NCBI GenBank assembly: GCA_018105865.1
Contig: CM030852.1
Coordinates: forward strand, 13,079,845-13,143,844
Source of the DNA: Metaphire vulgaris
Lineage: Eukaryota > Annelida > Clitellata > Crassiclitellata > Megascolecidae
Length of the DNA stretch: 64,000 nt
Reading direction: 5' to 3'
In this document: positions 1 to 64,000 of the stretch, piece by piece
How the letters are laid out: every line of letters begins with the position of its first letter
How positions within the stretch are numbered: position 1 is the first letter of the stretch
Notes under the pieces: model-generated
Databases searched by the model: none
Told to the model about the DNA's origin: nothing
Seen by the model: the letters and a program-made list of their open reading frames with translations, nothing else
Position numbers and translations under genes: made by a program

Positions 1-90
1 GACTGTCACTCCATCCATCCGAGGAATTCTTCACGCTTCGTGGTTGCCGGTTTGGCGCCACGTACGGTGTGATGACCCACCGGTAGTAAT
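1..90 (-). CDS. Candidate partial exon, continuation of the Ig-domain gene
   Basis: On the minus strand a strong acceptor (pyrimidine run ending in cccccag) lies just above position 90. The frame that follows is open to the window edge and agrees in phase with the donor at 565 (phase 1). The reading has aromatic and basic residues (YYRWVITPYV...) and no recognisable domain. It is proposed only from splice signal plus phase, and the exon is cut by the window start, so it could be chance. Confidence 0.3.
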
Positions 91-325
91 CTGGGGGAGG
101 GTAGCAACTGGACACACAACGAATACTCGCGTTTATATAGACTGCTCGGTTGTTTGGAACTTGGATATTTATCGTCGTTGAATTCACTGGATCTGTTGGA
201 AAATATTGAAGTATAATAATAGTAATAATAATATTAATAATAATACTTATTATAATTATAAATAAGGAACTCATTCAGACCCATCGTCCAACCCAATAGG
301 AAAGACGGAAGGAAAGAAAGAAGAA

Positions 326-350
326 GAATAATGATAATGATATGATAATG

Positions 351-437
<87 letters not shown>

Positions 438-438
438 G
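326..438. repeat. (TAA)n/(TTA)n microsatellite, palindromic
   Basis: A run of TAA triplets passes directly into TTA triplets, so the tract can fold on itself. A further imperfect TAA tract lies at 219-258. No gene signal is visible between 91 and 560 apart from this; a short TTTAGGG/TTAGGG pair lies near 489-502. Confidence 0.9.
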
Positions 439-565
439 TCCAACTTCTGTTTGATTGATGTGTGTAAGTGCTCTTGTTGTAGGCTAAGGTTTAGGGTTAG
501 GGTCCTCTGTACATGTTTGACGAAATCCAGATTTTAGGAAGGGTAACAAGTAAGAAGCAACTTAC

Positions 566-1773
566 AGGACAGCCTGAATGGAAGTGACCGGGCAACCAGA
601 AGGTTTGTCGGCAATGCAGGGATGTTGGCGGCGAATGAAGGTCCAGCTGAACTGTTGACCAATGAAATGACGTTGCAGGAGAACGACGGAACGCCCGGCT
701 CTTCTGCAGCGATGACCGCGTAGATGGACGCCACTCCGGCGTCACGACCGGTGGTCACTGTCCGCGCGATGAACCTCGTTGAGTCGGAGCTGGACGTAAG
801 GCGCAGGTTTACGTCTCGCGGTCCGTCGTATCGGAACGAACAGGAGATGTTTAGCGAGCTGTACGCCGTCACTTGCGTTGTATTGAAACGAATGACGGGT
901 TCTTGAGCTGGCAATTAAGACAGACAGCATTGAGATACATGGATACATGTAGGCCTACTGCGGAGTGTAGATACGCCACTGTTGTCATTCATCATCATCA
1001 TCAGCTCATAGTCCCCTCAGGAACCGTCGAGACCAGTAGCATGCTGAACGATTCTTTTCCAATTTTCGCGGTCTTGTGCCGCATGTATTGCCTCTCCAAG
1101 ATTTAATCCCGTCCACTCTCTGATGTCGTCGAACCATCGTCTCCTGGGCCTTCCAGGAGGGCGTGTTCCCTCCATTGTTCCCTCCATTGCAACGTTCAGA
1201 ATTCTCTTCTCCTCCATGCGACTGACATGACCAAACATCTGGAGCTTCCTTTCTTTGATTGTGTTTATCACATCACTGTCGATCCCGATTCTTCTCCTTA
1301 CTTCTTTATTCGTGATTTTCATTCCCCACCATATCTTAAGAAGAGCATCGCATTTCAAAAGCCAGGAGTCGCCTGCAGTCATCCTTTTTCAGTGTCCAAG
1401 TCTCGCCTCCATAAAGGAGCACAGAGAAGACACAGACTCGTAAAAGTTGGAGCTTTGTCTTGAGGGAGATCTTTCCAGAGCTCCATAGTTTGCCAAGGCG
1501 ACCCAACTGTTGTCATTGCATCATTCGATCGCATACTACCAACCAGATATATCCATTGGTCCATTTCTTAAAACCCAGCCCAACCCAACCCATCAAATCT
1601 CCGACCCAACCAACTCATGTCGGCAATAGGGTTACTTAACCTCACCTAAATAGGGACATAAATGGGAAATTTAAGTATTCAAATACATCGCAATATCGAA
1701 AAGTGCGAAATATATGACGAAAATAGCAAAAAGTGCGGACGCCACTTAAAATTATTCGTGTACTTTATTATAC

Positions 1774-1830
<57 letters not shown>

Positions 1831-1882
1831 CTTTATTATTATACTTTATTATTATACTTTATTATACTTTATTATACTGTAC

Positions 1883-1946
<64 letters not shown>

Positions 1947-2670
1947 TTTATTATACTTTATTATACTTTAAGTACCGACGACTGTCAATTCCGATGTCAA
2001 GTTGCTACTTCCGGAAAAGCACGTGTAATATCCGGCACGGTCGAACGTGACGTCATTGATGACGAGATTGCAGTCCGGTGACGTCGTCTGACGGATTTCG
2101 TAAGCAGACGATTCGTTGATGACGTTGCACCCGGCGACAATCGTAACCCGTTGATTGGCTGGATCACTGTAACTGTAGTTCCAGCTGAGAACCGAGGGAC
2201 TTCCTTGTCCAGAGTAAATTGTCGAACTTGTTACATAGCTGGGTGAACTTGGTGTATTCAACATATACGGAGTGGAATCAGTACGGTCTTTTAGGAAGAG
2301 GAAATACCTGATGTATTAGACGTATATGGAGTGGAATCAGTGGTATTTTGTCCATAGGAAGAGGATAAACGTGATGTATTAGACTTATATGGAGTGGAAT
2401 CAGTGGCATCTTGTCTATAGGAAGAGGAAATACCTGATGTATTAGACTTATATGGAGTGGAATCAGTGGCATCTTGTCTATAGGAAGAGGAAAAACCTGA
2501 TGTATTAGACTTATATGGAGTGGAATCAGTGGTATCTTGTCTATAGTGTATGGTTGAACTTGATATGCTAGACATAAGTGGAGTATTCATTTCTTCGGAA
2601 CAATTGATCACCACTCGATCGCCAATCACTTTCAACTGATTGATTGGACCCAACACAGTGGAATGCGACT
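566..2670 (-). CDS. Immunoglobulin-superfamily protein, two internal exons (partial gene, one frame break)
   Basis: Two exons are supported. Exon 1976-2670 has an acceptor tttgcag above 2670 and a donor G|GTACTT at 1975. Exon 566-907 has an acceptor ttgccag above 907 and a donor T|GTAAGT at 565. Both junctions are phase 1, the usual phase for Ig-domain exons. The downstream exon encodes one Ig domain with cysteines in NISCSF and SFSCNV. The upstream exon encodes another: first cysteine in VVINCSE, core tryptophan in LSWNY, and the classic D-x-G-x-Y-x-C (DRAGYYTC). Between the first cysteine and the tryptophan sits a Ser/Thr/Asn-rich 21-residue tandem repeat. Near 2285-2305 a repeat unit is about 4 bases short, shifting frame and bringing in a stop; the exon length (695) is not a multiple of three. 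N-glycosylation sequons are frequent. No signal peptide, membrane segment or 5' exon was found. Likely a cell-surface or secreted adhesion/immune-type protein; the exact family is unknown. Confidence 0.7.
1000..1500 (-). mobile_element. LINE 3' fragment (reverse transcriptase C-terminal region)
   Basis: Read on the minus strand, the peptide goes LLYGGETWTLKK (different frame, near 1410), then RKLQMFGHVSRMEE, then GRPRRRWFDDIREWTGL and an arginine/tryptophan-rich end. This succession is typical of the C-terminus of non-LTR retrotransposon polyproteins. At least one frameshift is present. The element ends in a short GATGAT-rich tail near 1000, so it looks like a 5'-truncated dead copy. Confidence 0.85.
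1768..1965. repeat. (ATT)n microsatellite with TACTTTATT interruptions
   Basis: About 200 bases of ATT triplets broken by TATACTTTATT units. It lies in the intron next to the donor of the 1976-2670 Ig exon. Confidence 0.95.
2275..2560 (-). repeat. Coding 63-bp minisatellite (21-residue repeat) in the Ig exon
   Basis: About four and a half units of 63 bp. On the minus strand each complete unit encodes 21 residues with the core DSTPYKSNTSG and an SSSYRQD stretch, including one N-glycosylation sequon (NTS). Because 63 is divisible by three, unit gain or loss preserves frame; the leftmost unit is the exception, being 4 bases short. Confidence 0.9.
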
Positions 2671-2751
2671 CTGCAAACAGAAGACAAACGCGGGTCGCGG
2701 TCACAAAACACGTAACACGAGATTGGAGCAACGGACCTCTGCTGTCCAAGC

Positions 2752-3184
2752 GAATGAATGAACGAATGAATGAGTGAACGAATGCATGAATGAATGGACG
2801 AATTAATGAATGAACGAATGCATGCACGAACGAACGAACGAATGAATGAATGAATGAATGAACGAATGAATGAATGAATAAATGAACGAATGAATGAATG
2901 AACGAATGAATGAATGCATGAACGAACGAATGAATGAACGAATGAATGAACGAATGAATGAATGAACGAATGAATGAATGAATAAATGAACGAATGAATG
3001 AATGAACGAATGAATGAATGAATGAACGAACGAATGAATGAACGAATGAATGAACAAATGAACGAATGAGCGGATGGACAGATGAACGAATGAACAGATG
3101 AACGGATGAACGGACGGACGGACGGACGAATGAATGAATGAATGAATGAGCGAATGAATGAATGAGCGTATGAATGAATGAATG
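2752..3184. repeat. (GAAT)n tetranucleotide tract, about 430 bp
   Basis: Long imperfect GAAT/GAAC tandem array in the intron upstream of the Ig exon. Apparent ORFs on the minus strand (SFIHSFIRSF...) are only translations of this repeat. From 3185 to 3580 no gene signal is seen. Confidence 0.95.
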
Positions 3185-3585
3185 AAACAGAAGTAGCAGT
3201 AATCAGTAAGCAAAGACTAGGTATTCCCTTTTCCCCTATAAATACCACACTCTATTCATATCATGATTTGTTAGTCGTATTTAGACCTATATTATGTACT
3301 GCCTACCTTGGATCCATAAGGATAACGAAAGAACGAAGCACGTTTCCAGGTAGGCACCGGCTCTGATCAGCGTATGGACCGCACCACTCACGCTTCGACG
3401 TCTCATTTTCCAACTCCGTTAATAGCCTAAGTGGCCGCAATAATGTACGTAGAAACTGCGCCGCGAAGTAAGTAAGTAAAATCTCGTAAACTTATCTAGC
3501 GCTTTGGCAAGGAAGTACTGTAGTATATAGCTGCTTATTCTTGTGCTGTTATACGCGAAAGGCAACGTGTGATCTACCAACTGGC

Positions 3586-3698
<113 letters not shown>

Positions 3699-3745
3699 TC
3701 AGCTGAAGTTTACCGTTGAATATGCTGGCGTTGTGGGTTAATAGG

Positions 3746-3930
3746 CCTACCATAGAACTTCGTTATAACGTAATTAGCGGGTCTGTAAAATTTAGTATAC
3801 GTTATATCTGAGGAACGATTTATCCAATACCACCCAATACGGTAACGCATCACACGGAAGAAACACTACACATAGTGGCACGTTATAACCGAGTCTGTTA
3901 TATCGAAATTTACTGCAGTAAAACTAATAG
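3746..3930. mobile_element. Copy of the 'GAACTTCGTTATAA' dispersed element
   Basis: Begins ATAGAACTTCGTTATAACG, has an internal AACGGGTCTGTAAAAT-like segment, a TATCCAATACC segment, and ends with an inverted CGAGTCTGTTATATCGAA. The same modules occur in the same order at 47424-47795, with shorter relics near 13190, 15403 and 30274. Terminal inverted repeats suggest a non-autonomous DNA element. An (AT)n tract follows at 3951-3993. Confidence 0.65.
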
Positions 3931-3948
3931 GTCACGGCTTCTGAAGAT

Positions 3949-3950
<2 letters not shown>

Positions 3951-3993
<43 letters not shown>
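3951..3993. repeat. (AT)n microsatellite
   Basis: Uninterrupted AT dinucleotides following a GATATCG. Confidence 0.95.
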
Positions 3994-3998
<5 letters not shown>

Positions 3999-4140
3999 TA
4001 TTATATAATTCTCGATGTCCGGTCCGGCGAATCTGTCTGTCGGTCACGATACACGGCAGATTTTGCAAGACGCTGTCGCCATAACAACGAAATTGTTTAA
4101 TCAAAACCGTATAATTAAACAACGCAGCGTTTAACGAAGC

Positions 4141-4690
4141 GTCTTAATTGCAGCTCAAATCCCCGTTCCCCTTTCCTCACCCTATCCCTCTCCCAATCGC
4201 CCAGGCCCCAGCCCATTCCGCTCCGGCCCCAAACCCTTTTCCCTTACCTTTCCCCACCCCCTTCCCTCCCTCCCCACCCCTTTCCCAATCGCCCTGACCC
4301 CAACCCATTTCGGCCTCGGCCCCAAACCTTCGTTCCCCTTCCCTCTCCCCACCCCCTCTCCCAATCGCCCTGGCCCCAACCCATTAATGGTCCCAAACCT
4401 CCGTTCCCCTTCCCTTTTCCATCCCCTTCCTCTACCCATCCCTCTCCCAATCTACCAGGCCCCAACCCATACCTGCCCTGCCCGGCAGGCCCCAAACCCC
4501 GTTCCATCCTCTCTCTCCCCTCTCCCAACCCCCGTACCTCTCTCCATCCCTCTCCCAATCGCCCTGGCCCCAACCCATCACTGCTCCGCCCTACCCCACC
4601 GGCCCCAAACCCCATTCCCAAACCACACAACGCTGCTCACAACCCACTTTCCTCTTCCCAACCTCCCTCCCCTCTCCCAATGCCCTGCCC
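4141..4690. repeat. C-rich minisatellite
   Basis: Strongly strand-asymmetric tract (C-rich on plus, G-rich on minus). Degenerate units share CTCTCCCAATCGCCCTGGCC and CCAACCCAT. Open frames across it are compositional, not coding. A related C-rich stretch lies at 28340-28530. Confidence 0.85.
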
Positions 4691-4842
4691 CCGTTATTAT
4701 ATATATTTATTCCTTCCTAGCCTCAATACCTTTTTTAAATTTAACACCTCAAGTGGGGATTAAATTTTCAGACGCTGTCACCGTACTGGGGATTTAATTT
4801 TTGGAAAAGCGTTCTTCAGAAATGATTGCTGTAACGTTTTAA

Positions 4843-5325
4843 ATTTGCTATATCTCAGGCTATATAGAAGCTAAAAAGATGAGGTTTGCACCATTGTTTA
4901 GATTGTTTATTTCTCTTTCTAACCGTCCGTGCAAAACAAACAAATTTGGGGGTAGAGTCCACTTTACGGCCTAAAATATCACCCTTTCCCCCAAAAATTG
5001 TTTAAAGCCCCCTAGCAAAATATTTTCAGCGGTAACCCCACTTTGGTCAGCGACAATGTTGTAAAGGGATGTCAGAGGAACAAAATAAACCAAAAATTTT
5101 GAAAATCGGTTGACATTTGGTAAATATCTATCAATTCTAACCCGATGACCCCAATGTTTGAACATAAGTATTATATCGGTGAATTTCGCGAAAGTTTTGA
5201 ATTGTGAGAAAGTTTCCAATTTTTTTTAATTTGCTATATCTCAGGCTATATAAGAGCTAAGAAGATTAGGTTTGCACCATTGTTTAGCTTTTTTATTCCT
5301 CTTTCTAACCGTCCGTGCAAAACAA
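4843..5325. repeat. Pair of about 95-bp direct repeats
   Basis: The segment TTTGCTATATCTCAGGCTAT ... CTAACCGTCCGTGCAAAAC occurs at about 4843-4937 and again at about 5228-5325 in the same orientation. A related AAAATCGGTT segment lies at 5102 and again near 54717. Probably internal repeats of an unrecognised element. No gene is seen from 4690 to 5560. Confidence 0.7.
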
Positions 5326-5567
5326 AAATGTCCAGCGTTCACGAGCTTTCCGACAATCAAGTGAGAATGAGTAGCAGGCTGTTGCTTGGCGTGAAAAATC
5401 AGCACAGCAAACAAGAGAATCAAGCACTGCATGTCGTTCGACACTGCCAAATCAGTACACTTACCTTGACTATCAAGTTTCAGAAAATTCCTGCGAATGG
5501 GCGTTAACTCGGTTGAAGGAGAAGGCGGCGATTTAAGGAAATTAATTGCGCAAAATCCTATTGCATT

Positions 5568-5759
5568 CAGGGTCGGCGCTAGGGGGGTGTGTCCGCGGGT
5601 CCGGACCCACCCAGCCTCGGGCAGGGGCACCCAAGCAAATCGTTCAAATACGCAGAAAAAATGTTTATTGAGGGGGTGAGGGGTAGTCTGAGCCGGCGGG
5701 TCCTGGCTGTGTAGATTGCATTAGACCCACCCAGTCAACAAAACCCAGCGCCGACCCTG
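5568..5759. mobile_element. hAT-type MITE, 192 bp
   Basis: Terminal inverted repeats CAGGGTCGGCGCT / AGCGCCGACCCTG are flanked by the perfect 8-bp duplication ATTGCATT (5560-5567 and 5760-5767). Related to the copy at 48854-49044. Eight-base target duplication is the hallmark of hAT transposases. Confidence 0.92.
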
Positions 5760-6040
5760 ATTGCATTTGCACAAAATTGGGTGGTAAAACAGTAATCTCC
5801 CCCGTCATTTTTGACGGGTAAACACCTAGTATATATATATATCCAATAACGCAGACAGTTAAACACGGAATGAAACTTATGCTTGAAAACCGTCGGATTG
5901 CATTCGAATTAATCATGCGCTAAGTAATTTGCATCTGTATAGGACCCTACATGGCGGAAGAAGGAAGCATATTGTCAGGCTGAATAATAATAATAATAGG
6001 GGAGAACCAGTTGAATTTATTATGCTATAGTTTACCGTCA

Positions 6041-6072
6041 TCATCATCATCATCATCATCATCATCACCACC

Positions 6073-6167
<95 letters not shown>

Positions 6168-6255
6168 CATCATCATCATCATTATCATCATCATCAGCAG
6201 CAGCATCGTCGTCGTCGTCGTCATCATCATCATAATCGTCGTCGTCATCATCATC
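6041..6255. repeat. Compound CAT/CAC/ATT/CGT triplet repeat
   Basis: Consecutive blocks of CAT, CAC, CAT, ATT, CAT and CGT triplets. The homopolymer-like ORFs on both strands come from this. From 6260 to 6710 only a dispersed repeat (6345-6470) is seen. Confidence 0.95.
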
Positions 6256-6344
6256 AACAACAGCATTAGCAATAACGACGACAACATTAACAAATTGAAC
6301 AGCAATTGCAATATGTGATGTAGTTGGCTTAGAGTACCAGTAGC

Positions 6345-6470
6345 GTAAACTTCTATTAAGCCCCTAAGCTCGAGACCCACCCCACACTTTTAGAGGGGCT
6401 AACATAGAGAAGGGGAAGGTATAGTTGTCCCCCATGCTACTTTTTCATCCAAGTACACGCCAATGACTGC
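6345..6470 (+). repeat. Dispersed repeat, copy 1 (copy 2 at 11865-11990)
   Basis: About 125 bp beginning AACTTCTATTAAGCCCCTAA. It is matched at 11865-11990 by AACTTCTATTAGGCTTCTAA, followed by the same AGAGAAGGGG and CCCCC blocks. No ends or target duplication were identified. Confidence 0.7.
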
Positions 6471-6712
6471 TGGAATAGCCTACCTGACACATATTTGAAA
6501 AGGCAAACAAGGAAGTAGGCCTACTTAGACCCTACATGTAATTCTCTTTTCGGAATTCAGGACGGATGTCAATAATATTACCGTTGACCTGATGTTTACA
6601 TTATCATGCATAATTATCGTACAAATCAGATAGGTAGACCTAGGCTTACCTTAAAACAAATGGTAAACGTAAATGCTGATTTAGTAACCGAGGTAATATA
6701 AGGAACAGAAGA

Positions 6713-7001
<289 letters not shown>

Positions 7002-7045
7002 GATGATGACGATGAAGAAGAAAAGACTTATCACGGAAAAATCTA

Positions 7046-7244
7046 TTGGCGCTAGAAAAATCAGTTAGCTTCAGAATTTGTTCACAATTTAGGACTATCG
7101 GAAATGGGAATCGACGGTCGACGGAATGGACAAGAGTTATTAGTGGAGTGCTCGAGGTTTGTGCTTTTGGAAAATGTGCAAAGACGAGCAACAAGAATGG
7201 TCAATGGATGGTATATTTTAAGCTACGAAAAAGACATTAGAAAG

Positions 7245-7282
<38 letters not shown>

Positions 7283-7795
7283 TTTGACAGAAACATACAA
7301 AATAATGACTGGGAAAGTAGATGTGCCGTATACGATCGATTCTTTACATTGGCACACTATAGCAGCACAAGAGGCCACACATGCAAACTGCAGAGGGTGG
7401 GTCCAGAAAAGAAAAAAAAATAGTGCAAAGGTTGTGGACAAATTTAACAGTTTGGACGAGGTGGGAGTAACAGTTTAAACGGTAAGCGGATTCAAAGGTT
7501 GTCCCGGAAACAGGGTTATTCCTAGGATTATCAATTTGTGTGGTGTCGGTAAATTTTGGGAGTACCCTGTCAAAAAAGTCTGACAAGCAAAAAAGGTCAT
7601 CCCATAGGTGAAATTGGGGGTTTTGGGGAGGGGTGTTTCAAATTGGTCTCAAATTGGGGGGTGTTGGGGACGTTAAGGGGTGTAAAAATACCCCTGCTCG
7701 GAAAACTAGGCTATTGAATGCGGAGAGTTACTACAGTGATTTTCACACAGGCTTAATTAGCCTCCTAAACCACTTAAAATCACATTATTATTATT
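7046..7795 (+). mobile_element. CR1-like LINE 3' fragment with hairpin and (ATT)n tail
   Basis: The plus-strand peptide includes LLENVQRRATRMVNG, LSYEKD, RDLTETYKIMTGKVD and a terminal KFNSLDE. This series matches the end of CR1/Jockey-type reverse transcriptase proteins. A GA-dinucleotide expansion sits inside (7250-7275). About 270 bp after the stop come AGTGATTT...AAACCACTT and an ATTATTATT tail (7735-7795). That end block recurs at 13655, 32665 and 50540 (reversed), always next to ATT repeats, so it is probably the 3' terminus of this LINE family. The copy is 5' truncated and inactive. Confidence 0.75.
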
Positions 7796-8034
7796 AGCCT
7801 ATCAATATGCGCATAGCCATAAATAGGTCGCGAAGGTCATTGACGTCATGAAAAAATTGATTCATCGATTCATGAATATTTATGATTTTCCGAAAGTCCG
7901 GAAATGATCTCCCACTGATTTCATGTCCCGTCTTACTTTGACAACGGCTGGTGGGCCTTACAAGCCCTTTAGCCACGCAATTTGCATAATCGGAAATGGA
8001 GGGGTTGGCCTTACCCTCGAAAATGCCTTCTCAG

Positions 8035-8351
8035 CAGGGGCGCAGCCAGGAATTTGATTTGGGGTGGGGTATAATGTGATTTGGGGTATAAATCTTTAAA
8101 AAGTTGACAATCCTAAAACCACATTAAAAACTTTGAGGTAGCCTGATGTTTGGGAGGCATATATACCGATAAACCCATGGGCGTCCTGAGGGGGTTGCAA
8201 GGGAATGCAATTGTACCCCCCTGGAAAAATGTGGAGTTATGAAAAAAGTAAAATTACTTGTTTCTTTCATCACGAAACCTTGTTTTGCACCTCCTGGAAA
8301 AATTTCTGCGGACGCCCATGGATATAATACCCCCCCGTCGCTACGCCCCTG
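8035..8351. mobile_element. hAT-type MITE ('GGGGCGTAGC' family) with a nested element
   Basis: Ends are CAGGGGCGCAGCCAGGAATT and GTCGCTACGCCCCTG. Flanks CTTCTCAG / TTTCTCAG (one mismatch) form an 8-bp duplication. Interrupted at 8176-8320 by a second element with ends CATGGGCGTCC / GGACGCCCATG, the family also found at 20509-20654. Other copies of the outer family: 30501, 32514, 50067, 50730. Confidence 0.85.
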
Positions 8352-8528
8352 TTTCTCAGTCCGTGACGTAACCCGGGCTCCGGAATGGTAGAGGTAGAGG
8401 CACATTAACATTTTCGGAAAATAAGTCTCCGACGTGCAAAATAAGGTCGTAGCAAAGAGGTCTTGCACGTGCACTCATTTTAGGCAGCTATAGACTGGTC
8501 CAGGTTTGTGAAAACTAGTCACTAGTGA

Positions 8529-8558
8529 GTCTCCAACTCCCCATGGGGAGTTGGAGAC
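8529..8558. repeat. Perfect 30-bp palindrome
   Basis: Two exact 15-base arms (GTCTCCAACTCCCCA and its complement) with no spacer, preceded by a smaller ACTAGTCACTAGT palindrome. Would form a hairpin or cruciform; function unknown. Confidence 0.9.
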
Positions 8559-8578
8559 CAACTCTCCATGCCTAGAAG

Positions 8579-9262
8579 CAGTGACGTGTTGAGAGAGTGG
8601 TGGGCGCCCGGAGCCAAAGTCAATTTCGACGCCCCCATCCCGGCTTTAGGGCCATCCATAAATGACGTAACGCACTGGGGGGGGTCAAACATTTGCGACG
8701 ATGTGTGACGACGGGGGAGGGTCCATAAAATTATATGACGTCACATAATACTAAATATTTTTATTAATACCCCAATGCTATGTTAGTTACCGCAAAATTG
8801 AACGTATTTAAAACCTATAATTATTATACATTTCATTCTAAAAAAAGAATTTGAAAAAGTTTCTGAATATTGTTTCAACTATAGGCCTGATGATTACAAT
8901 TAATAGGCTATTTTCAAACGAAACGCTAATTTTGCCATCGGAAAGACAACAAGAGGAGAGGATGACGTCATATTTGAGGAGGTCTGACTTTATGTGACGA
9001 CGTGTGACGAAGGGGGGAGGTAAAAAAAACTGCCAAAATCGTGTGACGTCATTTATGGATGGCCCTTTGACAAACAAAAGAAATAGCACTGACTGAATTT
9101 TTACGCCACCGTCTGGAGTGCGTCCGGGGCCACATCGATAATTTTTCGGGGGTTTACTGTAAAAAATGTTGGCAAGCAAAAAGGTCGTCGGGTCAATTGT
9201 TGCACCCCCTCTGGGGGGCGCCCGGGGCCACCGCCATACCCGCCCTCTTCTGCACGCTACTG
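8579..9262. mobile_element. hAT-type element with nested insertion
   Basis: Ends CAGTGACGTG and CACGCTACTG are flanked by CCTAGAAG / CTTAGAAG (8 bp, one mismatch). The interior contains GGGCGCCCGG near both ends and is interrupted by a separate inverted-repeat element at about 8650-9065. Confidence 0.75.
8650..9065. mobile_element. Inverted-repeat element ('GGGCCATCCATAAATGACGT')
   Basis: Left end GGGCCATCCATAAATGACGT is repeated inverted at the right (GACGTCATTTATGGATGGCC). Subterminal TGTGTGACGA...GGGGGAGG blocks are also inverted. No clear target duplication. A related end fragment lies near 44769 (GTCATTTATGGACGG). Confidence 0.75.
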
Positions 9263-9545
9263 CTTAGAAGTTGCCATCCCAAGCCGCCCCTTCCCCCGCT
9301 CGCTTGTCAAATCCTGTAGCCACAATAATTGCTGCGAGGAAAAGCTATGGAAGTGGCTATTTTTAGAAGTTTTTATTTCAAAACGGAGGTCAAAGTCCCC
9401 ATTGGTCAACCACCCCGTTTTACCAATCTCTTTCCTTGACATTGATAAAGCCAGAACGCTTGTTACGACCCATAGAGGTAGACCTCCGTTTAACCGCACC
9501 GTCCGACTTTCTTATTAAACCAGTCTTCTGGATTTTTCTTTCTTC
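9263..9545 (+). repeat. Duplicated segment flanking FTSJ1 exon 1, copy 1 (copy 2 at 11190-11452)
   Basis: About 260 bp is shared with 11190-11452, including TTTATTTCAAAACGGAGGTC, CCACCCCGTTTTACCAATCT and TAGACCTCCGTTTAACC. The two copies lie on either side of exon 1. Their left edges resemble the right end of the CAGTGGCGGCTC MITE family, so this may be part of a larger mobile element. From 9830 to 10670 there is AT-rich sequence with no gene or element that I recognise. Confidence 0.75.
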
Positions 9546-10676
9546 TGGTGTTTCACTGTTCTGTCTCGATGTTGTTGGCGTTCCACTGGAAAATAACCTG
9601 AATTTCCTTGCTTACTTGTTTCCTGATTGAACCATACCATTGAACTATACTTCTACGTTTATTAAAGGCTTAATGAGACCGGCGATGTCTGTCACACGCC
9701 AGACGACAGCACGTGACCGGTTTGAACGACAGGTGCTTGTCTGTTTAATCATTCTATTCACCAGGTGGCAACAGTATTGCAGTTTAAAGTTTCGAAGATA
9801 TAGTTATTATTTCACAGTTTGAAAAGTTAAGGCCATGATAGTAAGGACTGTATGGCGTGCATTTAAAAAATATTATTATTTAAAACTTCAATAAAACTGC
9901 TTTATAAGATAAATATCTGTAAAATAAATATTAGATTTACATTCGATTGCATTCTAAAGTGCTTATGAATCTATGATTCCATGCCATAGATATCTAAGCA
10001 CGGTTTATTTTTCGTATTAATTTCACACGTTTTTAGAAACAAATATTACTCTAATTTTAATAAGAAACTTTTTAGAAACTTTTTGTGAAATATAAGCTGC
10101 TGATGGCGAGAAATAGCCATTTAGATCTATTCGTTTAGCGCGTTTAACAATAATTATTTGAGATTATAACAGTAAGTACGGTTAATTTATACAGAGCCGA
10201 CTTATGAGCAGTTTGTGACAGGACGATCAATGAACTGTTTACTTGTAATTTATGGCATCCATCCACAGACCCAACATTTCCCTTCTGTCTTCGCAATTCA
10301 ACTATCTAAATAAATGAAATAAATGACTTCTATATCACCATTTTGTACTGCATTTGACGTCGATTGATGGCTGCTTTAATGTAGAATCGTAATAATCTTC
10401 ATGGTCAGATCCAATTAGTCCGATTGATCTGGTTAGTTTTGGATGATAGGTGATGTGGAATGTAGAGTACGGGAAGATTTTAAGAAATAAGGAATACTGT
10501 ATATATATATATATATTGCCATTGTAGTGAATTTTTGAGACATTTGTGTAGTCAGTCAATTATATCAACCCACTTATATCAATCCCTGATGTAATAAAAA
10601 TTACATCAGTAAATGACGTAATTTTTAATATAATATGCAGGTTTTTACGACATTGTATTTCTTTTACTCTGAAGGG

Positions 10677-11641
10677 ATGGGTCGGTCGTCGAAAGACAAA
10701 CGTGATGTCTATTACCGATTGGCGAAAGAGGAAGGCTGGAGGGCAAGAAGTGCCTTCAAACTCCTCCAAATTAACGAAGAATTCAACCTTTTCAAAGGTG
10801 CGCACTAACGTTTTGATATTCTTCAGTAAATGACAGATACTTTGCTGAAGTCCTGTTTCTTTGCCAGGGTCAGAGTACACAATCCTCTGAGCTGCAGCAG
10901 AAAGATGCACCGTACAGATTCCATCGTTCCATTACATTTCATCAGCGGCGTCGCCAGGAATTTTTGATTGGGGGTCAAAAGGGGCTAGCGTGTCAGATTC
11001 CTTACCCACCCCTCACCGCCCCCCTCCTCAGAAAACTTTCTCACCAGATTTGTGCGAATCTGGTAGGTGGTCTGGGGCAGGTTGGAGGTCAGTTGCTCCC
11101 ATTTGCCCCCCTCTGTGGTGACGCTAATGCATTTCATTACAAGAAGGTCTTTGATGAGAAACTGAACGATGGCTATTCAGTTTCTCTTTGAAGTTGCCAT
11201 CCCAAAGTCTCCCCCACTTGCAAACTCCTAGAGCCGCCACTGCTATGAAGAAAAGTTGTAAAAGTGGATTTTTAGAATTTTTTATTTCAAAACGGAGGTC
11301 AAAGTCCCCATTGGTCAACCACCCCGTTTTACCAATCTCTTTTCTTGACATTGATAAAGCCAGAACGCTTGTTGCGACCCATAGAAGTAGACCTCCGTTT
11401 AACCACACTGTCCGACTTTCTTATGAAACCAGTCATCTGGATTTTTCTTTCTCCTGGATTTTCTTGACTTTTACTGGAAAATAACCTGAAATTTCTTGTT
11501 TATGAATCTTATGATTATAGTCATGAGGATGATGGTGACAGATTGTGACTGCTAACCTTCAACTCAAGACGGCACACCATGATGATGATGATGATGATGA
11601 TGACGACGATGATGATGATGGTGTTGATGATGACGATGACC

Positions 11642-11713
<72 letters not shown>

Positions 11714-12597
11714 GTGATGGTGATGACGATGATGATGATGATCCTCTTATATAGACCTACTGCATAATTATGAAAGAGATAGGACTGAGCATTATTTTGA
11801 TATAACATCTTTAATTTTTTTGGTCAGATTCTGATTAAACTTTATGCAGTTATGATCCATGGGCATAAAACTTCTATTAGGCTTCTAAGCTCAAGTCTTC
11901 CCCCACTTTTTGAGAGGCTCCCTCACAGAGAAGGGGGAAGGTGTAGGGATCACCCCCTCCACTTATCACCTGAGTTCATGCTAATAGTTCCTGCTTTTCT
12001 TGTGTGAACTTTTTTGTTAGTGAAACTTTTGAATGTTTTTTTGTTTTGCTGTCGTAGATGTCAAGAAGGTCGTTGACCTGTGTGCTGCTCCTGGCAGTTG
12101 GAGTCAAGTACTTTCTCGAAAGCTTCGGTGACTATTTTTTTTGTGTGACTTAACTTTCGAGATAAACGTGAAGATGCAAATTGACATAAAGTCATTAAAT
12201 GATACAAACGACGGAGTCCTAGAAAGAAGCAAAACAAGCGGCAACATGGAAACGGGAAATAAGAAGTGGAAAAATGTCCAACGCTGGTCACATCATGAGA
12301 GGTTCGGCTGGAGACCTACCACTGATAATAATGGAGGGTAGAATAGAAGGAACAAGGGGAAGGGGCGACCAAGAAGAAGTTGGATGGACTGCATCATTGA
12401 CTGGACAAACACAAAGAACCATGGAGCCCTTAAAAAGAGCAGCAGAAGATAGAGAGAGTTGGAGGGACTGTCAACCCTCTGATAGAGTCCTAGAGTCGTA
12501 GATGTCTACGCGTTAACATTGTCTATGTGTTAACATTGTGTTAAAGCACTTTTGTCTTTAGCCTAAGCTATGTTTATTGCACTATAGAAATTGTCTA

Positions 12598-12628
<31 letters not shown>

Positions 12629-13341
12629 GAGGATGACACATAAAGAAGAAAAAATGATACAGATGAATTGGGGGGGGGGATAGGCCAAGCAACCTAAGGG
12701 GGATAGGCCAAGCCAAACATTTACGCCTTAAGACTAGATCCACATTGCGTTACAGTAGTCAAGTCTGGCCTACGTTGGCTTATTATAGCATTGAGTATTG
12801 TAATTTGTTGAAAGTTATTGTTTGAAGGCTGATGTTAAAGGCCGTTGTCTTTTGAATTATTCAACTCTCTATGAACATTTTGATCAATGTTTTTTGAATG
12901 AAGGCATGAGACTGGAGAGAAAAATTCGGAAGTGAAAATTGTTGCCGTCGACCTGCAGGCGATGGCCCCCATACCGGGAGTAATTCAGATCCAGGGGGAC
13001 ATAACAAAGGTTTTTGTATCGTATAAGTATCGCTTCTTTCACTGTTATGTTCACAAGATTTTATGTGAAACTTAAATATTTTTAAAAAATACCATTGAAA
13101 AAGCACACAGTGTTTTTTGCCAGGAAGGTGAAATTCAGATGGTGTGATGGCATTGGTGGTTGATGCAGAAAAAGTCTGCAAGAACTACAGTAGAACCCCG
13201 TTATATCGATAATAACGGAATTTGACTGCACGTCATAATTGTCACATGGCTCTGAACAGCAAAGACTGGAACAGAACTGTGATGATGACATCAGACACCA
13301 ATGGATGGCAATGGTGATGATGATGATGATGATGGCAATGG

Positions 13342-13403
<62 letters not shown>

Positions 13404-13599
13404 TTCAGGCAAAATTATTGTGATTTATGTGGATTTTCTTTTTTATGTTTGAATAAAGAAATTGTTTGTTGTTTGCTCAAGGTGTCGACTGCTCAGCACA
13501 TTATTTCCCACTTTGAAGGCAGTCAGGCAGACCTTGTGGTTTGCGATGGAGCTCCCGATGGTACATGCTTTATGTTTTAGGCAAATGTCAGCTAAGGGG

Positions 13600-13655
<56 letters not shown>

Positions 13656-13711
13656 AGTGGTTTTCACACAGACTGACTAAACCACTTTAAATCATGTTAT
13701 TATTATTATTA

Positions 13712-13760
<49 letters not shown>

Positions 13761-13825
13761 GTTGTTGTTGTTATGTGAAAGTTTCATAGAAGGTGACTGC
13801 TTTAAATCTCTGGAGTGTCACGAAT

Positions 13826-13884
<59 letters not shown>

Positions 13885-16800
13885 GCACACATTTAATCAT
13901 TCAAAGGGTGATCTGGATGAACAACTTGCCTGCGATCACTACGCAATGGTTTAGGTCAGATTCGAACCCGCTACTCTCCGACTATGTGGCATGAATCCTA
14001 CCACTGCTCCCCCGCATCCCCATCCAAGTACTCACCCGGCACCGTGTTGCTTAACTTTGGCGATCTGATGAGGTATTTGTGCATGTGTTGCTGTTTAACA
14101 TTGGATTTCTTTCAGTCACTGGTCTTCTTCATCGACATTCAGGGACAATACAGTTCTTTCAGGGACAAATAGGTTTCTTTTGTCCAATGTGAGTTCTTTC
14201 TATAAGATGTTTCTACAGAAATAGTCTACCTTAAAGGTTTTTTGTGATTTCCAATGATTTTGGTTTATAGTTGATTTAAATCCACCCAAAATATTTGTTG
14301 TAGATCAATGATTTGGGTTGGAATACCAAAGTTGTTTGTTGTAGATCAGGGGTTGGCAACAGTTTGGACAGCAAGGGCCGAATTGCTATGGAAGTGTCTG
14401 TCCAAGGGCCATGTAGTTAAATAATTTTTTGATAGACCCCCAAAAGTTTTGAAGTGTATGATTTTTAGAAAGTTTGTACTTGGAAAAGGTTCGAAAGTTC
14501 TCAAAAAATTGCATGTCAAGAGCAAAAAATTAGTGATGACCCTTTTTTGCTTGTAAGGCTTTAAAACAATGATGACCTTTTTTACAAAAATATGCTGAGG
14601 GGCCGGATTAAACTCACTGGCAGGCTAGATGTGGCCCGTAGGCCGACCATTGTTGTAGAGATAGCCTCGTGCTGTTAGATGGCTTGCTTCTAGTGAATGC
14701 TATCAAATAGTTTCTTTGGCCAATTTGATAAAATAGCCCTTTGGATAAAATGACCTTGCCTGACTGACCTTTGGTCATTTAAACTATTTCATATTTAGAC
14801 TGAGCATCTAAGAATAAGTGTGCGGTTACTGCGGTAGTACCTTCAAAAGCGCTATATAAATTCAAGTCATTTTACTTACTTTCTTTATAAGTCATCGAGA
14901 TATGTGACGGTATTGAATCTTGGTGTGAAATCAGTTAAAATTCTTAATTTTCAGCATTCTCATATGTTTTGAAGTCAAAAAGTTACAAGTTTAGCTTATT
15001 TTACTCATGGTGCAGTCTTCTTTCAAAAAACTGCAAAATGTTCCGATTTGCAGGTTAAAGATTTTGAGATTGTAACTAAAAAATGTTTGGATTTGTTATT
15101 CGTAATATCTCAAGATTTTTTTATCAGAAACATGGGTCATTAATCCAATTTTTTTCTAATGAATGTTATATATATATATACAGTATATATGCATACATAT
15201 ATGTATAATATAATTAAGGATTTATAATGTTATAATATGTGTATTATATTTGCATGTAATTTCAAATATGTTTTGTTTTTGGAGGCTCTAAACATTACAA
15301 CGCATGTGTTGAAAAAGGGAGGAACATTTTTGGCCAAGGTCAACTTATTGATTCACAATTTTTCATATTTGCTAGAAAATCATGGTTCAATTATATACGT
15401 TAAACAGTAGAACTTTATTATTATAACAGGCCCGGTTATAGCGTATCCTCAGTTACAAAGCACTGTTGTGTACAGTATGGTCCCATGTGATGCACTACCT
15501 TATTGGATGGTATTGGATACAATGTACCTTGGATGTAATGTAGTAATGTATTCAACCTGTAAGTAGAATTAACTCCTACTGGTTTAAGCAGGAATGTCAT
15601 TGGGGGCAGCGGGGGCTGTTGCCCCTCTGATTTTTAGGGATAAATTTTTTTGTCGCAAATGTCTGTGTTTGTTGTTTTTAAGTTTTAAAATGGAAATTGA
15701 TTCTTTCAACTTTTTACTGACTTGTCAGATCGAAATGGAAAACAGTCTGTGTAGAGTTTTGTTTCTTTTCTAAGTTTTAAAATGGTGAATTGATTCTTGA
15801 CCATGAAAGGGTGGTTCGTCCATGTCAACTTTTTGATCTGATGGGTCAGTCACATATCACCAACTAAGTCTGTTACTGATCTAAACCACTCTGAAGTAAT
15901 ATTTCTTTCTGTTTTGCTAGGAAAACATGTAACTGCTACTGTTTTTTGTGAATGTAACTGCTACTGTTTTTGTAAATGTTACTGCTACTGTTTTTGTAAA
16001 TGTAACTGCTGCTGTTTTTGTGAATATGTAACTGCTACTGTCTTTTTGAAATGTAACTGCTACTGTTTTTTTAGATAACACAACCCTCACCCCATCCCTC
16101 CCCCTCAGTTGCCCAGTAAACACAGATTGTTACCCTGCAATTGAATCTGTACAATATTAGGAAATAGTGTAAATAGTTTTTGCCTCCACTATCCTTGTCA
16201 TTTTTCAACATGGGAAATATTTAACTGAGACATGTTGATTTTGAGATAGATGTCCATTACAGCCAAGTTGTATTGTCTAATATATATATTCTCATGAGGC
16301 TCATTGCGTAATACAATGCTAGCTTGTGTTGTATTTCAGATATTCAGAGGAAAAGACGTAACCCTTCTCTACTCACAGATGAAGATCTTCTTTCCCTTGG
16401 TGACAATCGCCAAACCGAGGAGCAGTCGTAACTCTAGCATTGGTAACTGTGACCATTGCATTCTCGAACTGGTGTCTTTCTTTGTCATATTTGGCTTCTA
16501 AGGGCTTATCCATATAGTACGTATGCAAAAAGTGCATATTTATTTGCACACCGTACATATGCAAAATCTTCAAAATCTAAATCCCCCTCAGTACGTACTA
16601 TATGGGGGGAACATAATGATTTTTTCTGACTCAGCTTTACTCGCTAGAGTGCGTCGGTAAAATGAGGAGCAGCGTTAATCTATGAGGTAAAACGTGGGTC
16701 TGAGGAAAGTAACGGCAAGTGGATTTGAATCTGACCCTGGTCATTGCCTAGCGACCAGTTCACCCCAAAGGCAACATGAAGTCACCTAATTCAGTGTTTC

Positions 16801-19366
16801 CAAAACTGTGGCTCGCGATCCAAAAAGTGGGTTGCAGGGTTTAAGTCTAGTGGGTCGCGGGTGGTACAAAATCAGATTCAAAAATGTCATTTTCTAACCA
16901 ATACCACAATGTCACAAGCCTTGAAAGTTGCAAGTAGGTCTTAGGTTTTAAGAAATTTATACACCTGCAATCCTCCATACGTGGATTATATTAAAATGCT
17001 TAGTGTTTTATCCAATTTTAGTTGATAATACGTGTGCAGGGTCGCGGCATGTTACAAAGCCGCTGAAATGGGTCGCAGTTCCAGAAAGTTTGGGAAACCC
17101 TGACCTAATTCCCTGACCTAATTCGTCTCTTGTAAAGGCCAATTGGTCCTCATTAGAGATGTAACCTTTTGTTTTCGTTTTCTTCCAGAGGCCTTCATTG
17201 TGTGTGAGAATTATTCGCCTCCAGATGGATACGTCCCAAACATGTTCAACCCTTTGCTGAACAACTCGCAGGGTGAATGCAATGGTGTTCACTTACTTAA
17301 AGTTGACGATTTTAAATGCTTTGCTAAAATGCAATTCTGTACAAAAAGAGTTTAGAATTTATTACGCGGAAGGTAATTATCATTTATTGTAAGCGATTTT
17401 TGACATCGGTGGCATGTCTAGGATTCCGGAATGGGGGACGTGTCGATATTTTCTGGTTAAAAAATGATGAGCAAAAAAATTAAAAAAACGTTTATCCTGT
17501 TGAGCGCTTTTAGCCTTTGTGGATTCTCTTTGATTTTATAATACTAATTACCCCCCCTGCTACCCCAAACTACTCATATGAGTTTGCACAAATCCCATTG
17601 ACTAGTCCCGGTCTAAATTGGGGAGCCGTGCACCCAGTGGCGGTTCTGCATGGGGGATGAGTGGGGGTGCATCCCCCACTGGACTTTTTTTGCTTGTGAA
17701 ACCTATTTTTGTGTAAAAGTCTAGTAAAACTACGGGGAAAAAACTGCGGATATCCTTTTTTTGCTTGTCTTTGAGTAAAATTAAGGAAAAAATCCTTTTG
17801 TCAGCCTTTTTCGGCAAAGTTTATTGATTTTTTCCTTCTCTTTTCATCCCTCCCCACCAAAATCCTACGAATTCATTTCATCCCCCACCAAGAAATCTTG
17901 GAACCGCCACTGAGTATATTCTCCGTGGCTTCGTCATTGTTCGACATAGCCGTTCTGTCTGTACAGTTTTGAACATTCATTTTGAACTTGTCTATTTTAC
18001 CACTTAACTTTAACTTTCCTATTGTCAAATATCTGGTACAGTGAAACCCGCTTAATCGCATACTGCTTAATTGCATAACCCGCATAATCGCATAACAACA
18101 TAAAAACCTGAACCAGTGTTTTGTGTATCAGACGTCCCGGTTATTCGCATAGCCCTGTTAATCGCATGAGCAAGGCTTGCACGGCACCTATGCAATTAAG
18201 CGGGTTTCACTGTATTAGGTTGACGTGAGGCGGAATTTAAACGGGACTTTAAGTAAGACCCATTGAGTTGATGATGTTATAAAAATTATTATTGTATTGT
18301 AGTCATTGTCCTTGTACTTTTAGATGTTGATTTCAACTGCTTCAGTGGAGTTAATCGTGTTGTGGTTCCTTTTCTTGCCTGCGGTGACCTGAGCGCCTAT
18401 GATTCAGACAAGTCCTATCCTCTCGAGGTATATTACCATATAGGCTGTTGCATATTTTCTTACCCACGGGTTCTCATTGGAACAGTTTCCTTTTTTGGTT
18501 CATTTCGAAGGCATTTGCTAGGAGAAATGTATTTATATTTCCGGTAAAGATCTTGTGCTTTGTCTTCAACGACTGTATTTACAATAGATAGACTGTCAGA
18601 GAGCATTTGAACCCCGAGGGATATGATTGGTGGCGTAGCCAGCACTTGCAAAGTGGGGTTGTTAACTGGAGGAACTATGCAGCTAAAAACACCAGCAGGG
18701 GCTGCGGCTGACCCCCACCTCCCACTACCTTTGTCCTCAACCAGAATTCAACGGATTTACAACAAAAGTGTTGGTCATATTTTTTTATATGGGGTTGTTT
18801 GACAACCCCAAACAACCCCATGGGCTACCTGAGTGAGTGAGTGAGTGAGTGAGTGAGTGAGTGAGTGAGTGACTGAGTGACTGAGTGTTGTGAGTAAACT
18901 ATAGCACTTCATCTTATAATAATACTAGTTGTGCCACTACACTGCCTATGTGTGTTTATTTAGGTTTTTGTAATATTTTAAGTTGTCTTCATGAATGATT
19001 TGCTTACTTGTTGTAAAATCCTCCTAGATTTTAAGACTATAAAATGTGTTACACTTTTTTTGGACTGTGCAGCTAGATCCAGGCAAAGGCTATTCGTATC
19101 ACGCTCCCACCCAGTTGCCGATAAATCCTCCTTACAAAGAAGCATGTTTTCTTAAAAGGAATGACATGCTTGCCAAGCCGAACCTTCAACCCACGACCTT
19201 TGTTGATGAAGCTGGCAACCTTGATGAAAAGGACCTAAAGTTCGAACCTGATCTTGTTCCAGCGACTTCTAGTGATATGGGGAGTATTTTTGAAAGGGGG
19301 GAGACACGTACATTGGCTCATGATTGTTCTGAATTATGCGAGCATTTTCAGGCAGCGAAAATGTAA
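10677..19366 (+). CDS. FTSJ1: FTSJ1/TRM7-type tRNA 2'-O-ribose methyltransferase, spliced
   Basis: The family methylates the 2'-OH of anticodon-loop riboses of tRNAs using SAM. Exons: 10677-10797, 12058-12127, 12904-13009, 13482-13560, 16340-16442, 17189-17272, 18324-18427, 19073-19366 (TAA). All have GT-AG borders and agreeing phases. Exon 1 starts [20 protein letters not shown] and carries the first catalytic lysine (ARSAFKLLQ). Exon 2 has the SAM-binding motif [14 protein letters not shown]. Exon 3 has [10 protein letters not shown]. Exon 4 has the catalytic aspartate in [10 protein letters not shown]. Exon 6 has [15 protein letters not shown] and KPRSSRNSS, exon 7 EAFIVCENY, exon 8 [14 protein letters not shown], exon 9 [11 protein letters not shown] and a variable C-tail. 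A phase 1-to-0 exon of about 37 codons should lie between 13560 and 16340. It would hold VTGLHD...YIQAQLL...VLKPGG.FVAK, with a catalytic lysine. It is absent or decayed (see 14116). Without it about 320 residues remain. Introns hold many MITEs, LINE and SINE pieces. Confidence 0.93.
10943..11129. mobile_element. hAT-type MITE, 187 bp (FTSJ1 intron 1)
   Basis: Starts CAGCGGCGTCGCCAGG and ends GGTGACGCTAATG. Flanked by perfect 8-bp CATTTCAT (10935-10942, 11130-11137). Confidence 0.85.
11578..11742. repeat. (GAT)n microsatellite
   Basis: About 165 bp of GAT/GAC triplets in FTSJ1 intron 1. The poly-D and poly-M ORFs here are repeat translations. Confidence 0.95.
12140..12630 (+). mobile_element. 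LINE 3' fragment with (AAT)n tail
   Basis: Lies in FTSJ1 intron 2. Peptide pieces in two frames give [22 protein letters not shown] and [14 protein letters not shown], typical of LINE C-termini, with a frameshift between them. The 3' untranslated part runs to an (AAT)n tail at 12599-12628. Inactive relic. Confidence 0.75.
13313..13884. repeat. Cluster of GAT and ATT microsatellites around FTSJ1 exon 4
   Basis: (GAT)n at 13313-13400, (ATT)n at 13599-13654, 13696-13772 and 13829-13884. Exon 4 (13482-13560) sits between the first two. At 13655-13697 is the block AGTGGTTTTCACACAG...AAACCACTTTAAATC that ends several LINE-like repeats in this window. Confidence 0.9.
13885..14078 (-). mobile_element. 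Chimeric 5S rRNA/tRNA-derived SINE
   Basis: Read on the minus strand, the head (about 14078-14010) contains AAGTTAAGCAACACGG and GTGAGTACTTGGATGGG, which match the internal control region of 5S rRNA genes (A box and C box). It is followed by a tRNA-like part with GAGCAGTGGTAGGATTC (A-box like) and GGGTTCGAATCTGACC (B box). The unit ends in the (AAT)n tract at 13829-13884, as expected for LINE-mobilised SINEs. The 5' half of the 5S sequence is not evident. It is a relic inside an FTSJ1 intron. Confidence 0.75.
14116..14142 (+). other. Possible remnant of the missing FTSJ1 exon 5
   Basis: A good acceptor (ggatttctttcag) is followed by TCACTGGTCTT, which with the last base of exon 4 reads V-T-G-L, the exact start expected of the next exon. 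Afterwards the reading diverges (extra bases before GACATTCAG), and the remaining ~30 codons including the KPGG..AK segment are not found. Either a decayed exon, a misassembly, or coincidence. Confidence 0.35.
14347..14652. mobile_element. hAT-type element, 306 bp
   Basis: Left end CAGGGGTTGGCAACAGTTTGG and inverted right end GGCCGACCATTG are flanked by TTGTAGAT / TTGTAGAG (8 bp, one mismatch). Inner sequence AAGGGCCGAATTGC...GGGGCCGGATTAAA is typical of hAT non-autonomous copies. Confidence 0.85.
15926..16075 (+). repeat. Minisatellite, about 25-bp unit x 6
   Basis: Tandem GTAACTGCTACTGTTTTTGT units with small length changes, in the intron before FTSJ1 exon 16340-16442. The intron from 14650 to 16330 otherwise shows only a CGTTATA-type repeat near 15403-15545. 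Confidence 0.9.
16792..17102. mobile_element. hAT-type element, 311 bp
   Basis: Ends CAGTGTTTCCAAAACTGTGG and CCAGAAAGTTTGGGAAACCCTG are flanked by perfect 8-bp ACCTAATT (16784-16791, 17103-17110). A related left end lies at 22536 (CAGCGTTTCCCAAACTGTGG). Confidence 0.92.
17635..17912. mobile_element. MITE ('CAGTGGCGGTTC' family)
   Basis: Terminal CAGTGGCGGTTCTGC and CTTGGAACCGCCACTG; interior matches 32026-32324 in reverse orientation. No target duplication visible here. Confidence 0.8.
18039..18212. mobile_element. Mariner-like MITE, 174 bp
   Basis: Long inverted repeats CAGTGAAACCCGCTTAAT...ATTAAGCGGGTTTCACTG between TA dinucleotides, as expected for Tc1/mariner-type mobilisation. Confidence 0.88.
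18831..18887. repeat. (GTGA)n microsatellite
   Basis: About 14 GAGT units in the last FTSJ1 intron. Confidence 0.95.
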
Positions 19367-19404
19367 ATTTAACCTGACGCTGTTAGAAACCGGTTGAGTA
19401 TTGA

Positions 19405-19410
19405 AATAAA
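19405..19410 (+). promoter_or_regulatory. Polyadenylation signal of FTSJ1
   Basis: AATAAA 39 bp after the TAA of the last exon, followed by a GTGGTTTGTTCGTG-type GU-rich element. Confidence 0.75.
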
Positions 19411-19587
19411 CAGTTGTGTAATTATTTCAGTGGTTTGTTCGTGCAGTTTTAGAATTTATGTTCAAAAATTTATGCGACTGTGTTCCAAAAGCCGTAGCTT
19501 GGAACTCCCACTGCTGTCGGTATCGGTTTGATTTTGTTCTATCATTATTTCTGAAACCATCGACAACTTGGCAGAGAATTCTAATGG

Positions 19588-19769
19588 CATAGGCGGATTT
19601 TATTAAAGGCTAGGATTAACTTAAGCCTACCCAACTAATCCCACCAAAACAAAAAATTGTTTTTTCCATCAACATCGGGTCTGTCGTGTGCTGGATGGCA
19701 CGCATGCTGGGTGGCACCCCCAGACCCCATGCTAGCCTACCCAAATATTAAACTCTAAATCCGCCTATG
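19588..19769. mobile_element. hAT-type MITE, 182 bp
   Basis: Ends CATAGGCGGATTT / AAATCCGCCTATG with perfect 8-bp TCTAATGG on both sides (19580-19587, 19770-19777). Confidence 0.92.
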
Positions 19770-20124
19770 TCTAATGGCTGAGTTAGACGACTCCTACGCA
19801 CCGATGTTGCCTTGCATCGTTTGCCGAGTGTAAACACTTCCCAAATGAGTGCAATTTAAATTGCCGTTCTCATCTCAAACAGATCAGTGTCCAGCGAACA
19901 TACGGTGGCTGTCTCATTTAATAAACGAATGGTGCAACAATTAGTTGTAGAAGATTCTCCGCCGATGAAACGCGGCTACTATAGCCGTGGTAATCGGCTC
20001 GACACGCGTCAGATATACAGAAATGCAGACATCAACATCACCAAACAGAGGGCGAACTCAGAAAATTAAGTTTGGGAGGGAAACCTCGTGCTCCATTTCC
20101 TCACTCTGCCGTGTCCCGTCCCTT

Positions 20125-20310
20125 CAGTGGCGGCTCCACATGGGGATATCGATGGGGCCTGTGCCCCCTATTGAATACCTGGTCCCCAGTGACCCCCTGT
20201 TGGGACCCAATACTTACTACTACATACCTATCAACAAATGGTTGGCTCCTCATGCATAGAAGTTGCCACCCACAACGCCCCCCACTTGCAAAATTCTGGA
20301 TCCGCCACTG
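20125..20310. mobile_element. hAT-type MITE, CAGTGGCGGCTC family copy 1
   Basis: Ends CAGTGGCGGCTCC and GGATCCGCCACTG with perfect 8-bp CGTCCCTT duplication. Interior GACCC...ATACTTA...ACAAATGGTTGG and GAAGTTGCC blocks are shared with 23404, 39850, 45220 and 55407. Confidence 0.95.
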
Positions 20311-20508
20311 CGTCCCTTTCATAATTATGGATTGTTGGAATGATTGAAATAGAAGAAAACGCAACAACTGCTTAATTATTCGGGTCTGTGTAACTTTTCG
20401 ACTTTCCCCATTATAAGAAATTAGCAAACAAATTTTTGGTGTGGGTATGGGTCCCCTGCAAATGTGCCCCTGGCCCAACCTTTCCCTTCTCGGTCTCTAC
20501 ACTGCAGA

Positions 20509-20654
20509 CATGGGCGTCCACAAAAGTTTTTCCAGGGGATGCAAAACAGAGTCTTGTGATGAAAGAAACAAGCAACTTTACTTTTTCATAGCTTCTCAAT
20601 TTTTCCAGAGGTGCAATTGCACCGCCCACCTCTACCACCCTCCAGACGCCCATG
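20509..20654. mobile_element. hAT-type MITE ('CATGGGCGTCC' family)
   Basis: Ends CATGGGCGTCCACA and CCAGACGCCCATG with ACTGCAGA / ACTGTAGA (8 bp, one mismatch). Same family as the element nested at 8176-8320. Confidence 0.85.
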
Positions 20655-20968
20655 ACTGTAGATAGCTGTCTCGGAATCTAATAAGGATGTTGTCGACGCT
20701 TTGTTTAAACAACTTTTCCGTTGCTCGATGTTCCGAAACTCGCAACGCTTCCAAATAAACACCTTCGATAGTTTACAGACGTTAACGTTGAGTACGTATC
20801 AACGGGGGAGGGGGGTGGGTTGTTAAATTAGCTTCGAATTTATTGCCACCCGCCAACGCGCGTCTATCTTGGGTCTGTCGTTTGCAATTGAGGGCGTCTT
20901 GGTACGTGTTTATCCTCTGTTTGATTTATTGCGAGGACGCTGTGGCTAATAACGAGACTGGAATAGAA

Positions 20969-21087
20969 AACGGAAGAAGAAGAAGAAGAAGAAGAAGAAG
21001 AAGAAGAAAGAAGAAGAAGAAGAAGAAGAAGAAGAAGAAGAAGAAGAAGAAGAAGAAGAAGAAGAAGAAGAAGAAGAAGAAGAAGAA
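20969..21087. repeat. (GAA)n microsatellite
   Basis: About 39 GAA triplets with one slipped unit. From 21090 to 22200 there is no gene that I recognise, only a (CAAT)n at 21289-21311 and MITE end fragments near 21650-21705. Confidence 0.95.
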
Positions 21088-22208
21088 CGCTCACAATTTT
21101 ATCCGTGTGTCGTAAAATTACCGTTTCAATCTCGAACATCGGGTGACTAGGCCTATTTTTGATATGTGTGGGATGATCGAGAGGCTATTTTCGAAAATTT
21201 GTTATCCGGATCTCTTTGGGAATTTCCTTGTTCGATCGAAATCACCAGAAGTACGTTGTGACATCTCTATATAGTGGTATTATCAATCAATCAATCAATC
21301 AATCAATCAAATCTGTTTATTAGTATTGAAATATCATGACAGAACCAGTGATCTTCTTCAAATTTATAATGTAGTGCAAAAGGTCAATAAATAAATAAAA
21401 TTACTATATATGAAAGATCTAAATTTATAAAATTACAGTTGACATTTAAATGATTTAGAAACTAAAGGGAGAAGCAGGAGAAGAGTCTGTTCAAGGCCTG
21501 CTTTCCCGGTGAACCAGTATGTTTCTTCTTCATGTTATTGACTGAATACTATGTTTATAAATACAGAAAGCAAGTAACCCAAATCAACCTTCATAGTAGT
21601 GCTGACGAGCAAAAAAAGGCATGTTTCTTCTTCCACTTACCCCCACCCCACCGGCGCCCCGGGGATACTGTATGCCCCTGCCCTCCTCGCTACGCCTCTG
21701 ACATCCTCTTAGGTTTTACAAGACTGCTGGAAACATTTACAGGCGCTCAATCAAAAGCTTCAGCCAATCCCGAATGTCTGAGCTTTTCTATATTTTGGCT
21801 GCAGACAAAAAAATAACGCGACAGAAATAGCGTTGAGTCGGCGTTGACTGCAAATGGACGGGCCTACTGCTGTCAGCTTGTTTCAATTTCAATCTTAAGC
21901 CATTTAGGGCTGAACTGAACGACTGACGAATGACAGCAGTCAACGAATGAAGTAATTGAATTTCACGCATTTTAAAACCGTCACCCTCCCCCGCTCCGCG
22001 TGTCACTCACTACCTTCCGGATCGACCGTCAATCCTGATTTCCTCTTAATTTGCCTGATGACAATTCGGTTCGTCGGGTCCAAAATAGTGCCTGATTGGA
22101 ATGCAGGTCGAGACCCGAGGGACGGCTAATGCTGCTGTATATTACTCGCTTCCAAGACCAGAGATTTCAGTTGCTCTGTCGCTACAACTAACTCTGTTGC
22201 ATAATGTT

Positions 22209-22405
22209 CAGTGTTTTATCCAGACTCCAGGCCTTTGGGGGGGGGATTGAGGCTTTCGGAGGAGGGGGAAATCGACTTGGTTGGAGGGGAAAAGGCACAG
22301 TTCAATGCAAAATTTGTGTAAGTGTAGGGGATTTTGGAGGGGGAATTTTGAGTTTTTTTTTTTGGGGGGGAATCTCCTCTCCTAACAGGCCTGTATAAAA
22401 CACTG
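22209..22405. mobile_element. hAT-type MITE ('CAGTGTTTTATCC' family) copy 1
   Basis: Ends CAGTGTTTTATCCAGACTCC and CAGGCCTGTATAAAACACTG with perfect 8-bp ATAATGTT (22201-22208, 22406-22413). Copy 2 at 27036-27211. Confidence 0.93.
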
Positions 22406-22855
22406 ATAATGTTAATCTCGTTCATTAGGTAGATAAGAAGGGACCTCCCCTTGTTTGGACCAGTAGTGGGGTCTATGCAGAACCGAGGAAAAATTGTTTA
22501 TAGGGAATGATCGGCTACACTACAGAGTCTCTAAATCAGCGTTTCCCAAACTGTGGCGAACAACGCCCACTGGCCAACTTCCAAATCACCGTCAAATCGA
22601 AAATCCCGCTAATCCAAAGAGTAACGGTACACGAGCGATGGGGGGGGGTAGTACGAGGTCGAAATCCGAATAACTGTGGGAAAAGAGAGACGAACTGCTC
22701 GAGAAAAGACGAAGAAAACGAGAAAAATCCGGCAGGCACATTACGTGCAGGCGGCCAGAAACGGCGCCACCTATCCAATCCAAAAATGACATTAACTTGG
22801 GTTGATGGTACGGTTGCGTAGACAGGCTCTGTCTATGATTAATTATTTAGACTTA

Positions 22856-23115
22856 GACTTAGTTCCTCCTGTTCCCTCTGGAACATTGGGCGACGAGTCT
22901 TCTCCAACCTGTACGATCATTGACAACTTCTCTTGCTTTGTTTATCTCTAGCCCCATATCTTTCATGTCTTCAGCGAAAGTGTCTAATTGCCATGTTATC
23001 CTCGATCTTCCTCTGCCTCTTCTCCCATTCTCTGGTCTCCAGTTCATTGCTTGGGCTGCGGGTCTTGACGGTGGCATTCGTAAGATGTGCCCGATGTATC
23101 CGCGTCTAATCTAAT
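22856..23115 (-). mobile_element. RTE-like LINE 3' fragment
   Basis: Minus-strand peptide NGRRGRGRSRITWQLDTFAED and DRTGWRRLVAQCSRG resembles the end of non-LTR retrotransposon proteins. It is followed after the stop by a CTAAGT-type short repeat tail. Only the last ~75 codons remain. Confidence 0.8.
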
Positions 23116-23403
23116 CTGCGATTAATTACCATGGCATATTTCAGTGTTTTATCTGGACTGCCGTGCGACCGCATGGCGCACAGAGTAACTTAATGTCGTG
23201 AAATCAACTGATCACTGTGCTAAACGGGGATACAGTGATGGATTTACACCAACGCTTACTGTAATTAACTGCAAATGAACCATATTTCATTATACGCGGA
23301 ATGGCGTGGTTATAATGGTCATCATTCGATGGATGCTGGCGAACGTCAAATCATTCACTCGGCAAACAATCGTCAATTGTGGGGTGAGTCAACATGTCTT
23401 AAA

Positions 23404-23589
23404 CAGTGGCGGCTCCACCTGGGAGCCAGGGTGGCCCGTGCCCCCTTTTGAGTGTTTCCCCCCAGTACCCCCTGTTTCGGACCCTATACTTAATGCTACA
23501 TACATTAAACAACAAATGGTTGGCCCCCTCATGATTAGAAGTTGCCACCCCAGCGGCCCCCCACTTGCCAAATCCTAGAGCCGCCACTG
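23404..23589. mobile_element. hAT-type MITE, CAGTGGCGGCTC family copy 2
   Basis: Same ends and interior as copy 1; perfect 8-bp GTCTTAAA on both sides (23396-23403, 23590-23597). Confidence 0.96.
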
Positions 23590-23953
23590 GTCTTAAACAG
23601 TGCAAGTCAATCAGTAAAGCGCATGAGAAGGGGTGATATGTGATATTGTCTTAATTTGAACATTTCGTCTGCTTTGTAAGGATTTATATCAAACTTTGCA
23701 CGGTAGGCCTAAAAATCATGCATTTGTTCTGGTCATGTCACTTTCTTTCAAGTATAAAGACCCTTTCTGCATTCGTGAACCTGTTTTAGATGACTGAAAT
23801 GTTCAATACAGCTTCAATACACCGATGTTTAACTGGACAATCTCTTAACATCGGATTAGGACAAAATGCGATTAAGAGTAATAATTCCATTAGGCCTAAT
23901 ATTAGGCTCTATTGTTGTCCTCCGTTTTCAATATAAGATCAAAGTCCAAATAT

Positions 23954-26345
23954 TCAGTGCAAAAGTAAAATGTAGATTTGACTGTCAACAGTGTACATAT
24001 TCTTGAAACCAGTGATTAATTGATTTTCATCACTGTCGTAATAATATGAAATTCCCCACAATGACAAGAAGACATCGTCTGGACCTTTTCCAAAAAACTT
24101 CCTCAATGATGCAGCAATAGGATCATCGGAGGCCGAAGGAACGAAACACCAATTTTCATTAGAAACGTTGCTACATTGGAAGCTATAATCGAATGCATCA
24201 ACTCTATTTGATATAAACTGATCCACCAAACTTTCGTCAGAGGCGCTGTATTCTGCTGCCAAATGCTTGGTATTGTAGCTTCTGCTCTCCATCGTTAGCC
24301 TGAATAAATGAAAATCATTTCCTTTCTCTGGCATGTGACTCGCAATGAAGAAGGAGAAGCGTTTTATTTTCGTTGTCACAATTTCATATTCAGTTGTTCC
24401 GTTCGCGTCGGCCCTCGATTCTACTTTGAAGTCGTACATTTCACTCAGACGCAAATCAACCTGCTTGATACCCTTTCCATCATTCAAACGAAGATCGTAA
24501 GACACGAAACGAAACCAATATTGACCAAATTTTGTATTAAGTTTGTATTCAATCGTCTTTACGAATGATATTTTGCGAATGAGTGTTCCGTTGGCATTGC
24601 GCACACGTAGAGAAGATTGTCAAACCATCCAATTATTAGCAAATGTCCGTCGTTTGTGACTGTCATGAAACCTAAAGTTCCTTTTGAGGGACATGAGAAC
24701 TTGCTCATCAAATGATCTTCCCATCTTATCTGCCAGGTTCCTGTTGAGTAGCCATGCATGAAGAGTCTCTTCGTTTTCTTGCACCATTGCATGTCATATA
24801 GATCCGTGATGTCATCAGTGTTTATTATAAAGAGAAGGCTAAAGGGATGTCGGTCTTCAAAAACGCGAATATGAGATATAAAGAAAATAGAACCACTAAC
24901 ATTCCTGTCCAAATATCTACATAGGACCGTGATGAATTGGTCGAATTTAGCAAATGAAATGGCTTCATATGGATGAACATCAATAATCGTCATAAGTCGA
25001 AAATTTTCTGAAAGACACCAAAACATTTTCGTGCCAAATAATGCGTTATGTTACCATGTGATGTTTAGGTATGTCATCTACTGCAGGCGTGTCAAACTGG
25101 TGACCCGCGGGTCGGATGCGGCCCTTTACAAACTGCCCTGCGTCCCGCACAAAGATTTCTACAAATTTTAATGTTTCTTTAGCAGCACAATTTCTCAAGT
25201 CGATCGCTTATGGTAATGTTTGGGTCAACCTGTGTGTGTGTGTGTGTGTGAACAGTCTTCTTTTATGAAATTGACAAAATGTTCTCAGAGAACAAGACTT
25301 ACTGATCAACATTTGTCATCTCTGATCAAAGTAGGAACTGTTCAAACAATTCAGCCACACATGACAAATTTGTCAGCATCAAGATATGTCAAGTCTCAGG
25401 ACAAAACACTGAAACTGTTTTTTAAAAAAACTAAATTTTAAGCTTTAGAAGTTTTTCATTAAGTCTAACCAACAGCAAGTAGATGTTGCCATTTAAAGCT
25501 TTTTCAAACTACTTAGTGGCTGTATACATGAATTCCGTTGAAACAATTGTATGCACATTGGAGGCTATGTTTCTAAATTGAAGTTAAAAATGAAGCACTA
25601 AATATCACTAAATGTTAAATGATTTCAATTAGTTGTAATGTGCGCAATTAGTTTTTGTGTGTGACCTCCATGGCAATACCAATATGACCCATGCGACCCT
25701 CGGGGGCTACCTGAGTTTGACATGCCTGATCTACTGTATTTATTATCATGAAGCAGAACGTACAAATAGTAAAAGTTACATCGTGAGTCAATATGAATAA
25801 TTTATTGGCGAAACAAAGAAAACCAGTGTAATTTAACTGGTCGTCGGACATTCAATTTTAATCAAAGGCATTGTAACAACAACTGCAGTTACTCTACTCG
25901 AAGATGTACTTTGGAGTCGATATGAGATTTTATGTTTGTCAACCCAGATTTCAGTTTAATAGTAAATTTACTTATCAGAGGGTCAGGGAGCAGTCATTGG
26001 GCAAATTGATTGCCACGAATGTCAGTTATCCTTTATGGCGAAGTTGGCGAACATCGAATATAAAGTTGTCAGTGATAGTTTTGCTGTGGCTTCAAATGCA
26101 TAATTTTGCGACTACATTAGATTCCTATCTTGCTTAATCTTTGCCTTACTTTTCTCCACTGATATCACTTTATGTTCTGTGTCGGTGACTTTGTCGTAAT
26201 GGAGTGAAGCAAACGATCGATTGAAATCAACGACCAACAGAAGAATCATCGCTCGATAGAAAAAAGACGACATTTCGACTGAAAAGCGATTTAACTGAAT
26301 TTTCAACTGTTGCTCAGTCAAGATTTCACTCAGTCGCCGTTTCAC
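23954..26345 (-). pseudogene. Frameshifted copy of an unrecognised two-exon secreted-protein gene
   Basis: Exon 1 is 26150-26345 (or from the ATG at 26273). Exon 2 is 23954-25007 after a cag acceptor, with a phase-1 junction (A|GTAAGG donor). The product closely matches the intact copy at 34729-37131. The N-terminus MSSFFYRAMILLLVV looks like a signal peptide. Exon 2 shares FAKFDQFITVL, WQIRWEDHLM.KFSCPS, DGHLLI, NGTLIRKISF, FHLFRLT.ES and a terminal SQIYIL. Relative to the intact copy there are two extra bases right after LLYVC (about 24600), which breaks the frame. The intron carries a 645-bp hAT element. No known family was recognised. Could be a true pseudogene or an assembly indel. Confidence 0.75.
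25084..25728. mobile_element. hAT-type element, 645 bp
   Basis: Ends CAGGCGTGTCAAACTGG and TGAGTTTGACATGCCTG with perfect 8-bp ATCTACTG (25076-25083, 25729-25736). These ends are typical of non-autonomous hAT copies. It lies in the intron of the frameshifted gene copy, and has no equivalent in the intact copy's intron. Confidence 0.94.
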
Positions 26346-26524
26346 AAACCAATATACGCAAACTTATTCTTATTAGTGCTTCAAGCGTCGTAGGGCCACG
26401 ACAACATAAAATAGCACGTCAGCGCTTGTCCGAGAGAAGGGATGTATTGCAGTGGCATAGCAAGTGAGACATTACCCGTGTGCCCTGTAGCAAACTTAGC
26501 GCCTGGATGGAACAGAACGAGACA

Positions 26525-26604
26525 TTAACCCCTTAACCGTGTATTTAACTGTAACTCAATGTAAACCGGACGGATATATCCGGGATCCCCAGTTAAGGGG
26601 TTAA
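26525..26604. mobile_element. 80-bp TTAA-flanked MITE, copy 1
   Basis: TTAACCCCTTAACCGTG ... CCCCAGTTAAGGGGTTAA with a central GGATATATCC palindrome. Copies at 31601, 40562, 48411, 49104 and 55160. The TTAA ends resemble piggyBac-type target sites. Confidence 0.88.
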
Positions 26605-26888
26605 AAGTCATATCTTTAGCCGATTTGAAAAATTAATTGTTGAAACAAGGAAATCTCGGATCATTTAACTGGTCGTCGGAACTTAAATTGCAATCAGAGG
26701 CCTTGTAACATCGATTGAATTTTATAATAAACGGGGATTTTATTACTGGTAATAACAATGCATGTGTCTCTTATAGGAACATTGGCAAAGACACAGTTCC
26801 TGTATTTTGTTTTGGGTGGTCTTGGCCTCGCGGTCTCTATTTTACTATTGCGGTCACAGCCTTTGATGCAAGAAACCATGCATTTGAA

Positions 26889-26893
<5 letters not shown>

Positions 26894-26969
<76 letters not shown>
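26894..26969. repeat. (CA)n(TA)n microsatellite
   Basis: Uninterrupted CA repeats passing into TA repeats. Confidence 0.96.
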
Positions 26970-26973
<4 letters not shown>

Positions 26974-27035
26974 TGCAACGGCCTGGTGTCTATGAGTGAC
27001 AATAACGTCATTGTAATTAGGCCTATAAGGCAAGT

Positions 27036-27211
27036 CGGTTTTATCCAGGCGCCAGGCCTTTGGGGAAAAATTGAGGCTTTTTTGAGGGGGGGAATTTACT
27101 TGGCTGGAAGGGAAAAGGCACGTGTTTAATGCAAAATTTGTGTAAGTAAATGGAGGAATGTTGAGGCTTTGGAGGGAAAATCTCCCCCTGACAGGCCTAG
27201 ATAAAGCACTG
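27036..27211. mobile_element. hAT-type MITE ('CAGTGTTTTATCC' family) copy 2
   Basis: Interior matches 22209-22405 (CCAGGCCTTTGGGG, AAAAGGCAC, GCAAAATTTGTGTAAGT). Flanks AGGCAAGT / AAGCAAGT, one mismatch. Its 5' terminal bases are altered. Confidence 0.85.
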
Positions 27212-27419
27212 AAGCAAGTGAACGTTTTGACTGCTAAAAGCGCAGTTCTTCCCCTCCAGCGACCTTATTGCTAGTCACAGAGCTCTATTACTATTACAGG
27301 GAAGAGGCAAAATAAATACAAGACTCGACCGAACGTCTTACGCGTATTTTACTTCTGATGATAAAATACAAATAATACGCGTGCGGTAGCATTTCGTACG
27401 TTAAAATAAGTTGCCTCGT

Positions 27420-27551
27420 CAATGTTCCCTCTAATTCTTGAGGGTCCATGTGCGCAAGAAATTTCTCTTGGGCAACAATTTCCCAATTGACTAACTTTTG
27501 GGCAATTTTACTACGCGCAAGGAAAGAAACTCGTGTGTGGCTATATATACA

Positions 27552-27586
<35 letters not shown>

Positions 27587-27907
27587 AAACAGGGTATTAA
27601 TTATATAGTACTTTTGTGGTCTATAAAACTTGAGATACAAGAAACCAGCTATATCTAGACCCCTCTTATCTCTCGATTGATTTTGTAGACATTTGACAGA
27701 GAATAGATTCTAGCGTCATTTCAAATGGCTCACCATTTTTCGTGGCATTTTGAATGCTCTAGAATAAAAGTGAGGCAGAATATATTGACAATTCTAGTAC
27801 AGTTTGACTCAGCTAAGTTGGGGACACACGAAAATGTGGTTTTAATTTGTTTCATCACTCTTCTGAATTTTGCATATCAGCCTACTGTATCACTAGTCTT
27901 TGCATTG

Positions 27908-27957
<50 letters not shown>

Positions 27958-28249
27958 CCAATGTATATATTTATATAAAATTAAGTTCGACCATAATAAC
28001 CACTTGCTAAGTGTTAAAAAAGTGGTAATTACCTTTTCTCCGCTTGTCAGGCATTTTATGGACGACGATAAATACAGTATAGACCTACAAGTCATGTGGT
28101 GGTGATTACCTTTTTTGTAAAATATTTGGACAATTTTTCGTAAAAAATAAAACCTCCTGCACATTTTTTGGGCAATAGAAAATTATTTTTGGGCGCACGG
28201 CTGCCGTTTTTTGGCGCGCGCCCTCGCGCCCACGTTAGAGGGAACATTG
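27420..28249. mobile_element. Long inverted-repeat element, about 830 bp, with (AT)n tracts
   Basis: Ends CAATGTTCCCTCTAA and TTAGAGGGAACATTG; inner GGGCGCACGG/GCGCGCGCC near the right end. (AT)n tracts at 27541-27585 and 27908-27956 lie inside. End sequence is of the hAT type known from many animals, but no clear target duplication is visible here. Confidence 0.75.
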
Positions 28250-28339
28250 CTCGCAGTTGCCTATTGTTGTCATGCCGTAACCAGAGAGGTCATCTAATGT
28301 GATAATTTCCAATCTCTGAAAGCGTCCTGATTGCCTGCA

Positions 28340-28530
28340 CGTTGTACCCCTCTTCCTTGCCCCAAACCCCACCCCGCAACCTCTGCCCAACCCTTTCCCT
28401 CGCTCCTCACACCCCCGCACCCTCCTCCTCCCGCTCGTAAAACCGCAAAACCCCTGCTTCCAAACCCGCACAACCCCATCCCTCCTCTCAAACCCTCTCC
28501 CTCCCGACCCGACCCGACCCTCACCCTCTT
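28340..28530. repeat. C-rich low-complexity tract
   Basis: C-rich plus strand downstream of noggin, similar in composition to 4141-4690. A GCGGTCCGCGGGCCGCAG hAT-like end follows near 28716. Confidence 0.7.
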
Positions 28531-28876
28531 CTCCCAACACACTCTCTGCCCAATGAAACTAACATGATATAAAATATTTGGTGCTCAGATATAAATATTT
28601 AATAACCATTTCTAAGATTTTCAAGTAAAATGTCATGTTTCCATAGAATATTTCAAATTAAGCCTATCTCACTTTCTGTCCTCGCTGGTCGCGTTGAATC
28701 CGTTGGCGGCCCGCATGCGGTCCGCGGGCCGCAGTTTGCCACCCTCTGCCTTAAAGTGTTACTGTAAATCCTGATTACATTACAGTGTCGCTGATTCCAG
28801 GGCAAATCGAAATGCAATTATTGTAAGACTACTGTGAGAGATGGTTGCGCTCTGATTAATTAACGTTCGTTCCTCC

Positions 28877-29750
28877 TCAACAGCTGCATCTGCAATCCGT
28901 AACGACCGGATAGACGATCCGTATCCACTGGCACCGTCCCTGCGACTGGACAGTGCCACCACAGCACCCGCTTCGACGTCGACCTCTCCGGCTTGCAGGA
29001 CATTCCGGGCGGAAAGGAGCACGACCGGGACCCGCCGCCACTCCTGCCCCTGGAGCAGTCGCCCTGGCGGATCCAGCGCGGCCAGAACGTCCGTCCCAGA
29101 TCGAGCCATCGGCGGTGGACGGGGCAGTAGGTGTAGGCGGCCAGGTAGGTCCGTAGCAGCATCCGTTGTCTCTTACCGCCGCCGAGCTTTCCTAGACTTC
29201 TACCTCCGGGAAATTGGTCGAACTTGGGAAATCGAAACGACGTCGAGATGTTCTCGATGGCGGCATAGGTGTAGAAGAGCGTCCCGTTCGGGTGTTTCAC
29301 GCTGTCTTCCGGGCGTCCGATCGACATAAACGACCCGTCGAAGTCGTCGCCGAGTATCGCCGCCAGGACCCGAGGGTCGCGGTCGGCCCTGGTCGGCAGC
29401 GAGTCCTTGTCCGCAAACCCCGGAAGCGGCGGGCGAGGAGGAGGCAGGTCGTCGGAGACGGTCAGCCTCCAGGGGGACGGCCCGAGTCGCCTCCGGCCCG
29501 TCTTCGACCCGGTGCCGCCGGTCCACGCTCGAGGCCCTTCGTCGGCGTTCGGCTTTAGGAGGACGTGGGGCGGAAGAATCGCCGTCGAGGCCGTCGACGA
29601 CGACGACGACGACATCATCAAGACGACTAAGGTTGTCGTTGTGATGAGTAGAAGTCGTTGCGCAGTCGTCGTCGTCGTTGTTTGCCGACAGCTGATGAGG
29701 AAAAATTGACCGGAAAGATCTAAGTCTTCGCTCGATAACGAACGTTTCAT
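28877..29750 (-). CDS. NOG: Noggin (secreted BMP antagonist), single exon, one frameshift
   Basis: Noggin binds BMP ligands outside the cell and blocks receptor contact. The reading frame opens at 29750 (context CAAAATGA). It has a hydrophobic segment at residues 33-46, then a low-complexity Ser/Thr stretch. Family landmarks follow: ILGDDFDGSFMSIGRPED (the conserved LGG.YD.GFM..PPED region), GGGKRQRMLL, then the cystine-knot domain TYCPVHRRWLDLGRTFWPRW with SCSFPPGMSCKPE and VLWWHC. Nine cysteines in noggin spacing are present if the frame is changed by one base at about 28946-28952 (one extra base after the TGT of WWHC). The -1 continuation then reads RCQWIRIVYPVVTDC and ends CSC-stop at 28877, the canonical noggin terminus. 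Without the shift the frame ends at 28861 with unrelated residues. Intron-less as in vertebrate noggins; about 290 residues. The clean downstream frame argues for a sequencing error. Confidence 0.93.
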
Positions 29751-29786
29751 TTTGTAGCCGAGTCACCTTCAAAATAACACAACAAC

Positions 29787-30010
29787 AATTCATATCTTAA
29801 TAATGCATCAATTCATGTTTTAGTATTGTATTAATTAATTCATACCTTAACAATGCATCAATTCATGTTTTAGTATTGTATTAATTAATTCATACCTTAA
29901 CAATGCATCAATTAATGTTTTAGTATTGTATTAATTAATTAATATCTTAATGCATCAATTCATGTTTTAGTATTGTATTAATTAATTAATATCTTAACAA
30001 TGCATCAATT
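29787..30010. repeat. AT-rich tandem repeat, about 57-bp unit x 4-5
   Basis: Units share CAATTCATGTTTTAGTATTG and TATTAATTAATTCATACC. The array starts within 40 bp upstream of the noggin start codon, so it occupies the presumed promoter/5' leader. Confidence 0.93.
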
Positions 30011-30443
30011 CATTCTTAGCAATGTATAAATACCTATTTAAACCTTAAACCTAAAACCTAACTGTATGTATCAATGTGTGTATATAACTATTATTAATTT
30101 TTACTTTAATAAGTATATTATTATAGGTATACGAACCCGTACAACTATGTACGCAATTTAAAATTTTTGTCTCACAGCCAAGGAGCGTTTAACCCCAAAA
30201 CTCCCTTCTTTGGCTACGCTGAGAACAGCCAAGTTGGGGAGAGGTAGCCCCCAAACCCACCCACCCCTTGGCTACGCCACTGCGATTAATCGGTTATAAA
30301 GTATCGCAATGTGGTGCGCGACCATTTTAGTTGATATATTGGATATAACGTACCTCGGATAAAGGTGCTAAATTTGATAGACGCTAAGTTCTCTATAAAA
30401 AAGTTCTACTGTATTCAAAATAGTCTCAATTATGCAGTTCTAG

Positions 30444-30500
<57 letters not shown>

Positions 30501-30502
<2 letters not shown>

Positions 30503-30879
30503 GCGTAGCGACGGGGAGTATATCGGCATATACAGCTGTGTCAAAAAAGTCCTGCACCGTTTCACGCTCCTCACAAAATGAGGATCCATAAGGCAATCAC
30601 ACAATAATTAAAATTTTTACCAAAAACATCAATGTTGAAATATTTGAGATTTTATCCTAAATCATTAATGGTTATTTAGCTATTCATAAAAAAACAAAAA
30701 TCCCAAAATCCTATAAACGTGCAGGACTTTTTCACAGAGCTGTATACCCCCAAAAATCAGGCTATCTTAAAATTGTTAATGTGTTTTTAAGATTTTCTAA
30801 GTTTTTAAAGATTTATCCCTCCCCAAATCACAGTAGGCCTACTGTATACCCCCCCATCAAATTCCTGGCTACGCCTCTG
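30501..30879. mobile_element. 'GGCGTAGCGACGGG' hAT-type MITE with a nested mariner-like MITE
   Basis: The outer element has GGCGTAGCGACGGGGAGTAT at left and ATTCCTGGCTACGCCTCTG at right. It is split at 30533-30742 by a TA-flanked element with ends CAGCTGTGTCAAAAAAGTCC / GGACTTTTTCACAGAGCTG. Removing the insert restores a normal outer copy. Confidence 0.88.
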
Positions 30880-31600
30880 ATGTGCGTGTATGTGTATTCG
30901 TTAATTAACCCTGCTACGGTCTATCGAAGCTGTTTGTGACATTGAGATATCTTTTATCTATTTGCGTGGCTTAAATTTAAACAATCGAGATAAGCATTCG
31001 GGAGTAGCTTTCTTCTCAACACGGACCGTGTTTAATTGGGGTGTTTCCACTCGACCGACCGGTGACAGCGAAAAATGTGCGAAAGCGTAAATAAACGAAT
31101 CTTTCGCGTTTGATTTGTTCTGAAATTTCTAAACAAATAACACTTATCTCTCTTTGACGATCGCAAGAATTTAGCACGCATTTAAGGGATGTCCGCCCAC
31201 GCCGTGAAAGAGTTACATTTCATTATTCACATTCAATTTACTAAATGTCTAAGTAAGAAACTTATCCAATTAATTTAACTCTTTGATGTATCAAGGACTT
31301 GCTGTATGTTAATTTTGTCTGCTAATTATTTCATATTTATAATTTACTAGGTTACTACCGCATTCTTAGGGTAGCTCCGTGCGGGAACATTGTTCCCCTT
31401 TTGGTACCTATTGATTCCAACTTATGCATTCAGTAAGACGCAGGATATTAATTTCTAAGTAAGAACAATTTTGTTTGGTTGTTTTCTCTCTTAGATAGTA
31501 ACTTAAGCCATATAATTGACTGCACATTATGTTCTTCAGATAGACTGTTTTAAATTAATTTTAACACTTTGGCTTTTTGTCTCTGAAGGAACTGAAGACA

Positions 31601-31676
31601 TTAACTGTTTTTATATTTAACTGTAACTCAATGTAAAATGGACGGATATATCCGGGATCCCCAGTTAAGGGGTTAA
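31601..31676. mobile_element. TTAA-flanked MITE, copy 2
   Basis: Same core as 26525-26604, with a degenerate left end. From 30890 to 31600 I see only AT-rich sequence with no gene. Confidence 0.82.
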
Positions 31677-32025
31677 CTATTTATTGATTACTTTACTATA
31701 TACTCTAATGATATCTCTACGCCTGTTCATTTATGAGTTGGAGGCAATACACTTTGCTTACTTACTTACATACATTTCACAGTAAACCCAACATGCAAAG
31801 GCTAGCATCCACGTGTATCTAAATGATCGATTCCATGGAATAATCACAGCGACAGCCCATGGAACTTGAATACTATGAGGACCCGTGGAGCACTGGACTA
31901 CAAAACGAGTCCTAGAAGTCACGGTTGCAGCATTCCTGCTACTCAATTTGATCAGTTATTAAGATTCGGCCCAGTTTTTCTATGCAATCCATTAGAGAAA
32001 ATGTCAAGACAAATAATAAAACAGT

Positions 32026-32324
32026 CAGTGGCGGTTCCAGGATTTCTTGTTGGAGGGGATGAATGAATTCATAGAAACTTGGTGGGGATGGATGAAAATG
32101 GAAGAGGAAAAGGCTAAATTTGCCGAAAAGGGCTGAAAAAAAGTAATTTTCCTCTATTTTCCTCTAATTTTACTGCATTTTACCGACAAAAATGGGTTGA
32201 CAAGCTAAAAAGGTCATCCCCGGCTAGTTTTACTAGATTTTTACCCAAAAGCAAAACAAATAAGTCCGAAAGTCCGGTGGGGAGGGATGCATCCCCACTC
32301 ATCCCCCACGTGGAACCGCCACTG
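32026..32324. mobile_element. hAT-type MITE, CAGTGGCGGTTC family, 299 bp
   Basis: Ends CAGTGGCGGTTCCAGG and TGGAACCGCCACTG with perfect 8-bp AAAACAGT (32018-32025, 32325-32332). Confidence 0.94.
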
Positions 32325-32513
32325 AAAACAGTAATACATGCTCACCTGAGGGACCCATACAGTTTAGTCACTCTCAAGGGCCCTTGAAATTCAGGAATAG
32401 GATGGAATTTGCGAAACAACATGCATGAAAGTGAACGAGTTAAGTAATCGCGTTAAGAACCCGAGAAGATTAGACAAAACATGTCCATGGTATCGCCAGG
32501 AGTCGACGCTGAC

Positions 32514-32752
32514 CAGGGGCGTAGCGACGGGGGATATATCGGTATATATAGGCTACCCTTAAAATCTGTCTACCTTAAAGTTTTAAATGTGCTTTTAAGA
32601 TTTTAAAAGTTATTTAAGATTTATACCCCCCACAAATCACATTATGCCCTTTGAAAATCAGTGGTTCTCACACAGGGCAGTCCCTACTGAGCCACTTTAA
32701 ACCTTGTTAAATTATATTATATTATTAAATCAAATTCCTGGCCACGTCACTG
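32514..32752. mobile_element. 'GGGGCGTAGC' hAT-type MITE carrying a LINE-tail-like block
   Basis: Starts CAGGGGCGTAGCGACGGG and ends ATTCCTGGCCACGTCACTG, flanked by GACGCTGA(C) on both sides. At 32665-32735 it contains AGTGGTTCTCACACAGGGCAG...GAGCCACTTTAAA plus a short TTATATTATT tail, the same block that ends LINE-like repeats elsewhere. Confidence 0.85.
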
Positions 32753-32911
32753 GACGCTGACTTCATGGAACATAAAGAAAACATCGCTCAGATTTATATT
32801 TAGCATTTATCCATTTAACTCACTGATCGCTGTTTGGATGAACGATATCCGAACGATAACTATTAATTAACCGTCGATACTTTTCGTTACAAACCCATTC
32901 ACTATTCTGCC

Positions 32912-32945
32912 TATATAAACCGGTTGCGACGCCTACTCAACTACA
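32912..32945 (+). promoter_or_regulatory. Possible TATA-type core promoter
   Basis: CTATATAAAC followed about 25-30 bp later by CTACTCAACTAC (initiator-like), in a CpG-richer pocket (32880-33170). No gene is assigned to it. Chance occurrence is possible. Confidence 0.2.
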
Positions 32946-33390
32946 ACAACGTCGATGATAATGCAGTAAACAACGACGACGACAACGACGACGATTAAAC
33001 AGTTGCTGTTCACGCCGGACGACAGAAACATTTTACCGTCGGCGTCGGTTCTCTTATCCGGTTCGCGGCGAACCAACTCGAAGTCGGTTCGCGGAGACCG
33101 CTTTGAAGACGCATGCACCTAGCGAACGTCACCGCTCCGTTAGCCAGAGTCCCTCTGCTATACTAGCAGCCGCTAGGCAGTTAGCAGCTCTCCTCCGATA
33201 GATGGCGCCAGAATTCTGAAATCCAGTAATATGCAAACGTCACGCGATCGAGCCAGTGGGCGGCTCCAGGATTTGGCAAGTGGGGTGCTTGATTTACCGA
33301 GGGGTGGGGTTTAGCCCTCACTGATCGAGGTCGACCCCCCAGTGATGAAACGAAAATTGGTTTTGACTCCAATTCCTCTCGCTCTCTGGC

Positions 33391-33435
<45 letters not shown>
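33391..33435. repeat. (CT)n microsatellite
   Basis: About 22 CT units. A fragment of the CAGTGGCGGCTC MITE lies just upstream at 33252-33300. Confidence 0.95.
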
Positions 33436-33439
<4 letters not shown>

Positions 33440-33837
33440 GTTAATAATTAAAGCATTATAGGGTCCCGAAGAGGGGCGATGTTTAGGCATTCAATGGGGT
33501 CGGGTGTCCGGGTCCCCCCGTGTGGAGACGCCACTGCATCGCCAATCCATGGCCAGGCCAATCGCGGACTCTGGGGCCACCCCCCAGTCAGTGACAGTGC
33601 ATAGACGTTTTGACATCTGTCTCCACCGTTTAATCGGTATGCCTTCCGCCGCCCCAGCAATCATTGACAGTCGTTGGGTCCAAATGTCACTAAAGTTATT
33701 TTACCCGAGCCATCGGCGCCACGTTTAGCCAAAAGCCGATAGGTGGCATGACCCATAAACGCCACTTCCTTCTTTCCAATTTGCCAGTTCCAAATCATTT
33801 TTGAAACTAGGTGATTGGATGATGATGTTGAACAAGA

Positions 33838-33928
33838 AAGAAGAAGAAGAAAGAAGAAGAATGAAAAAGAAGCAGTCAAGAAGAGAGGATCGACATGGAA
33901 GAAGAAGAAGAAGAAGAAGGAACAAGAA

Positions 33929-33995
<67 letters not shown>

Positions 33996-34054
33996 TAAAT
34001 CCATAGTCCGATGATTTCGGTGATGATGATGATGATGATGATAGTGGTACCTGT

Positions 34055-34100
<46 letters not shown>

Positions 34101-34112
34101 TCCAGATGATGA
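33838..34112. repeat. GAA and GAT triplet repeat block
   Basis: GAA/AAG-rich tract passing into two (GAT)n arrays. Long ORFs on both strands are repeat translations. From 34115 to 34728 there is AT-rich sequence with no recognised feature. Confidence 0.95.
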
Positions 34113-34728
34113 TGATTGACGAACATGGAATATGCTACCTTAAAAGAACTAAACTTTATGGAAAAAACTATAGGAAATCTTTAGCCAAACTTATATTAGT
34201 GCAGAAATAAAAAAGAAAAATTATAACTGAGATGCAAAAATCCGTTTTAAAAAATTAGCTTAAGTTGTCAATCAAGTAACCAAAATATTTTTTGGAATTT
34301 TGAGTTTTGACAATTGAGTAGAATCGATTTCAAACAATTTTAATATTTGACATAGGCCTATATCCAGTGGCATAATGATTCCGGAATGGGGGCACTTCGA
34401 TATATTCAGGTGAAAAATTCTTGAAGAAAAAAGCCTGGTGGCAGTATTAAATTACCATACACCATCATATTACCTACTCCCCAAACCAGTACATTAAAAA
34501 TAAATCAAACTAATTGAATCATGAAGCAATCATGACGCCAAATGTGAAAGGTTGAAAGTGCAATGCTGCTACAATATGCTACAAAGTCATAGAATTTAAA
34601 ATGTCCGCTCTCAGTCTAAATAATCATCAATTTCTTCATCGCTGTCTCTGGGTTGAATCTCCTGAACTACTTCAAGCGCGTCACTATATGATCATTGTCC
34701 AGCTTTTTCAAGATCAAAATCCAAATGT

Positions 34729-37131
34729 TCAAAGCAGAGATAAAATGTAAATTTGACTGTCACTAATGTATATATTATTGAAACCAAAGATTAATTGATT
34801 TCCAGCACTGTCGTAATAATACGAAATTATCCAGAATGACAAGAGAAGATCGTCGGGATCCAATCTATATCTCAGTCTCATTTTTTCTGCATGCGGATTA
34901 TCGGACGTCGAAGGAACTAAACACCAATTTTCATTAGAAACGTTGTTACACTGGAACGTATAATAGAATGCATCAACTTTGTTTGATATAAACTGATCCA
35001 CCAAACTGTCGTCAGAGGCGCTGTATTCTGCTGCTAAATGCTTGGTGATGTTCCTCCTGCTCTCAATCGTTAGTCTGAATAAATGAAAATCATTTCCCTT
35101 CTCTGGTGCGTGATTCGTAATGAAGAATGAGAAGCGTTTTATTTTCGATGTCGCATTTTTATGTTCAGTTGTTCCGTTTACGTCGGCACTCGATTCTACT
35201 TTGAAATCTTTCATTTTACCCAGATACAAATCAACTTCGCTGGTGCCATTTCCATAATTCAAAAGAGGATCGTAATGCACGAAATAAAACCAATATTGAC
35301 CAAATGTTGTATGAAGGGTGTAATAATTAGTCTTTATGAATGATATTTTGCGAATGAGTGTTCCATTGACATCGCACACGTAGAGAAGAGTGTTAACTCT
35401 GTCTTTTATCAGCAAGTGTCCGTCGTTTGTGAGTGACATAAAAGCTAAATTTGTTCCTGATGGACATGAGAACTTCCTCATCAAATGATCTTCCCATCTT
35501 ATCTGCCAGATTCCTGTTGAGTAGCTAAGGATGAAGAAGCTCTCTGTTTTCTTGCTCCATATCATGTCATGTGGCCCCTCTATTTCACCAGTGTTAATTA
35601 TGAAGCGAAGGCTAAACGGATATATGTCTTCATAAACGCGAATATGAGATATGCTGATGCCTTCATTCATGTCAAAATAGCTACATAGGACCGTGATAAA
35701 TTGGTCGAATTTAGCAAATGACATGGCTTGGTATGGACTAACATCAATAATCGTCATAAGTTGAAAATTACCTGAAAGATACCGAAACATTTTCACGCCA
35801 AATAATGTGTTATGTTACCACGTGATGTCAATGGCGGCTCCAGGAAGGAGCATTAGGCAATTAGGTGCAACCGGGGTCCGTGCCGTGCCTCAATTTAAAA
35901 TGAATGCCTGACTCCCAAACTTTAGTATTTAGGCATCTTGACAATGGTCACCATAAGAATCTAGTAGGCAAAAGTGAAAAATGGTGGAAAACTTTCGGCT
36001 GGCTTTACCATATATTTTAGAGGATACGAGTTGGCATTGAATGAAGTGGGTGGGGTTGGATAAAAGGCCATGGCAAAACCACGTCTAGACGCGCCCTAAA
36101 TTCGCGTTGAACAGTATAACCGTTTACAACATTGATGTTTAATTAGATATCTCGTCGAGGTAATGTAATGTGACATTTGTAGTAGGTTAGCGCCTCTTCT
36201 ATCTTTCTACTCAGAGGCGCTCCTGGCATTGGACGATAATTATAATTGCAAAGGGTAAAGATAGTGAGACGTTAGTCTGCTTTCGCATTGAGCAGAGCAA
36301 GGTTAGGAGTAATTTGTGATTCCCGAAATAATTAAATGGATGGGTTTAAGGCATTCCAGAGGAAGGGAAATCCCCTGAGTATCACTGCAAGGGAACGGGG
36401 AAGCCCGACGCTGGTATAAGAGCAGTGCATGATCTGGGGACATGAACATTCTTCTGGTCAGTGGACCGGAGCAATGGAAGAGGCTGTGATTTGTGAAAAG
36501 CTCATTAAAGGTATTTCATCTATTTATAATCACAGTAGTCTTGCCAAATCGGATATTGCGGTCATTTCCATTCGTCGGAACCAAAATCCAATAGCCAAAT
36601 CGTTCTGCTATTTTAGCCGGAGATGTATTTTGAAGTGGATATGAGATTTTATGTTTGTTAAACCGTGGTGGATTTCAATCTGATAATAAATTATCGTCAT
36701 AAGTCGAAAATGTTCTGAAAGATTAATTCAAGCGAATTAGAGCGTTATCAGATTTTACGGGTCTAGAACCAAAAACAGCAAATCATTCCATTGGCCATTA
36801 GACAATTACAGTAGGTGTCGTTTGTCTTTCAAGGCGAACATCGAATATAAAGTTGCCAGTGATAACTTTGCAGTGGCTTTAAATGCATAACTTCGCGATT
36901 ATATCGCTTTCTTATCTTGCTTTATCTTCACTTACTTTTCTCCAGTGATATCACTTCATATTCTGGGTCGGTGACTTTATCGTAATAGATCGAAGCAAAC
37001 GATCGATTTAAATCAACGACCAACAGAAGAACCATCGCTCGACCGAAAAAAGACGACATTTCGACTGAAAAGCGATTTAACTGAACTTTCAACTGTTGCT
37101 CAGTCAAGATTTCACTCAGTCGTCGTTTCAC
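34729..37131 (-). CDS. Unrecognised secreted protein, two exons, intact paralogue
   Basis: Exon 1 is 36936-37131 and exon 2 is 34729-35771. The phase-1 junction (A|GTAAGT donor; ctttcag acceptor) joins ...LEK to SNFQLMTIIDV. Two in-frame starts exist. The one at 37059 gives MSSFFGRAMVLLLVVDLNRSFA, a good signal peptide, and a 388-residue precursor. The one at 37131 adds 24 residues that are also conserved in the other copy. The mature part has regularly spaced aromatic/hydrophobic strands and turns such as WQIRWEDH, NDGHLLIKD, YVCDVNGTLIRK, which suggest a beta-rich, possibly propeller-like fold (inference). Several N-glycosylation sequons and few cysteines. It shows only a handful of differences per 50 residues from 23954-26345. 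No family was identified. Probably a lineage-specific extracellular protein. Confidence 0.7.
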
Positions 37132-37489
37132 AGACTAACAGGCAAACTTATCCTGCCCTTCAATATTTATTTAAACTATAAGGATGGAGGCTTTTGGTGT
37201 TGATCCTCTTCAAGCGTCGTAGGTCGATGACAACTTTAAATAGCACCCTAGGCATTGTCGGATAGAAAGGTTGTATTGTATTGACATAGTAAGAGAAACA
37301 TCAAAGGCAATAATGACGTCATCCGCCTTCGATTACTCTGCCCTGCAGTCAACGTCTGAGCGTCTCGAAGGAACAGAACTTAAACACTGAAAGTTATAGC
37401 GTGATTTCGGTAATTAACTGGTGAAACAAGGAAACCAGTGTCATTTAACTGGTCGTCAGATATTACATTTTAATCAAAGGCCTTGTAAC

Positions 37490-37726
37490 CATGGAGGTTT
37501 TATCCCTGGAGACGACATTACGTCATTTCGGTGAAGCCGACTAGCTGGGTAATTCCCAGACGGCAGCCACATTTTGGGTCTACCAAGATGGCCGCTAACA
37601 AATGATTTGGGTCTACCAAGATGGCCGCTAACCATGGAGGCACTATATTTAGCCTACGTGCTACTGGATTCACGCAGCCTGGGTTAAAAATGACGTAATG
37701 CCGTCTCCTGGTATAATACCTCCATG
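37490..37726. mobile_element. hAT-type MITE, 237 bp, with a paralogous empty site
   Basis: Ends CATGGAGGTTTTATCCCTGG and CCTGGTATAATACCTCCATG, with inner ACATTACGTCATTT / AAATGACGTAATGCC also inverted. Flanked by perfect 8-bp CTTGTAAC (37482-37489, 37727-37734). The paralogous locus near 26701-26712 reads GGCCTTGTAACATCGATT with no insertion and one copy of CTTGTAAC. An internal GGGTCTACCAAGATGGCCGC is repeated twice. Confidence 0.97.
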
Positions 37727-38074
37727 CTTGTAACATCAATTGAATTTTATAATTCAAGTATATTTGATTACTCTTAACAACAATGCATGTGTCTGTTATG
37801 GAAATTGGCAAATACACAACTCCTGTTTTGTTTTGGGGTGGTCTTAGTTTCGTGGCCTCTATTTTGCTATTGCGGTCACAGCCTTTGATACATGAAACCA
37901 TGCATTTTGTTTTTTAAAAGGCTGAGCGCTATGAATAATCAGCTACTGTTGTGCTGCTTCCAAGGCGCTATATGAATCCACGAGATTTTACTTACTTACT
38001 TACATTTGAAATCCCTCCCCACACACAATTTCTACAGCATGATAAACTGGCGTTTTTCATAAACCAACTTGTAG

Positions 38075-38465
38075 ACCTACAATGCATCAGTAACAGGTTG
38101 TTTCGAGCCAGTAGATTTTGACTTTACAGAACAGCTCTCATGCGATCTACAGAGTTTATCGAATAATGTCGTTGAGCTGACATTCGTATCGGAACTTATG
38201 TTCAAAGTGTCCACCATTGGCTTTTGCACCAGCCGAAAATCGACGTCGCCACTGATGTATATTGCCGCCACAATGACCCCGTGACCCACGTTTACCCATT
38301 CGACCAGCAGTCGTTGTTTCAGTTCTCCAAGGTCGGCAATGTGTGTTCTGGAAGCCCTTTCTTGAAGTATTCCCCTGAGACTGTAGTCTAAAGGAATTCG
38401 GATGTGTGGCATTTGGTGGCCATAGATCGGGTGAGATGAAGTCTGGTGTAGCTTTTTTCAACAAC
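38075..38465 (-). pseudogene. Tc1/mariner-type transposase remnant
   Basis: Minus-strand pieces in two frames read PDLWPPNATH, then IPLDYSLRGILQERASR, LGELKQRLLVEW and FEHKF. This is the arrangement of the DD34/37-type transposase C-terminus (WPPNSPDLNP.DY...LQERV...L..LK.RL). A frameshift near 38405 and loss of the rest make it dead. Similar relic at 55582-56450. Confidence 0.8.
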
Positions 38466-38848
38466 TGAACGATGGTGGCTGGATTACGGTGTCATTGTGA
38501 CTGTTTTGTAACGTTTAGTCAAATTCCACTGTCTTGAAATAATCTGCTATTTCTTCATTAGTCTACTTGTGTCTTCACGCGTTCGAGAATTTTCTGACAA
38601 AGAATGAATGAGCAAGAATACTGCGAACCCGCAAAACGGGGCATTATTCCCTCTTTTTTGCCGGAGCAATTTTTTTCTGACGTCCGTATTCGGTTCTCGC
38701 CCTCAAAAATTTCCGCATCCCGCAGAAAGAGGCAAATTACAATTAAATCTATTGGCACCGTTAAGTAAGTGATAGCGAAGAAATGACTGACACGGCAACA
38801 GTCAACAGACACTAAGCAGACTAAGTCAATCAAAAATTAGTAAGGACC

Positions 38849-39240
38849 GATGACGTCAAGACCAGTGACGTCAAGACCAATGACGTAAAGACCAATGACG
38901 TAAAGACCAATGACGTCAAGACCAATGACATCAAGATCAATGACGCCAAGACCAATGACGCCAAGACCAATGACGCCAAGACCAATGACGCCAAGACCAA
39001 TGACGTCAAGACAATGACGTGAAAAACAATGACGTGAAAACCAATGACGACAAGACCAATTACGTCAAGATCAATTACGCCAAGACCAGCGACGTCAAGA
39101 CCAATGACGTCAACATCAATTACACCAAGACCAACGACGTCAAGACCAATGACGTCAAGACCAATGACGTAAAGACCAATGACGTCAACATCAATTACGC
39201 CAGGACCAATGACGTCAAGACCAATGACGTCACTATCGGT
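38849..39240. repeat. 15-bp minisatellite, about 27 units, each built around TGACGTCA
   Basis: Consensus unit AATGACGTCAAGACC. About nine units carry the exact palindrome TGACGTCA (the CRE/ATF core) and most others differ by one base. It starts about 25 bp after the netrin stop codon, so it should lie in the netrin 3' UTR or just beyond. Because 15 is divisible by three, all frames give pentapeptide repeats that are not genuine proteins. Confidence 0.95.
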
Positions 39241-39263
39241 GATGTCACGCACGCTCTTTGTGT

Positions 39264-47367
<8,104 letters not shown>

Positions 47368-47423
47368 GTCTCGAATCAGAAGTTTTATGCTAATTTCCGG
47401 CTTTATTGCTACTTCACGCAGTA

Positions 47424-47795
47424 GAACTTCGTTATAATGTACATGTAATTAACGGGTCTGTAAAATATAGAACGTTATAACTAACGTAACTTCGTTAAAA
47501 TGTACATGTAATTAACGGGTCTGTAAAATATAGTTCGTTATAACTAACGTAACTTCGTTATAATGTACATGTAATTAACGGGTCTGTAAAATATAGAGCG
47601 TTATAACTAACGTAACTTCGTTAAAATGTACATGTAATTAACGGGTCTGTAAAATATAGTACGTTGTAACGTAACCGGCGTACGTTATATCCAATACCAA
47701 CCGTTACGGTATCGCATCACACGGGACCGTACATTGCGGTGCGTTATAACCGACCATGCGTTATAACCGAGTCCGTTATAACGAAGTTCTAGTGT
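47424..47795. mobile_element. 'GAACTTCGTTATAA' element with four internal tandem units
   Basis: Starts AGTAGAACTTCGTTATAATG and ends TTATAACGAAGTTCTAGTGT (inverted). The 5' part is repeated about four times (unit ~70 bp: ACTTCGTTATAATGTACATG...AACGGGTCTGTAAAATATAG). The 3' part has CCAATACCAACCGTTACGG as at 3746-3930. It lies immediately upstream of the netrin start codon (57 bp). Confidence 0.85.
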
Positions 47796-48410
47796 AATTC
47801 GATAATATTAATGGAATATTCTACTGTTCAAAGGGGAATGAACCCGATATATCTATATAACTGGGAGGAGCTACCCCTAATAGAGTAAGTAAGCAGGAAG
47901 CATTTAAGCACCGCAACGGAAGTCGAAATACTAAAGAGCGTCGACCAAGAACGCATTCCACGAACTGGAACCGTTGGTCCCGAGTCCGGATTCTAGAATG
48001 TTTCGCAGACAACGGTTGCTTCGGAGACTGGACGCTCTTTAGAGAGTCTGCAGCGGCAGACCAATCGATGGACTCCCGTTTCGATAGTAACGGACTGTGT
48101 AGTAGGTGACGACGTTCATTTGGGAAGGGGTCGAGCGCATAGATTTGTGAGGGGGTGGGGGGTTGAGTCACTCCTCCAACCCATGTTCGACTTCGCCTTA
48201 TAGTGGATTACGATTTAAATCAATGAGCGAGCATCGACTGATGTCAAGGACATTGCTAAAATGGCGCTATAGAAGTTCAACGATGATGACGATGATGATG
48301 ATGATGACGTTGATGATGATTAGTTTTTCCTACTTAAGGTGCTGTGTATTTCTACGTTGGCGACCATGGATTTCCATTTTCCACTTTGTTCGATCTTGAC
48401 ATCCTCTTAT

Positions 48411-48489
48411 TCACCCCTTACCTGGGCGTCACGGATATATCCATCCATTTTACATTGAGTTACAGTTAAATACACGGTTAAGGGGTTAA
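48411..48489. mobile_element. TTAA-type MITE, copy 4 (reverse, diverged end)
   Basis: Core GGATATATCCATCCATTTTACATTGAGTTACAG and right end TTAAGGGGTTAA; left end eroded. From 47800 to 48400 I see no convincing gene. Confidence 0.8.
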
Positions 48490-48853
48490 TTCGATGCTAT
48501 TCTTTAGGAACGTAGAGTCCAGCGCTGGTCTCCGCACACTAGGCAGGCAGCGACGCATGTGGCTTACGACATTAATCTAAAGTATAGCTTTCCTTAGAAC
48601 GTCGTTTTACCTTCGCAGCTTAACGCTGCTACTAATACCAGTTGTTCAACAGCCTGTACCACAACTATATCCCAGGAAAGTTGTACACACTTCGAATCCA
48701 TTCAAATAATACTTCACAGAGTGCTATATAACTTATATATCGCAGTACATTACACATACTTTTGTTTTATCTGCATGGTCTTTCGCGAAATTGGCAGAAT
48801 TCTTAGAATCGGAAGAGTTTTTCATAATTTGTCTACGTAGGACTAATCTGAAC

Positions 48854-49044
48854 CAGGGGCGGCGCTGGGTTTTGTTGACTGGGTGGGTCTAATGCAATCT
48901 ACACAGCCAGGACCCGGCTCAGACTACCCCCCCCCCAATCAAAATTTCTCTCCGTATTTGCACGATTTGCTTGGGTGCCCCTGCTCGAGGCTGGGTGGGT
49001 CCGGACCCGCGAACCCGCGGACCCACCCCCTAGCGCCGCCCCTG
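48854..49044. mobile_element. hAT-type MITE ('CAGGGGCGGCGCT'), 191 bp
   Basis: Ends CAGGGGCGGCGCTGGG and TAGCGCCGCCCCTG with ATCTGAAC / ATCGGAAC. Reverse-orientation relative of 5568-5759. Confidence 0.9.
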
Positions 49045-49103
49045 ATCGGAACCGGACACAACCGGACCTCAGTTATTGGATCTGATCCTGGGCAGGGACT
49101 GGC

Positions 49104-49183
49104 TTAACCCCTTAACCGTGTATTTAACTGTAACTCAATGTAAAATGGACGGATATATCCAGGATCCCCAGTTAAGGGGTTAA
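49104..49183. mobile_element. TTAA-flanked MITE, copy 5
   Basis: 80 bp, nearly identical to copies 1 and 3. From 49190 to 50060 no gene or element is recognised, except a GGCGCTTTAGAAGT repeat end near 49420. Confidence 0.9.
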
Positions 49184-50066
49184 GAAAATTTCATCACTTC
49201 ACTAAACTCAGAAGATTTGTCGACACCCGCACAAAAGAAACAAGCAAAAAAGGGTCGTCCGGAAAATTTATCACGGCATAAAGCACAGAAAATTGAATGT
49301 TTGCCACTGCTCATTTTCATTTTATCACTGCATATTTTGTGTATCACTGCGTGTTAATTAAAACAGGCCCTGATCCTGGGTAGCCACCATCGACCGATTC
49401 CAGACGCACTATCAAAATGGCGCTTTAGAAGTTCTCAGTCGGAATGTGGTGGTCATCGTTGTGACTGTTTCTTGTCCATTTGTTCCAGTCCAAGTATCCA
49501 TTGGCCTCCACCCCACTGGCCCTGCTGAGACTAATTCAACGTCCCCTGCGGGCCCAGACATTGGGGCATTTTCTCCTCCCCCTCCGCCACAGACTCGACT
49601 CTCAATCGCTTGTTTTTGAGGGGGGTCTCTGATAACTCCACCACAAATCGATTCAACCGATAGATCGAATTTATTTGAAGACGGATGATTGTCTTAGTCG
49701 ACCGCCAGAGGAGACCAGTCATGTCATCTTCGTCCGGCTTTTGCTATTTTCCGATTCAGCAAAAACGTCCCCCGAAGTTAAATTTGTTTGAAGATGGGAC
49801 ACTGACTTTGATTAAATGGGAAGATTTCAAACCGTGACAAACACAACGGTTCAAAGATTGCCTGACGGGTATGGCATTTGAACGAGTGACCGATTGAGAC
49901 GGATTTTTCACAGGTCCTGATCTGATGTTCTGCGGTGACTTATACTTGGAATTCGCCAAGAAAATTGTACGAAGCAAATTACCAGAAACTTCTTCTATTC
50001 AGACGAAAACTTTGGTTTAGAATATGAAATCTCAATTTGACGGGAAAAATTAATGGACCTTCCGAC

Positions 50067-50275
50067 CAGGGGCGTATGCCCCCTCCCTCAGTCGAGGGAG
50101 GGGGCATATCGGTATAAATACTCCAAAAAGCAGGCTACCTTAAAGTTTTTAATGTGTTTTAAAGGATTTGTAACGTTTTTGTAACGTTTTTAAAGGATTT
50201 GTAACGTTTTTAAAGATTTATACACTCCCAAATCACATTATAGCCCCTCAAATCAAATTCCTGGCTACGCCCCTG
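50067..50275. mobile_element. 'GGGGCGTAGC' hAT-type MITE
   Basis: Ends CAGGGGCGTATGCCCC and TCCTGGCTACGCCCCTG; flanks CTTCCGAC / CTTCCGAA. A perfect GCCCCCTCCCTCAGTCGAGGGAG-type hairpin occupies the left end. Confidence 0.88.
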
Positions 50276-50392
50276 CTTCCGAAATCAGCTATTCTTCAAT
50301 ACTTCTAATATTTCATTGTCGATTTCCCGTACTGAAGTACATGACTTAATTTTTAGAAAGGAGGACATGAGACTACTTTCACACAAAAATGG

Positions 50393-50411
50393 ACTAAGAT
50401 TTTATACTTAG

Positions 50412-50481
<70 letters not shown>

Positions 50482-50540
50482 TAACAAGGTTTAAAGTGGT
50501 TCAGTAGGGTCTGCCCTGTGTGAGAACCACTGTATTAGAA
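50393..50540 (-). mobile_element. LINE/SINE-like 3' end with (AAT)n tail
   Basis: On the minus strand AGTGGTTCTCACACAGGGCAG...GAACCACTTTAAACC is followed by a long (ATT)n array (50412-50480 on plus as AAT). The stem AGTGGTTC/GAACCACT compares with AGTGGTTT/AAACCACT at 13655, a compensatory change. Confidence 0.7.
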
Positions 50541-50729
50541 CATTTATTCCAAATTATGATTACTGTTAAGCCATTGCTGACGTTTGAAAGACTGTGCATT
50601 GTGTGCGATTTGAAATGGCTGAGAAGCGTCGCTTTTCGAGCGCTGTAGAATAAAATTGAGACAGACAGTACTGACAATCCTTTCATGATCTGACGCAATG
50701 ATGATGGAGAATGAAGAAAACCTGACTAT

Positions 50730-50893
50730 CAGGGGCGCAGCGACGGGGGTATATCGGTATATATACTCCCCCCGAAACAAATCAGACAACCTTAAAATTT
50801 TTAATGTGTTTTTTAAAGATTTTCAAAGTTTTTAAAGATTTATGCTCCCCAAATCACGTTATACCCCCTCCCCAAATCAAATTCCTGGCTACG
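50730..50893. mobile_element. 'GGGGCGCAGC' hAT-type MITE lacking its last bases
   Basis: Starts CAGGGGCGCAGCGACGGGGG and stops at CTGGCTACG, without the terminal CCCTG, yet the 8-bp CTGACTAT occurs on both sides (50722-50729, 50894-50901). Confidence 0.85.
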
Positions 50894-51397
50894 CTGACTA
50901 TAATTCGAGTTTTTCACCAATTCGCTGACAGTTTTGCATATCTACGTAGCTACTGTAGCAATAGTCCTTCCATTGGTTAAGGATATACAGCAGAGGTGTC
51001 AAAACCTTGGCCCGTTATCTAAAGACACGGTTCATCTCGCGATCGACTTTGTAGCCATTTCACTCGATGCTCGGCAGAAATCTTTTTTGCTGATATCCTT
51101 CGCACTCATATTGTCAGTGGCTGGTTGTTTCCAAATCAACAGTCTCCGGAATTCGTTGCCTATACATCACCACGTGAAACCAGAGCACTACACCTTTTAA
51201 ATTAAACTTGACTTCACATGAATAGCCTTGGCTAATGGCTGTAGAAACGGTATCACTTAAATATACGAGGCCAGGGATCCCCTACTGTGGCCGCTGGTCC
51301 CACGAGCCGGCCTTCCATTTGAGAAATCAGTTAGCATTGTGTATCTATCACAGTGAAGCAAAATTTTAGGCACAATATAAACAGGAATGGAATAAAG

Positions 51398-51404
51398 TAG
51401 CAGC

Positions 51405-51439
<35 letters not shown>

Positions 51440-51797
51440 CAGTAGTAGTGCTAGTAGTAGTAGTAGTAGTAATAATAATAATAGTAATAGTAATAATAAT
51501 AATAGTAGTAGTAGTAGTAGTAGTAATAATAATAATGGTGGTGGTGGTGGTGGTGGTGGTGGTAGTAGTAGTGGTGGTGGTGCAGTAGTAGGTGGTGGTA
51601 TTGGTGGTGGTAGTGGTGCAGGTAGTGGTGGTGGTGGTGGTGGTGGTGGTGGTGGTGGTGGTGGTGGTGGTGGTGGTGGCAGCAGCAGCAGCAGTGGTAG
51701 TGGTGGTAGCAGTGGTGGTGGTGGTGGTGGCAGCAGCAGTGGTGGTGGTGGTGGTAGTGGCAGCAGTAGCAGCAGCAGCAGCAGCAGCAGTAGCAGC

Positions 51798-51844
<47 letters not shown>

Positions 51845-51854
51845 CAGCAGCAGC

Positions 51855-51902
<48 letters not shown>
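51398..51902. repeat. 500-bp compound AGT/AAT/GGT/AGC triplet tract
   Basis: Blocks of AGT, AAT, GGT and AGC. Poly-alanine, poly-valine and poly-threonine ORFs are translations of it. From 51905 to 52400 no feature is recognised. Confidence 0.96.
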
Positions 51903-52412
51903 CAATTGATAAATACAATTTCTGTTGTTTCTGCCAGGGGGCAATACACGCAGTTGCCTGTTGCCCTTGAACCACGATTGCAATAGAAATTTTCATTTGC
52001 CTTATGGCCGTATCCATTCCATGCGTGCATTGTTAATCTATTGCAGATTTTGACTAAGCGGACAGTCTGTGCACACGATGTACTGCTATCTCCCTATTGC
52101 ACTCATTTACCGATAGAATAGATCCCAGAGGGATGTGCTATCGACATCTAGCGATAAAATTTGGCTGCTCGCTTAATTAGAGTCGCGCTGAAGATAAGTT
52201 GAGACGAAAATGTACAGTGTAGACCTACTCCAGATTAAAGTACAGAGGACGTTTACGACATTTTGATAACACTTTCGGAATCATGCAATGACTGAATGCT
52301 GTAGCCTAGCACACGTTATTTTTCATAATTAGTAACTTAGTTTGAAAATATCGGACTTTTAGAGCAAACAAAGCAACAATGTCGAACCGCAAGCATACCT
52401 AGTATATATATA

Positions 52413-54602
52413 TTAGGGCGCCCGCCAAACCAATGTAAAAATTTGAAGTTGAGAAATGTTACTGTGGTACCCCCTCAACTTGTTACCCCTTATAAGAGCA
52501 GCAACAGTGCAAAATTTCAGCTCTTTATGATAACATTTACTGGTTGCTCAACATGTTGAAAGTTTAGTGAAAAATGCCATTTAGCGAATTTTCTCAAAAC
52601 TTGCTTCTTGTGCAACTTTTATTGCTCAATGCTCAATGCCATTACATCTGCTACTTATTTATTTGAATATTTAATTTTTTAAATATATAAATATTCTATG
52701 ATTACCATTTTTGCATTTATAGACAACATTTATAATATATTATTAACTGTCAAATTAGCACTGCCACCGGTTAGTATTTACAAGCATTAAACTGTAACAA
52801 GTGCGCTTTGTTAAAATACAATTAAAATTTAAGTAATTATTTAGCAAATCATCACGTCTTTATTACCAACAACCAGTATGTGTACAGTATTGTTTTATGT
52901 CACCTATGGTTAATAATATGAGTGATAGTACAAATTTCAGGTTATGTATGAATTGTGTAATGCAGCTATTGTTTGTAACAGGCATATTCTTGGCAAAATA
53001 TTGTTGTAATATGAAATGAAATTATGGAACGCATTAGTACATTTTAGATCAGCGTGTAATCTGCTTAAAGTAATTAGAATAGCTTGATTACAGTCTCGTG
53101 AACAGATGGCAAAGACTGGCAAATCTAATTTTGATCCATCCTTACCTTCAGTAGTACACTGGGATGACAAGATGATGCCAGATATTGTAGGCTGTAAACA
53201 AGTTGATGGGCTGCCAATCTTGGTATCAAGGTTTCAAGTGGAACAGGTACTTGGTTTTCCAAACTTTTTATATGTACCAGAGCAATGCAGTTGTCCAATG
53301 ATTACAGAATGGGCATTCAAAGTCACATGAAAGACATATGCTTCGACAGCTTCGAATACTGGCATACGAAGTGGAGTTTATGTCATGACAGATATGAAGC
53401 TTTACAAGAACCTTTTGCATCTGGCATGCCAACTTCATGCACAAGAAGTAGTAGTTGGTGATGTTTGTAGAGACTGTTGTGGCCGATCATCTCTGGTCCA
53501 GATATTGGCTTACTCACAATTTATGGCACCCAGATCTATGTACAGAGTCCAGTGGATGGTCAAGCTGCTGTATTGTGTAAAAGTGTGGATGTTTATAGAG
53601 CAGTTCAAACTAGCAGCACGTGAAGAAACTGCACTGAAGAAGATGAGCCTTTTTGGATTGGATGCCTGTTGTATACTAAAGCCTGGACATTATGTCCAAG
53701 ACCAGCAGTTGTTCCTGCCAATGATAGGAGCTCTTGTAAGCTAGCAAAATACTACGTGGCTTTGAACAAGGGCATTTCTATGCTGCAGATCAGCATACAT
53801 ACATGGTACCTGAATGAGAAAGTAATAGCTTTTGCAATTTTGACGACATTGGAGACAGCTGCATCAAACACAAGATAAGCAATGCACTTAGTAGACAGAA
53901 ACACCTAAAGGAATTCAGTTCGAGCCCAGTACCATTTCTGAAAAGGAACCCAGCGGCTTTGTCATAAACAATACTACGTCTTTCTTTAATACTCTTGGCC
54001 TGAATGCTGATTTCCTCACATTAGCAGACCCAGACAGCTGGTAAACCCGTGATGAATTTTGGTTAACCAAAAAATACCTCAACAGTTTGGCAGTTGTAAA
54101 TAACAGAACAGAGTGAGCTGTCAAAACTGATACAGAACTTTCACAAATATACAGTATTGTGACAAATAAAGAACAGTAAAGTATTTTGTATCAAAAAACA
54201 GAGCAAAGTATCCAGAAGCAAGAAAGTCGCTGTTTGTCGGTGCCAATGTTGATGTTCCACAGTCCGCACTAGAGACTTGAGATTAATGGGTTTAATAGAA
54301 TGTGAACGGATAATTTTCTTGGAGGCAATTGAACCTTCTAGTTCTTAAGAATATTTATAGCAACTTAATTGTTAACTTGGTGCATCAGAGTATTAGTATG
54401 CATTAAACTGCCGAAGAACGTATATGGAATTTCCGTGTGTAAAAATTTCCTCAATATAGAAATCTGATAACTTTTAGAGCTGTTGAGCAACCTTTAAATT
54501 TGACTTTAAAATCTGAAAAATTACAGAGAACTTATTTCACAACACATAAAAAAATGGGAGGGTACCACAGTAGAAATTAAGAACTTCAGTTTTGACGGGC
54601 AC

Positions 54603-54606
<4 letters not shown>
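52413..54606 (+). mobile_element. 2.2-kb DNA transposon with degenerate transposase
   Basis: Imperfect inverted ends of about 55-60 bp: TTAGGGCGCCCGCCAAA ... TACTGTGGTACCCC at left and GGGAGGGTACCACAGTAGAAA ... TTGACGGGCACCTAA at right, inside TA-rich DNA. Plus-strand peptides in shifting frames (53106-53880) read SNFDPSLPSVVHWDDKMMPD, VDGLPILVSRFQVEQVLGFP, then TASNTGIRSGVYV, LLHLACQLHAQEVVVGDV, and VQWMVKLLYCVKVWMFIEQF. I recall this order from an uncharacterised transposase-like protein common in invertebrate genomes, with hAT-like features (FD..ASNTG, then LACRHH). Several frameshifts and stops make it inactive. The superfamily is not certain. Confidence 0.75.

Positions 54607-54672
<66 letters not shown>
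54607..54672. repeat. (TA)n microsatellite
   Basis: Starts exactly at the right end of the DNA transposon, so it is probably the expanded target site. Confidence 0.95.
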
Positions 54673-54673
<1 letters not shown>

Positions 54674-55159
54674 CGTAGTCCCTGTTCATTTCTGAGCCAA
54701 ATAGTGAAAACATTTTGAAAATCGGTTCACATTTGCCAAAGTTATGGACAAATAGGGCCTATACAGTGGCTCTGTTTTTATTGGCTCACTGTGTATATAT
54801 AATATGACATTATCATAACAACCTGCATTATAGTAGGCCTTAACCAAAGACCTCCGTGTAGCTAATAATGTGAGATCAGATTTGACTAGATTATTATTAT
54901 TTGCAGTAGCATAAAATTGGCAACTACACTTCCCATAATATTTAAAAACTGTTAATTTGTGATAGAAATCGCTTGTTCTGAGTGATAGTTAACCGGATAC
55001 AGTATTAATATCACGAATAACGCATAGACAAGCGGAGAGAAGTAATATTTATCAACTTGATAAAGAGCTCCAATTAGCCATATTTTTAGGAAAGACGCTT
55101 TGCCAATTGTCAATTTAGCAAAGCGTGTAAACCCAGCTATATCCTTATGTAGCTAATAC

Positions 55160-55239
55160 TTAACCCCTTAACTGGGAATTCCGGATATATCCGTCCATTT
55201 TACATTCAGTTACAGTTCAATACACAGTTAAGGGGTTAA
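55160..55239. mobile_element. TTAA-flanked MITE, copy 6 (reverse)
   Basis: TTAACCCCTTAACTGGG...ACACAGTTAAGGGGTTAA with CCGGATATATCCGTCC. Same family as copies 1-5. Confidence 0.88.
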
Positions 55240-55406
55240 CCAGTCGCTAAACGCCATGTCAATATTATTATTCTGCTGATTATGTTCAGATGTGTGCTCA
55301 GCTTAAAATGCCCTCTGAAACCTATAATTAATCAATTGTGCCTTCCACCTAACACCCAATAGCTAGTTTGACGATATTTGTTTTATTTGTGATGATAACT
55401 GGGGAG

Positions 55407-55573
55407 CAGTGGCGGCTCCACCGTGCCCCCCCCTATTGAGAGCCTGCCCCTCCAGTGGCCCTCCAGTTGGGACCCTATACTTAATGCTACATACATTAAA
55501 CAACAAATGGTTGGCCCCCATGATTAGAAGTTGCCCCAACGCCCCCACTTGCCAAATCCTAGAGCCGCCACTG
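55407..55573. mobile_element. hAT-type MITE, CAGTGGCGGCTC family copy 5
   Basis: Shorter copy (167 bp) with perfect 8-bp CTGGGGAG (55399-55406, 55574-55581). Confidence 0.96.
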
Positions 55574-55763
55574 CTGGGGAGTTCGCGTTATACATTGTGT
55601 CCGGACAAAAAAAGTACGCCGACTCTGATTTCAACATAGCTTTAGAAAACTTGGCCCATCTCGATCAAATATTTTTGGTTCATGTGGGACTGAATTCGAA
55701 ATCGTCGGATATAGACGCACACCCTTGTGTGTTCGCGCATATGATGTTGCTCAAACTGCCGTT

Positions 55764-56043
55764 CAGAGGCGGAGCGAGGGTATGCGGCGCCCGGGGACAA
55801 AGTGCACACCGTTGGCGCCCTAACATTGGTGACGAGCAAAAAAAGGTCGTCACATCGTTTTCGACGCCCCTCAGCTCTTACGACGCCCCTCTCCATTTAG
55901 TTCTGACGAGCAAAAAAAGGTCATCGCACCTGTTTCTTCTTCTTTACTGTGCGTTTCACTTACCCAAATACCCGATTTTGGCGCCCCCTCACCTCGGCAC
56001 CCGGGGACATATGTACCCCCCTGCCCCCCTCGGTCCGCCTCTG
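55764..56043. mobile_element. hAT-type MITE ('CAGAGGCGGAGCG'), 280 bp, nested in mariner
   Basis: Ends CAGAGGCGGAGCGAGGG and CCCTCGGTCCGCCTCTG with perfect 8-bp CTGCCGTT (55756-55763, 56044-56051). Contains GACGAGCAAAAAAAGGTC twice. Confidence 0.95.
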
Positions 56044-56218
56044 CTGCCGTTGAATTACTCTGAACAAGAAGACTCGTGCTTTCATACGACCAAACTGTGG
56101 CCATCAAACTCACCAGATTAGAACCCGGTGGATTACTCTGTGTGGGGTATTCTACAAGAAAGGGTGCACCGGTCACGCTTTTACAATCTGAAAGAAATGA
56201 AGCAGAGATTGGGTGACT

Positions 56219-56345
56219 GTTGAGTGAGTGAGTGAGTGAGTGAGTGAGTGAGTGAATGAGTGAGAGAGAGTGAGTGAGTGAGTGAGTGAGTGAGTGAGTG
56301 AGTGAGTGAGTGAGTGAGTGAGTGAGTGAGTGGTGAGTGAGTGAG
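56219..56345. repeat. (GAGT)n microsatellite
   Basis: About 30 GAGT units inside the mariner remnant. Confidence 0.96.
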
Positions 56346-56789
56346 TGGGCACAGCTCGATCACACCGTCATTGCAGCAGAGGACATCTGAAATCATGTGT
56401 CAATTCTGGCCGTGGACATTTTGAATATTCGTTGCAAACTTTTTTCAGACAATGTTTGCGTCTATCTGAGGCCGAATAATTCCTGTTTCAAAAAGCAAAT
56501 TTTTGTGGAAATCGGCCAAGTTTTCTTAAAGATATAGTGAAAAGAAAGTTGGCATGCATTTTATCCGGGCACGGTGTATAGGAGTTATTGTGACATATAA
56601 CTGCGCCAAAATGCCTAAGTGTTCTGCACTGCGTGATCTAATCCATAGGTTATAGAGCAATTTCTTTTTAATGGATGTTGTGGGTCGAGCGGTTTTTCTC
56701 ACATTGCAAATTTTAGTCCATACCAATTGAATCAATTGTATGACGAACAATTGAGAAATAAAGGTGAGCGAAAAATGTTTAATAATAAT

Positions 56790-57001
56790 AATTATTATTA
56801 ATATATATATATATTATATACACATTATATAATATATATACAATTATTATTATTATTAGGCCTATTAGTAGTGGTAATAATAATAATAACAATAATAATA
56901 ATAGCAGTAGTAGTAGAAGTAGTAGCAGTATTTGTAATACTAATACAAATTATAACACTGCAAATAATAGTAGCAGTAGTAGTTGTTGCTGTAGAAGTAG
57001 T

Positions 57002-57073
<72 letters not shown>
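56790..57073. repeat. AT/ATT/AGT microsatellite; target of the LTR element
   Basis: Mixed TA, AAT, AGT and a final (ATT)n block that abuts the 5' LTR; the same (ATT)n continues after the 3' LTR at 61457. Confidence 0.93.
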
Positions 57074-57074
<1 letters not shown>

Positions 57075-57481
57075 GAGCCGAACCTGGTTTGCCCCGGTCA
57101 CTAGAGGGCGAGACCCAGTCATTTCACCCACGGTCGCTAGATGGCGACGCGTGGGTATAAAAGCTAAGGCACGGCCATTTCCCTCCCTTCGTTCTTTTAC
57201 GATCGGCCGGCTTGGATTATTAGGGTTGCTACGCGGCGGGGCACGAAAGGCTATTTGGAATAATGTCTGTTTAGTAGTTATTGAGTCGCTATTTAAGGCT
57301 GTTTTGGAATAAACAACGCATATTGGAAACGTATCATCGAAACGGCGTTCGTGTTATAAATCGTCGACATACCTAGAGCTTAAAGTCCTCACCTTCTAAG
57401 GCACGAGGCCGAACCACGACGCGGGACGCTTTCGCCATCCTGGGGTGCAAAGGGGGGACGTTAACCCCCCCTATCGTTTCA
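57074..57481 (+). repeat. 5' LTR, 408 bp
   Basis: Begins TGAGCCGAACCTGG and ends CCTATCGTTTCA. Holds a TATA box (TATAAAAG at 57156) and AATAAA at 57308, giving a U3-R-U5 order. Compared with the 3' LTR only about four single-base indels are seen, and no clear substitutions. Confidence 0.93.
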
Positions 57482-57482
57482 C

Positions 57483-57500
57483 TGGTACCAGAACCGGGTG
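57483..57500 (+). promoter_or_regulatory. tRNA primer-binding site
   Basis: TGGTACCAGAACCGGG starts one base after the 5' LTR. TGG is the complement of the universal tRNA CCA end; the tRNA species is not assigned. Confidence 0.75.
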
Positions 57501-57840
57501 AGTCTTTGTATGTCGGTCGATTTTGTGTTTTTGGATAGTTTTTAGATTTTTGATTGCGAACGAACGGCCGTTTTCTGGAGTTTTCCAGCGCGTGCGTTCA
57601 ACCGGCGCCATTTTGTGTCTTTGTGGAGCGAGCTCGTGCTAGCCGCCGCCATTTCGTGTCGTTTCTATACGAACGCGTTTGCGTTCCGACCGGGTTCTTT
57701 GTGTGTCTTGAACACGTGAGCCGCCGTACGAGCGCCATTTTTTGCCGTTGAGCGGGCACGAGGCCAACGGACGGCAGTTTTTGATCGAAAAGCGCGCGAA
57801 ACTTTAGATCTGTCGCGCAGCGCAGCGCTTAATTAAAAAG

Positions 57841-59406
57841 ATGGACAGAGCCGATAGAGACGTGGAGGTGCGCTTCGAAGGGCAGCAAGTCTTTTACCGT
57901 TACGTGGACCGTCGCAGTCCAGACACAGACGAGGGGTATTCGTCTGCGGGTGCGCAGCGGCGGCAGCGATTGAGTGAATACGATGCCGCCGTGGGAGGTG
58001 ACTCCCCTGATTTTCGATCGAGCCACGTTGACCAAGATCGACATTGTTTTAGACAGACTGATGCGCAGTGTGCGGCCGAGCGTGTCACTGATGCACGGCG
58101 GTTCAGCGAATTTTCTGCAGACGCACGAATGCGCAAGGAAATTTTCGACCGCGGTATACAGAGTAATTGTGGACGATCTCGCGAGCGAGTGACTGAAAAT
58201 GACGATGCTCGGACGCGAAATGTGGCTGTCGATCACGAAATGCGAAATAATACGCGGCCGTTGCGCGATTTTTCTGAAAGCACCGCAGATTTGCGGCAGC
58301 CTTGCGATTTTTCTACCGACGCCGTCGATATATGGGCGCACAAAAAAAGTCAGACGCGACAGAATTACGATTGGCCGGACGACTCTGACATCGTCGAAAC
58401 GCGTTACAGAATTCGTACACGTGAAACCGGCGTTCAAACCGAAAACCCATCTGGCGATCTGATGGTAAACGATAAATTAGAGGAAATTCTTAAAACGTTG
58501 AAGTATCAAGAAGCCAGACAACGATGTATGGAAGGCCGTGTTGACAATTTAGCGGCGGTAGTGTTATCTTCGTCGCGCGACGGTGCAACGCCCTCTAGCG
58601 ACCATGCGACTTTCGAAAACCGATCATATTCTGCGCAGCGATCGCCGGTTAGATTTAATGATCGGGAAACGCGCCGCGAGTTGAGACGAACTACACCTTA
58701 CAAGTTCGAGACCGAAAGTCGAGTTAGCGGTATCAGGTCTTGGCGGGAAAATTTTGGATTTGAACCAAGTGACCGGCGTTGCTTTAACTGCCTATCAGCT
58801 TTTCACTCTGTTAAAGACTGTGCGATTAGGCGCAGGCCTAAGAAGAGGAATTTTGCGGCACCGAACTTTAACCAGAATACAGCCAGTAATAACAACAGAA
58901 ATTTCGGGAGTCGATCCCGGTTTAACCCAGTCGGAGGGGACAGAAACCGTTGGGCGGGCCAGATTCGAACGATCGAGCCCCTCTCTCAGGCAGCTAGGAT
59001 TTCTAAAAGGCCAGTGGAAAACTTGGTCGGCTTGCAGTACGCCGGCTGCAGCACGAGTAATAAACCGATTGGACCTGAGATTCTGTTGGCTCAGTCGGCT
59101 AGCGTTACCCGCGAGACTTTAGGTTCGAACAACAGATCTGTTGTATCTGAGAGACACGCTGACCCTATTAAAAGGACAAGGGAAACTTCCACGCCAGTAC
59201 TGAAGCGAGTTGGAAGTATTTATTCTGTCGCGAGAGGGAGAGCTGGGGGTGACACGCCCTTTGACTATTCAGTTGAGCGCAGTACAGCCATTAAACCTCG
59301 ACGCCGCAGACAACGGCAGATGGCAGTAAGAAACAGACTCGCTTACAGAAGGCACTCAGTCGATCTACGCATTCAAACTCTTCTGAGTCCGAATTTTGGA
59401 ATTTAA
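57841..59406 (+). CDS. Gag-like protein of the LTR element, 521 residues
   Basis: The only long ORF of the element, starting 360 bp after the 5' LTR. It is highly charged and probably largely disordered in its N-terminal 300 residues. A single CCHC zinc knuckle (C-x2-C-x4-H-x4-C) lies at residues 314-327, followed by a basic stretch (RRRPKKR), as in nucleocapsids of retrotransposon Gag. A clear capsid-fold region was not recognised. No fused protease or polymerase follows the stop. The frame is intact. Confidence 0.85.
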   Translation: MDRADRDVEVRFEGQQVFYRYVDRRSPDTDEGYSSAGAQRRQRLSEYDAAVGGDSPDFRSSHVDQDRHCFRQTDAQCAAERVTDARRFSEFSADARMRKEIFDRGIQSNCGRSRERVTENDDARTRNVAVDHEMRNNTRPLRDFSESTADLRQPCDFSTDAVDIWAHKKSQTRQNYDWPDDSDIVETRYRIRTRETGVQTENPSGDLMVNDKLEEILKTLKYQEARQRCMEGRVDNLAAVVLSSSRDGATPSSDHATFENRSYSAQRSPVRFNDRETRRELRRTTPYKFETESRVSGIRSWRENFGFEPSDRRCFNCLSAFHSVKDCAIRRRPKKRNFAAPNFNQNTASNNNRNFGSRSRFNPVGGDRNRWAGQIRTIEPLSQAARISKRPVENLVGLQYAGCSTSNKPIGPEILLAQSASVTRETLGSNNRSVVSERHADPIKRTRETSTPVLKRVGSIYSVARGRAGGDTPFDYSVERSTAIKPRRRRQRQMAVRNRLAYRRHSVDLRIQTLLSPNFGI

Positions 59407-59469
59407 AACGTCCTGTAGGCCCATTTAAATATTGTAAATTTACGGGGGATGATGAAGTTAGAGGGGGAC

Positions 59470-61030
59470 AAGGTAGAAATTTTGGGTGGAAAGAAGATAT
59501 GTATCAACCTATTTTGACCTGAATTCAAATACGCAGCCAGATTTGTTTAGAATTGATTTTAGCGTGTAGATCGTAGTTTGAACATGATTTTCAATTATGA
59601 TTGTTATTAGCCTGTTTATTATTATAAACGTTATCATTATTATCATGACTATCATCACCGCCACGAAAATTATTATTATTATTGTCTTGCTTATTATTGC
59701 AGTTACTCTGATAATTGTTATTACCCTTATTATTATGTTTATTATCATCATTGTCGTCATTATTATGCCTATTATTGCATTTACTATGATTAAATTTATG
59801 CTCATTATATTTGGTCATCAGTATCATGATTTGCATTTATTACGCGAATGCACTGTGCAGTGGCAGCAGTAAGGGCAGCCTGCCATTGCATTTAAATATT
59901 ATTATCATGTTTATAATTACAATGCACATTTACTATGATTGAGATTATGATTCCTGTGGTCTATCCTCGGTACCATGATAACTGTTGTCGCCATTATTAT
60001 TATCAGCACTGTTTATTAGGCTATAGCATTTAGGCCTAGGCCTGTATAATTATCACTGCAAATATTATCAGTTAATGTCGCCATTTTGATTATCATGTTG
60101 TTATATTATGTCGTTTATCATGAGCAATATTTAATGTATATGAGGCTGGGCACAACTTGAGACAATCGGATTAAGATCTCGACCATTCAAAGGAGATGGT
60201 CCCCCATTCTGACGTCACTCAGACGGCATGAGCACGGCGAACAATGCTCAAGTCGCCGGAAATACGGCGCTGTCGACTTACCACTGTGTCACTATCACTG
60301 TGTCCAATCCTATCACGATTGCACGATGTCGGGTCGCCTAAAAAATGGCGGCAGTCGAACTATGATGTCACGTAAGCGACGTGAATCTACAGGTGGCGCT
60401 TGACCGCTTGGGGTCGCTACCTAACCGACCTACTGTCGCTGACGTCACCTTCGCCGACTCTCGAGTCACTCCCTGCAGTCGCGACGTCATACTGTCGAGG
60501 GGAAGGAACTTTCCACTACGCCCACAAGAGCAGACTCACTCCTCCCACCATTCTGTCGACGGCTATCGCTGAAGCTGCCGTGGATTATTTCTGTGTCTAT
60601 TTGGCCGAACTCCCGGGCCGTAGACGTTGTCCGAGGCGCCGACCGGCGCAGCCACGAAGGACATAAACGTTCTCAGACCCTTCGAACTCTGTTACCCCCA
60701 AACAGAGACAGACATCTCCTTTTGTGACCCGAAATAAACTCAGTTAACGTTTTAGACCCCCATATATATAGATTAGCGATTGAAACATGTGTTCCCGGAC
60801 AGCATTTGAGCTGCTGTTGTCTTTTAGAGTTAGTTAATCGTTTGATTGTCCACTTGTAATGATCGAAACGTCTGTTTATTTCGTTTAGATTTAGGTTATG
60901 TTTGATTATAATGTTTAGGCATATGTTTTATTCACAGACGGTATATCCATTGCATAGTTCGCCATTGCAAATGCATTTTTATTGACCCTCCTGCCCCGTG
61001 GGTGGTACATTACTCGTCACGGGGACGTGA
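59470..61030. other. Internal non-coding part of the LTR element
   Basis: AT-rich with many ATT/ATC triplets to about 60130, then a GC-richer stretch (60150-60730). No polymerase motif such as YxDD or an integrase zinc site could be read in any frame. ORFs here are short and compositional. Confidence 0.7.
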
Positions 61031-61050
61031 CGCTTGTGGGGGGAGGGCTG
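61031..61050 (+). promoter_or_regulatory. Polypurine tract
   Basis: GTGGGGGGAGGG directly before the 3' LTR; expected primer for plus-strand DNA synthesis. Confidence 0.75.
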
Positions 61051-61456
61051 TGAGCCGAACCTGGTTTGCCCCCGGTCACTGAGGGCGAGACCAGTCATTT
61101 CACCCACGGTCGCTAGATGGCGACGCGTGGGTATAAAAGCTAAGGCACGGCCATTTCCCTCCCTTCGTTCTTTTACGATCGGCCGGCTTGGATTATTAGG
61201 GTTGCTACGCGGCGGGGCACGAAAGGCTATTTGGAATAATGTCTGTTTAGTAGTTATTGAGTCGCTATTTAAGGCTGTTTTGGAATAAACAACGCATATT
61301 GGAAACGTATCATCGAAACGGCGTTCGTGTTATAAATCGTCGACATACCTAGAGCTTAAAGTCCTCACCTTCTAAGGCACGAGGCCGAACCACGACGCGG
61401 GACGCTTTCGCCATCCTGGGGTGCAAAGGGGGGACGTTAACCCCCCTATCGTTTCA
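61051..61456 (+). repeat. 3' LTR, 406 bp
   Basis: Same sequence as 57074-57481 except for homopolymer-length differences and one deleted base in CACT(A)GAGGG. Ends 320-400 bp upstream of the Mab-21-type ORF. Confidence 0.93.
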
Positions 61457-61775
61457 TTATTATTATTGCTGTTGTAGGAGTAATCGTTTGCAAACGATTA
61501 TTTATAATATAGGCTATTAACTTCAAGCGGATGAAGTACTTAGTACAGAAAGCAGGATAGATGTCGGTTCTTTACCGTTTCTGTTTGGGATGTATGCCCT
61601 GATCTTTATCGTTATCTTACTCGACGACTTCTATAGCGCCGTACACACGACGAAGGCCGAAGTCAAAGGCTCTGGCATTTGTAATTGACTATGCTTCGTG
61701 ACACTCAGTTTGCGTTCACAATACAATTCTGCAGCCGTCAGTTTCTGACAACTCCACTTTTACTTTTAAGACGTT

Positions 61776-64000
61776 ATGGTTTTAGTTTTTGGTCCGCGCA
61801 GTCTACTACTGCTCAAGCGCCAAATGGGCGTCGTCAACGAAGAAGAAGAAGAATTAACGATGACAGACGATTATCGCGCCTTCCTCGATCACCAACTCAC
61901 GTCGAGATTAAGAGTTCATGGTTCATTCTTCACAGGCAGCGTCGTCGAACTCCCGTTCGTTTACTACATCAGAAGCATTACAGACGTCGATCAGATGAAC
62001 TTTGCACAGGACAGATGTGCCATCGCAGAAGATTGCATTCCTCCGAGCACTTTCAACGAAATCGTTTACATAATTGAGCCAATTCCAAACTATCCAGGAT
62101 ATGTTCGATTGCGATACAAAAACGAATACGTGAATAGGAATGATGTTGTTGACGGAATTTTACCGGTAAAAGGACCGTCAAATCCGGCAAGACTACTAAT
62201 GGACACGCAGACAAAAGTTTCTGCTGAATATCTGGAAAGGTATGGTATACAGAATGAAATTTACGCCGATGTTGTAAATTGTATATTTGTCCCATATTGG
62301 CCAAAGGAGGCCAACGAGTGGGCAACAAGGAAAAGATTTCGTGGATGGCCGCCTGCAAAGATCATTGACAAAATAGTAGGCGGCGGGTGTCATGTTGTTG
62401 CAAAGTCACATGACGATTTCGCCAGAGATGATGAAATGTTTAGATTTTCCTTTTCACGAGCAGAACTCATTTTGATAAATTCCTGGAATCGAATTCAAAA
62501 ATACATCTATCATTTGATTCGTCTGATAAAGATACAGATCGCGAAAACACTGAAACTTGCAGATCGTGAAACGTTTCTCTGCACTTACCATTTCAAAACC
62601 TTAATGCTCTGGGCATGCGAAGAAAAACCGCACGAGTTCTGGCATAAAGGCAACGTGGAGTCCTCAGTCCGAGAATTACTCCTAACAATGATCGAATGGC
62701 TAAACGAAAAGCAATGTCTGAATTACTTTCTGCCCGCACAGAACATCCTTGATTATGTACACAAGAAACCGCTTGACTTCGAGAATGAGATTGACCTGCT
62801 GCTGAGGGTATCGGGAAATATCGAGTGCCATATGGCAAAGTCACCGATCATTCGGGCAGAATCGAATATCTTTTTCCCGATCAGAAACAGGCTTATGTTG
62901 ATTCTGGAGTTGCTTCTTACGCGAACTACAAGTTACGTGACACCTTTAGAGCATGAAATCGCCAAAAGTAACCACATCGGAAGGTCAGTCTTTTCCAAAT
63001 TGGCGGAAAAAGAATTCGTTAAATTATTTGCTGGAATCAAGCAACTTGTCTACAGTCTCAGTTCGTCTTGCAAGCCCGAGCATAGAGATCGCCATAGGTT
63101 CAGGGCTCTGGAGTATTTGAAGGAGGCGTCAACTGACGACCAGACTGGGTCGATGTTATGGGGTCTGTCCATGGAAACTATTGGTGACTTTCTTGTAGAC
63201 ACGGTATTGAAAAGAAATGCTGTCAGCGATACTGAAAATGTTTTCTGTTCTTCGGCTGTTGTGCTAAGAAATGGCTTAAAGAACTTATTTAATCACGTTG
63301 TTTCAAACGGCGGTCAGCCATTATGTGCTAAGCCATTGAACACAAGGAAAGCCAGACACATGAATCAAAATTCTGTCAATGACGCACTTCAGGAAACAAC
63401 GCAAAACTGTGAGACTGATCAACTGTCATTGAGACAATGTTTGAGTCTGTTGCACAGTGTCTTCGATAGACTTCCAAAGACGTCTTTCTTTGTCAGTTGC
63501 GCCTACCTGGCTAATTACTACTACGCTGTCTGTAACGACCACGACGCAGCCATGCAAGTATGCAAACCAGTACTGAAGAAGTATTTTGACGAGCGCAAAA
63601 ACTCGGGTCTTCTCAGTCGCTTTTACGAGCTGCTATGTCCTGTCGTTCTGAACAGCAAACTGAGTGTTCTGTTTGATCGACCCATTCAGATTGTTTTCGG
63701 ATTTCTAGTTCTAGCCGCCTTCCAGAATTCTGTAGGAAATAAAGCAGCCGCGACGGCCAAAGCAAATCCAGACGGTTCATCATCCTCTTACCGTGGCGTG
63801 CATTGCAAAGAATGTTTCATGGCGCCTTCGGTGCACGTTCTGTCGGCAGATTTCATCGAATACGTACAATATCGATGTGAGGTAAAAGTTCTCTGTAGAG
63901 TAAGTAAACGGGCTGGAAAAGAGCACGAGTCACATCAGCGACCGCTATATAACGATTACAGAAAATCGTCGTTTCTTTGCGCTGCAGTAAAGATTAGTGC
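61776..64000 (+). CDS. Mab-21/cGAS-like nucleotidyltransferase-fold protein, partial (runs off right edge)
   Basis: Open from the ATG at 61776 to the window end, at least 741 codons with no stop. Alternative in-frame ATGs lie at 61824 and 61860; the last is nearest to the conserved start. The N-terminal core has GSFFTGSVVELP (residues 49-60) and TDVDQM (69-74), which fits the GS...[DE]h[DE] metal-binding signature of the nucleotidyltransferase fold. Then come PSNPARLL, a WP..A.EW segment and the helical Mab-21 region: FRFSFSRAELILINSW, LCTYHFKTLMLWACEEKP, NYFLPAQNILDYV. After about residue 340 follows a long C-terminal extension without a recognised domain. This layout is that of large intron-poor Mab-21-domain proteins expanded in marine invertebrates, some of which are cGAS-like innate sensors. 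Whether this one makes a cyclic dinucleotide is unknown. The gene starts just beyond an LTR insertion. Confidence 0.85.
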   Translation, partial: MVLVFGPRSLLLLKRQMGVVNEEEEELTMTDDYRAFLDHQLTSRLRVHGSFFTGSVVELPFVYYIRSITDVDQMNFAQDRCAIAEDCIPPSTFNEIVYIIEPIPNYPGYVRLRYKNEYVNRNDVVDGILPVKGPSNPARLLMDTQTKVSAEYLERYGIQNEIYADVVNCIFVPYWPKEANEWATRKRFRGWPPAKIIDKIVGGGCHVVAKSHDDFARDDEMFRFSFSRAELILINSWNRIQKYIYHLIRLIKIQIAKTLKLADRETFLCTYHFKTLMLWACEEKPHEFWHKGNVESSVRELLLTMIEWLNEKQCLNYFLPAQNILDYVHKKPLDFENEIDLLLRVSGNIECHMAKSPIIRAESNIFFPIRNRLMLILELLLTRTTSYVTPLEHEIAKSNHIGRSVFSKLAEKEFVKLFAGIKQLVYSLSSSCKPEHRDRHRFRALEYLKEASTDDQTGSMLWGLSMETIGDFLVDTVLKRNAVSDTENVFCSSAVVLRNGLKNLFNHVVSNGGQPLCAKPLNTRKARHMNQNSVNDALQETTQNCETDQLSLRQCLSLLHSVFDRLPKTSFFVSCAYLANYYYAVCNDHDAAMQVCKPVLKKYFDERKNSGLLSRFYELLCPVVLNSKLSVLFDRPIQIVFGFLVLAAFQNSVGNKAAATAKANPDGSSSSYRGVHCKECFMAPSVHVLSADFIEYVQYRCEVKVLCRVSKRAGKEHESHQRPLYNDYRKSSFLCAAVKIS

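Follow-up and report, generated by a model that had tools for sequence, protein, structure and literature searches.

A recently inserted LTR retrotransposon without readable pol in the Metaphire vulgaris genome, carrying a probable nucleocapsid-like open reading frame

Large non-autonomous LTR elements without coding sequence are known as LARDs. TRIMs are defined by a total length under 1000 bp, in the definition given in PMC6934838. Elements that carry gag and no pol are already known, as TR-GAGs in plants and, going by a title, as CM-gag in a mosquito. As summarised in PMC8704663, the Arabidopsis element AT5TE33540 has two LTRs, one GAG frame and no pol, and transposes in the ddm1 mutant. 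CM-gag of Culex pipiens is an element that 'contains only a gag gene' according to the title of a 1997 paper cited in PMC3286476. For Culex, PMC3286476 also describes a group of 38 LTR families that have no coding sequence and for which no master is known, and 13 Mag-related families with a primer-binding site (PBS) for tRNA-Leu or tRNA-Ser, with one exception (tRNA-Arg). The TR-GAG literature found in our search concerns plants. An earlier note on the DNA studied here had called gag-bearing elements without pol rare in animals, which is a fair statement, but they are not unprecedented if CM-gag is what its title says (PMC3286476).

The window, which is the whole stretch of DNA analysed (64 kb), contains an element of 4383 bp at positions 57074-61456 whose anatomy is that of a complete inserted LTR retrotransposon on the plus strand. 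Two LTRs, a PBS-like site, a polypurine tract (PPT)-like site and a 521-codon open reading frame (ORF) with a CCHC knuckle, all reported in the earlier note, are present (Table 1), and the paired direct LTRs with TG...CA ends place the element among the LTR retrotransposons. Our preferred reading, with a probability of about 0.68, is a non-autonomous LTR retrotransposon that is structurally complete, was inserted recently and was probably mobilised by Ty3/Gypsy machinery, and whose ORF is nucleocapsid-like and lacks a capsid.

Table 1 Features of the element and its insertion site (window positions)
Feature	Position	Strand	Remark
Shortest target duplication that fits, left copy, TTAT	57070..57073	+	Ambiguous inside the TTA array
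5' LTR	57074..57481	+	408 bp, TG...CA; TATAAA at 57156, AATAAA at 57308
Candidate primer-binding site, TGGTACCAGAACCGGG	57483..57498	+	TGG-starting 16-mer, 1 base past the 5' LTR; sequence only
Splice-donor-like GTGAGT	57498..57503	+	Overlaps the last base of the candidate PBS
5' leader	57499..57840	+	3 of the 9 SGCCATTTY matches in the window
521-codon ORF	57841..59406	+	Arg-rich (15.4 %), one CCHC knuckle
CX2CX4HX4C zinc knuckle	58780..58821	+	Residues 314-327; motif match
Non-coding stretch at the expected place of pol	59407..61037	+	Six-frame Pfam search of 59407-61050: no retroelement domain
Polypurine tract (PPT-like, G-rich), GGGGGGAGGG	61038..61047	+	3 bases upstream of the 3' LTR; sequence only
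3' LTR	61051..61456	+	406 bp, TG...CA; self-alignment with the 5' LTR
Shortest target duplication that fits, right copy, TTAT	61457..61460	+	End comparison

Elsewhere in the window, where the Pfam scan covered ten chosen frames, a Noggin exon was found at 28863-29762 on the minus strand (E-value 2.3e-31), together with Laminin_N (E-value 4.6e-57) and laminin-EGF exons at 46240-47448, 45395-45838 and 41285-41782, also on the minus strand. The latter resemble parts of a gene of the netrin or laminin type, and the Noggin and laminin exons mark the host as an animal. Two further minus-strand regions, 23954-25050 (221 and 163 residues in two frames that overlap) and 34729-35814 (361 residues), are alike by eye and possibly represent a repeated host gene; the 221- and 361-residue frames matched no Pfam family.

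When the two LTRs were aligned, four of the 409 columns were one-base gaps and the remaining 405 showed no substitution, so that the LTRs differ solely by single-base indels, as had been claimed. Three of the gaps lie in C runs (4/5, 3/2 and 7/6) and the fourth is an A (CTAGAG/CTGAG). Since an excess of indels over substitutions is also the pattern of long-read consensus errors, the true difference between the LTRs may be zero; sequencing or assembly error may account for some of the gaps, given that three are in C runs. The absence of substitutions puts the 95 % upper bound on divergence (computed for 404 sites) at approximately 0.0074 substitutions per site, which at usual animal substitution rates corresponds to an insertion age of at most a few million years. 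That the insertion is recent, as proposed earlier, is borne out by the LTR pair. No further copy of the element was detected inside the 64-kb window, where only three microsatellite-like matches were found besides the LTR pair, and an Rfam scan of 57000-61500 gave no match.

The element sits in an array of perfect TTA repeats (57007-57074). Its observed ends are compatible with a target duplication of 4, 7 or 10 bp and not with one of 5 bp, and the length is ambiguous because the site is a TTA microsatellite. BEL/Pao elements usually produce a 5-bp target duplication. No duplication of that type matches at the ends of this element, a comparison that the microsatellite site weakens.

The candidate PBS resembles what we take to be the complement of the 3' end of an animal tRNA-Leu, and the end of tRNA-Leu(TAA) is presumably partly complementary to it; no tRNA gene was found in the window. 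A literature search with the letters of the candidate PBS returned nothing related, and neither the PBS region nor a 23-mer of the LTR matched any IMG/VR viral contig. A 15-base PBS pattern gave at least 119 matches in prokaryote genomes, which were put down to chance, given the shortness of the pattern and the 257 billion bases searched. From the donor-like GTGAGT at 57498, a spliced transcript is possible. RNA folding of 57482-57840 was no better than that of shuffled sequences (z 0.91).

Several short motifs were also noted in and around the element. Seven of the nine window matches to SGCCATTTY, presumably a YY1-like motif, are inside the element (57173, 57606, 57647, 57733, 60079, 60342 on the minus strand, and 61149), against 2.55 expected per window. 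All four window matches to CTAGRKGGCG are also inside it (57101-57110, 57137-57146, 58589-58598 on the minus strand, and 61113-61122; 0.19 expected for the whole window), two of them being the same site in both LTRs. This motif resembles what we take to be the CTCF core. The CTCF reading was rejected, as a fuller consensus, allowing up to 2 mismatches, placed only 2 of its 14 window matches in the element. CRE-like GACGTCAY is spread across the window, with 3 of 28 matches in the element and 10 in a cluster at 38850-39233.

The claim that no pol is readable held up. The profile-HMM search of 59407-61030 proposed in the earlier note was run with Pfam and found no pol remnants; across the six frames of 59407-61050 no gag- or pol-related domain was detected, and the longest stop-free frame is 101 codons. 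A profile search of this kind may overlook a very divergent pol. Two hits in one minus frame of the same interval, PFF1_TM (E-value 0.043) and Presenilin (E-value 0.37), were far under the cut-offs and were dismissed as low-complexity noise. The interior consists of an AT-rich, degenerate TTA-like part (approximately 59597-60110, GC 0.31) followed by a part with GC 0.54 (60140-60760). Because the low-complexity part resembles the simple repeats of the window, it is possible that host sequence was captured in the place of pol.

These results bear on whether the locus is merely a single-copy deletion or rearrangement derivative, in which an autonomous element, recently inserted, lost or exchanged its pol afterwards, or its source lost pol just before its only jump, so that no pol-less family exists. 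Although a single copy is what is known here, we regard this as unlikely. The 1.6 kb at the place of pol hold no detected remnant of it, whereas a recent loss should leave recognisable pol pieces at one edge, and the lack of LTR substitutions leaves little time for decay. That the insertion is recent and pol-less is a sound conclusion. Mobility as a pol-less unit is judged from one copy, with no second copy, partner or homologue found in the window or in the databases searched. The earlier proposal of mobilisation in trans is reasonable, but one copy is also compatible with a loss of pol after insertion.

The ORF lies in a stop-free stretch of 532 codons, longer than the longest found in each of 1000 resamplings (mean 147, maximum 299) drawn from a first-order Markov model of 57500-59406 on both strands. 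Measured over the whole ORF, the period-3 signal relative to the mean is 5.44; it is 5.46 in 57841-58440 and 3.1 in 58807-59406. However, this signal is not decisive for coding, because the middle of the ORF (58441-59040) is at background (1.02) and the non-coding TTA-like stretch 59410-60009 outscores the ORF (9.59). The GC content varies little between the three codon positions (0.548, 0.500 and 0.483). The GC3 of 0.48, compared with 0.86 in two host exon pieces of the same window (442 codons), would be in keeping with a mobile gene.

The knuckle motif occurred in none of 20000 residue shuffles of the ORF protein, and a basic stretch follows it. No Pfam family was found in the ORF protein at E-values up to 10, leaving the knuckle motif as the recognisable gag feature in place of a GAG domain, and the six frames of 57482-59500 gave no Pfam match. 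The protein contains 4.2 % Leu, and in 12 of 13 windows its composition lies on that side of the charge-hydropathy line where disordered proteins fall. Single-sequence models of the whole ORF (mean pLDDT 39.0) and of a 157-residue piece (mean pLDDT 40.3) contained no capsid-like bundle; apart from a short N-terminal hairpin, the only confident part of the whole-ORF model, isolated low-confidence helices were seen. Such models are weak evidence for the absence of a fold. Judged from composition and models together, a capsid is likely absent from the ORF.

Could the ORF instead encode a full Gag like that of the plant TR-GAGs, with a capsid that has diverged beyond the reach of profiles and single-sequence folding, and assemble particles for itself and a partner? 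In length, 521 residues, it comes close to the GAG of 562 residues reported for the mobile AT5TE33540 in PMC8704663, and the order of knuckle and basic stretch would agree. Against this stand the missing Pfam gag family, the two models without a capsid-like bundle and the content of ILMFVWY, which is 17-26 % in all thirteen 100-residue windows as against 29 % in a noggin, the sole folded protein compared. We give this alternative a low probability. The suggestion that the ORF could form particles found no support: no gag or capsid family was detected, the protein looks mostly disordered and neither model shows a confident capsid-like fold.

No relative of the ORF was found at E-values up to 1 among 7995 scored candidates of the protein database (those sharing most words with it), and residues 265-425 matched none of 155 candidates at E-values up to 10. 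When residues 100-271 of the Noggin frame of the window were used as a control query, 38 of 352 candidates matched; five of these have a given name and four name the organism (Capitella, Rhipicephalus, Patella and Chanos), which indicates that the database does contain animal proteins. An IMG/VR scan with the ORF yielded two stretches that fit the peptide pattern, neither of which was confirmed. Eight weak PDB matches were obtained, all with E-values of 0.23 or worse: seven to LIN-28 and ZCCHC8 and one to the bacterial StpA.

The missing homologue and the predominance of the cellular CCHC proteins LIN-28 and ZCCHC8 among the PDB matches would also suit an ORF that is not derived from gag at all, being a captured or new knuckle gene carried by an LTR element. 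We consider this unlikely, as general knowledge of LTR elements leads one to expect a gag frame to lie right behind the leader and to have one knuckle flanked by a basic stretch, as this ORF does. The probabilities given to the alternatives are not mutually exclusive; the full-Gag and non-gag alternatives both take the element to be non-autonomous and disagree only about the nature of the ORF. The description of the ORF as gag-like stands as far as knuckle and position go, while a Pfam gag family, a homologue and a confident capsid-like fold were not found and the composition is disordered. The ORF is probably a nucleocapsid-bearing gag derivative without a detectable capsid domain.

For the preferred non-autonomous element, all steps past the DNA anatomy are drawn from LTR retrotransposons in general. 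Transcription would start from the 5' LTR, and the RNA would be packaged into particles made by an autonomous partner that has LTR ends and packaging signals in common with the element. The reverse transcriptase of the partner would then copy the RNA from a tRNA primer, and its integrase would insert the copy. The partner is more likely of the Ty3/Gypsy than of the BEL/Pao type, because a 4-bp duplication fits and a 5-bp one does not, and because the presumed primer of this element, of the Leu type, is one reported for the Mag lineage. Most likely the ORF is a gag derivative that has retained a nucleocapsid-like RNA-binding region without a recognisable capsid, and its product would not build particles but act on RNA or in packaging. 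A more speculative proposal, to which we attach little probability, is a pol-less family that keeps its frame open for a disordered protein with a knuckle and no capsid, which would serve as an adaptor in RNA packaging or interfere with the particles of the partner. If true, the element would parasitise another retrotransposon by means of a hijacking factor that it encodes itself.

If other copies share the pol-less layout, this would be an animal protein-coding non-autonomous LTR family, and would raise the question of why a frame is kept without pol; as a lone copy, it would be one more defective or dependent LTR insertion. Our literature search, judged from titles and the openings of abstracts, found no animal element of exactly this layout, and one may exist.

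Compared with the known systems, the element differs from LARDs, which have no coding sequence, in its 521-codon ORF. At 4383 bp it is also longer than a TRIM as defined in PMC6934838. For the Mag lineage of Ty3/Gypsy, a 4-bp duplication fits, and a tRNA-Leu-type primer, presumed for the element, is reported for Mag in Culex in PMC3286476; no reverse transcriptase that would place the lineage was detected in the element by Pfam. It is like the plant TR-GAGs in its two LTRs, single ORF and missing pol, but in AT5TE33540, as presented in PMC8704663, the GAG is a recognised one and there is a similar copy that may be autonomous; neither was found here. CM-gag is an animal gag-only repeat by its title, and the likeness is drawn from that description alone (PMC3286476). 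The Culex cqUNK families, as outlined in PMC3286476, share with the M. vulgaris element near-identical LTRs, the lack of pol and the lack of a known master, and their PBS, PPT and target duplication have a PBS-like site, a PPT-like site and a fitting target duplication as counterparts here; they contain tandem repeats and no coding sequence, whereas the M. vulgaris element carries its 521-codon ORF.
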